NCBI RefSeq assembly: GCF_022201045.2
Contig: NC_068561.1
Span: forward strand, 21,764,501-21,828,500
Length of the DNA: 64,000 bases
Reading direction: 5' to 3'
DNA from: Citrus sinensis
Taxonomy: Eukaryota > Streptophyta > Magnoliopsida > Sapindales > Rutaceae
Shown: piece after piece, positions 1 to 64,000 of the stretch
How positions within the stretch are numbered: the first letter of the stretch is position 1
How the letters are laid out: each line of letters begins with the position of its first letter
The notes under the pieces: model-generated
Told to the model about the DNA's origin: nothing
What the model saw: the letters and a program-made list of their open reading frames with translations, nothing else
The model's database searches: none
Position numbers and translations under genes: made by a program

Positions 1-187
1 ATGCTCTAGGAAATGGTTCCTCATACAGCAAGGTTCAAGCTCTCAGACAAAAACTGTGTCAAAATTATTGAGGAAATATCTTGGGTCACAAAATGCTAAA
101 AACCCATAAAAATCCATTTTACATAACTTATTGAAGTAAACCTCCATTGCTCAAATCCAGCACCACACCAGATCAGCATCTCAAACT
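1..187 (-). other. 3′ flank / 3′ UTR of enolase
   Basis: The stretch lies directly downstream of the enolase stop codon on the minus strand and probably holds its 3′ untranslated region. I see no other gene here. Confidence 0.5.
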
Positions 188-4095
<3,908 letters not shown>

Positions 4096-5163
4096 TTTCT
4101 GAAAGCTGGAAAAGCGAAGAAAGATCTAGAACGAGAGAGAGAGTCTGTGAGTGCGACAAGAGCCTTGTGATTAAGTGAAGTGTTGTTAGGAGTAGGTTTT
4201 TTTTATAGATAGGTTGCGTTAACGTGAGCCGTTTGATTTAATTAAATGGTTTTAGGTTTAATACAAAACGGTGTGCTTTGTTCATGATTATACTTTCTAT
4301 GCATTTGCCCGGTTTTAAACTGACTTTTCCTTGTTTGTCTTCTTGGTGGACAAACCTCCATGGGATTACCAATTTACCCTTTCTTTTGGCCCAAGGAAAT
4401 AAATAAAATAATTGTATTTTACATGCATGTAAGATGAAGATTGCCTATTCTTCGTGTTTTTTTGTGTCAACCAAATTCACATATTTTATTATTAAAAATA
4501 ATTCACACATAGATTAAATGAATTTATCACAATTGTTCTTTTTTAATTTATGGAAATGACGAAACATTATGATTATTTTCTGATAGAATAGCTTAGATTA
4601 ATTTTTCTTATTTTTGTAGTTAAAAGATGTGTTTTTTACAATAATATCCATAGATAGTGTCACTAGTACCAGCTAAACTCCATCATATTTAGAGGTATTT
4701 ATATCAATCAAATGCTATTATTTAGCTATAAAAATAATTTAAAATTTAAGTTTAGATATTTTTATAAATCGGGTAAGATATTTTGCTATTTCTAAAAAAA
4801 ATTCCTAATATATATTTTTTTAATTTTAATCTTGAGAAACAAGTATAGTTTAGAGGTTCAAAATATATCTATTCACATCATATTTCTTCTAGATCCTTGT
4901 GGATTCGTAATTCTAGAAGTGGTCAACTATGTATGTCTTCCAGATAATCTTATTCTCTATATATTGGAGGAATAAAATTTTCTAAAGTTTTTCAATAGTC
5001 AATTTCTTACATTCGTATTCCAACAAATAAATATGTAAAATGGCAGGCGGGTCTCATATAATTGTCATATGCTAACACTTCAACTGAAATCTGTGTGTTA
5101 GAAAATATTTTTCATATTGCTATAAATAATTTCACTTAACTTAAATTACTCTAGCTATATGAC
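4096..5163. other. Enolase leader and promoter, then AT-rich spacer
   Basis: A minus-strand TATA-like CTATAAAAA lies near 4198–4207, about 105 bp before the enolase start codon. It is followed by a purine/pyrimidine-rich leader with GA repeats near 4132–4142. From about 4250 to 5163 the DNA is AT-rich and I see no gene. Confidence 0.55.
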
Positions 5164-5568
5164 TAAGAGCATCTCCAAAAGACTTTTCAAATAAAATTCT
5201 ACTTCTTATTTTAAGAGCCACATCAATATTAAACACTCCAAAAGACACGTTAATTTAGATTCTTCAAATAAAATTTGTTTCTCACTCTTCAATATTACTG
5301 AGTGAGTTTCTCCCTCTTCTATTAATATTTTATTATTATTTATTGAAAAAATAAGACTGCAATAATTATTATTTATGTTTCTTTTAAAAAATATAATAAC
5401 AATTCAATTTGATAGTGGGAAAGATTTAATTAAAATAATATTAATTTATTCTTATTTGATGAGTCTTTTGGAAGAGATTATATTTTTTTTATACACTTAT
5501 TTGCCACATCAGTAAGTAAATTAAAATTTGAAGAGTAAAATTTAAAGACCCTTTCAGAGATACTCTAA
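5164..5568. mobile_element. MITE-like inverted-repeat element (~405 bp)
   Basis: The left end taagagcatctccaaaagac is matched imperfectly, in inverted orientation, by the right end …ctttcagagatactcta. The interior is AT-rich and non-coding. The 'agagcatctcc' terminus is common in plant non-autonomous DNA transposons. No clear target duplication was found, so the superfamily is not assigned. Confidence 0.5.
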
Positions 5569-7781
5569 CATTCTGCTGAGGAAAAGGCATACTCAATCAG
5601 TTCAATATCATTTTAAAATTTTTACCAATTGATATCTTATTTTATTTCTTGAAAATTACACTCTTTGTTTGATTTAAATAAAACACGTGTGCAGTGGAAT
5701 ACCCCCCCCCCCCCCCCACCACAACACACACACATATATGTAACAAATTACTAAGCCAATTCATTTTGATGGTCATTCTATTGAGTATGGACATATTGAT
5801 AACATTTTTCTCAAAACAAAAAAAAAAAAATTGGGAAAAAAAATTTGACTTCACAAATGACATGTTCTCATATAAGTACGTTAGCACTTGGCATCCTGCG
5901 CATGCTGTTTCACATAAGATATTCAAGAGCCGGCCAACGTTTCGACTTTTGAGCTCCGCACGCCTGTGTTTGAGGCACGCGTAACGACGTCAAGTGCTGC
6001 ACATTTCGTTAATTATTTCTTCGGGTCTTGCTAAGTTACAATTAGTGTAATTTATAACCCACCAATTTTTTTTTTTTTAAATTCTTTATCACCCTCACAC
6101 GCGAATCATTCATGACCACAACTACATTTTAAAAATTTAAATGCAACAGTCTAGGAATTTATTATCTTTTTGTAGCCACTATAATTAGAAAAATTACTTA
6201 TGCGATTGTTAAAAATTGGTTAATTACTTTTTTTTTTTAGACTGATTAATCATCAGATTACTGCATTACACATATATTTATAACAACTGCTTATTGTAGC
6301 AGAGGTATTACACTGATATTTACAATCAGATATACATGATTGGGACTTACATTATTACAATGAATTCTATAAAGTACATGTCCAATACAATTACTTAATT
6401 CAATACAGAATACTCTTTTCTGTTTTTTATTTTTAAAGAAAAACCCGTTTGAAATTTTACCTCTGTTTTCATTTCTTTCTGTGAATTTAATGATTGTTTG
6501 CACCTACCACAACCACAAGTCGTGATTTTTGTGAGTTTCTGAGCTTTGGTACAGATTCTCCGAATATGCTTTTGAAACCACTTGCTTATTTGTGCTGTCC
6601 TTTGGGATGATGATAAAAGATGAAGTTATTTAGACTCCATTTAACATTACAGTTGAAATTTAATAAGTTAATTTTTTTATAATTTGTGACAAAAATAATA
6701 TTTGTTAAATTCAATAAAAGTTACTTATTTTATAATTTTCTTCATTTTAACAGAAATTTTTAAAAAACAAACAGAAGATTACTTTTCATAAATAATTTAT
6801 TAAATAAGTTATCATACATTTTTAAAGTTCCTATTATAAACTTAATATTTTTTTAAAAATTATTGTCTTATTTTTCTATATACCACAATATTAAGCTACT
6901 AGATATTACATTACCACAATACCACCACAATCAAATTATCGATACAATTGCTATAAATTCCCTCTAGTATCAAAGTTTTGATCTAACAAGTTCATATTTT
7001 TTTTTTTATATTTTGCTTATATTATCTATTATAAAATTCAAAAAAGTTTGCATATAATTATGTCAATTTTTTTTAACTTTAAACAATTTCACATGAAAAT
7101 TAATCATAACTTTTAAAATTAATTTCACAACGATGGTTTTTAATATTCAATCTATTTATTTTTTTTCTATAGTTATGATGTTTATTGCATCAAGTTTAAT
7201 ATGAATGTAATGCATATTACTTTTTATTTTATCTTAATTATGTATTACTATGAATTTTTATCAAATTTTATATAACAAATTTATTGAGTTTTTTTTCACT
7301 TTATGTAATTTTATGTGTTTTAAAAAGAAAAAGACATGTCCAAACATCATTAAATATACTCTAAAAAAATAAAAAGTAATTTAGACTTAGGTCTATTTTG
7401 GTTATTATATAATAGAACAATATATTTGTAATAAAATTTACCAAACACATGTACACTATTTTTTAAACTCACAACATCCACAACAACACAGTTTACCAAA
7501 CACTAAACTACTTTTTAATCAGCTGCTTATTGCATTCGCACATAGAAGCAGCTTATTTAATCAGCAATTGCAATTCCAAACTAGCCCTTAGTCAAATAAG
7601 TAATTTCGGAACTGTACGAAATGAGATTATACAATAAATTTGTCAACTGATGACTCATCTCATGTATCATTAACTTTCTTTTTTTTTTGTTTTTTCCAAG
7701 AACTGTACTACAATCCACTAGTACTACAATCTACTAGTACCACAATCACAGGCTACCAACACTTTAGATTCATACAATTAA
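5569..7781. other. AT-rich spacer with poly-C tract
   Basis: No gene is recognised. The stretch contains a run of about 15 C near 5702–5717 followed by CA repeats, a run of A near 5818–5830, and many short A/T runs. Short open frames here have no protein-like features. Confidence 0.5.
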
Positions 7782-8315
7782 GCTATGTTTGGATGTTGGA
7801 TAAAAGGTGAAATTAGACTAATTTGAAGGATAAAAAATTAATCCAATCCAGAGTCATGTTTGGCGGTTAGGAATAATAAATTAGTCCAAATTTTAGTCCA
7901 ATATTCACAGGATTATTAATCCCCTTTTCACATGGGTTTACATAGGATTAGATATCTTATAGTCTAAATTTGTTACTAATATAAAAAATTTATTCAATAA
8001 TTTATTTTTTTACTTTTTTAAAATTTAATAGTAAATCAAAATTTTAATTCAATAATTTATTTTAACTAATATGTAAATAAAAATTATTCAATTATTTCAT
8101 TATAATAATATTGAAATCTAAGTATTAAATTTAACAAATAGTAATATGATTTGAAAATAATATATTATTTAAATAGTTATTTTAGCTTCATTAAATTAAA
8201 TTTAACATAGTCATGCCCAACATTTTGCCGAACAAAAGACAATACTATATAATCCAGTAAAATCCAATCTAATTCTATAAGTTAATCCAGTCCAATCCGA
8301 TCTTCCAAACGTAGC
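7782..8315. mobile_element. MITE-like element with gctatgtttgga termini (~534 bp)
   Basis: The left end gctatgtttggatgttggat is matched, inverted, by the right end …tccgatcttccaaacgtagc. Just inside are inverted sub-repeats of the aatccaatcc type. The interior is AT-rich and non-coding. The size and termini fit a plant MITE. I could not fix the target duplication, so the family is open. Confidence 0.6.
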
Positions 8316-10230
8316 ATTATAGTACAGTCCAGTCCTAGGTCGAGCATAACTAAGAACTCTACCAATAAAGACATAACTTGTGAGTATTATTAGGTTGATA
8401 TCAAGCTAATAAGCTATACCTCAGCATATTTCTGAAAAACTTCCCCTAGAAAACGTGTCCTGGACATAATCAGATGAAGATGGAAGTGAAACACAGACTT
8501 TCATTTAGAAATTTGAAGTCAATAAACCCAGGATTGGCAATCAAATACATTCTTTATAATTGAATTTATTATGTAGCCACAACTGAATATCCCTATCCAA
8601 ACATTGGCAATTATTTTTTTCACCAACCACACTTTGCATGAAACTATTTACATATCAATCAAATGCTTCAAGATATGAGGTTTTAAACTATTCCAAAAAC
8701 CTGGGCAAGCCTGGTATAAAACAGTTTATTCTTCTCAAGCACATGCCCCTCTTGCGATCCAAAATTGGATCTAGAACTAAAAGCCTGACAGAGCTATGAC
8801 TGAAAATGTGCTGGAAAATGTCTCAAATCCTTTATTTCGATGGTAATCTGAATCTGACTAAATTTAACCAAAAAATCTATAAATTTAGGATCTGAGGCTT
8901 GTCTTGTTTCTTGGATTACGAAATAAAAATCAACACATCAAAATGACCATTTTACCTCAATAAAGCATGGGAAAATTTGTTATTTACTCCTTGGAATGAC
9001 CAATGCCCTAATCAAAATCAAAAGTTACTGCTTAATCGTTGTATGTACGGTTTACACTAGCATCCAGCAGACCTGTTTGAACAAACAAAACTGACGTCGA
9101 ACTTAGTTAGATACTTGCTAATCTATCAACCATAGAGCTCAACTTAATAGTTCAAATCAGATTACGATGTTATAGATTGTATCCATATGCTACGTAGAGA
9201 TTTAATAGAAAGTTTCCAAATAAAAGATTTTGTTCTATTTGTTTTATTACAATTAATGTGATTCTTATTATGCTCATTACCGATATCAAGTGTCAGCTTG
9301 AGACTGAGGACAAATTATCTGCTTTAGGGTTATGCATCCCTTGCAACTTGTACCTAACATTAGAGGCCCAATTAGGCTCTGAGTCTTATTTGAGCTGAAC
9401 ACTCTAAGCCAAGTATTGGCTTCACAATTTCTGCCACTAATGCAACATCAACATGGGCATTAAGTAAACCCCAACTCATATCAACTCGGAAGGCATAGGT
9501 CAAAGAAACCTTTTTAGAGTTCAATCAACTAACATTCAAATAAATTCTCTCTATACCGATCCTCATTCACAATCAATCATTCATTTCAAAGCTAACCTTC
9601 TCCTTTCTTGCCCTTATGCTAAATAACCATGACATTTATGTATATACAATGGCCAAAGAAAGATATTATTTAAAATAAATTATTGGTAGACGGTCACTAG
9701 CAAAGGTCACTAAAAGCCTAATGTTGCAAGGGATTCATAACTCTAAAGCAGCATGAAAAGCCGCATTCCTTCAGCATGTTTAATGACTCAAAAGATCAAA
9801 AAGGGAAAGCAATAGAATATGACAGCATAATCTGGTGCAGGCTAGCACATTTTTGGAATTCGAAAGGAGCTCAAACATTTAGAAGAAAGATATCACAACC
9901 TTTAGTACATCATTGATAAAAAATTTATCTTTTAGCTGTACCAGCATTTTGAAAAATACACTCATACATGTGTACTCTCTACATATGTTAAACGATGTAA
10001 GCAAACAACCCAGCAACCATTCAAAATCCAAATAATCGAACAGATATGAAGATTGGGATAAAAAATTAAATTGAGCAGGATAAAAATCCAAACAGCTCTG
10101 AAAATTCAAATGCACAAGGAGAAGTAGAAATTTCAAAACCCGAAACACGAGTTTTTAGTAACAAAGACACATTATTCAACACTCTAATGAAAGTTAAATT
10201 ATTAAAAAAAAAAAAACTATCTCACCGAAA
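8316..10230. other. Spacer and probable 3′ UTR of the peroxiredoxin gene
   Basis: No conserved protein is visible on either strand. The last few hundred bases before 10231 probably form the 3′ UTR of the minus-strand peroxiredoxin gene. An 89-codon open frame at 9879–10148 has no recognisable features. Confidence 0.45.
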
Positions 10231-10929
10231 TCACAGAGCTTTGAGCATGTCCTCAGCTCCGCTGAAAGTAAAGGCGCCGCCCTCCTCCAAATTGAGCACC
10301 TTAACGACGCCGTTTTCTGCCAAAAGGGCGTACCTCCTGGACCTAACTCCCAATCCCATGGGCTTGTCACTCAAGTCGAGCTCACAGCCAATAGCCTTAG
10401 TGAACACCCCGTTCCCATCAGACAACAAAAGCACTTCATCGTTGATTCCAAGATTCTCCTTCCAGGCCTTCATAACGAAGGCGTCGTTCACGGAAATGCA
10501 GGCGACAGTGTCGACGCCTTTGGATTTCAACTCGGCGGATTTCTCGACGAAGCCCGGGAGGTGTTTTTGGGAGCAGGTGGGGGTGAAGGCGCCGGGGACG
10601 GCGAATAGGATTGCTTTTTTATTGGAGGTGAGGTCGGAGACGGTGATGGTCTGGAGCTCGCCAGCGGAGTCGAAGTAGGAGAGGGTGGCGTCGGGGAGCT
10701 TGTCGCCCACGGAAATGGCGGCGGAGACTGGCGTGGCTTTGGTGGAGAGAGAGAGTTTTGTGGTGGCGGGTTTTGCGAGGAGGCGGTGGCGGAGGGAGAG
10801 ATTTTTTAGTGGGTGAGGGAGGGAATGGAGGGATTTAGGCGAAAAGAGAGAGGATTTGACGGCGGCAGTGGAAGTGGCGGTAACGGCGGCGGAGGAGAGG
10901 AATTTGGAGAATGTAAGAGAGGTTGCCAT
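10231..10929 (-). CDS. PRXIIE: Peroxiredoxin IIE, chloroplastic (atypical 2-Cys type II Prx)
   Basis: This thiol peroxidase reduces H2O2 and alkyl hydroperoxides in the plastid stroma, using glutaredoxin or thioredoxin as electron donor (family knowledge). The gene is intronless and encodes 232 residues. The first ~65 residues are Ser/Ala/Leu-rich with few acids, a typical chloroplast transit peptide. The mature part starts around [12 protein letters not shown] (72–83). The peroxidatic site PGAFTPTCS places the catalytic Cys at 119. The second conserved Cys is at 144 in VACISVND. The C-terminal half has the type II features [20 protein letters not shown] and a terminal DMLKAL. The length matches plant PrxIIE precursors, and I see no break. 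The coding region is markedly GC-richer than its flanks, as is often seen in intronless plant genes. Confidence 0.96.
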
Positions 10930-11719
10930 TTTGGCGGAGCGAACAATGGAAGTGGGTGAGGATTCTGAGACTGAGGTAAAGCGGAAGCTTTCTGTTTCTT
11001 TGTTGGCGGTCTTTGTGTCTCGTGTGCGTTATAGCCAGGTGTATGAAGATGATAACAAGTCAATTTCCGTCCTTTCTTCCTATCATATTTATTTTATTCT
11101 TAGTTAGTCAATTTTAGGTAGCCTTTTTTTTTTTTTTTTTTTAAATACAGTACTAAAATTTTTAAATCAATTATATAATTAACATATTTCTAAATTTTTT
11201 TAATAGAATTGATTTAACTAAATCTAAAATTAACATATTTCTAAATAGCACACGTCATATTTAAATCTTATTAAAAAATAGAGAAAAAAGATGTTATTCA
11301 ACTAGATTTATCATAAATATACAAAATTATTTACTACACCAATACCCATTCTAATTTAAGTGTCTCTTTCTTTCATTATTACAAATTTTTCGTTTTTTAC
11401 ACATCTTCAAATCTATGAGATGACAAAAATGAAAAATACATAAATTAATGAAAAAAAAAAAACTTTTGAAATTTTTATAGTATTCAAATGAGGGTGCAAG
11501 TGGGGTCAATGCTAATGTTGATGTTATGTTGTGCAGTCGTTCTGCGGCTAGATATTATATCTAACTAGTGACTACTTTTATATCTTTTTCTTGGCCCATA
11601 GCTCATGTCTATATTCATTTGAAGAGTGAATGTTTGCTCAGTTTGCTTTCGGCTATATGGACCGTTACTTGGCCATTTCACCAAATAATCGGCAAGTTAT
11701 TTCCTTGTAAACAACCTTC
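10930..11719. other. Peroxiredoxin upstream region and AT-rich spacer
   Basis: The first ~150 bases probably contain the leader and promoter of the minus-strand peroxiredoxin gene. A run of 18–20 T lies near 11126–11144. The remainder is AT-rich and I recognise no gene. Confidence 0.4.
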
Positions 11720-12660
11720 TATTGATCCAGACCTACCACCACCCCCTCATTGTGATCACTCTGATCACCTCCCTTGTGATCCTCAATAGCCCCATGACCA
11801 TTTATCATGGAGACAGCCCACTGCCCTTAATATGCACCGAACTTTAAACTCTTCCCACCCACTAAGATATAGCCCGTTCAACGCCAAAACCGTGTTCAAT
11901 CAATCACTACTTGTGAGAATGCGGTTGGTGTTTCCAATCGTCTCCGCTCTGGCGTGACTTATCCACCAACTTGTGCAACCCACTCTCCCAAAGCCGTCTT
12001 ATTCCCCTGCTGTGAACCCTGCAGCCATCCTTAATCCAAACGCGCCTCCTCGTCCCCAGAAATCATTTCTTGATGCGGTTGCTGGTTCTGCAGCCCCTTG
12101 GGTTCCGGTTAAACCGGTTTTATTACATCGTGGTGAACCCATAGCACATTTTCTGCCGAGGAAGTGTAGGTTATGGCTGAACCTTTCAAACTGGCACTTG
12201 TTGGTAAGTTTTGTTTTGGCCATCCCCCCACAGAAGCTATTACATCATTCTTTGTGTCCGTGGGGTTGAAAGGGAACTCCAAAATCTCTCTGCTTGATGA
12301 TAGGCATGTGTTGTTAATTAAGCTTGCCATAGAGGAGGACTATTTTTGTGTTTGAGTGAGACAAACTTTGTAATGTTAATGGCCAGAGTATGCGGAAATT
12401 TTTAAGTGGAGTACCGATTTTCGTTGTTAGGAGAAATCTCCAGTTGTGCCTGTTTGGTTGTCATTACCCTATTTACATGTTCATTTTATTCATTATAAAT
12501 CTACTTTATTTTTCTACTGCTGCAGCTATTGGTACACTTTTGCGTCAGGGGAGGGGAGGTGATCAGAGTAATTACGATGAGAGGTGGTGGTAGGTGTGGA
12601 TCAATAGAAGGTTGCGATCGTCTGTGATAATTGCCAAGTTATATTTTGGTTACTTTGGCT
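11720..12660 (+). pseudogene. Degenerate LINE ORF1 fragment (DUF4283-type)
   Basis: Read across shifting plus-strand frames, the stretch recovers the typical N-terminal protein of plant L1-type LINEs: a proline-rich leader, PRPQKSFLDAVAG near 12050, LLHRGEPIAHF near 12125, then MAEPFKLALVGKFCFGHPP, GLKGNSKISLLDDRHVL and EEDY at 12173–12350. This continues as FKWSTDF near 12400, EKSPVVPVWLSLP near 12435, and AAAIGTLLR near 12525. Each block needs a new frame, so it is a pseudogene. This matches the DUF4283 domain that precedes the zinc knuckle in LINE ORF1 proteins. I see no reverse transcriptase. The MULE begins immediately to the right, so the LINE may have been the landing site, though no clear continuation was found beyond the MULE. 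Confidence 0.75.
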
Positions 12661-12675
12661 GCTTTAGCTTCACCT

Positions 12676-12684
12676 AACAGTCTG
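12676..12684. repeat. Left 9-bp target site duplication of the MULE
   Basis: aacagtctg abuts the left end of the element and is repeated exactly at 20506–20514. A 9-bp duplication is the hallmark of Mutator-superfamily insertion. Confidence 0.93.
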
Positions 12685-12803
12685 GGGAAATTTACAAAAC
12701 AAGCCAAAAAAAGAAGGCATTTTTCAACTTTAACCCCTCAAATTTTTTTCTTTCAACATTAGCCAAATCACCACATTTTGGACGAAATTACCCTCCTCAT
12801 TCT
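12685..12803 (+). repeat. Left terminal inverted repeat of the MULE
   Basis: About 119 bp beginning gggaaatttac pair with the reverse complement of 20388–20505. Long identical blocks include catttttcaactttaaccc, with scattered mismatches and small gaps between them. Similarity fades after attaccctcctcatt. Confidence 0.9.
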
Positions 12804-13007
12804 CACGTTTCCCTCAAGCAAATTCCTTCCCCTCTCACCAAAATCTCATCACCGGAAGTTCTATAGATTGTCGGCGGCAGCGTACATCGGCAGCGGAGAA
12901 AGTTGTTGGCACTTGAAAGAAGCTAAATCACGTTGAAAATCTTCGGAGATCTCCAAAATCAAAGAAAAAAATTGAAAACCCTAGGTGAGTTGTTATTGCC
13001 ATTTTTC

Positions 13008-13135
13008 TTGTTGTTGTTGTTGCTGTTGTTGTTTGGGATGTTGTTGTTGTTTGGGTTGTTGTTGTTGTTTGGGATGTTGTTGTTGTTTGGGATGTTGTTG
13101 TTGTTTGGGATGTTGTTGTTGTTGTTGGTGGTGTT
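13008..13135 (+). repeat. TTG-rich minisatellite, ~18-bp units
   Basis: Tandem copies of ttgttgttgtttgggatg with small length variation fill this stretch. Read on the minus strand they encode Gln/His/Pro runs, which inflates open frames there. It lies just inside a likely splice donor (ctag|gtgagt at 12985) that would place it in the leader intron of the protease gene. Confidence 0.85.
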
Positions 13136-13199
13136 TTAATGGCGGTGGTGGGTGAGATGCATGTGGGAAAGGGAAGAGAAGAGAAAGGGGGGAAGCCAA

Positions 13200-14412
13200 C
13201 TCGCGCTGCGTCGCACGCGAGATGCGCGCGGCGTGCGCACCTCGCGCGCGCGAGATGGGCGTGCAGCGCGCATCTCGCGTGCGACAGGCGCATCTCGCGC
13301 GCGCGAGGTGCGAACGCCGCGCGCGAGATGCGCATGTCGCACGCGAGATGCGCGCGGCATGCGCACCTCGCGCGCGCGAGATGGGCGTGCCGCGCGCATC
13401 TCGCGTGCGACATGCCCATCTCGCGCGCGCGAGGTGCGCGTGTCGCGCCCATCTTGCGTGCGACAGGCGCATGTCGCGCGCGCGAGGTGCGAACGCCGCG
13501 CGCGAGATGCACATGTCGCACGCAAGATGGGCGCGACACGCGCACCTCGCGCGCGCGAGATGGGCATGTCGCACGCGAGATGCGCGCGGCACGCCCATCT
13601 CGCGCGCGCGAGGTGCGCATGCCGAGCGCATCTCGCGTGCGACATGCGCATCTCGCGCGCGGCGTTCGCACCTCGCGCGCGCGACATGCGCCTGTCGCAC
13701 GCAAGATGGGCGCGACACGCGCACCTCGCGCGCGCGAGGTGCGCATGCCGCGCGCATCTCATGTGCGACAGGCGCTGCGTCGCACGCGAGATGCGCACGT
13801 TGCGCCCCTCTCGCGCGCGAGGGCGCGGCCTCGCGCGAGCGAGGTGCCCGAGGCCCGCGCGAGGGACGCCCAGCGCCCGCGAGTTGCGTGCCCGCAAGCA
13901 GCGCGCGCGCTTGGCTTCCCTCGCGCGAGCCTGTCGCACCAAGAGGCAGCACCTCTTGGTGCGACGAGCACCACCTGTCGCACCAAGAGGTGCTGCCTCT
14001 TGGTGCGACAGGCTCGCGCGAGGGAAGCCAAGCGCGCGAGCTGCTTGCCTGCACGCAACTCGCGCGCGCTTCGCTTCCCTCGCGCGAGCCTTGCGCAACT
14101 CGCTCGCGCGCGGCCGCGCCCTCGCGCGCGAGATGGGCGCAACGTGCGCATCTCGCGTGCGACAGGCGCTGCGTCGCACGCGAGATGCGCGCGGCGTGCG
14201 CACCTCGCGCGCGAGCGAGTTGCGCTAGGCTCGCGCGAGGGAAGCCAAGCGCGCGCGAGTTGCGTGCAGGCAAGCAGCTCACGCGCTTGGCTTCCCTCGC
14301 GCGAGCCTGTCGCACCAAGAGGCAGCACCTCTTGGTGCGACAGGTGGTGCCCGTCGCACCAAGAGGCAGCACCTCTTGGTGCGACAGGTGGTGCCCGTCG
14401 CACCAAGAGGCA
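13200..14412. repeat. GC-rich palindromic repeat array in the left arm of the MULE
   Basis: About 1.2 kb is built from alternating short palindromes. Units include ctcgcgcgcgcgag (self-complementary), gcgtgcgacaggcgcatctc and its complement, gatgcgcgcggc(a/g)tgcgcacc, and toward the right cctgtcgcaccaagaggcag paired with its inverse. From about 13139 to 14225 I find no TA dinucleotide. That removes TAA and TAG and leaves overlapping open frames of up to 459 codons on both strands, all reading as Arg/Ala-rich repeats. These frames are a composition artefact. The block contrasts sharply with the AT-rich surroundings. Confidence 0.93.
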
Positions 14413-14491
14413 GTGCGCAGTGCTGCCTTAATTTTTTTTTCTTTTGTTCATAATTTTTTAATGTGTGATACTTTTAACTTGTACCAGATAA

Positions 14492-16545
14492 ATGGGCAAA
14501 TCAAAATTAGCATTGCATAACCCACCCGGACCGATTAAAGAACCGGGAATGATGAAGATACCTTATGTTGATCACTTCCCTGGGCGTATCACGAGTATGT
14601 GCAAATTAGATGTCGTTGTTAATGCCATCCGGGAAAAATTAACAAGGCAACAGTTGAAGCTATTCAAAGACGATATATTTGGGCATTTCCTACAGTGCCG
14701 GAGCTATCCGTTCAGTGGCGTGATTGTGCACAATATATTGCTTCGGCAAGTGTCACATGGCGATGGAAATGACAAAGATGAGTTATGGTTTCAAGTTGGC
14801 GACCATTTGATACGGCTATCGATTGGAGAGTGGTGCCTAGTAACGGGACTTTGCTATGGCGAAAAAGTATTCCTGACGAAGCATAAAACAAATCATAGGT
14901 TACTTAATAAGTACTTTGGAGGCAGGATTCGCGATATAAATCTTGGCCAGTTCGAGGAAATATTTATGAACTTACGCTTCAAGACTATGAATGACACCGA
15001 TGCGCTAAAAATTGCCATGTTTTACTTTGCTGATAGAGTGCTACACGGAAGAAAGGATCATTGTCAAATCAATTTCAATTTACTTAATGAGGTAGATGAC
15101 ATAAATCATTTTCGAAGTATTCCGTGGGGTCGTTTGTCATGGGAAACAATTTATAAAAGCATTGATAATGTATTGAACGGCAAAGCCAAAAAATTTAAGA
15201 AGGCAAGCGCAGAAAATCCATTGCATAGAATTGAGAAATACAACTTTTACGGCTTTACGTCGGCAGTGCATGTGAGTGAAGAAGTTTTTTTTATAACTTA
15301 GTTTTGTTATAATAAATATTTAATGACACGTTTTTTTACTTCATATCTTTCCTTGTTGAAGGCATGGATTTTTGAAGCGATCGAAGGACTACCATTAGAG
15401 TGGGTAGAGAAAATTAAGAGGAAGGGTGCTCGGATCGTGCGATGGAAGCCTGTGGCTTCTTCAAATATTAACTTCGGCGAAGTGTATTCATACCTGAACG
15501 AGCGTCTTGTAAGTCATTTATATGTATGTCTGTATATAAGTATTACATAATATATGGTTATACTAATTGGAAATTTGGTAATCTTTACGACAGGATGACA
15601 CCATTTTCCAAACCCTGAAACCGGATGCAAAGGAGAGAGCCACAAATTATTGGAAGAGTGTCGAGGATTACGTGTTTAATGGTCAGTACATTACAATACA
15701 CAATAATATTTCTGCTGGCATGGATATTGATATAAATTAACTTGGTATAATCCCTTCACAGCATATTCACACGTATTACCGCTTGATCAGCGAGAAGCAA
15801 CGGCGGTTTCCAAATGCACTACCACAACGCGTCACGCATACAGATACATACTTTTGGGCATGTTTTTAAATTTTATAATCATTAATTATAATTTCGATGT
15901 TTTAAATATCTCGAAATGTTATTAATTTTCTACTCATCGTGTAATAGGTGTTCCTAAAGCAATTATGGAACAATGGTAGTTGTGATGTCAATTCATTACA
16001 ATATGGCAACAACTTGAGCAGCTATATGGATGGGCGGGAAGATCTCATGTCCAAACCGTTTACGGATGTCGATATGGTAAGAATTGTCACTCAATCTTAT
16101 GGTAATTGTGTATAAAATATACTAATTTACCAATTTATTTATGTAGATATTCATCCCTGTGAATTTGGGCGGCGATCATTGGGTACTAGCTCGAGCGGAC
16201 CTTCGCGCGAGGAGGATGCGGATTTACGACTCGTTGGTTACCTTTCGCGAGGACAAAACATATTTGCGTAAATTCAAACCTCTTCAGGTCGTCTTCCCTC
16301 AATGGCTTCAAGATGTTGGATTCTACAACCTTCGATCTGAGCTGCAGAGTGCCGACCCTTGGAAAGTAAGAATCGTTAAGGATGTGCCCCAACAATCACC
16401 TGGAAGTGGTGATTGCGGTGTATTTATGTTGATGTTTACAATGTATTTGATGTTCGGGCTAAAACTTGATTTTGATAGTAGCCACGGGCATTACTTCAGG
16501 AAGAAAATTGCTGTAGATATATTCACGGGCGATATTGCCTTGTAA
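14492..16545 (+). CDS. MULE-borne Ulp1-like cysteine protease (DUF1985 + C48 peptidase), multi-exon
   Basis: Ulp1 proteases remove SUMO from proteins. MULE-borne relatives have unproven substrates. The start MGKSKLALHN follows a likely leader-intron acceptor (ttgtaccag at 14487). Proposed exons are 14492–15271, 15362–15508, 15594–15681, an uncertain exon near 15762–15861, 15948–16076 and 16147–16545. Exon 1 carries a DUF1985-like region (VSHGDGNDKDELWFQVGDHL, LSIGEWCLVTGLCYG). The last exon carries the peptidase triad: His in GGDHWVLARADL, Asp in MRIYDSLVTF, Cys in SGDCGVFMLMF, with an upstream glutamine in VPQQSPG. Anomaly: the most protein-like reading of the fourth exon (YYRLISEKQRRFPNALPQ) does not join its neighbours in frame with GT–AG splicing. 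An alternative acceptor at about 15790 does restore frame but loses that segment. This could mean a 1-base lesion, a noncanonical site, or my misreading. The gene is convergent with the transposase. Confidence 0.85.
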
Positions 16546-16761
16546 GTCGTTGTATTGTATTAAGACTTGATGTATGGATGTAGATTGTTTTTTTAATAGA
16601 TATAAACTTTTGATATATTCATATATTTAGCTATAAGTAATTATTGATCAACTTTAGTACTCATTATGCAAATGAACATAACATAATATACCTCATTACA
16701 TATAATTGTAATATAAATTATAATAAGAGTTCATAATTCATAATTAGTTACAACGACACAG
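16546..16761. other. Short intergenic region between the convergent MULE genes
   Basis: About 216 bp of AT-rich DNA lies between the two stop codons and must hold both 3′ ends. No other feature is seen. Confidence 0.5.
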
Positions 16762-19383
16762 TCAGTTTGGATTTGACACAATGGGATTTTTACATCTCTT
16801 GCGGTTATGACCTGGTTGGTTGCATCGACCACATCTCACAGTTCTTCGGTTAACATCCTCACCGATAGAAGGAATTCTTAACTCTGGACGACGACCAGGT
16901 GGTGGTGCTTCGATCGGTGGGTTAACTCTGATTTCCTGGATTTCTTCTGGAATGTCCCAATCTGTCATGTCCCCAACCGGTTCTACTGGTTCTGCATATG
17001 CCATGACCAATGAATCTTTAGAGTAATAATCAGAGCAAAGACTTATGTAATCCACACGGACGATCAGACAAGCAGCAATTGCATGCGCACAAACAAGCTG
17101 ATCGAGTTGGAATACTCTACAGGAGCAAGTTCTTTCATGAATGTCAACTATCCCTTCCTTCATACCACCACCCAAAACATGAAATCGATGCTGAGACACT
17201 GGCCGAACGGTCATTCTTTCGGCCAAAATTCTCCTTTCGCCGACTATCTCATCTGCCCACGTCGTTAGACGAGTGCTCATCGATTCAGCGACAATTTTCC
17301 TATCATAAAACCATTGCTGTAATGTTTTTCTAAAGTGATCAACAAGATGAGTAATAGGAAATTTTCGCGGTTCCCTCATTAAAGAATTCACGCTTTCTGC
17401 AATGTTGGTGGTAAGTATGCTGTATCTCCTACCTTCAAATTCGGACCTTGCCCAATTACACGTGCCCACATTATTCTCTAAATAATCAGCCGCGGCCGAG
17501 TGGAGCATCCACAACCCTTCAAGTTGTCTTTTAAATTCTTCGTGTCCATATGCCTTTGCTGCATTAATAAAAGCTGGCTCGAATTGATCCCAAATAGCTT
17601 TGGACATCCTGAATTTAGACTTAATGTTGCCTTTGACATGGTAAAAACAAACTCCATGACTAGCAGTGTGAAATGCTTTTAAAACGGCTCGCTTGATGGC
17701 AGTGCATCGATCAGAGATAAATACTAACTCTGGCCTATCGCCAATCACTCCGTGTAACTTCGTCATAAACCATTCCCAAGCATCATTGTTTTCTGAATCC
17801 ATGACCCCAATAGCTAACGGATACAGTTGATTATTACCATCCAAACATGTTGCTACAAACATGCTTCCACGATATAGCCCCTTCAAATGAGTGCCATCTA
17901 CAGCAATCACAGGCCTTATGTACTGTGTGAAGCCCTTAATGGAAGATCCAAGCGCAACAAAGTAGTATAAGAAATTATCATCTCCATCCCGCTGGAGGTG
18001 TGTCACTGTGCCCTCATTCGCTTTGGTCAAAACGTGAGAGTATTTGGGAAGTAAGTTGTATGACTCTGCAGGGTTCCCTCGTACTATTTCAAGACCGACT
18101 TCTTTAGCCCGATATGCTTGCTGATATGTTAACTGGACCTCGTATTCTTGCTGCATGTCTGTTCTAATGTCATTCGGCGTGTATATCCGTTTATCCTGAA
18201 TAAATTTATCCGCAATAAGATGGCCAACAACCCGACTCCTAACTTGGCGGAGGCCACTAGGCAAAACCTCATTAGAGCACGTATGAACATTGTCAACTCT
18301 TCTCACTACCCAAGGAACATTATGCTCATCCGAACCTCTTGTTGCGCGAAGACGCCAATTACATGATTCCGAAGAACAATGAGCCTCAAAGCGTGTCGTT
18401 GTGGACCGTGCAATCTTGAAATCAAATTTTTCCCGCAAGGCCACTTTGCGCAATTCCAGTATTAACTCATTCTTCTCAACGAACAACTTTCCCACACCAA
18501 TGTCGGCAGAATTACAGCTTCTAACTAAGTCTGGAGCAACCAAGTTTGAAGGCAAAACTGGAGCAAGACTCACCAGAGGATCAACTGTTGTCCTCCTCCT
18601 CGAACGGGCCATCGGAGGAATAGGTCGATTCTCTCTATTGTTAACAGGAATATCATACTGATGCTCATCCTCATTATTGATAGGAATATCGGAATGACCA
18701 GTGTCCCTATCATCAACTTCAGTATTGGAGTTCATGCCTTGCACATTATCAGCTTCTGTGTTGTTGGTGTTATAACCAGGATCATCATAACTGCGGAACT
18801 CATTATTTTGAAATGGAGAGTAATGTTGCCCTAACAATGTCCCTAATGGTAACACATTATCTTCAACATCCGCTATCGTAATGCCATTATCATCAATAGT
18901 GTCATTGTTTTCGTTGACTGGTGAGTAATGTTGTTGGAACGACATTTGTTGTGGTAACACCTCTTCCTCAATATCAGGGACAGACTCGTTTGCTCTAAAC
19001 GAACTTTCACTTTCCACAAGTGGCTCAGGATTTTCGGCCGGAACTCGAGGATGTGTGGTGACAAATATAGGGATGCATCCATAATTGACCACATCAGAGG
19101 CCATGTGCAGCACAACATTAACCATTTCATCATTAAATATATCCATAGGTAGTGAACATGCACGATACATTGTGTTACTAGATCTCAAAGTTGTCTTCAT
19201 CGACAAACTATATTCAATAGGATTTATCTGTAAAACTTCATACACCCTTGCCATAAATTGCTCAAACGTACAATCTTTCCGAACTAAAAATGCTGTATTC
19301 TTCGCATTCACGTACTCCGTACGGCCATCTGCTAATGTCTCCCACCAACCGTCATAACATAATTGAAGTACAACGGAATCCAT
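16762..19383 (-). CDS. MuDR-family transposase (MULE transposase)
   Basis: It catalyses cut-and-paste transposition of the surrounding element in the nucleus. I chose the start at 19383 (MDSVVLQLCYDGWWETL, 873 residues) because the upstream bases read tttttttttag|gtttaATG, a likely leader-intron acceptor. The open frame itself extends nine residues further. Order of parts: a PB1-like N-terminal region (1–115); an acidic, Asn-rich linker (120–265); a MuDR DNA-binding zinc module around 300–375 (FEAHCSSESCNW … HTCS); the MULE DDE domain from about 495 with Asp 496 in VIAVDGTHLKG, Asp 558 in VFISDR, the CFYHVKGN motif, and a candidate Glu 663 in TTNIAESVNSLM; a SWIM zinc finger (CSC … CAH, about 753–767); and a C-terminal CCHC knuckle (CGRCNQPGHNRKRC, 851–864). 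There is no internal stop or frameshift. Confidence 0.96.
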   Translation of the reverse strand: MDSVVLQLCYDGWWETLADGRTEYVNAKNTAFLVRKDCTFEQFMARVYEVLQINPIEYSLSMKTTLRSSNTMYRACSLPMDIFNDEMVNVVLHMASDVVNYGCIPIFVTTHPRVPAENPEPLVESESSFRANESVPDIEEEVLPQQMSFQQHYSPVNENNDTIDDNGITIADVEDNVLPLGTLLGQHYSPFQNNEFRSYDDPGYNTNNTEADNVQGMNSNTEVDDRDTGHSDIPINNEDEHQYDIPVNNRENRPIPPMARSRRRTTVDPLVSLAPVLPSNLVAPDLVRSCNSADIGVGKLFVEKNELILELRKVALREKFDFKIARSTTTRFEAHCSSESCNWRLRATRGSDEHNVPWVVRRVDNVHTCSNEVLPSGLRQVRSRVVGHLIADKFIQDKRIYTPNDIRTDMQQEYEVQLTYQQAYRAKEVGLEIVRGNPAESYNLLPKYSHVLTKANEGTVTHLQRDGDDNFLYYFVALGSSIKGFTQYIRPVIAVDGTHLKGLYRGSMFVATCLDGNNQLYPLAIGVMDSENNDAWEWFMTKLHGVIGDRPELVFISDRCTAIKRAVLKAFHTASHGVCFYHVKGNIKSKFRMSKAIWDQFEPAFINAAKAYGHEEFKRQLEGLWMLHSAAADYLENNVGTCNWARSEFEGRRYSILTTNIAESVNSLMREPRKFPITHLVDHFRKTLQQWFYDRKIVAESMSTRLTTWADEIVGERRILAERMTVRPVSQHRFHVLGGGMKEGIVDIHERTCSCRVFQLDQLVCAHAIAACLIVRVDYISLCSDYYSKDSLVMAYAEPVEPVGDMTDWDIPEEIQEIRVNPPIEAPPPGRRPELRIPSIGEDVNRRTVRCGRCNQPGHNRKRCKNPIVSNPN

Positions 19384-19599
19384 TAAACCTAAAAAAAAAG
19401 GAGAGAGCAAACGAGATAAGATTTCACGCTACAAAACCTAGTAAAAATGAATATGCATTACATTTATGTGGATGATATGAAGTATACAATTTTTGATTTA
19501 CTTCGTCTCATCGTAAGCTTCGAAATGATATATTATACGCCTAAAACGGACACATGTAGCCGAAGTTATTACTTTCGGAAAATAACTTAAATTTAGTGA

Positions 19600-20000
19600 G
19601 ACAGGCAGTGGGACAGGTGCCTGTCTCACATAAAACCAGCAAATTTATGTGAGACAGGCGCCTGTCCCACTTGCCTGTCTCACATAAAACCAGTGGTAAC
19701 AAGTGAGACAGGCGCCTCTCCCACTTGCCTGTCTCACATAAAACCAGTGGTAACAAGTGAGACAGGCGCCTGTCTCACTTGCCTGTCTCACATAAAACCA
19801 GTGGTAACAAGTGAGACAGGCGCCTGTCTCACTTGCCTGTCTCACATAAAACCAGTGGTAACAAGTGAGACAGGCGCCTGTCTCACACGCCTATCCCACT
19901 TGCCTGTCGCACATATTTTGGTGAGACAGGCAAGTGAGACAGGTGCCTGTCTCACATAAAACCAGTAGATTTATGTGAGACAGGTGCCTGTCTCACTTGT
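19600..20000. repeat. 54-bp tandem palindromic array in the right arm of the MULE
   Basis: The marker cacataaaaccag begins at 19627, 19681, 19735, 19789 and 19843, an exact 54-bp period, with a further copy at 19953. Each full unit holds a perfect 22-bp palindrome centred on gagacaggcgcctgtctc, plus an extra cctgtctcac half-site. It lies upstream of the transposase start, between a likely leader-intron donor (minus-strand aag|gttagt near 20204) and the acceptor at about 19389. Confidence 0.95.
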
Positions 20001-20387
20001 TCTGGGCTTCTGTTTCACTCGATTTTTCAGGAGTTTCAATGATTGATTTTCATTTCTCAACTCAAACTAACTACTTTAACAAGTCACATTGTTTTGTTAA
20101 TGAAAAATAACAACATTTGCAATAAAAACTCACATCAATTTCGAACTCAAATGATAAAATCAATAGATTAAAAGTTTAGGTTATGGTAAGAGTATAAACT
20201 AACCTTAAGAAGCTTTCCAATTGATAATTATATCTTCAATTATGTAATACTTGTTTGATGAAATTTGCTAATTTATTGAGAGTAATGGAGTTTGTTGAGT
20301 GATGAAATTTGTTAAGTTGAAAAGGAAAAAATGGTGGAAGTGCTGGAATTAATAAGGGAAAGTGGCATGCCTTTGTAAATTTGATGA

Positions 20388-20505
20388 AAATGATGAGGGT
20401 AATGTAGTCCAAAAATAGGGTGTTTGGCTAGTTATGATAGAAAAAAGTTTGAAGGGTTAAAGTTGAAAAATGACTAATTTTTTTGGCTATTTTTGTAAAT
20501 TTCCC
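20388..20505 (-). repeat. Right terminal inverted repeat of the MULE
   Basis: About 118 bp form the inverted partner of 12685–12803 and end ttttgtaaatttccc. It shares the gggttaaagttgaaaaatg block and the gggtaat…tcc block with the left end. Confidence 0.9.
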
Positions 20506-20514
20506 AACAGTCTG
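20506..20514. repeat. Right 9-bp target site duplication of the MULE
   Basis: aacagtctg is identical to 12676–12684. Confidence 0.93.
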
Positions 20515-21443
20515 TTCTCAAAGAAATCAATCCTAGATTTTGATTCTTGGAAATTCCATAGGCTGAAATGATGGCCATTGTACGTATCTTGCATAAAGTG
20601 GAACTGAACATAAAAAATTCCACTACAGTGAGTTGATCGACCTCCAGCCCATGTCACCACGGGCTCGCTTTGTAACTAAAACGTCTCTATCTTTCGCCCA
20701 TTACTCTGGATCTTGCTGCAGTGACCCAGCTTGTGCAAACGAAATGTAATTTTATTTTCTCAAATCATGCCTGCGCACTGCATACAATCCGCACATTTAC
20801 TCACATTATAATATAATATGATCGAGGTACATTTGGAAGTTTAAATTCATACAATTATAGCATAGTTCGAGAGGAATCTATCAAACATGGCTCAAAAAAA
20901 TTGGTTTACGCACTGAGTATCTGGATGAGCTAAAGATTAGACAAGATAATTTTGGTGCTACCTACAGAAGTTGTCTCACACAGACAAAACTGAGAGAAAT
21001 GGAACTTAAATCTGAAACTGATCACATTTCTCATCTTTATTGCCTCTCAAACAAATTGCCAATCATAAGAAAACAGGCCAAAGAAAGATCATGAAGAAGA
21101 AAATCTACAATTCTCATTCTAAACCATACAAGTCCAAAGTGTTGTATATCTACTTGGGTACGAACCCACAGCTGCCCTCCCTTTGTTCTTATTTTAATGC
21201 ATTCCAACATTTTCTCTCGTTACTTCCTTCATTTCTTCCATATTCACAGGGTAACTGTTTATTTTTTGGAGTCATTCACTCAGAATCTTTTATGCTTAAC
21301 CTAAAAAAAATGACATTCTTATCTTTTTGTACAAGCTAAAGGTGCAAAAAAAGACCGTCGCGTATTGTGCTGCTGAAGGAGAGAATGACCTCATAGAGTG
21401 ACAGATAGCCAACAGACTTGACACCATCACTGCAGAAATTGTT
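20515..21443. other. Spacer and 3′ UTR of the CSLA gene
   Basis: The last ~400 bases probably contain the 3′ UTR of the minus-strand CSLA gene. No conserved protein is visible, and I could not trace the LINE remnant here with confidence. Confidence 0.45.
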
Positions 21444-24400
21444 CTAAGTGTGTGGGACATAGATACCAACATAACCAAATCCCATGACGAAGAATGCTAA
21501 GGCTTGCACAAAAAGGTAAATGAAGTAGTGGTTGTTCCCAAATAAAACATCATAGCACCCGCAGGAGAAGAGGAATGCTCCAACTCCAAGTTCTAACAGG
21601 TAAATTCTGTCAGAGATCACAAAGGAGAAGGTTAGACAAGGTTGTGTTAAGTAAATTGCGGCAGCTGGCTTGTGGCTTAATTGCTTAGGGAACAAAGGTA
21701 GAAACAAAATTATATACCTGTCTCCGAAAAAGAACCTACGTATCCTGGGTGCTTTTGCGGCTGCCTTAGCCTTAAGAGCGCCTCCAAGTTTCTCTGTCAC
21801 AATCCATTCATTTACTCTAACACCCTCTAGCAGGCCAATAAAGGTGGCCATTGTCCGGTGCAGCGACATGACATTTTCAAAAAGGATCCAGAAAACCAAC
21901 AGATGGATAGATCTGTAAGAAAAATGACAAATTGTGGGTTATAAGAAAGGTGAATAAGCTTGAGCAGTTCATAAGAACAGATACTAAATGAACAAATGAT
22001 AAAATCATACAAATGCAGACCTTGGGGTTCCAACGGCATTGAGCATGGTAATGACAGTAGGTATATAAACAGCAGCCCACTTGGGAACCTGAACTTCAGG
22101 AATGACAACAGTTGCGGGCAACACAACACAATATAACACAAATGTAATAATGTGTGCTATAATCTTCCTGACAAAGAAGAAGCTATAGATTACATGTACT
22201 TTCTTCCACAACGACACTTTCTGCATAAACATATCAAAACACTAGATGTGAGATGACTTCATTTTTTTCATTAAATTAAATTATTTAGAAATAAAAATAT
22301 CCGCTATGCCAACACATGCAAACAAACCAACCTTGTTTCTTACAATCTCCATCACCATTTTCCTGAAGAGATTGGCAGGACCACAAGACCAGCGGTGCTG
22401 CTGATAGCGATAGGCCTTGAAAGTACTTGGCAGTTCATTTTTCACCTACAATTAAGATCAAATTAAATAACTTGCGTTAAGTGTACAGATAAACAGAAAC
22501 GCCAACCAAATTAAAATGGATTAAGCAATCATTTGTTTTCATCGTATGCTTTTCTAGTAGGCTTACTGGCTAGCGTGTTCAGTTTGATGCGACCATCGCA
22601 AATTGAACAATTATGGTGCAGCTAAAAATTAAGCAATTAATCGTTCTGTTAATTTAGTTTTTTTAACAAATGAATGAAGATATGTAATTATATTTGAAAA
22701 GAAAAGGAGGATGAAATAATTATGATACCTTAACGGTACCAAGATATAAGAACTTCCAGCCTTTAAGACTAGCTCGGACAGCCAAATCCATATCTTCCAC
22801 TGTGGTCCTATCTTTCCATCCTCCTGCCTCATTCAGAGCTGCAATCCTCCATACACCTGCCGTCCCTGTATCATCATTATAATTTACAAAACACTTGTTA
22901 CAAAATAAAAATAAAAATAAAAATAAAAATATTATTATTATTATTTTTAAAACGTAAGTGGATGGCAAAACGCATATTTATTTTTTAATCTCTTACTTTC
23001 CCTGAGATTTGAATTAAGTGATCGGTCAAATAAAATTGCTTAGAAATCACTTATACATTGTAAAATTTTATGAAATTAAATAATTATAATAAGGTTATGG
23101 CTACTTTGGAGTGCTCTAAGGTAAAGCACGAATCATAACAAAACACGTAAAATGATAAATATTAAAAAATTTATTATAACTTTAACCGTCTGTTTATAAA
23201 AAGATGTTTTACCTTAGAGCAGTTCAAAAATAGCCGAACCCTAATAATAATATTGTGCATGTACATACCGTTGAAGCCGAAGAAGGCATAGGTCGAAGAA
23301 CCAACTTCTTGCTCAACTGTAAAATGGTAATCTAATGACATTTCTTGTAATCTTGTCATCAAGCACTCATCAGCATTCACTGCAAAACAGCCAAACAAAA
23401 CAAAACAAAACCCACTGCCATGTCACTACCTTAGCTGGCATTGATTTTCGCTTTTTCTTTTTTTGAAAAAAAAAAAGATAATAAAGAAGAATTAAATAAG
23501 CGTCGGTAAGTAGTGACTAGTGAATGGACAATAAGACACTAGACTAAAGACAATGGCCGGGGCACCAGGTCCACCATTAAGATTTCACATGCAGCTGCCG
23601 GGGAATATCAAAAGAAAAGGTTAAAGGAGGCATTTGCATTGCACCCCGCAAAATTATTCAACCATGTCATGCCCTTATGTCCTTTTCTTTAATCCAAACA
23701 TACCCTTATGCTTTGTTATTAACCATTTATAGAATGAAAATACTGATCAGACCCACCAAGCCCAAAACTCTACACTTTATTAACTGAGTAAATTCTACAA
23801 CTCTTGCAGCTTTTTCACCAAAAAAGTGTCATAGCATTTGCTACCGTATTAATGATTTACCTATAGTTTACAGATCATGTTTATTAATTAAATTTATTCC
23901 GCGGTGATTAGATTCAACATGATTGAAAGTGTCACAACTTCATTTCTTATTGAATGAACTATTTTTAGAAGTTTGATACTAGTAGAAATCTGAAATTGGA
24001 TTCTAAAATTCTAGTAACTTGAACCCTAAAGCCATTGCCGCGTAAAAATTGCCATTTCATGTGCACATTTTGAGTACTTCAAAAAACGTGACAGAGCAAA
24101 AGTTTGATTGAACAAAAAGAACAAAACGACACCTGAACATGACGTTTTCAGCCTTTTATAAAACGATATCTGTCATTCACCCCGGTTGGGTCTCGGCCTA
24201 GCTATGGGTCCCATAAGATAAAAGAATCAATAAACAAATGCAAACGTGTCAAAACAATGGAGCCAGAGATGAAACCTCAGCCCAGCCCTCAATTTGACCC
24301 ACCGACAGTTTTTGGAAAGTGCTCCTTTTTATTACACAAACCTAACCCTCCGAAGTGCCACCCCCACCAAGGAACCAACAGAAAAACAAAACTAGAGAGT

Positions 24401-25389
24401 TAAAAAGACTTGTTGACACAACAGAAATGTCTAAATTAAGGTTCGTGTAAAAAAACATACAACTAAAACAGAATCTAAATTTACCGAATTCCCAGCGAGC
24501 CTGAACGAGAGCTAATTGAGGATTGTGAACCAGAAAAGGGATGGTGCGTGTGAGAAAATCAGATTCGGGCTGGAAATCAGCGTCAAAAATGACAACAAAA
24601 TCGCAGCTTTTAACGTAGCCCCGTTTCATGCCTTCTCTGAGAGCCCCTGCTTTGTACCCTTTTCTGTTGTCTCTTACTTCATACTTTATGTTGATCCCTT
24701 TGCTTGCCCATCTTTGGCACTCTAGCTCCACCATATCCTGCAATGCAAATTATATCTTAATTCCACGCAAATCAGATAAATATTTTCATTTGGGTAATTT
24801 TAATTATTGTTTAATTAATTTACTGTAATTTTGTAACACCTTGATTGTTAGGTCAGTTGAATCGTCAAGGACTTGAATGATGAGCCTATCCGACGGCCAT
24901 GAGAGCCCGCATGCAGCTCCTATTGAGAGCTGGTAAACCTGCAACAATTTTATTTTAAAATGCGTGTAACCAGTAAACAGCACGAACTTACTCAAAAGAC
25001 ACAAAAAGACATAAATGAAGAACCAAAAAGAGTTAAACAGAGGGAAAGAAGAAAAGGACCTCTCTTTCGTTGAACATTGGGATTTGAACCAGAACCATGG
25101 GGTAAGACGAGTTACCCAACTCAATGTCTTCCTTCATTGGCTCAAATTTGTATCTTGTTTCAGGACTGCGCCCTGAGAGCTTGAGCAACAAAATGACAAT
25201 GCTCATATAAACTCTCTCGATTAATAGCATTAGAGACATGATCAAACAAAGAAAAACTGCGATATTTAGGAATGGGACAATCAATGGCGCTTTGATCCAA
25301 CCCCAGAGTAATGAAAGTTGCGCTGCTATGTCATCTGTTCCTCGTAAAGCTGAATTGGGTAGCACAGTTGCTGCGGCTAGCTGACCCAT
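21444..25389 (-). CDS. CSLA: Cellulose synthase-like A, glucomannan 4-β-mannosyltransferase
   Basis: This Golgi membrane GT2 enzyme polymerises GDP-mannose (and GDP-glucose) into the mannan backbone of the cell wall. Nine exons join in phase to 533 residues, the usual CSLA length: 25060–25389, 24840–24938, 24485–24737, 23269–23379, 22729–22865, 22332–22445, 22021–22220, 21718–21912 and 21444–21606. Exon 1 has an N-terminal membrane span ([20 protein letters not shown]) and [10 protein letters not shown]. The catalytic parts are VLDDSTD, the DxD in [17 protein letters not shown] and the processive-GT motif QQHRW in exon 6. Several hydrophobic spans follow (exons 7–9), ending [11 protein letters not shown]. 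The best match from memory is the CSLA9/CSLA2 group, but the exact orthologue is not certain. No lesion was seen. Confidence 0.95.
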
Positions 25390-25860
25390 TTTATGATTTT
25401 GTTATGAAAAACAAAAACAGAGCAAAAAAACAGAGGAGAAGCGAATGTAGGAACACAGTGGCAAAAAAGATGGAATGATTGCACTATGAAGTTTGTGAAG
25501 GAAACTACTAGATCTGCCTCGATTTAAAGGACCTTCCTTTGGCTAAAGAGCAAAAGAGAATTTGATATTTCTTCTTTTGTTTGTGATTTTGCTTCCGTAT
25601 CACGCAAAACAATGGAAGCAGAGCTGGGGATGTCAGTCACTGGCTTAAGACATCAACTTGAAAGGTTATTCAGAACAATTTTCTTTTTCTGATTTTGGTA
25701 TTTTCTGCTTCTGTATTGAGAGCAATGAGAAGAAAACAGAAGCAGAATAATAATGTATTTTACAAGTTTTTAGAAGCCGAAAAAAGAGAAAGAAAATAAA
25801 GGCACGAAGAGCAAGCAAAACGGGAAAGAACGATGCCCTATTTATATAAACTCTATCTTT
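25390..25860 (-). promoter_or_regulatory. CSLA leader and core promoter
   Basis: A TATA box (minus strand tttatataaatag) lies at about 25839–25851, roughly 450 bp before the start codon. The region between is purine-rich on the + strand and reads as a CT-rich leader on the gene strand. A short alternating gtgtgtgcgcgcgcgcgtg tract sits just upstream near 25869. Confidence 0.55.
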
Positions 25861-28800
25861 GTGTAATTGTGTGTGCGCGCGCGCGTGTTTTTTAAACCCT
25901 CATTCTCCTTCTGGCTCTATTTTTTTTTTTTTTCATTTTTAGTTTTGTTCATGGATTTTAATTTTAGCTCTTCTAAAAAGACTAGAAAATCTAACGACCA
26001 CAACAACAAAATGAGAGGCTTATACAGCCTCCTCCCCTGATGTAATTTGTGGCATTTATCCATCTTGGGAACCTAATTAATTGTTGACATATTTTTTTCT
26101 TTTTATATATTAGCTTAAGTGAGCTTAGACGCTAATGATCAATTCCCAAGAGTTACCATTGCTTTGGTTTTGTAATTTTTGAAGTAATTTTTCAGCATCA
26201 TTTCATCAACAGAAAATGGGGAGAAACGAAAAGGAAAAGGAAAAAGGACGTGTCAGTAATTCACCGACGGGATCATTCACGAATTAACAGAAATGCCCTT
26301 ACTTGGTCTCCATTGGTCCATCTGTGTGACCGTCACTGACAGCTCAGAAATTGCTGTGGTTTAAACCACCGCCTTTTTAGTAAATTACAGTCTCCCCCCG
26401 CTTGACTGTTTGGTAATTGGTATTGTTTACCAAAATCGAAGGCCTACGGAAAATATGCATTAATTAGGGCGTAACCACTTAACCTGTGTAACCCTCGCGC
26501 AAAAGTTATTGCTGTGTTATATTAATGAAACTTAGCAGTTGCCAGAGTTAAGTGTTGTAAAAAAAATAAAAAATTACCGAGTTTGAGTTCTAGTCGCATT
26601 TTCGTAATTTCCTTTTTCATTCATTCAATTGTATTCTTTCAAAAAAAAAATAATTAGCAGAATGTTAATCCAAGACCGAATTTAAATCCTTGTTAAAAGA
26701 TAATTAGAGAAAAATTATACAAATTAGAGGCATTTAGGCCCCCCATGAGATTATTTTTGGGAGGACTAAAAGTTATTTAAAAAATTAAAAGTTAATTTTA
26801 ATATTTGGTGAATTTTTTTAAAAAAATTACTTTTAATAAAATCACCCTAACTTATACTGTATATTTTGAAAAGTAAGGAAGGAGTAACTTTTCAAAATCT
26901 GATTTTGAGAATAAAATTTATACTTAATATAATTTTACATATACCTCATATATATTTTTAAAATCTTAAATTATCCTTATTAATTAAGCAATAAAATTAT
27001 TAACTTTAAAGAGATTATTATTATTATTATTACCAACTACATTGAGATGGCAAAATAAAAATATCAAATATTTATTTTAGTTATGAATTATGTAGATATA
27101 AAAAATAAAAAAATATTTTATATACATGTTTATATATGTATAAATAATTTTATTCAATATTATGTCCAATTAAATTATCTACATTCTTACAATAGTTTAA
27201 CAGCACTTAAAAAATAATTATCAAACATTTAACTGATTCTCTTCACATCAAATTATTTCTACAATATAGTTAACAACAATTATCAAACTGGCCCCTATTA
27301 TTATTGTTATCAGTTTATGTTCGCGTCATAATCATCATTAATAATTAGTAAAAACATAATGTCAGCTAATCTAACCACGTACTACCTCTTTCATGAGTTA
27401 GGTTGTCCATTATTATAGAGCAAATTGTCTCTCGACCATTAATAAGTGAAATTCTCTCATAAATTTGTTGCAAGCCAATTGAAAAAAAAAAGGAACAAAT
27501 CTTGTATCTTTTCTCAAAATACTTTTTTATATTGTTATTTTTCTTATTATCTCGAGACTAATGTTAATTTGCATCACCCTCTATAATCATAAGAAAAATA
27601 ATCATAAGAAAAATAATCATTAGTTATGGGCATAATTCATGGTGCATGAGACCTATAGCCTATAGAAGAATGAACGTAAGTTATTTATTTTATTGGAGCT
27701 TAATTTGTGAACTGTGATGTGGAATATATTAGTGAGCGTCCATGGCAAATTTATAACCTTTCAGTTTTGACCCCCCACTAACCAAATTGGTTCGGTCCGC
27801 CGTTGTTAGCAAGAGCCGTGGTGAGCTCATGTGTCTCAGGTTTAAATTGGTAAGATGTATATTATTAAGCTCATTTAGAGGACTTAGCTCAAAAGCCAAG
27901 AGCCTAAGAAGACACTCTCTGATATAAATAATTTTTAAATCAAATTCTCGTATTTTTCCTACAAATTAGACCCTTGTATTTTAGTGTTCTTCAAAACCAA
28001 ATTTTAAAAATTTTACTCCATAGAACAAATCTGATATCACCAGAATCAAACTTTTTTTTTTTTAAGTACGGATATGCGCATTGCCATTTGCATTCAGTCG
28101 ATAAAATCATCTCTCACGTTCTTCTATGAATAAATACAGAATTTTAAATTATTTGGGAATAAACATTAGTTTGATAATTAATTACTTTTAAAATGAGTTT
28201 ACCAAGAATAATTTATTTAACAATTTAAAGCAATCCTATGAAAAGATAATACTTTATTTATAAGATCTTAAGAAAGTATGAATCCCAAACTTAAAACAAT
28301 AAAAATCAAGTTTAATTATTCAACAATTCTTCTTTCTTCGAATAAAATTTGGGATCTAAATATAGTATAATTATGATATCATACCACAATTACTTTCAAT
28401 CATTGAATTTAAACATTCAATTATTATAAGAGCAATGTCTAAATTCAATAGCTGAAAGCAGCATAATTTTGTCCTAAAATCTGATTCTTTTATACGGCAT
28501 CACAAGTCTTTATACGATGCCTAACTTGCACATGGATAGATAGACAATGAATCCAGCATGGGCCACCAGCTTAGTTTGGATGGCACGTGTGACATGCATA
28601 TACGTTCAGTTCTAAAGAGTGTGAGCTTCTGCTTCACATAATTTTTATTTTTATTTTTATTTTTTTAATAAGCCGAAAAAGACACATCCACAAATTAACA
28701 ATTCAAGATTTGAAAGATAAAGCCACAGCTAGGGCAGAATATCGATTGCTCATCGGCTGCCATTAGCGCTTAGTGCCTACTGGCTCACTCTATTTCTGAG

Positions 28801-31800
28801 AACTAAATTCTTTATCTGTCTTAATAACTAATTCATAATCATTATATATGTATACACTGTTACAGAGACATGTTTAATAAACAGCAGCATTATTAAAGTT
28901 TTGTGAAGAGATTTATTTTCGTTATGTTTGTGTATATACACACGCTTTTCTAATAGAAAAAAATAAAATAAAGATTAAACGGGAAATAAAAGAAGAAGGG
29001 GGGGGGGGGGGGGGATTTGATGTAGTGAGAGGGGCCATTGGCGTATACAAGTGATACAACATATGCCAACAACGTGCTAACAACTAAGGATTTAAGATGA
29101 AACCAAGACAAGGGCATTGAAGCATCTTTGACAGATTGCAGTGCATCTAATTAATCATCCCCATCTCTGGATGTTTCTTTCCATCTGAAGCATAATGGAT
29201 CTTGAAAATTTCACTACATAAGGTTTTAAGAAAATATATGAAAAATAAAATTGGCAGCTCCAAAAGAACACAGTCCACTCATGCATATGCTGGTTGTTGG
29301 CAAATGGCACATGCTGTTTCGTGAGTTATAGTTGTATATATACTTCAACATCATTCATGATCAGTGGCTCCAACCAAAGTTACCATATCTGTTAGACTTA
29401 AACTTGTTCTATTTACTTCAATCAAACATCATCCAAGAGATTTTTTTTTTTTTTTTTTTTTAAAAAAAGATCTACTAAAAGATAAATAATATAAAATTTA
29501 TTACCATCTAATTTTTTGAAAATGTTAAAATGTTATCAACTTCACCCTTGTATCGAGTTGTTTGCTCACGTTAGGTACAGATTATTTGCTCTGAACTCTT
29601 TGCGCAGAAATTGCATAATCAATTTATTATTATTATTTTTAAAGAATCAATGTAATAATTTGGAAACAAAAAAAAAAAAAAATCACACACACACACACAC
29701 ACACACACACAAGAACTACTTGCTATGCGGCCAAACTACATGTAATTTTTTTTTGTTATTAATTTGAAAAAAAAAATCAATTATGTCTATTTAGTCTTTA
29801 ATCTTTCTTAATCATCACCTAATAGTTTTTTGTTAGTCAATAGAAAATCCTAATTTCAGCAATCAGTTCCATTAACGGCTAATTAGTATGTAACTGAAAT
29901 TCAAAATATGAATAAATAATCACCCCCGTGAGAATGAGTCATCATATCTATCTTTGAAGTGTCATATTATCTTTTTTTTTTTTTAATTCCCCCTTCTAAA
30001 GAAAATAAAAGAAAGAAAGAAAAAAACCATTTTAATCATCTATTCAAATAATAAATAACAGTTGTAATTTCTGAATTCTATATTAAATAACAATTGAAAA
30101 GCTTGACAGTGGGCTCCTCCCACCTTTAATTTTATGTTCCACAAGGATAAGATGTGCGCATGCCATCTAACGACCTGTCTCCTGAGCCAAGTCTGTGTCT
30201 CCAACGATTTAATGCTGAGCCATCTTTCGCTTCAAATTTTCTCCTGAGAATTATTAATTATTGTATTCGGGCCCTCTTCTTTGGATTCTTTTAACATTTC
30301 TACCATGTTCTTTTTTTTTCTTTTTTGTCCAGTCATCTCTACCACCATTGTTCAGGCCGCATAAATTAACACCTTCTGCAGATAAATGACATAATTAAGA
30401 ATTTAAGATAGAAAGATTCAAGTTAAAGCAGGCAAATACCGATAGAGTTGACAAATTGAGCTCAACTAGCCGTTTAATTTGTTATTTTATTTTTCATAAA
30501 TAGCCGTTTATTTCTACCTATACGCATTTACAAGTTCCGACTCGAATTCATTTTTGTACCGTTTCGGTTGCCAAACGCAATGTTGTTCATTGACTTAGAC
30601 TTATTACATTAACAAGTAATTAAACGACAAAATTATCTTACGGTTTGGCAAATTAGAAAATTTCCATTTCTAACAACAAACAAAATGCAACATCACCGGC
30701 GAGGACAACGACCTGTTGTAGATAATTTTGAACTGAGCTTTTAATCTAGTTATTTCTCGCGAGTCACATTCCCACTCGGATTCGTGTGCTGTCATCCACC
30801 ACCTCGAGCATAATCAAAACCTTTCTTGCTCTTCAATAATAAGGTTAAATGATTGTGTCTTTGTATTTGGTGCGGGAAGGAAAAATCAACATGGTAGGTT
30901 CATCAGTCGTGGTAGTGAATAGTGATGGCAGGCAGCCAGTCCTACGAGTTTAGTTGCTCTAATTATATCTTATTTCTTATGATCCCATAGAATACAGTGA
31001 AGGCAATTCTGTAAGATGAAGATATATTAACTCGCATTGCACAATGCCAAGTTAAACTTGTCAATCAAATTCAGCAATGTTTATTGGCAGTTGCATTTTC
31101 ATACTTCTAAAATTTTTTATTTAAGTTGATGTGGTATTCATTTACTGATTGGTGATATAATGTAATTAATTTGCTCAAACACTATCAATTATTCTATAAA
31201 TGACACATATAAACCACATCATTATAAAAATTTAAGATAAAATTCTGAAATGTCTATCGTTACTATTTCATAGGTTGAAATCTACCTAAATTTGATTGGA
31301 CAGTAATTCGTCGAGAGCTGATGTGTCACTTCTCTAGCCGTTACTGAAATCTGCTAAGTAACTATTTCCTGGTCAAGTTGAAATCGGAGGGTGACATGCT
31401 CCAAACCCACCTTTTGAAGGCATCCAAAAGCAGAAAAAAAAAAAAAAGAAATGTTACCAGAGTACGTTGATGTGAACACCCACAAAGCAAGGAACTAGTC
31501 GATGTTGGTCGCACAGTTATCATGGGCACATTAGGCCTGCCCAAGTTCTTGATTTTGAAAGCTTTAATCAAAATTTTTACGGATCGCTGCCCAAAACAGA
31601 AGGCCGATGGCACATTGGGCCGCTTAGTCTTAAGTTTGCGAGTGCAAGTACTAACGGCCCTCCAAAATCCTTTTAAAGCCCCCTTTGGAACACACCCAAT
31701 CAAATATATGAAAAATTGTATCACTTCTAAAAACAGTTACCTTTATTCTACAATTACTCTTCAATATCATTTCTCATAAAATGATAAAATTAGGGGAAAT

Positions 31801-32239
31801 TTTTTCTCTTTATGCATATACTATCGCAATAATCATAATCAATCTTCATAAATTTGATTAACAAGGAGGATGGAATGGTATGCAACTTTAAGTTTCTAAA
31901 TTTTAACTTATCTTTCTATCTTGCAACAAATATACTTTCTATTTGAATATAAGATGCCCATTAATTAATTTCATTCCAAAGATCAAATTCATTTGTTCAA
32001 GAATAAAACAGAAAAAAAAATCGGAGGCAATTCATTAAAAATGGGTTCTTTAATAACGAACTAGAATTTGAGTATAATATTTTAAAATTCTTTTTACCAT
32101 TTGCTCAAATGACCTTGTTAGTAATATTTTTTTTTTCGTCGATGGAATCTCTCTCTATTCTTTTTATAATTTATATCTAACTTGATGTTGATTTTGAAAT
32201 TTTTACTCGTCAATTTATTGCAAAAGTACTATATGGAAC
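25861..32239. other. Long AT-rich spacer with simple repeats
   Basis: I recognise no gene over about 6.4 kb. Simple-sequence landmarks are a G run of about 16 near 28998–29014, a T run near 29441–29461, a CA run near 29685–29711, and an A run near 31434–31447. A block at 31500–31720 is less AT-rich and open on both strands, but it shows no known motif. Confidence 0.5.
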
Positions 32240-33560
32240 ATTTATTACAAAGTTAAAACGCTTCACAACAGATAACGATGAGTTGAATTTGCCTCAATTG
32301 TTTCGGAACAATAACATTCTCACTCGTGTCGCTTTGCAAATTCGACACTTTGGAGAGCTGATTGGTAAAAGAATCTTCTCCTGATATGATATCTTCTGAA
32401 CTTTTCAAGATCTTCTGCAATGTGTCTTTTAGTAGTAGTGTATGGATAAGATTTAACTTTTATTTATTTATTAACTACCAATCGACAATTAAGTTATTTG
32501 CTTAGGACATGATATGATCAGATCAGGAGAGAATCCTGATCCGAGCTGATTGAACCTTGCAATAAGTTCAATATACAATGTTTAACATGTCATCGACTGT
32601 CAATATTTCCGGAGTAGAAATAGAGACTAGATTCCAGTGATTTCAAAAGCATTTGAGAGATAACGGTATTATATCACCAGCATAATCAAATGTTCGTAAA
32701 TTTGGGGTCTCAATCTTGACTGCAGCCTTCACACAAGGACTGGAAATCTTAATACTTCCAACTTGTTACAGCAAATTAATGCCCAAGTCCTCAAGGACAC
32801 CCAGTGCAGAAACTTGGTAAAAAGCCAATCGTCGACAACTGAAACCGCACATAAACTTAAGAATTTTAGATTCTTACGAAGGACTGCGTGATCGCACTCG
32901 GCACCACCGGTCCTTGCACAGTTATTGAACGGGCATTCAATCCGTTGACATTCATCTTCAAGTTCCCTGTTGTCCCTCCGTTACCTGGATTCGCTGAGTA
33001 TACCGAGACCAAGACTGAAAACACAGATCCTCAGTCAAAGGACATCCAGCAATAAAATTATTGACTACTTGATCATCCCGGATTAGATTGCCATAGGTCC
33101 AATTTCTTCAAAGAAGATAACTTGATCCCATTACATCTTGCTAACTCCAACTTGCAGCTTCTAACTTTAACACGTTTAACGATTTTGAATATAAAACACT
33201 TTTAGGCAAATTATACCAAAGACGACTCGAACGAAATTTCAAGTTTCAGCTCTCTGACATTATTTTCAATCGCATAGCGAACGGGTCTGTATCACTCAAC
33301 AATCACATCTTCAGAGTTAACTTGTTTGCACTCACCATACTGGGATGGCAGAGCTTGTTACCAATAATTTAATAATTTTCCTCTAAACTGATTATATTTT
33401 TAACATGTTTTAACGAGTTTTAGATAGTACATTAGTTCGAACAGCATCTCCTGTCTGCCTAATCAATTCTTCCCTTTTTCCATCAACCATAATGCATAGG
33501 CTTACTCCTTTGGATCGGAGAATACTTTGCACGACGTCGTTCCAAGGCAGCAGCTCTGTT
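32240..33560 (-). pseudogene. F-box/LRR (RNI-like) protein pseudogene
   Basis: Read in changing minus-strand frames, the stretch recovers the body of a plant F-box/LRR (FBD-type) protein. The parts are a degraded F-box end DAVRTNVLSKT (33417–33449); AIENNVRELKLEISFESSL (near 33270–33220); LPKSVLYSKSLNVLKL and RCNGIKLSSLKKLDLW (33215–33100); NNFIAGCPLTEDLCFQSW (near 33060–33005); KNLKFLSLCAVSVVDDW (32880–32830); VKAAVKIETPNLRTFDYAG (near 32735–32680); and a tail VPKQLRQIQLIVICC near 32300. Stops (for example before YRPVRYAIENN) and at least three frame changes show that it is not functional. Functional relatives are substrate adaptors of SCF ubiquitin ligases. No neighbouring intact copy lies in this window. 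Confidence 0.75.
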
Positions 33561-34221
33561 TCCATGCTTCGTCAAGGCCGGTTAAGCAGAGAAGGCTGTT
33601 TAAAACAAGAACAAATAATAGAAATCATTCGTGTATAAAGCCGGTTTCATTCGGATTACGGTCAATATATTTTCCAGGTTAAGTTTGGGAACAAAAACTA
33701 TTACAAACTTTAATAGGTAGAGAATATTATCGAATGCTCTCCAATATGACTGCTCTGCATTTATCCCTGTTCATAATGCTATTCGTCTTAAGTATCAATC
33801 TAAGATTAAAAAAAAAAAAAAAACTAAAGAAAGCAATAACGCGATCAGTTGGCGAATCCTTGCTCGAATTGAAGTCTCCAGAACTAAAAATAAAATTTCC
33901 CCGGCAAGATAATTCTAGTAAATTCTATAATAGATCGTAAGACCCAAGCAAAACCTTTACAACATGCATAGCAGAACACTTCATCCGTTACCATCTAATC
34001 CAATCATTGCTAGTTGTTGCGGAATGAAATTTTATATCTTTATTTTAAGGGGGAAAAAAAAAGTAATTACATCACTGATTTCAGGTTATTACACAATCCA
34101 TTCTTGATGTAATGCTGTAAGCATACTAAAACACACTTGCACACACAACGAAAAGAAACTAAAACTCATAGAATAAAAAAGAAGTTGACAAGATGACTAG
34201 GTAACCCCTCGGCTGAATTAA
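33561..34221. other. AT-rich spacer / LEA-like gene 3′ UTR
   Basis: No gene is recognised. The part next to 34222 probably includes the 3′ UTR of the minus-strand LEA-like gene. There is an A run near 33809–33823. Confidence 0.4.
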
Positions 34222-34680
34222 TTATGTTTGTTTCAAATGAGGATCAACTTCAAGCCTAGCGACGCCCACACCCTCAGTGTCTTCAGCAGCCTTAGCCACC
34301 TCAACTTCACCAACAACGTACTCACCAGCTACGTCGCTCTTGCCCTCTGCCACTGCCTCTTCATCAACATAGTTCGGATCCTTCTCGTCGATGGCCAGCG
34401 GTGCAGCGTTCAGCTCGCTCTCCACCAGGTCGTTGGGACCCTCCCACGTGTACTTGCCTCCGCGTCCCGACTTGGGAGGCGGTTGACCGATCCCTAACCC
34501 GTTGGCAGGGTGGCGCTCCATGCGCTGCACGCCCTTGTCCTCCAGCTTCTTCTCAACGTACTTGAGGGTGTCTATGTTGTGAGTGTCTAGCTCCATTTTC
34601 TCCACCCTTTTCCGACCCTCCTCGTTGCGGCTCACCGCTCGGATTGTCACCTTATCTTTCTTGTCGTCAACAGGCTTCAT
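34222..34680 (-). CDS. Small hydrophilic LEA-like protein (possible LEA group 6)
   Basis: The gene is a single exon of 152 codons. The protein is highly charged, contains no cysteine, and has no membrane span or signal peptide. The N-terminal half has MELDTHNIDTLKYVEKKLED and VQRMERHPANGLG, followed by PPPKSGRGGKYTWEGP, LAIDEKDPNYVDEE and a Glu/Val/Ala-rich tail. I recall this KSGxGGKYTWEGP / DEKDPNYVDEE pattern from plant proteins annotated as late embryogenesis abundant group 6. LEA proteins protect cells during drying, but a role for this one is only inferred. A TATA box and a CCACGTG motif lie upstream, in keeping with abscisic acid or seed regulation. The coding region is GC-rich compared with its flanks. 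Confidence 0.8.
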   Translation of the reverse strand: MKPVDDKKDKVTIRAVSRNEEGRKRVEKMELDTHNIDTLKYVEKKLEDKGVQRMERHPANGLGIGQPPPKSGRGGKYTWEGPNDLVESELNAAPLAIDEKDPNYVDEEAVAEGKSDVAGEYVVGEVEVAKAAEDTEGVGVARLEVDPHLKQT

Positions 34681-34780
34681 TTTCCCGACCCTGTCTGCGT
34701 TATTGTTCGATGTTTTGTAGATACTGCTCGCCTTCTTGTTTTGGTTATGGACTAATTGAATTGTTTGGTGGGGTTTGTTG

Positions 34781-34900
34781 ATTTATATATTAGTTGATCG
34801 AGGGGAATACTAGAAGTTGCTGGATTAAGATTAAAAGTGGGCTGAGGTGGTGCTAGAAGATTCTGCCACCGGGCCATGCCTGCACCTTTATGCCACGTGT
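34781..34900 (-). promoter_or_regulatory. Core promoter of the LEA-like gene: TATA box and G-box/ABRE
   Basis: A minus-strand TATA box (atatataaat) lies at 34781–34790, about 100 bp before the start codon. A CCACGTG G-box with an ACGT core lies at 34893–34899, about 105 bp further upstream. ACGT-core G-boxes are the classic abscisic acid response element of LEA genes. The regulatory role here is inferred. Confidence 0.55.
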
Positions 34901-35716
34901 TTTTTTGCTTGTGGCTTTTATGACAAGTGTGTGCATTCTTCCGGCAAATGTCAGAAGAAGATTTCCTTCTTGCAGAAGCCTTGTAATACTGTATTCGTAC
35001 GTAAAGACTCTATATTTAGTAACAGGTGACTTGGGCCATTCGTGCGCCCAACTCGTATACTTCTTTGCTGCATTGTAAACTATTCTAAAAAACTTCTAAA
35101 ATTATTTGTTTATTTTGGACATCTATTACTATATATATATATAGATAATTTTTTTTTTTTACAATGGAAATTTATGAGAGTGAAAGTAATATTTTTCTTA
35201 TTTCAAAATAATCATTTTCATCATTGGATCAAATTTTCAAGTTGGGCTACATCATGGCAGTATACCTGTATTATACATTATATTTCACAACTCAATAAAA
35301 TATTTGATTATTAACGCATTTATAAAAGGAAAAAAAAAGAGCATTAGCACTTAAAATGATGTAAATTGATATGACAAGATGCGGAATTCAAATCGCCCCA
35401 CAATGATATAGGCAAATAAAATTAATTGGGGAGTTTACTAGTCGAGGTCTTGGATGAAACTTTGACCAATCAAATTACTACAGAAGCTATACAGATTTCG
35501 GAAGTATGGATAACTTCTTAATAGGAAAGTCAAGGGGGTCGTACCATTTTTGAATTCCCCAACTTTGAGACTTGTACTATTATCAATTTTCATTAAACAC
35601 AGAAGTTGAAAAGCCGCCAATTTCAAGCTATAAATTGAAATCGATAACACAAGCGCCTCCATTGCAGGCCGCAGCTGATCAAACTGAAAAACAAAATAGC
35701 AGGAAAAATACTTGAC
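34901..35716. other. AT-rich spacer
   Basis: No gene is recognised. A possible splice acceptor (ccattgcag) near 35660–35667 could lead into the first FCP1-like copy if that copy once had an upstream exon. Confidence 0.35.
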
Positions 35717-37111
35717 TTGAGTAACAAAAACTGTGAGTCTAGTGGCTGGGACAGTGATGATTATGAAGAAGCAAAAGATAATATTTTGGAACTTTCAATT
35801 GATAAGCTGAATCTTGGACCCAAAAAGAAACTGCTTGTTTTAAGTCCAAGCAGGTTGCTTGTTCATAGAGCTCATCGTGCCAATAAGGCCACCGTTCCGC
35901 AGAATCGAATGCCTGATGCAATTAATGGAGGCCATCTAGGTAAAAACTTACTTATATATAATGACTTCTAAAATGTTTAAGAAAGTATTTCCAACATTAA
36001 TTTCATTTTTTATTTTTTTTACGACTGCAGTTTTTAAGAGGCCATTTGTGGAGGATTTTATGAAGTTCTGCTTCGAAAGATTTGAAGTTGGAATTTGGTC
36101 TTCAGCAAAGGAGTAAGTGTAAATTAATTATTCGATTTATACTGCTGCTTATTATTTTATTCGATTGACTTGCTTTTTTTTCATTTTCATTTTTTCGAGT
36201 GTCCATGAATAGGCGTAACGTTGACACCGTGTTGTACTGCGCAATGGGAAAATTGAAAGATAAGCTTTTATTCGTATGGGTAAGGATTTAATTCTCATTT
36301 TATAGATAATAAGCCATTTTGCTTTCTTACTGTTGTTATTATTATTATTTTTTGACTTAATATGTTTTGTTAATTTTTTTTTTTCATATTTTCGTTATAG
36401 GATCAAGAAGAGTGTACTGATTCTGGATTCAAATCATTGGAGAAGAAGGATAAGCCTCTATTCTTCAAGGACTTGAACAAGTTATGGCAGAAAATTAATA
36501 CGAGCAATAAATATCATTTCAATGAATCGGATACATTATTGATCGATGATAATCCATAGAAGGCCCTTCTTAATCCTGTAATATAAATGTCCTGTATTTT
36601 AATTAATCATTCTACTTGCTACGTTTTTGTAATCTTAAAGTTAATTATCATTTAAAGATTTTAAGAGTTTTTATGTTCTCCTGCAGCCTAACACATCCAT
36701 TTTCCCCGAGGCTTACAATCCTGAGGATGTGAATGACAAGGTCTTGAGTAAGTATATAAAAGTTGTTATGTGCATGTGGATGTCTGCATTTTGGAATTTG
36801 GATATATATAAAATAGCAACTTAATTTGCGCATTGAAGTTATAATATTTTGTCGTGGCACTGGATTTGTTTTAGATTTTAATATAATGTGTTACAAATAA
36901 TCAGTAAAATGAAATAACGTATTGAGTTTGAGTATGATCAGAACCGAATGGGGAGCTGGCCAAGTACTTGGAAGGCCTGGCTGAAGCTGAAGACGTGCAG
37001 TCGTATGTGAAGGAGAATGCATTTGGACAGCCTCCAGTCAATTCCTCCCACCCAGATTGGCGTTTCTACTGCAAGGTGTTAAATGCGATGAAAATTAAAC
37101 AGCAGAATTGA
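35717..37111 (+). pseudogene. FCP1/HAD-like protein, copy 1 (in-frame stop, no ATG)
   Basis: FCP1-homology proteins are HAD-fold phosphatases, some acting on the RNA polymerase II tail. Six plus-strand exons can be joined: about 35717–35939, 36031–36112, 36213–36280, 36402–36578, 36687–36748 and 36943–37111. They read KKKLLVLSPSRLLVHR, KRPFVEDFMKFCFERFEVGI, VGIWSSAKE, KDKLLFVWDQEECTDSGFKS, DTLLIDDNP, then NGELAKYLEGLAEAEDVQSY and HPDWRFYCKVLNAMK. Two defects are seen. A TAG at 36557–36559 falls where relatives have a Tyr (DDNP-stop-KALLNP). No ATG opens the first exon, whose frame runs back to a stop at 35645 through only a TTG. The canonical DxDx(T/V) phosphatase motif is absent (LVLSPSRLL), so even an intact version would probably lack catalysis. 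Expression as a truncated protein cannot be excluded. Confidence 0.75.
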
Positions 37112-38615
37112 TTGAAATGCTCTTTTCTTAAGAAAATGGTGCAAACTTGAAGCTATTTGCCAATAAAATGTACTCAGTCAGTCAGTTGTTAAGTTTGAAG
37201 GCCTTGCGACTATATCTCTTGTTGGATCTTTTGTAGTTGGACTGTTTTTCTCTTTTAAATATTAATAAGATCTTATCTTTTAAATATTACCAAGTTTCAA
37301 GTCTTCTCATAAGAGTTTGGTTTTTGTCAATTATTTGAAGTAGTCTGATAAATATTTGATTGGTTCGAAAAACTAAAGTTGTATAAATTAAAGCTTGAAA
37401 ATTGAGTTTAGATTTATAGCATATGGTTAACAAATTATTTTATCAAAAATAAGATATTAATAGGAATGAAAGGGATGATGAAGTACCGCGGAGGAAAGGG
37501 CTTAAAAAGAGGTGAAAGGGAGTGAAGAATCTTTTAGGGAACTTAATCTTCAATATCTTTTAATCCATTTAATTTCACTCATTTTTTCTTCGTTATTCTG
37601 AAATTTCAAAAATTGTAATAAATTCTGCTTTTATTTATTACTATAAATATAATAAGTGGTGTAGGTGGGCAATTTTATAATAAGAAAATTTCTTACTTTA
37701 ATAAAGTGGAGGATAAACTAAAAGAGAGAATAAAGAAACATAAATTTTATTAATATTTGAAACCGAGTGTTTTTTTTTTTTTTTTAATTTGTTAGGCAGT
37801 ACAAATTTCAAATGAGACTTAAAGTAGAGATCATTTATTATAAAATTACTCATGTTTATAAATCAATCTAGACCAGAAGAAATTACACAAATAAAATTAG
37901 AGAGAGTGAAGAGAAGATGGACAAACTAATTTTGATATGATAAAAATATACCACTAATCTGATCTTAAATGGAATTATCTGTAGAATAAGGAGCTGTGAA
38001 TTCTTTCTCTGTTGTGTGTGTGTGTATGATTAATGTACTTTAGTTGGTCTATGACGTGGTTATTCCTTAGGCCTAGAGTTGAACGAAGTGTTGTTATCAG
38101 CATTTGCAGATGTCCACTGAAAGACAGAAACATGGACTTACAAGGAATATGCATGATAGCACGATTAAAACATTAATCTGCACAGACGAAAAAGGGCTCC
38201 TGAGAGTAATTTCACAACTGATTCAGCTCGGAAACAAGCTTGTGTTGAAGATTCGATCTAAAAGCCTCTCTTTTGGGTTGATTGAGTTACTTTTGCTGAT
38301 TCTTTGCAACGAGTGTTCAATATCACTTTGGCTACCATATTGCATCACGGAATTAGTAATTAATTTGCAGTATCTTCAATATTCAATGAAATCACTTTCT
38401 CCAAAGAGATCAAAACAAGATCGATCACCAATCGATAGGGTACGTGCAAAACTAAAAGGCCGTCTAAATTAAATTATGGTTGTTGAACAATGCATGCGGA
38501 GCCATTAATTAACTGCAACATGCATGCACAGAAGTTTAAAAGTTGGCAAGTGGCAGCCTTCTTCAGCTATGTAAATTACCAACCATTAACCTTCTTTTAG
38601 CCGAAGTCTTCAAAT
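37112..38615. other. Spacer between the two FCP1-like copies
   Basis: AT-rich, with a T run near 37771–37785 and a GT run near 38013–38023. A 122-codon open frame at 38104–38472 has no recognisable feature. No gene is called. Confidence 0.4.
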
Positions 38616-39892
38616 TATGATGGCAGAGAAGAGTGAAGATTTGAAGAAGAAAGGTATTAGTTATGATGACAGCGACGATGAAGGAGACTCAACCTGTGGT
38701 CTCTTACTCATGAAACTGAATCTGGTTCCAAGAAAGAAGCTTATTGTTCTTAGTATCGGAGGCTTACTTTGTTAGATGGTCTGTCGCAAAGATCTGTCAA
38801 TTGCTCCGATTTATAATCGCATTCCTAATACTTCTTACGGAAGCTATAAAGGTGACAGTAAAATATTAATCATATGTTTGTTCGAATTTGAGAACTATAA
38901 TTAACTCTTTGAAACTCTATTAATTGCAGTTTATAGGAGGCCTTATTGTAAGGACTTCATGGACTTTTGCCTGGAAAGGTTTGAAGTTGGAATATGGTCA
39001 TCCGCCAGGGAGTTAGTATATATATTTCTCTTTCTATGAATAATTCATTCATTCGTTTTATGATGATATGAAATCTACCCGTGTGCAAACGTCTATTTTA
39101 TGTAAGACCACAGGTGGTACATGAATAATGCTTTGAATTGTATAATGGTAGGACTGAGAGGCAAATTGTTATTCGCTTGGGTGAGTTTGATTGTAATTTT
39201 AAGCTAAACATTTTAGTAGAATTTCAATAATGGCCACCTATCAAGTTTGTTCTAAAATATACAATTTGTTTTTCACTTTCAGGATCAAAATGAATGTACC
39301 AATTCTGGGTTCAATTCACTAGAGAAGAATAACAAGCCTATTTTTCTCAAGGAGTTGAAGAAAATATGGGAAAATAAAGCACTCCATTCTCTCTGTTCCT
39401 GTGGGGCAATATTCCTCATCAAACACATTGTTAATTGATACGGATCCCTATAAGGCCCTGCTGAATCCTGTAATGTATCACCAAAATTTGCTCTACATAA
39501 ATTAGCAGCTCCATCAACTTAAATTTCCGTGAGAGTTTGCGTGTTTTTCTTGTATTGCAGCCCAAGACAGCAATTTTTCCGACCGAATACAAACCAAGCG
39601 ATGTCAATGACAATGCTTTAGGTGAATTCTGTAGAAATTCACATTTTGGCATGCATGCATCCAATTCATTTGTGGATTGAGTTGATTGTATTTAACCTAG
39701 GCCTTAGCGTACATTTTGTTGCAGGTCCTCAGGGGGAGCTGAGCCTCTATTTGGACGGTCTGGCAGATGCAGATGATGTTGCTTTATGTAAAAGAACACC
39801 CATTTGGACAGCCCACAATATCACCATTGCATCCTGACTGGAATTATTATTCCAAGATTATCCGCCGCAACAGCAAGACCTACTATAAGTGA
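38616..39892 (+). pseudogene. FCP1/HAD-like protein, copy 2 (stop and two frameshifts)
   Basis: This is a tandem relative of the copy at 35717 with the same exon order and similar splice positions. It opens MMAEKSEDLKKKGISYDDSD and reads RKKLIVLSIGGLLC before a TAG at 38773–38775. It resumes as YRRPYCKDFMDFCLERFEVG, IWSSARE, WYMNNALNCIMVGLRGKLLF and DQNECTNSGFNSLEKNNKPI. A frameshift near 39390–39400 separates ENKALHSL from GQYSSSNTLLIDTDPYKALL. A second shift near 39785 separates YLDGLADADDVA from VKEHPFGQPTISPLHPDWNY, which ends at a TGA at 39890–39892. Three lesions make it a pseudogene. As in copy 1, the aspartates of the DxDx(T/V) site are missing (IVLSIGGLL). Confidence 0.85.
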
Positions 39893-40418
39893 TGGTTGAA
39901 AAGATTATAATAATGTAATACAAATTCTAGTTACATGTCTTGTCCAATTGAATTAAATTATGAACTGTTTCTTTCCGCATGAATAAATTATGGCTTCTGT
40001 TTGTCAGGAATTGTAGTTTTTTGTTCCTTTTCATTTCTCCTTTTGCTGCAATGAACAAATATTTTGTTTAGTCATAATGGCAAAACATATTAGTAAACGA
40101 TTAAATTGTCTTCAGGAGAGGTACATTAAAATCAGGACGGTCGTCAAATAATAATGATGATCCTACAGCATTCCTAAAATTTGAAAGCTGCAATTGTTTC
40201 TAAATTCTAATACTGACACTGAGGCAGCAACCTTGGAACTTATGTTAATAAAACTAATTGTTACAACAGAAATTTAAATAAGATTAGTTCATTCAGTTGT
40301 CAAGTCAGCTTCCAAGCCTCCAAATGATTCTGCAAAGGAAAAATGTTGTTACCTTGCAGGCATTGTTTTTTGAAGCATTCTATATTTGATCAAATAAGTA
40401 ATGCGGCAGAATTCCATC
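39893..40418. other. Spacer and 3′ UTR of the AHL gene
   Basis: This is a non-coding stretch between the copy 2 pseudogene and the stop codon of the minus-strand AHL gene. Its right part is probably the AHL 3′ UTR. Confidence 0.45.
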
Positions 40419-43400
40419 CTATTCGTTTGGCAAAGAAACATTGATATCAGGAGATGGCCTCTGACTAGTTGTGGTTTCAGAGCCGTTCCAACCTGCGCTT
40501 TGAGAAGTTGTGGGGTTAGGTACTTGTTTACTGTTTTCGGCATTTCCTACTTCAGCTTGGCTTTGTCTTGGCACTGGAGTTATAGGAGTCAAAGAGGTCT
40601 CCTTCTCTGGGTTTACTTGAGAAATAGGTCGTGCCGCTGCTAATGTTTCGGGAGCACCACCTGGGGACATGAAAGGCATCGTCTGCTCTCGATGGTGCTT
40701 CCTTTTATGCACCTTGAAGCCATTGGGCATGAAACTTCCTACCACAATCTACCAAACGAAGCAAACAAACGTAAGTCTTAAAAAACAGTTGGCTTCAAAA
40801 AATAAATTGGTTGAATGTGTTACAATATTTGTTAAGAGTAATTAAGCAAAGGTATGAGGCAATGTATCAGCCCATCATTCATGTTTTCAACCTATGCATT
40901 TGAACAAAGGTGGTAAGCACATTTCAGTTTGTTTAAGGCCACAAGTCAAACTTGAATTCCTTCAAAACAGTTACCAGGAGTGCATTTTTTGAGGTAATTT
41001 CAGATCGCATAGAGAGTGCAAAAAGTTCTCCAAGAAGTTCATTGCAAGAGGCATCAAATAGCATCATTAAAACCATAAGCAAGTTGAACAATATGGCAGA
41101 GTTTTAATCTCGGTATCCAAATAATTATACTGGAGCTCAGACACAGAACCATTAATTACTTCTGACTACTGTTGGTTTATACCAGAAATTGGAAAGAATG
41201 TTTTATTGCTAGGTCAGCATTTATGTGTCTAATTTCAAACAACTCAAATAAAAATGATCAAAGTACTTACCTGGATAGGGCTGGCAGCCATTAATAAACC
41301 AGCAACGCCACCGCCTATAACACGCCCATCAGGTCCAGCCAGCGAGACACTCAATCCACCAGTCCTACTTCTAGCACCACCAGTTTCAGTGACTGTGAAT
41401 GAGCCAGATAATGATAGTATCTCAAATCGTCCCTGCAAAGAATATTTGAAAATTATCTAATTGAAACTGTATCTATCGATATGGGGGGAAAAGAAAAAAA
41501 AGTCTTTCGTCACCATTAACATCATCAAGGAAAACAGCCATAAATTACAACACCTTACATCATATGACAGTATCTTTAGGCGAAACAACAACCAAGGGAA
41601 TGATCCAGGAACTTGTTAGAGTTAATTTAGTCACTATGTAATTGGCAGTTGGGCTTTGAAAAGCATGCTATAATTTAGGTGAGCACATCAGAGATACAGG
41701 AGATACTTTATCGTCTACGTAGATAGTGAAAACAACCAAAACTCAAATTAGAAAAAATGCCACATTATCATGATCAATGTCTCCTGCTCAAAAGGAATAC
41801 ATTCAAATGGTACAAAACTAAAACTTAAACACATGCATGACTGTTGTCACAGATATAAAATTTCTTTTCTGGAGAAATATGAGTTTTATTGCCCCTTAAA
41901 ACATAACTAGTTCCGTTATTAACAATTAACAATTTGGGATCACCTTTATTCTTAAGCTCCTTTAACCTGCTTAAACTTCTAAATTTAATTTTTTTGATTC
42001 AGAAACTGGAAGGTAGAATAAAGTAAGGAAATTCATCAAACCTAATAACTAGTCATAGTTGCAGCAGAGCCAAAGATGAGAGAGAGTCTAAGAACAAATG
42101 CTTGTAAGTTGTATCTGTCCTTACAGAGAAGCATCTTATGCTTCTATATATTATGATTTATGACAGGGCAAAATTACATTCAGATGCAAGCAAAAACAAA
42201 ACGGAATTTCAGCCGAATTTGTTCATACTACTTTAGGTTTAAGATTGTACCTCATATGTCAGGATACCACCAGAAGAGCCAGGCTGGCGAATAGTTACAT
42301 TAGAAACAGCTCCATTGGCAGAGAGAACGCAGATCCCTCGAGGACCCTTCTGAGAAAACGAAAGAATCTTCCCTGCAACATCCTGTAAATAATAAAGTTA
42401 TGATCTCCACCATCATCTACTTTTAAGAAGATTCATGATCCAATTTATGAGATTCTTAACTAGTCACAGCTAATTAATTCACCAAGGTACATGAATTATG
42501 AAAGGGCCAATTATTATGAGTACCATGAATAAATTTGTATGTTACCTCCCCAGTATTAACGGTGACCACATGGGGGGTGAAGTCCCCTCCAGCAGTGTTG
42601 GCAAACAATTCACCTGTACAGATCACAGCCCAAATGTAAATTTCATAATTTTTATATATCAGATTGAAAACAATCTAAACCAAATTGCTCACAGTTGAAA
42701 AAGCCAATGCTTGCAAGTTCCCTAATGCATTCAGATGATCACAGGGAAATCATATAAGGCTATAATCAATATTTAGTAACAATGTTAATCTTAATTATTT
42801 TCAGTGAAAACAAATCCATATCTCATTTCTCTTAAAACAAGTGAGCAAAAATAAAAAATAGCCACTTAAAATCTTCTGTGCTCAGTTGAAGTTAAGATAT
42901 AAATCAACCAACTCTTCCAATTCTTCAAACATGCATTTATCAACAATCCACCTACGTGGTTGGTGAGACAATAAAGGGCCCAAAAAAAAAAGGACAAGGT
43001 AAATCCCGTACAAACATAATTTTTTTTGTCTTTTTTTGTTATGTAACTTGAGCAGTATTTACCCGAGAAAACAAAACAATCCTGCATTTTCTTAGTAAAC
43101 AAACAGCTTCAGTAAAGTAAAAGTATTTTTCTCAATGAAATTGGTTACCTAAAGAGGCAAGAAGCTGCCAGTTACCAGAGCCAGGAGGCCTGCCTCGACC
43201 TCTTTTTGAAGAAGAAGAAGAGGAGAAGTCAGGGGAAAGGGTCAAAGAAAATCCAGGAGGTGGTGATGACGTAGATGATGATACAACTGATGGAACCCTC
43301 AAGTTTCCATCAGAATCGTACTTTCTTGGCCTCCCTCTCTTTTTCTTCCCAAAAATATCCACACTACTGCCACTGTTCCCTGGTGGTGATGCCATTGTTG

Positions 43401-43557
43401 CCGCTCCTGATGCTGCACCACCAACACCGAGATCAATATTCATCGCCTGTGGTTGCATGTGCTGCGGTAACAACACGTCGCTGCTCACAGGTGGGGGTGA
43501 GTCAGTGTACGAGTCACCCCCTGGTGACCCAGATACCGTGCTCTCTTTCTCTTCCAT
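40419..43557 (-). CDS. AHL: AT-hook motif nuclear-localized (AHL) protein, two AT-hooks + PPC/DUF296
   Basis: AHL proteins bind the minor groove of AT-rich DNA in the nucleus and act as chromatin and transcription regulators through PPC-domain complexes. Five exons join in phase to 366 residues: 43149–43557, 42546–42613, 42251–42382, 41271–41432 and 40419–40748. I chose MEEKESTV at 43557 as the start. A methionine 16 codons upstream is in frame but its extension looks non-coding. AT-hook 1 is KKKRGRPRKY (71–80), AT-hook 2 is KRGRGRPPGSG (118–128), with Ser/Pro-rich linkers. The PPC domain follows: GGDFTPHVVTVNTGEDVAGK, GPRGICVLSANGAVSNVTIR, GRFEILSLSGSFTVTETGG and GLLMAASPIQIVVGSF. The C-terminal tail is Ser/Thr/Pro-rich and ends VSLPNE. 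Two hooks plus introns place it with intron-containing AHLs such as AHL1. No lesion was seen. Confidence 0.95.
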
Positions 43558-46500
43558 TGAAGCGCGTAAAATGTACCTGGTGGGGTGTCTTGAAAATGCT
43601 TTCAATTAAGTTCTAGAAACAGACGAGATGAAAGTAAGTGAATGTTTGAACAAATGGCGCCAGAAGTAGCACAAGGGCTTTTTGAAGTTTTGGTCTTTGG
43701 TGGTGACTGACGGGGCAAGGTGAGAAAATTTTTATCAACTTCCCCCCATTAATGGAAATGAAAAAGAACGATTAACACTCTGAAGGAAACACAAACACTG
43801 CTCTGCTTCTTGTCTATGACTCCACGCACCTGCTTAATACAATTACCATTTTGCCTTCGAAATTCCCAAATTACCCTTGTTCGTTTGCATTTTCCTGGCT
43901 TTGGGCAACAGATTCAATTCCACATTTTTCACTTAAAAATGAGTTCAATACTGTACTGCGAAATGGACTTTTTATTTTTTCGGAAATGAGATCTTATAAT
44001 TTTAAGAATTTTTAGAAAATTTTAGGAGGGTCTTAATGGTCTTTCACTGGCAAAATTGAAGGGCAGTGTGGGAATGTGAGAGAGTTATCTAGGTTATTGC
44101 TAAAAGAGCATATTAAATAAGAAATAAACAAGAGGGTTATACAAGTCCGCAAGGAAAGTTTTGTTGTATAAAAATTGCAGTCAAACTCAAAATTGGTGCT
44201 CTGCTGTTAAAGCTACAACCCCGCCCTAAAATAATGCTTTTTTTATTATTTTTATTTTATTTTATTTCTTGAGGAGGAAAAGCGTTCAAATCCCTAACTT
44301 ACGTTTCTCAACATAATTGGTATCCGAATTTTAATTTGTTCTCATTATAATTAATTATCGATTCTTTAAAGTTCTTTGATTCGGGCACCTCTATTGATTT
44401 TGATAAGTGGAGCAACCAACCAAAATATTATTAAAAGCGATTTACATCATTCCGAGTCATTAACTCACATCTGATCAGTGAAAATGTTATTTATTTATTT
44501 TTTCAGAAAAAAACAATGTCATTTATCTTAAAAAAAAAAAAAGAGAAAGAGGAAGAAAATATTTACTAATATATGAATGCATTGTAATTATATGATTGAT
44601 TATTAACAAATAGAAATGTTACTTAGGGACATTTTGGTATTCAATCCAAGTGTATGAAAATATATTTAATAGATTTCGGTATTCATGATTTCATTTGATA
44701 CACGTGTTTATGTATATGCTAATTAACAAATTTACCTATATTGTTTTCAAATTTGATAATTACTATGACAGAAAAAAAAACTTATTTTTTTTATATAAAA
44801 AATAGACCACAAAAATTTATTTATTCTTTACGAGTATTTTATAGAATTTCAAGAAACTCCTTAGGTCAATACTTTTTTTTTTAAGTAAAATGATTTTTAT
44901 TTTGAATATTACATCACACACAAACCATGCAGGTCAAGACTCAACTAGAAGTATTACGTAGTCTATAATTATATATATCAAAAATTTATTGGAACCTACT
45001 TTGATGCTTAGAGATGAAGTTCAATCTAAAAATATTAATTTTCACTTGGGAGACTATACCCCTTAATCCATGAAAGAGGTTAAAAAATATTCATTAGTCA
45101 TTACTTGGCTAAGGACAATGATTCAAATTATGTGGGTGTATCAATTTAAAAAAAAAGACTATATACATAAAAAAAAATCTCTCGAATATTAATGTGAGCA
45201 AAATTTGAGCTCAATATTTTTATACCACTTAAACAAGCATTAGATGTGATTATTTTTAAAATTTATATCATTGTATTTTAAATAAAGTGTTTTGTTATAT
45301 TATGTCCCGTAAAAGAAATGATTTATTAGAAGAGTATTTCTTTAAAAGTACTGAAAATGCTTAAAACACTTTTTAAAATTGCTCATTTAGTTTTCCTTTT
45401 CTTCAAAACTAAAATGAAATGAATTCAAAAAAATCCAAACGAAATAAATGGGTGCCCGAATCACATGGGCATTTAAAGGATTTATCATATGAATATACTT
45501 TTTTTGGGGGGGAGGTGGGGGGGAAGTGAATATACAAAATTAAGAAAGATGTAGAAAAATCCAATTTTAACTCTGCAAAAAGCAACAGTGAGTAAAAGCT
45601 GTCGGTAAGACCGTTGACGGCCCTGTCCGAACACGCAATCTTTTCCCCAATCCAAACAAAACAAAAAGCTAACGACTTCATGTTCACACTCTACTTTTCT
45701 AATCTTTTGACCGTTCGTTTAAAATTCTATCATCATCCGACGGTAAGAACTAAGATATTATGGCCCACGGAATGACATGGCAATCCGCTCTGAGTCATTG
45801 AATCAATGGCGTATCTATGATTATACATAGGTGATCGTAAAATGATACGACAGCGTTTGGTTTCTGTCATCTTCTTTAAAGGTTCCCAAACTACAGGCGC
45901 CTAGATTTCGATGACTGCCACGGAGACTGGTCCTGTTATTCATGTTGAATGTTCAACCGCCGCTGACCAACAATCAAATAGAAAGACTGTAAACTTGATC
46001 AAACTGAAATTTTAGATATTTTCTATTACATTAGTCAGGAAATTAAAAAAAAAAAAATCCTAATTTGCTGATAAGTATCATTTTGTAGATAAAGTTAGAT
46101 TTTATATGAACTGCATGAAGATACATCCCGACGATAAAATTTATTATGTAATGTTCAAATAATAATAATAATAATAATAACAAAAAACAATACAAAAGGT
46201 ACTACAATATCTATCAAAGATTAAGGACCTATTAGATACCAAAAATGAGAAACTAGTTCTTACATAAGAATATGTAGAAACTTGGGGACAGCCAACGGGT
46301 TATCACTGATCCCGTAATTCTATTTCATTTTTTAAAATAAAACACCAACAGATTTTTTTTTTAAATTTCAGAGGGTATTGTTTATTTGAGTTGGTAGGGT
46401 TGGTGAGTATTTGCATATCGTTGAAAATTTAAAGGGTATATATATCTATAAATATTCTAGTCTGGTTAAACTGTAATTATGGCATAATTTAGATAGAAAA

Positions 46501-47055
46501 CAGAATGTCCCACCAAATTCATCTACCGGCCCTAAAATTTAATCATACACTACCTCAGGAGAAAATCTATTCAATTAATATCCATTAGACAGAAAAAAAA
46601 ACAAGATTTTGAAGATCTCCCCACCATCATTTACGTTTTCTTTTCTTGTGATTTTCCCTCCACTTTTTTCACTTTGATACTTAATTACGGTAATCTAATT
46701 AAATAAATAAATAAGAGAAAAAGTCATTAAAATTCAGAAAAAAAGGGGAGATTCCCTAGTGAGGAGCATGTGGGTTTAAGGAGTTTCAAGGTAACAATTG
46801 GCTAATGAAATTTTTAATTTTTGTGACAGTACATTGTGGGCTGCCGCTATTAAAATAGAAATTTGGTTTTCCAATATATATAATATATATGCATTGATAG
46901 ATGGGATAGCTTATACGTCAAATATTCAAGGTTTTTACTTTTTAAGTGTTCCAGTAAATTAGAGGATATCATTTCTCATGAGAAAAATAAAAATTAATTG
47001 CTTTCGATATAGAAAATACAATCCAAAGAGAAACTCTAAAAATGGTAATTTATGT
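43558..47055. other. AHL upstream region and AT-rich spacer
   Basis: The first few hundred bases hold the AHL leader and promoter. Beyond about 44000 the DNA is AT-rich with A and T runs and an AAT-type run near 46160–46180. No gene is recognised. Confidence 0.45.
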
Positions 47056-47590
47056 AGTGTTTACTTTTTGAATTGAAGCATGAATCGTAAAGAATGAGGA
47101 TTCTGAAATTGAGAGTACGTAGTATAAGTAGAAATAAAATGTTTACTTAGATTATAATGAAAGTGAGGATTGTCGGTCAAAATTCCAATCATATGTTTAT
47201 TTTATCTTAAATCAAGAGAGAATTATCTTAAATTATAATTTCACCCTTATGTAAAGCGTATGTAGCTTTTAATTAGAAAACAAATAAGAAAATATATTTG
47301 TACAATTACTATTAACATTTTTTAATGACGTAAATTAAAATTTTTTTATAATTATTTAAACTAAAATTATTGATAACATTTATCTGTAATTTTTAGATTC
47401 ATTCTAAGACATTTTTAGAAATCAAATGAGTAAGATGAGACTCCCACCTTCTCATATAGGAGTGAAAATCTTACTCCTCACTCTAAAAGCATGTGGGAGA
47501 GATTCTCACTCCCATTTTTAAATAAACATGTAAATATTAGAGTGAGAGGATTTTAGACTCTCCACTCTCACTTTAATAAGTAAACACACT
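47056..47590. mobile_element. MITE-like element with agtgtttactt termini (~535 bp)
   Basis: The left end agtgtttactttttgaattg is matched, inverted, by the right end …taataagtaaacacact. The interior carries gaatgaggattctgaaattg-type sequence and inverted sub-repeats (actcccattttt / agtgagagg). It is non-coding. Its ends resemble those of the candidate at about 53672–54050. Confidence 0.5.
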
Positions 47591-49850
47591 CTTATTGCAT
47601 TTGATTTTTATTTTGAATTTCAAAATGCTTTTTGAAAATGAAATTACCAAAGGAAGTTTCTGGGTATTCACGGTATTCATCGTTATAAAATTTAGAATTG
47701 TAATTGATCTTAATATCCAAGGATTATGGGGGGAAAAAAAGGGGGAAAGAAAGTAGATATGTTATAATTGTCATTGGAAAGAGATTTATATGCAGATTTT
47801 GGAATCAAATCCGTTGGGTGTCTTGGGACCATTCTACTATACAGGGGGACCACTATAGATGGATATAATTAATTTTATAAAACAAATTGAAAAAAATAAG
47901 CATGAAAATAAAAAGCTGTAGAGCTATAATTAAAGTGAATTCCATAGAACAAAAAGCCACTTCCCTCCATCTCCATGTGGGTTTATTATATACGTTCGCT
48001 AATTAATTAGTTAGCTGGAATTTTCATCCTTTTCGGCTAAGTAATCTCGCAATTTCCTTTTTCTAGATTATTTTATTTTTTATTTCTTTTTACGTAGCCC
48101 AATACAATTAGGATATTTTATATCCCAATTGATGGATTCTTCATGTGTTGGATAATAAAATAATAATTGTCCTAGTCATAAAATTTATTATATAATAAAT
48201 GAGTAATATATAATACAATACAAATTAGAATTTTATTGTCGAGATTTTTAAGACTCATATGGTATTTATGGTTAGACAATTGTAGTTGAAAACTCACAAC
48301 ACTAAAGTGTTTGTATATACTCAATACTGTAGTTTAAAAACTAAATTGGTCATATCTTATAATTCTGTATTATGAAAAATCAATAAAGGTTTTACTATTT
48401 TTATCAAAATTATTATTTAAAAATCATATTTACTCCATACTATTTTAATACATATTTACAATATTTTTCTTTAATAATTATTATGACATAAAAATTATAA
48501 CATCGCAATATGAAAGAGGCTTAGCATTATTGTTGTACATTTCAGTCAGCCATGATCCAGTCTAACTGTTTATTACTCTGATCAGATATTGGGTTTGATG
48601 ATTGGGCTCAGGAGTCCACTCACTGGAAGGGTAGCGCTATATTACTTGCAAGGCCCATGCCACTTGAACTATCTTGTAAACAAGAAAAACATACGGGTTA
48701 ATCTTATACATCCATAATGCATAAGAAAAATCAATAAATTTTTAATTTATATGGAGTTATCCATCTATGAAGATGTAAAGGACCTCTCTAGGAAATTTTC
48801 CAATGATAATTTTTTTTTTATAAAAAAAATCATATTAAAGCACAGATGATACAATATAAAAATATACATAGTAGTTAAGTCAAATGATTGAGGAAACAAA
48901 CAAAATCATAAAAAAGAATGTTAGGAAACATGTTTCATTTTTTAATAAGGATTTTTAAAGATATTTTCTTCTTTACAAGGATTTCATATTTATGGAGTAA
49001 TTAATATCTATTTTGAGACTCAATTTGTTTAAAGAGAATACAATATAAGAAATGAATACTTCTCATACAATAAATAATCACTATTTATGAGGAGATTGAG
49101 TTTTTACTTGTTTGTATAATATTACAATTAGTTTTTCTGTAAGTAGATAGTTTATAGTATGAGAGCTATGGTAGATTTATTGAGAAATTAGATATTATTG
49201 GGGGATTTTGGGTGTGATAAAATATATTAGAATGATTGAAATAATTTTTCACATAGTAAATTTTTCACGACACCATGATTGTTATCCGGCATAAAAGATT
49301 TCTAGGTAAATTCTTATATTATGCAATTGTTTTTATTCTACGTCTATTTTCTATTTATTATTTATTTGATATTTTTTACTTTTTAAAATCTTGAGTGGGA
49401 TTAGAATTCCTTAACAAAGAAAAGCGATAATAAAATAATCGGTTAAAATAATAGAATAACAATGATAATAACAATAATGAAATCTTTCAACAATTAACAA
49501 TAATTTTTTAACCCTCAATCATTGATGCTCTGCTGACATGTTTAATTAAGAAGCCTAATAACATTTGATGAACAGATAGAGACATGCAGGCTGCAGCCAA
49601 TGGAAAACTCAAAACCCCGCTATCAACTTGTTCTGAAAGTCGGGGGTTGAAAATTGGAAATGCAAAACGGTTGTCTTTGTCCAAATTTACCCATCTCCTT
49701 TCGTTAAAATGGCATTATTAGCAGGAAAATGATATCTGCATTACTGCAAATGCCCTCCACAGAATTCCCCACGCGCCAACATCCTCCTCCCTCGTCGAGT
49801 GAACTTCCCAAAGCGCATATCTTTTTCCTCCTCAAAACGGAATCGTATCA
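47591..49850. other. AT-rich spacer
   Basis: I see no gene and no clear repeat. A/T content is very high, especially at 48100–49500. Confidence 0.5.
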
Positions 49851-50726
49851 CTAGTTACTCTTTGATTTACTTAATCACCTTGATATCCACCAGCATAAGA
49901 GAAGAATAAACCACTCTACTCTGCTAATTATTAATTTCAATTTTTCAAAACCTCGATTTGACCGAATTTACGCGCTATAATTAAGTATTAAAGTCTGTCT
50001 TTTACTGGTCGAATTTCCTTGTATTTTTTACTCCGTCAGTTCTCAGTTTCGATTGCTCGCGGCTATATGACGCTGGGATCGTCCCTTTACTCCTACCCAC
50101 TCATTTCGCCTGCTCCCTCAGCCTAAGCTAAGGTACCCTCGTTTACGTACCATTAAGCTCTTGATTTCATTTTAATGCCTCTTTAAATTTTACTTCTTAA
50201 TATTATGTTGATTGGTGGTTGACTTGACTTCTGGTAAATTATTCTCTGCAAATTTATCACTTTTGAGAATTTTTGTTGAATTTGCTCTCAAATTCGCTTG
50301 TGAGCACTTGGTTTTTCCGATTTCTAGCTCTCTCGCTACGACACGCCTTAGTTGTTCAGAAATTAGGGATAAAAATGAATAAAATTGTTCTATATGATGA
50401 ATTTCTTATGTGATTGAGCTTGCACGCAAGTCTTTGTTTTTTTTTTTTTTTTTTAATTTGGTTTTTGGCTGATTGTTTTTGTATTTGTGTTTGTACTTGT
50501 GGTATATTGTTCAACTAATCCAAGCAATTGTAATTCGATAAGTTCTGATTTCGTGTCCGAATGTTTAGGATTTAGTCAGAAAGTATTTTGATATGATTAT
50601 GGCATTGCGGGAAATATATATGTTGGCAGCTGAGTGATCTTTCTTACGTTGACATGTTTTCTTACAGGGATTGTGAGATTGCTTGAGGTTGTTGGTTATG
50701 ATAATATTGTTTGTTTATGTAATTTA
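49851..50726 (+). promoter_or_regulatory. Leader region of the DUF3475/DUF668 gene with probable 5′-UTR intron and short uORF
   Basis: A donor (gctaag|gtaccc at 50132/50133) and an acceptor (tttcttacag at 50667) outline a likely leader intron with a T-rich tract near 50437–50454. After the acceptor, the first ATG is at 50698. It opens a 9-codon upstream frame that ends TAA just before the main start and overlaps its context by one base. This uORF could lower translation of the main frame. Confidence 0.5.
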
Positions 50727-52352
50727 ATGAGTGGCAAGATGGTGACAGAAACGTGGTTTGGTAGTTTGCGATGGATTTCATGGAAGAACACATCTGAGAC
50801 TGGCAAGGGAGGCATTGGAATTTTGGCATTCGAAGTGGCAAGCTTGATGTTGAAGGTGGTTAACATGTGGCATTCTTTGAGAGAAAATGAGGTGAACGGG
50901 CTGAGGGAACAGATTGTGAACTCGGTTGGGATTCAAAAACTTGTGTCCGACAATGCTGAGTACCTTATGGATCTTGCAGTCAATGAGATAATTGAGAATT
51001 TTGGAAATGTAGCAAAGTCTGTGGCTAGGCTTGGCAAGAGGTGCACAGATCCTGTATATCATTGTTTTGAGGATTTCATTAATGACCCACTTATAAATCA
51101 TTTTGAATGGTTTGGATGGGCATACCGATTGAAGAAGATGGAAAGGAAAGTAAAGAAAATGGAGAAATTTGCTGCAGTTATGATGCAACTGTGTCAAGAG
51201 CTTGAAGTGTTGGCAGAGCTTGAGCAAACTCTTCGAAGAATGCAGGCCAATAAGGCAGATAGGGTGAAATTGCTTGAGTATCAGCAGAAAGTAGCATGTC
51301 AACGTCAGGAAGTAAGAAATTTACGTGAAATGTCTCCATGGGTTCGAAGTTATGATTATGTTGTAAGGCTCTTGGTAAGATCACTTTTCACAATACTTGA
51401 AAGGACGAGACATGCTTTTGGGAATAATCAAATTGTATTTATAGAAGGAAACAGTGATTGTGGACATAGCAAGACCAAGTTTCTTTCTCGCAGCCATTCC
51501 TTTTCTGCTCCTATAATATCTTCAGAATTTTCTTCTGACAAGGGTGTGATAAATAGCAAGCAGCGGCGATCTCTCCATCAGTCTGATTCTGGAGATGGAA
51601 AGCTTTTCCATTCTAAATCCAAACGGTTGGGTCATGTTGGATCATTTGGAGGATGTATAACAGGTGTGAGTGATTCTCTTGTAGTTGATAGCTGCAAGCC
51701 CGCTGGGAGTGCTTCTATGAGATATGGTGATTTTTATATGAAAACAATTGAGAAGATGGAAAGGACACATGTGGGATCCCTTTCTAGCAACAATAAACTC
51801 TATTCCAAACTTTTTACATTCAGTTTCAAGCTCGGGTTGTTGAATGCCCCTCCATCTACTCTTGGTGAAGCTGCTTTAGCCCTCCACTACGCAAATATTG
51901 TTGTATTGATTGAGAGACTAGCTTCATCTCCTCACATGATTGGCCCTGATGAAAGAGATGTTCTTTACAATATGTTACCAATGAATATAAAAACTGCTCT
52001 TAGGGGCAGGCTTAAGGCATATGCTAAAACTTTGGTTTCATCTGCCTATGATGTTTCTCTTGCAGAACGGTGGAACCTGGCCCTGACACAGATATTAGGG
52101 TGGCTGTCTCCACTAGCTCATAACATGATAAGGTGGCAGTCTGAGCGTAATTTTGAGAAGGAGGATGTGGTTTCCAGGACAAATGTGCTTTTGGTGCAGA
52201 CACTCCACTATGCAAATCGAGCAAAAACTGAAGCTGCAATTACAGAGCTACTTGTGGGACTGAACTATGTCTGCAGGGTTGGTAGAGAAGTCACTGAAAC
52301 GGCTGTTCTAAAGTTGTCTGCTAGCAAAGATCGTGCTATTGTGTGCTTATGA
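50727..52352 (+). CDS. DUF3475/DUF668 protein (PSI1-related family)
   Basis: The gene is a single coding exon of 541 residues starting MSGKMVTETWFGSLRW. I preferred this ATG because the bases at 50658–50667 form a splice acceptor, and the longer frame has no upstream ATG. The N-terminal DUF3475 begins around residue 29 (GILAFEVASLMLKVVNMWHS) and includes RLGKRCTDPVYHCFEDF. A charged helical stretch (about 135–205: MERKVKKMEKF, ELEQTLRRMQANK) suggests a coiled coil. A Ser/Lys-rich linker follows, then DUF668 from about 375 (TLGEAALALHYANIVVLIER, MLPMNIKTALRGRLKAYAK, ILGWLSPLAHNMIRWQSERN). Relatives include PSK SIMULATOR proteins, linked to growth and phytosulfokine signalling; the biochemical role is unknown. 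It lacks the Met-Gly start needed for the N-myristoylation reported for PSI proteins. Confidence 0.92.
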   Translation: MSGKMVTETWFGSLRWISWKNTSETGKGGIGILAFEVASLMLKVVNMWHSLRENEVNGLREQIVNSVGIQKLVSDNAEYLMDLAVNEIIENFGNVAKSVARLGKRCTDPVYHCFEDFINDPLINHFEWFGWAYRLKKMERKVKKMEKFAAVMMQLCQELEVLAELEQTLRRMQANKADRVKLLEYQQKVACQRQEVRNLREMSPWVRSYDYVVRLLVRSLFTILERTRHAFGNNQIVFIEGNSDCGHSKTKFLSRSHSFSAPIISSEFSSDKGVINSKQRRSLHQSDSGDGKLFHSKSKRLGHVGSFGGCITGVSDSLVVDSCKPAGSASMRYGDFYMKTIEKMERTHVGSLSSNNKLYSKLFTFSFKLGLLNAPPSTLGEAALALHYANIVVLIERLASSPHMIGPDERDVLYNMLPMNIKTALRGRLKAYAKTLVSSAYDVSLAERWNLALTQILGWLSPLAHNMIRWQSERNFEKEDVVSRTNVLLVQTLHYANRAKTEAAITELLVGLNYVCRVGREVTETAVLKLSASKDRAIVCL

Positions 52353-53097
52353 ATTACATTTGGGTCATAGGTACAATGATAAACAACACTTCCGTGTTGC
52401 TAATTGTCAAGGTTTCAGAACACACAAGGCATTCCCCTCTTTGTTGAGGTCTGCATTGAGCATTTAACCAACTCTTTTTATCTGTTTCTTCCGAGTAAGG
52501 ATTGGTCAGTTGTTTCCTTGATGTTCATATATTCTTTTATTGTTTATATAGTGGTTAATTTTGGCTCCCAGTTGCCACTTCCTTGTAAATTCTGTCATGT
52601 TTCATTTATTTTTGAGTGGTTTCGCCTATTCTGATTCTATAAACTTGGGTGTCTTGTTACTATTCATATTCATAAGTATTTTTCTATGCTTCATACCAAA
52701 TCCATATTCAATTAGGAAATATACGCAACAACTCGTTCAGGAGGATGTGCAAGAAGGTCATCTCTGTTCAATGCTTAACTAGATAATAAAAGAAATGATA
52801 TCATTTCAGAGTGATACTATCCGTGTTTGGCAATATTACAAACACAAACTGTCGCAGAATAGAAAGAATTGACAATAAACACGTTAATTCAAGGAAACTC
52901 AAGTCTCTCAAAATATGTTGTAAGTATTTCGAGGGTCTAACACATCCGAGTGTCCGACATAATCAGAAGTTGCTAAATAATACTCAAGACATTTTTTTGG
53001 TGAATAACATGGCCAAGGGTCCAACATTAAGACGTTGGTGCATTTACATCCCCAAAATTGGGATGAGCAAGAATTAGATAGGAGCGGAAAAGAATTA
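52353..53097. other. 3′ UTR and downstream spacer of the DUF668 gene
   Basis: This is a T-rich non-coding stretch. The open frames at 52404–53077 have no protein-like features. The polyadenylation region is probably within the first ~500 bases. Confidence 0.45.
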
Positions 53098-53626
53098 GGG
53101 GTGACAAAACATATAACCCAATCAAATTTGAATCAAATTGTAAACAAAAATTTGATGGATTTGAATTTGATTAGTTTGTTAAATGATTCGTAATCTCATG
53201 ATTTGGATTTGATTTGTTTATTAAACGAATTTCTATTTAATTTATTTAATTTGTTTACTAAACAAATTTAAATGAATCAAATCGAGTTTAGATTCATTAC
53301 AATTCATTTTATTCGTTTATGCAGAATTAATAACAAATCAATTGAATCTAGATTTGCATACAATTTGTTTAAAAAATTATAATTAATAAACAAAAATAAG
53401 CAAAATAAAATAGAAAAAAAAAACCATAAAACTATCATCTTAGAAAATACAAACAAAATCTAAATGAAAAAACAAACCATTGACCTTAAACCTAGATTCG
53501 ATTCGTTTATTTAATGAGAATCAAATTCATCAATTTATTAAACAAATCAATCTTTTCAAACTCAAACATGTTTAACTTAAATAAAATTGAATTGAATAAA
53601 CAAATCCCGACCCAAGTTGTCACCCC
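53098..53626. mobile_element. MITE-like element with ggggtgacaa / ttgtcacccc ends (~529 bp)
   Basis: The two ends are perfect 10-bp inverted repeats. The interior is a dense mix of direct and inverted copies of aaatgaatcaaattgaattc-like sequence (attcgtttatt, aataaacaaatt). No target duplication was found. A similar low-complexity interior recurs at about 56575–57010. Confidence 0.55.
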
Positions 53627-53671
53627 CAACTGGAATTGGAATTAGAATAAGAATGAGATGTATTCTTATCG

Positions 53672-54050
53672 ATGTGTTTACTTTATTTTGTAATTAGAAT
53701 AAATTGTTGCAAGTTATTAAAATGCCTTTAGTTATGATTATGTATTTGTTCGCAAACAAAATAAAGAGTAAATACTTCTACTATAGATACTATTACCATT
53801 ATTAATATTACAGTAATAATAAAATAATAATCATCATTATTACCATTATTACTATACTATAAAAAAATATGACAATTATTATTATTATTTAAAGGGGGTG
53901 AATTTTTTTTAAAAAAATTTTATTTAAGAGTGATTGCGTCAATTCATTGTCATTCCCACTTCTGGATTGAAATTTTCATTCCTTACTCTGACATTTGTGA
54001 AGCCACCCAAAATCCATTCTCATACTTTCATATTTTTAGTACGTAAACAC
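53672..54050. mobile_element. Possible short MITE with gtgtttac / gtaaacac ends (~380 bp)
   Basis: gatgtgtttactttatt on the left is matched, inverted, by agtacgtaaacactatc on the right. The right arm contains cattcccacttctggattga and cattccttactctgac. These resemble, in inverse, the gaatgagg / tgaaattga sequence near the left end of the candidate at 47056. Evidence is limited to the short ends and style. Confidence 0.4.
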
Positions 54051-54471
54051 TATCAAGCAATGAGATCGTAACCATTCCCCAATTCAAAAACTATACACAG
54101 CACCATTAAATAAGACTTAGCTTAGGACCACAAATGTAAGAAATTGCAACCATTAAGTCTGTTCTTGCATCATGCTCAGTGATTCTACCCATGACTCCAC
54201 CAAATAAGATGGGCACTACCTTTCGACTAATTTGAAACCAACAACAACAATAATAATAATAAATAAATAAATAGTAAATTATGTTGAGGCAGTCTTCTTT
54301 TGTTGGTGTCAATACCATCAAAATGGAAGGGTTGAGTTTCCATCAAGAATAGCCAGCATACAAAGTAGCATCAGGAACGTCGGAAACCACTTATACAGTT
54401 ATAAGGGGGGCGATGCAGCCATTTATTCTGGTGTGCTTAATGACTTGCAACTTTGACGATGCGCTTATCTC
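54051..54471. other. Downstream flank of the first P450 gene
   Basis: Contains an (AAT)/(AAAT) run near 54247–54272 and probably the 3′ UTR of the minus-strand P450. No gene is recognised. Confidence 0.4.
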
Positions 54472-56124
54472 TCACATGATTCGTTTCTTCGGTATAACTC
54501 TCAAAGGTACGAGCTTCCTTACTGCTATACCAAACCTCTCATTCATGTCTAAGCTCTCTGGAGTGGCATCCTGGCCTAACTCCCAGTCGAAATGGTGAAG
54601 CAAAGAGGCAAGACCAAGGTGAAGTAGCCGGTCAGCTAACGAGATTCCTACGCAAATTCTTCTCCCAGAACCGAATGGAATCAACTCAAAGTGCTGTCCC
54701 TTGAAGTCAACATTTGAACCTAGAAACCTCTCAGGCTTGAAAGACAAAGGATTTTCCCAACAGTCTGGATCTCTTCCTATTGTCCATACATTCACAAAAA
54801 CTTGAGTATCTTTAGGTATTTGGTATCCCATGAATTCAGTGTCTTTCATTGCATTTCTTGGAAGCAGCAATGGGCCTGGAGGGTGTAACCTCAGTGTTTC
54901 CTTCAACACGGCCTTGAAATATGGCAGTTCAACAATGTCTTTCTCTTCAACCTTTCTGTTTCGTCCAACGACACGGTCAAGCTCGTCCTTAGTCTTTCTC
55001 ATAGCCTCAGGGTTGCGCAGTAGCTCAGCCACAGCCCATTCCATGGTACTGCTTGTAGTTTCCGATCCAGCCAAGAACATTTCCTGCACATTACATTTAA
55101 TGGAGTTAATATTATAATTAGACAAGATGTTGTCTAATCTCTTGTTTATAAAAAAGAACTAATTGCTTGCTTATTATGAATGTAGAAGCTTAATCACCGT
55201 TACGATTATGTTGATATTCTGATCTGAGAGTCTATCAGGCCCTTCTTTTCCATCCCCTTCATACTGTATCAATCCATCAAGGAAGTCTTTTTTCTCATCA
55301 TTCAGTAACTTCTGCTCGTCGAGCCTTTCCTTCACATACCCAGATATTATCTGGAGAACGCATCCCATGTCCTTCATCATGTTTCTCCTGATACCTTGAG
55401 GATCCAGGCTTCTCAAGAATGGGAAATAGTCAGACATATTTGGCTTTCCAACCCATTCCATGCACTTGACCATGGCAGCAAAGAATTCCAGCTCTTGTTT
55501 GGACTGCAAGTTCAGCAATTCCCTCGACAGAGTAAGGTTGCCAATAAGGCTGAATGCCATGAGAAATAGGTAGTGAGACAAATCTACTTGTCCCGATTCT
55601 CCTCGAGCCTGCGCTTCTGCTACATCATTCTCAATGCATTGTATCGTCTTATCAATACACTTTCTACGGATAGGAGCTGTCTCGTTGATTCTCCTGTTGA
55701 CCGAGAGCTCCGATGCGCAGAGACGTCGAAGGATGCGCCAGTACACGCCATACCTGCCGAAGGCAAGTGATCCTTGGTAATAGTTACGGGCTATCAGTGC
55801 ATCTGGAACCTTGCGGTCGCAAAATATATGGTCTTGATTCTTGAACATTTCATTCGCAGCCTTAGCTGATTGTATCACTACGGTGTTTACTGAACCTAGC
55901 TTTAACCAAAGTACGGGACCATACTTTGCTCTGAGCTTGTAAAGGCTTTGGTGTGGCATGTTTCCGAGATCGAAAAAGTTGCCGAAGATTGGCCAGGCCG
56001 GAGGCCCCGGAGGCCGCAGTTTACAGTTTCTCGACTCTTTCTCCTTTAGAATATTTAACAGAAGGATCAAAGCTGCAAACAGAAAAAGGGTCGACCACAC
56101 AAGCACACTCAACGTGTTTGCCAT
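54472..56124 (-). CDS. Cytochrome P450, CYP76-like (copy A)
   Basis: This is an ER-anchored heme monooxygenase. CYP76 members oxidise monoterpenols and other specialised metabolites, and the substrate here is unknown. Two exons (55198–56124 and 54472–55083, phase 0 intron) give 512 residues. The N-terminus has a hydrophobic anchor (LVWSTLFLFAALILLLNIL) and the hinge LRPPGPPAWPIFGN. The C helix reads WRILRRLCASEL. The oxygen-binding I-helix motif AGSETTSS opens exon 2. The K-helix KETLRLHPPGP (ExxR), FKPERF and the heme loop FGSGRRICVG with the cysteine ligand are all present, followed by a tail ending VIPKKRIM. A minus-strand TATA box lies near 56190–56202. The heme loop and LLHHFDWEL match CYP76A-type proteins best. 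It shares its intron position with the copy at 58971, so the two are tandem duplicates. Confidence 0.93.
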
Positions 56125-58970
56125 TTCTCACTTCGCGTGTTACTAGTTTAGTGCTTGTGATTTTGCTCCGACTTTTAATGAACCAACCGCACGCATATAT
56201 ATAATTAATTAAGCTGACAGTTATTATTATTTTTTTTAAAAAAAAAATCCATTAAGCTACTGTGAAAAAAGATAAGATATTTGTTCTTTGGCTCTGTTTA
56301 GAGCCCCATTTATCGAACAAAGAAAAAAAGATAAGATATTTGTGATTTGTGAACATATTTGTTCACAACCACATAATTTTTTGGCCAATTTCAGCTACTT
56401 TGTTTCGCATCTGATAATGAAATTTTGATGGGGAATTGACTCGTGGGAGCCCAAAAATTCGAACCGTCGGCAGTCCTTCACGTCATTGTGTTAACATCTT
56501 TGTCCTTGCCTAATTATATGATTCTCACAAAGCATAAGTTACGAGTAAGGGAAGTAATATGAGTCAAGATTCAATTAGAGGCAAATAAAATAGTTTTGGA
56601 TTTAAAAAAAAAAATTGATTAGTTTAATAAATAGATGAAATTCGATTTGATTCGCTAAATAAACAAATTAGATTTAGATTTGAGATCATTGATTCATTTA
56701 TTTATTTAATAAACAGCTTATAAACTAATCGAACATGAATCTATTCATTTATTATCCATTTGATAAAATTACTTATTTATCATTAAATTTTTATGCATAA
56801 ATTTAAAAGTTTGGTGGATAGTTTTGTAATTATAAACTATAATTTTACATAAACAAATTAAATGAATTCGACGATTATTCATTTAATAATTGAATTGAAT
56901 TCGAAGATAAAGATTACGATTCGCTTATTAAACAAAATGAAATTGAATCCATTGAATTTGGCCAATCATTTACGATTCAATTCATTTATTCGTTTTACCA
57001 CCCTTAGTCATGAGACCATATGGGTATGTAGTTTCTGCTATATGAAAATATCAATGCGACTCAGCAGAAAAATAAATAATAAAAATGTTAAAATAGAAAT
57101 AAGGAATTTTATTATTGTTTTCTTTTTCGGAAACCAAATAATGAATTATTAGAACATATCCAGTTACAGAGTCTTCGCATTCCCAAAGATTTGGACATGA
57201 CATACATACTCGTGCTGTAATCCGCAACATTAATGGTTGGGTCGTGTTCAATCAGTGGCCCACACGGCACTGAAAGAGGTGACATTTTTCAATAACGCAA
57301 TATTGTTAAGGAAGTGAAAATTTCCTCTTAGGCTTATTGTTAAGAAGTCAGAACAGTAATGATCCTGCATGTTACTATATTATGGACTGATACGATTTTT
57401 TTATTTTATTTTATTGAGATTATACAAAACTTTGTTAAGAACAACTATGAAAATTATTTATCTTTTTAAATTTTATAAACACTTAATTTCCTAGAACTTA
57501 ATTACTAAGCCTAAAGGAAAATTTCTAAGAGCTGCTCCGACTCAATCCTGATGTAATTATAGCATTTTAATTACTATTTTGTTCAAGACTATCACGTGGC
57601 ACTATCTAATTAGTCCACTTATAATTCCATTCATGCATGAGTCGCACTATCTAACAACATATGACTTCATGCAACTGTGTTAGGCTATTTGTTTTATTAA
57701 TTTGGATGCGGTGTGCAATAACAGAGACCACTACTCTCCTCCCATAATCAAGTGGGCTGGGAGAAGTAGATACATTCCTCAAGTATTAGTGAAGTAGATA
57801 TATTTTAATATACAATATAAATAAGTGTTGTATTATTGTTATTAATTATCTTTAATTAGTAAATTCCTAATTAAAGCTAACATGCAGTCATTTCTTTTGC
57901 TGGAGAATATGCTGTTGTCGGCATATAATTAATAACCGATGCAACTAGCTCAAAAGGGGGTTCAGTCATTTCCGTTAAAGGAAAAAAAAAAAAAAAGCTG
58001 GATGTTGTTGGTACTGTGATATTTTAATATTTTTAAGGGGTGTTTTAGGAAAAAAAAATATTTTAATTATGGAATTGCATAGAAGCTGTTAATAGCACCA
58101 CTCTTTTGAAAAATTTCTTTATCAAACCGGCAAAGTTAGTAAAATGCTTAGCAAAGCAAATACCTCTTAGGTTCTTGCAGGATGTTCATGGAATATATAT
58201 ATTCTCTTCAAAACAAACGAAAAAGTAGAGATATTATTAGCAGTAATATACTACTAGATTATCAATTTGAGAATTTTCTAATGCAAGGTTTAATGATCTT
58301 GTGTCAGGGCGACTCTAAAAGGAACGAGCTAGTCAGATAACAAGATTGATATTGCACAGATATGATGGATAAGTATGGGATATTTTTAGAAAAATGTTAA
58401 AGAGGCCAAAAAAAAAAAAAAAACGACAAAATGCAGGTAAAATAAATCATAAAGTCATGTGGCGTTATAATATTAATTGATTGTTTTCTTTTCTTTTCTT
58501 TTCTCTAACACTACACAGTGCTATAATTCATTTTGTCAGCGTTTTCTCATATTTTTTTGTTGAATGCTTATATGTTTAATACTCCATGAATTTCGAAAAT
58601 GCATAAAAGAATAATATAAATAAATTGATTTTTTGGTGATTCATTTTATATGTTTTATGTTATTGATTTAAGGAATATTAAGAAGTAATAAAACTCAAAA
58701 AATAGTTTATTTACATTAAAAAAAAACTAAAGAGTTTATTCCACAAAAATCAATCAAATAAAAAATTCGCTCTCACAAATACTACACAGACACGTATTAT
58801 TTATACTAGCTGGTAGCTACAATCTATTATTGTATTACTATAGTTATTAAACAAGAAATACCACCAGTAGAAGATTCATTCCCAAGCTAGAACAATGAAG
58901 TAATTAAACTCAATGATCTTGGATTTGATTAGCAGTTCTCGCGCTTCTTGCGCCCCTTTACTTTGAGTTT
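56125..58970. other. Spacer between the two P450 genes, with an AT-rich repeat-like block
   Basis: Promoter of copy A at 56125–56210. At about 56575–57010 there is a block rich in aataaacaaatt / attcatttatt motifs resembling the interior of the element at 53098–53626. Its ends (attagaggcaaataaaat … ttaccacccttagt) are not clearly inverted. The rest, to 58970, is AT-rich with A runs near 57983–57996 and 58411–58424. No gene is seen. Confidence 0.45.
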
Positions 58971-60902
58971 TCATTTACACCTTTTAGGTACTGCAATTAA
59001 TGGCTCGGCCTTTCGCACAGTAATACCCATCCTATCATTCATATCAATTTTCTCCTTACAATCAAGTTCCCAGTCAAATTGGTGAAGCAATGAGCCCAAT
59101 ATGAGATGTAACATTCTGTGAGCCAATGGTACACCAGCACACATTCTTCTCCCAGCTCCGAATGGAATCAACTCATAATTTTGCCCCTTGTAATCAACTG
59201 TTGAGCCTAAAAATCTCTCGGGCTTAAAAGACCAAGGCTCATCCCATACTTCAGGATCTCTTCCAATTGCCCATGCGTTTACCAAAACTTGGGTATCTTT
59301 GGGTATGTGATAGCCCTGGAAGTTGGTGTCCTCCATTGCTCGCCGCGGAACCAAGAGTGGAATCGGAGGATGTAATCGGAGAGTTTCTTTAATCACAGCT
59401 TTTAAGTATGGAAGATTGTCAATATCATCCTCTTCAAATGTTCTGTCCGCTCCAACTGCTTGACCAAGTTCAGCTTTGGCCTTGTTTAGTGACTCGGGGT
59501 TGCTTAGGAGCTCGGTCAGTGCCCATTCGATTGTGCTACTTGTTGTTTCTGAACCGGCCAAAAATATTTCCTAGCGAACACAATCGCAATTAGCCTTAAA
59601 CATTGAATATATCGAACGTACTTGCCCAAAGTTATCTGAATATATCACAATCTTACTCTGTATATCCATTGAAATATTGCATGGCTACTTTGCCTTTTAT
59701 ATATATATATATAAGATAAAGAAGATTTAAAATACATGGTCAGGCATAATGTAAAAAATTTGATGAATTCAAACAACTTAACATCGATCTATTCAGCTAG
59801 ATTATCGCCAGCAGAGTTTTGGGGCGAATAAGTTGGAGTCTCTTTGCAAAAGGAATCCAGAAAATATTCTTTTACCCCAATGTTAGTGGCACACACATGC
59901 ATGGCTTATCAATATATACATATAGAAATTTCGGATGTATAATAACAAAAATGGACTAAAATGATGTCAATGGACATATGTATATATATTTGCACTTACC
60001 AGAATAAAGATGTTGAGATCCTTCTCGGAAACTTTTGCCGGCTCATCCTTGCCATTACCTTCAAAATCAAGCATCACATCCAAGAAATCTTTCCTCTTTT
60101 CATCACTAGTACCCGTAACATTCTTATCTTTTTGCTCCAATCTTTCCTTAACAAACTTAGACGCAATCTCCAATGCTTTACCAACATCCCTCTCCATTTT
60201 TCTCCTCAATCCCTGAGGATCCAGCCTCCGCAGAATCGGGAAAAAATCCGCCAAATTTGCATGCCCCGACCATTCCATTAGCCCCATCATTGCTTGGAAA
60301 AACTCTGCACCATCATTTGACTCCCGATCCAATAAATCACGTGACAGCATAAGGTTTCCTAACAAGTTAAACGTAGACAGGAACACCAAACGTGCCACGT
60401 GAACCCCACTCGCCTCTTGCTCGATCCATAACAACATGTCGTTTACGCATTTCCTACGGACAGATGCGGTCTCATTTATACGCTTGGTTACCAGCATTTC
60501 CACAGTGACAAGGCGTCTTAGCACGCGCCAGAACGCACCGTATGGGGCCAGTGCTAGTGAGCTCTTATCGTAACCGTGGACGCGCATGGTTTCGGTGACT
60601 TTGCGTTCGGCGAATGTGGAGTCATGGTTCTTGAAAAAGTCTGTAGCTGCTTTGGCGGAGAGAATCGCCATGGTGTTTATGGCCCCGAATTTCAGCCATA
60701 TAACGTCGCCATACTTCTGTCTGAGCTCGGTTAGGGTTCGATGCGGCACTGTGCCCAGATCGAACATGTTGCCAATTATTGGCCATCCCGGTGGCCCCGG
60801 GGGGTGCTGCTTGGGCCGGCTCGATTTTATTCGGAGGAGTAGTAGTACTGCTCCTGATGCTGAGAAGATGATAATGCAAACCAGAAGGCCAAGCCAATCC
60901 AT
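58971..60902 (-). CDS. Cytochrome P450, CYP76-like (copy B)
   Basis: This is a paralogue of copy A in the same orientation. Exons 60000–60902 and 58971–59570 give 500 residues. I chose MDWLGLLVCIIIFSASGAVL at 60902 as the start because a TATA-like run at 60962–60977 would put transcription start near 60935. A methionine at 60947 is in frame and would add 15 residues before the membrane anchor. Motifs: HPPGPPGWPIIGNMFDLG (hinge), WRVLRRLVTVEM (C helix), AGSETTSS (I helix), KETLRLHPP (ExxR), FKPERF, and the heme loop FGAGRRMCAG. The protein ends LIAVPKRCK. All invariant P450 residues are present and there is no lesion. The substrate cannot be read from sequence. The intron between the exons is about 430 bp and contains a TA-dinucleotide run. 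Confidence 0.93.
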
Positions 60903-63900
60903 TTGATCAGAATTCTCTCTTAATCTTAGCTTTTCGTGAATTGCCATAGAACGACCGATGTTATGTATATATATATGTACAAGCACGTAATTTGTTCGGT
61001 AGTATGGGCAGAATATCACAACTTAGCAAATTAAGATGCTCCGTCTCAATTAAATAAATTTGATAAGCAATGCATGGATGAGGTCTTGTGAGTTTGCCAC
61101 TGCAGCAGCTGTAGAAAATAATATATATATATATATATATATATACGTGGCTATCATATATGAGTTTTGATTAATTGATCGTCTCTGAAATCTAAGTCAG
61201 CAACAATCGATATACAAGGCGACAATTTTACCGCATACTCTTTTGTTATTATGATTATTAAGCTGATCAATTAATCAAAACCTATAAATTAAAATTTTGA
61301 AGGTCAAGGATAAGGACTCATATTTTAACTTAACGAATATGATTTCAAGTGCACTTAGTCCTTTAGAAAAAGTTTAATAAGCATCGTTGGTGTCACCATT
61401 ATGATTAGAGATACTCTTCAAATTAAGAAGCAAACGAAAAGAATCTGACGCTGATTTTTCTCTATGGTTTGCGAATCTGCTGCCGAATGCAATAGCAAGC
61501 AATATATAACTGAGTGTGTGTGTGTGTGTATATAAAATGATTTTGAAGTTTACTAAATATATCGAAATGCATAATATGATACTAATACACACGCTTCACT
61601 TTTTCTCACGCCGAGTCGAGCAATTACGCAACAAGCATTCAATCTACATCGAAAGGATACTAGAAAGCTAGCTTTGAAATTGATTTTTGATGCTCTGTGA
61701 CCGTTAGATTACTTCCCTGCTCCATGCAAATGCTTTGAAAGAGATATGAATACGAGCAAATTAATGAGAAAAATACGTGCAGAAGAGATATATATGCACA
61801 TGATATATAATGGAGTTAGACCTAAGCATATTTGGAACAAATTCAGCAGTGATGGAACTTTAAGTGCCGCTCAATGCTATTGACAAGTTCAACAAGAAAT
61901 ATTATCTTCCACTTCCACCAAGTTGAAGTCCCATTTGAAAAATTGGCTTTCAAAGAAGGGGAGAAAGATATTTTCACATACATAAGAGATTTGAGTCCTC
62001 AACTTTAAGAATGAAATGAAAAAGAACTTATGATTACAATTTGAAGTCTACTGAGACTTTAAATGCATACATTTTTAAATACATCGTAGAAGTCTATTGA
62101 GGCTATCTTAAAAAATTACTCCTACTAATAATATTAGAGAAAATTCTACTTATTTTCATTTTTTTTTTCTTTTGGAAAGGAAAAGAGACTCCCATGTTAC
62201 TACTTAGTTGAAATGACGCCTTAGTTGAAATGACGCCTTCAACATTCTTTAAGCTACCAGCCCACAAGCCCAATGGCAAGAAAATTAATCTGTAAAAGCA
62301 AAAGAAAATGGAGTTGGACTATTCGCACTATTCGCACCCTATGATCTCCTCATAAAACCCCATTTTTAGTTATATTTATTTTATTTTTGAAAATGCCCAT
62401 TTTTTAGATACATTTTTCTAAATTCTCAATTTTCATTTGATTTGTTTTATTGTTAAAACTCAAAGTATTATTGTGCTATTTTTTTTAATTATTTTCAATT
62501 TTATTATTATTCTACACACAAATTAAAAAGTTATATGAGTGATAAGTTTTTTAGTGTTAATCATTGGCTGAAATAACATATATTTCAAATTATAATTTCA
62601 AAGCAATTTTAAGTATAAAAATATTTAATCAATAAGAAATTAAAAGAGAACAATAGATTATTCTAAATTCGTACAATTTATTTTAGCTAGATAGGAAGGA
62701 ATATATAGATTTTTTTTAAAAAAATGATTGATTATGAATTAAGTAATTTGCTGGAAAAAAATCTATATGTGTTTAATTTTTAATTGTCCTTAATTATAAT
62801 TTTATTTAAAGTGGGGTTTTGTAAAAATAATGTAGGCGTGCCAATAGCTCTACTCAAGAAAATGGCAATAAGGAGACACATATTTCACCTTGAGAATGTG
62901 GGCTCAAAGCCCACGTTTGAGGGGATATATCACGATTCACGACTTAAGAATCCTATCAACAGCAGCGTGTTGCGGAGAACATTATTTTGATTTTTGTATG
63001 GTATGTAATGCGGTGCTGTTGACACTCTTTTATTATTCTTATGGATTTTTATTTTTAGTTTTGAAATATGTAATTGAATGACAGGGTGCTTGTGTTCCTA
63101 ACACCAATATCTATTTTCAAAATAAAGTAAAAATTAAAAAAAAATTATAATGCAATGATTAAAATTTATATAAATTTATCAGTTTTATATTAAATTAGTT
63201 GTTTTTCTTTTATTTATAAGTTTTAAATTTTATTTTCAAAATTTATATTTTATTTTACAATTATTATTGATTTACTAATTTTTGTGTTATATTTGTAAGT
63301 TTTTGCTTTGTTGACTAGTGATACATTAACTTATCAATTTATATTAATTTACTTATTTTATTTTTTATTTATAAGTTTCATATTTAATTTTCAAAATTTA
63401 CATTTTATTTTACAATTAATATTGATTTACAAGTTTTACGTTAAGTTGAAGTGTCTCATTTTTCATTTACATATTTATATTGAATTAATGTCACATGAGT
63501 AACACTTATTTTAAAATTTATCTCATAAGTGACATTTCATCAAGTTTGATTAACAATGATAAAATTAAAAATAATTTTTTTTATAAATTATTAAAAAATA
63601 TTTTCACTTTTTTCCTCTTTTTATTTTTTTTTTCCGGGTGATTTGTCTTCTCCACTTCGCCTTGGTTCGAGAATACTAGTAGCTATGAGCTATCTATTGG
63701 CACCCCTCTAAACTTCTGAGCATTTTCTCTTCTCTAATTTGTCACGGTGCCACAGCAGCGGCTTCAGCATCTTTGTCGCTGCAATCTAGAGTGACGCTAC
63801 CCTGGATCATTGGAGTTACTTGTGCACAATCAGTTAACTAATTTTATGGTTGGATTTTTTTTATTATCAATTTGTTTTTCATTCTTAAATGAGATTTGAT

Positions 63901-64000
63901 TTAGGTATTATGTTATATGAGATTGAAACATCCAAATGGTCCATCTTATTTTATGAAGAGTAATTATCCACCGATCACCTGTTTTTTGTGTTTTTTTTTT
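60903..64000. other. P450 copy B promoter and AT-rich spacer to the window end
   Basis: A TATA-like run lies at 60962–60977. Simple repeats are (TA)n near 61123–61145 and (TG)n near 61512–61527. A 19–20-bp direct repeat (tagttgaaatgacgcctt) is at about 62206–62240. I recognise no gene in the remaining AT-rich DNA. Confidence 0.45.

Follow-up and report, generated by a model that had tools for sequence, protein, structure and literature searches.

Both arms of a TIR-MULE in Citrus sinensis carry arrays of one 10-bp core arranged as inverted pairs, and these arrays are probably the amplified binding sites of the element's own VANC-type protein, in which a DUF1985 part is fused to an Ulp1/C48 protease domain. 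On the best reading of the sequence the arrays would be targets of this VANC-type protein rather than of the transposase, and the element is most likely a VANC-type self-targeting system carried in a TIR-MULE. The initial annotation had taken the core for a functional site, for example one bound by the transposase; a functional site is likely, but the transposase is the less likely reader, since the ends of the element lack the core and a VANC21 homologue is co-encoded.

Anatomy of the element and its gene leaders

Positions 12685-20505 of the window (the whole 64-kb stretch of DNA that was analysed) form a complete TIR-MULE of 7,821 bp, flanked by a perfect 9-bp TSD, AACAGTCTG, at 12676-12684 on the left and 20506-20514 on the right. 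The TIRs (12685-12805 on the plus strand and 20385-20505 on the minus strand) are 84% identical over 121 bp, and the MULE transposase, long TIRs and 9-bp TSD together place the element among the TIR-MULEs. Across eight complete elements that were read, the TSD was perfect in five and had 1-3 mismatches in the other three. Two genes were recognised (ORFs of at least 120 aa, with domain scans of three ORFs), and they are convergent; VANDALs proper have a third gene, vanB, and DUF287 in their VANC protein. On the minus strand lies the MURA transposase (16762-19383, start codon by inspection), with MULE, DBD_Tnp_Mut and SWIM domains; on the plus strand, the second gene has a first coding exon for DUF1985 (14492-15268, exon end by inspection), homologous to VANC21, and a last coding exon for a Peptidase_C48 (Ulp1) domain (16147-16545, by domain scan). 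DUF287 was not reported in the two scanned exon pieces of this DUF1985-C48 gene. An Ulp1-carrying MULE with one core in both arms, as initially annotated, is thus borne out by the domain scan and the core counts; the element is longer than the annotated interval of 13200-20000.

Each array sits between a candidate 5' and a candidate 3' splice site, just ahead of the start codon of the following gene, and both are predicted from these signals to be within leader introns of the two genes. The predicted intron of the DUF1985-C48 leader (12985-14487, plus strand, splice sites by inspection) contains 11 exact cores and that of the MURA leader (19389-20203, minus strand) contains 22, so that all 33 cores of the window are accounted for. 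The start motif was not found in 4 of 30 loci. In 25 focal copies (copies of the window element's own family), the right intron had 20 distinct lengths of 587-859 bp with 8-23 cores, and array length therefore changes between copies. In several copies the transposase frame is open and its product shares 99-100% identity with that of the window, and because of these near-identical copies the focal family seems to have moved recently.

The association with gene starts was also seen more widely on contigs C1-C4, which held 94 of the GTGCGACAGGCGC sites among 100 places listed of 232. At least 44 of these 94 lay upstream of a DUF1985 start that was listed, at distances of 99-1,327 bp (mean 0.12 and maximum 2 under random placement) and at least 5 lay upstream of a listed MURA start, with 45 upstream of neither gene among the DUF1985 and MURA starts listed. 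One cluster with no listed gene (C2:22833290, L047) was found, when read, to adjoin a conserved DUF1985 exon start.

The core, its conservation and its pairing

The exact core, GTGNGACAGG, occurs 33 times in the window counting both strands, with 11 copies in the left array (13200-14430), 22 in the right array (19590-20010) and none in the rest of the 64 kb. Shuffling each array 2,000 times with dinucleotides preserved gave a mean of 0.008 (maximum 1) for the left and 0.021 (maximum 2) for the right, and core frequency is therefore well above that expected from composition. The left form, GTGCGACAGGCGC, was found at 13279, 13458, 13763 and 14157, close to the initially annotated 13276, 13456, 13764 and 14156, and the right form at 19649, 19703, 19757, 19811 and 19865. 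As had been annotated, the forms differ by one base, which is core position 4, C in the left and A in the right. A right array with a form of its own holds for most of its cores (19 A) but not for all (2 G and 1 C), while the 11 left cores are all of the C form. The very different composition of the two arrays was likewise reproduced, with a GC content of 0.729 in the left and 0.499 in the right and a CpG observed/expected ratio of 1.50 and 0.27. The right array has a 54-bp period, and the left is also built of long and nearly perfect inverted repeats, the 273-nt arms of which are 95% complementary. The longest word common to both arrays on either strand is 13 bp and includes the core; the arms as extended inverted repeats of each other were ruled out, there being no 14-bp word in common. 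Over the whole genome searched (299.7 Mb in 11 contigs, nine of them 25-52 Mb), the GTGNGACAGG word occurs 3,403 times, compared to 569 for the reversed word. A search for four core 10-mers in print gave no title on plant transposons among the 20 listed of 301 matching papers.

Related elements of the genome have the 10-bp core in common and differ in their spacers, which agrees with the initial prediction that the core would be kept while spacers vary. All 25 focal right arrays read (L007-L031, from 26 transposase matches, L032 stopping short of its array) have 8-23 cores, although cores are related by duplication and descent and their counts are not independent. Among 20 left leaders of 521 bp each, picked by DUF1985 homology and not by motif on contigs C5-C9, where the motif places were unseen, the exact core was present in 14 and missing in 6, and the core within one mismatch was present in 20, compared to 2 for the reversed word within one mismatch; two of these leaders (L062 and L063) have a single near-core each. 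When nine arrays from different subfamilies and arms were compared, the longest word common to all was the 10-mer CCTGTCGCAC; this is partly by construction, because five of the nine were fetched as motif-bearing. Focal and sister transposases are 58-61% identical at fourfold sites, i.e. about 40% diverged.

Substitutions in the core were also informative. The 20 leaders hold 76 single-mismatch sites, of which 33 are G10>C and 24 are A8>G, with a CpG transition (G5>A) at just one. Methylated transposon DNA usually suffers CpG decay, so the near absence of such transitions suggests that the cores are protected, selected or homogenised, an argument limited to the left arm because the right array is CpG-poor. 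Position 4 of the 405 cores in the 25 focal right arrays is A in 307, G in 76, C in 21 and T in 1. The right arrays of sister elements had the C form only (L033-L036, the 4 read of 25 sister transposase matches), and for this reason the A form of the focal right array, a core without CpG, looks derived.

Ten focal elements were readable in both arms (that of the window, L016, L030, L037, L038 with L027, and L039-L043). L038 and L027 were treated as a single element that an insertion has split, given that the C48 exon adjoins L027 and the DUF1985 exon is within L038; L016 stops before its left end and has at least 3 left cores; and L044 (one TIR, no core) was left out, its genes being beyond the stretch read. 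The initial annotation had named copies lacking the core in either arm as evidence against its proposal. One of the ten is such a copy (L043, which is bounded by TIRs, has no left core and has 2 mismatches in its TSD), while the other nine hold cores in both arms. Two of these nine, L041 and L042, match neither gene and have nevertheless kept their cores on both sides.

The cores are arranged as facing pairs of the form CCTGTCNCAC-n-GTGNGACAGG, with 527 exact pairs at n = 4-24 compared to 0 for the reversed pattern. By spacer, 332 pairs were at 8-10 bp, 1 at 11-17 bp and 212 at 18-21 bp, classes whose sum exceeds 527 since the same left half-site may enter two of them, and some pairs at 18-21 bp span another core. 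The preferred spacer classes differ by about one helical turn. When 4 of the 50 pairs listed of the 527 were left out for spanning another core, the remaining 46 had n = 8 (22 pairs), 9 (16 pairs), 19 (7 pairs) or 21 (1 pair); as pairs are related by descent, these spacer counts should not be taken as independent trials. A shorter half-site, applied to 18 sister leaders, gave a spacer of 8 in 11, of 9 in 3 and of 10 in 6, with off-phase spacers of 11 and 16 bp in 1 of the 18 each; no facing pair was found with this half-site in the two family-A left leaders. Sister elements mostly use 8-10 bp spacers. In the window, facing cores are 19 bp apart in the left array and in the right array (6 pairs, with 1 further pair at 8 bp), and the spacer sequences of the two arrays are unrelated. 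A geometry common to both arms is as expected if one protein reads both, and these data suggest that the geometry of the site, besides its sequence, is under constraint.

The DUF1985-C48 protein and other possible readers of the core

A 7-sequence profile of the DUF1985 part matched VANC21 (PDB 9lnj/9lnk; E 2.9e-7) as its sole PDB match at E up to 10, aligning profile positions 36-229 to residues 47-242. The DUF1985 sequence of the window alone matched VANC21 at 4.3e-5, with one chance-level match at 1.4, and DUF1985 was found in all seven members scanned. An AlphaFold2 model of this part (7 sequences) had a mean pLDDT of 35.3. The C48 exon matched SENP1 and ULP1 (E 4.5e-7), and its H, D, Q and C positions fall in register with theirs. 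Among 303 candidate places in the genome, 150 were scored and have this exon, many of them at 60-70% identity, which indicates that the C48 domain is retained during subfamily divergence. VANC21 is described as binding a 9-bp motif, which has been amplified into tandem repeats within introns and ahead of the transposase gene, and as bringing methylation loss (excerpts of PMC5735166 and PMC10398659), and an amplified short motif in non-coding regions, the mark of a VANC system, is likewise present in the element and its relatives.

The binding-site reading is supported by the homology to VANC21, the location of the window's 33 cores in predicted leader introns, the conserved core, the spacing rule and the cores kept in the gene-less L041 and L042. 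Set against it are L043 without left cores, the exact core missing from 6 of 20 leaders, the off-phase spacers, the CpG-poor right array, the 45 of 94 GTGCGACAGGCGC sites not upstream of either gene among the starts listed, the motifs of VANC21 which, in the excerpts available, run in one direction where the cores here are inverted pairs, and a strong hairpin folding that could make the arrays small-RNA sources. The transposase itself is an improbable reader, whether its subterminal sites were amplified separately on each side and join the ends or MURA itself lifts silencing. MURA does have a DNA-binding domain, gene-less derivatives keep both arrays as sites required in cis would be kept, and maize MURA is reported, in the part of PMC10398659 available, to induce TIR hypomethylation. 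However, neither end of the element has the core in its outer 150 bp, where the best match has 3 mismatches; the arrays are in gene leaders, with the DUF1985 gene the nearest at 44 of the 94 listed sites; the co-encoded protein is a VANC21 homologue; and L043 is bounded by TIRs without left cores, though with its two TSD mismatches. As both genes are together, now or formerly, in every element read, the roles of MURA and DUF1985-C48 are inseparable here.

Arrays that work as RNA hairpins or small-RNA sources, or that are neutral palindromes extended by slippage, with no protein reading their sequence, are a decidedly improbable account. It draws on the folding of the right array (z -22.5 against 100 shuffles) and of the left (-1,252 kcal/mol, without shuffle control), on the 273-nt inverted arms at 95%, on the fast change of array length and on tandem repeats as possible small-RNA sources (an excerpt of PMC10398659). 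Folding needs complementarity and not one fixed 10-mer, whereas here the core is kept in both arms and between subfamilies about 40% diverged at fourfold sites while spacers differ, is retained even in leaders with few cores, and is paired with 11-17 bp spacers nearly absent. Cores captured from the host as transcription factor sites that drive both genes, such as those of an auxin response factor, are very improbable. The site of that factor is TGTCTC, which the A form includes, and the arrays are located in gene leaders; but left and sister arrays most often have TGTCGC, A8>G at 24 of the 76 single-mismatch sites of the unselected leaders breaks TGTC, and positions 1, 3 and 4, dispensable for such a factor, are unchanged (position 2 being changed five times). 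It is because TGTC is often broken while these positions are kept that this account is put low.

If the arrays are operators of the VANC-type protein, the working unit would be the inverted pair of 10-bp half-sites, which a dimer would read from one face of the helix at n of about 8-10, or one turn more at 18-21. With one array per leader of two convergent genes, a single protein could serve both, and would keep both genes, together with gene-less array-bearing copies, free of host silencing and perhaps mobile. We regard as speculative, and unlikely, an extension in which DUF1985-C48 is a DNA-targeted SUMO protease: its dimers on helically phased leader palindromes would strip SUMO from silencing factors, with Ulp1 as the anti-silencing effector, and the C-to-A switch, in removing the core CpG, would make the transposase-side array insensitive to CG methylation, so that the host could not close the site by methylating it. 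An excerpt of PMC13317346 describes what the Ulp1 domain does in such transposons as not known.

Relation to described elements

The initial statement that no described MULE has such a layout was too strong, as amplified VANC motifs are present in VANDAL elements, both within introns and ahead of the transposase gene (excerpts of PMC5735166). VANDAL21 (Hiun) of Arabidopsis is a close likeness: it is a MULE, its VANC21 has a DUF1985 which the DUF1985 part here matches, its short motif is amplified in tandem repeats in those same places, its array size differs among near-identical copies, and its single-base motif types differ by subgroup (excerpts of PMC5735166 and PMC10398659). VANDALs are, however, described as having degenerate TIRs, unlike the 121-bp TIRs here, and the available descriptions of VANDAL21 have one-direction arrays and motifs replaced between subfamilies, where here there are inverted pairs and a core that is kept. 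The C48 domain here is a further difference from VANDAL21. In maize MuDR, two convergent genes lie between TIRs and the TSD is 9 bp, as in the element here; here, however, the second gene is DUF1985-C48, and it is the gene leaders, not the TIR, that hold the amplified sites. KAONASHI (KI/KIU) MULEs, with VANC genes that have Ulp1, share an Ulp1 gene in reverse to mudrA, and a review says that VANDALs carrying Ulp1 likewise target motifs of their own kind. Unlike this element with its TIRs, KI-MULEs are described as non-TIR, and the excerpts available do not mention paired palindromic leader arrays (PMC13317346, PMC2528002). CitMule of clementine is also a Citrus MULE with a 9-bp TSD, but it is related to Jittery, has a FAR1 domain and its TIRs are degenerate, and the term Ulp1 is absent from its main text as available (PMC4334395).

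Apparently new are a TIR-MULE whose two gene leaders both hold palindromic arrays, as a pair, a core that has persisted through about 40% divergence at fourfold sites, and the CpG-removing switch in one arm; part of this may be in Sasaki et al. 2022 (EMBO J). That study of eudicot Mu-like anti-silencing is said to have found that VANC specificity depends on the sequence, density and helical periodicity of the motif, and that DUF1985, DUF287 and Ulp1 are gained and lost among VANC proteins.

The family supplies a defined candidate operator of 28 bp or 39 bp, and its near-identical copies whose transposase frames are open, its gene-less copies bearing the operator and its one-base variant in one arm would make binding, anti-silencing and the role of the protease separable by test. 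This suggests that VANC-like control is not confined to VANDALs with degenerate TIRs.

Repeats and base composition of the left leader

The left array of the focal MULE was found to contain two near-perfect inverted repeats, one at 13210-13769 with 273-nt arms (95% complementary) and the other at 13779-14163 with 187-nt arms (93%). These repeats have a GC content of about 73% and a CpG o/e of 1.50, values that are unusual for a transposon of an AT-rich genome; across nine left-arm stretches of the window element's own family, CpG o/e ranged from 0.87 to 1.58. Another repeat of the left leader, a TTG-rich tandem repeat with 18- and 36-bp periods (13008-13135), lies just 3' of the candidate 5' splice site. 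Elsewhere in the window, ORFs on the minus strand at 54472-61022, judged by eye from the ORF list, are putative pieces of two cytochrome P450 genes.

Short derivatives of the element

Two short derivatives in the same genome (G000) were observed to keep both arrays. The locus L016 (C6:26.13 Mb) has lost most of the DUF1985-C48 gene and retains the whole transposase, while L030 (C8:26.51 Mb), which has a perfect TSD, retains most of the transposase and no recognisable part of the DUF1985-C48 gene.

Switched and variant cores

Cores of the A, G or T form (named for the base at core position 4) were also observed, clustered or paired, at G000 C1:7305345-7305763 and C2:12260377-12260415, places without family assignment, and possibly represent additional subfamilies with a switched core. 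In one sister family (L033-L035, L050 and L051), the variant GTGCGACGGG was present in both arms, with 3-4 copies in the right arm, alongside GTGCGACAGG, and 2 and 5 copies in the left arm, as if the arms of this family change jointly.
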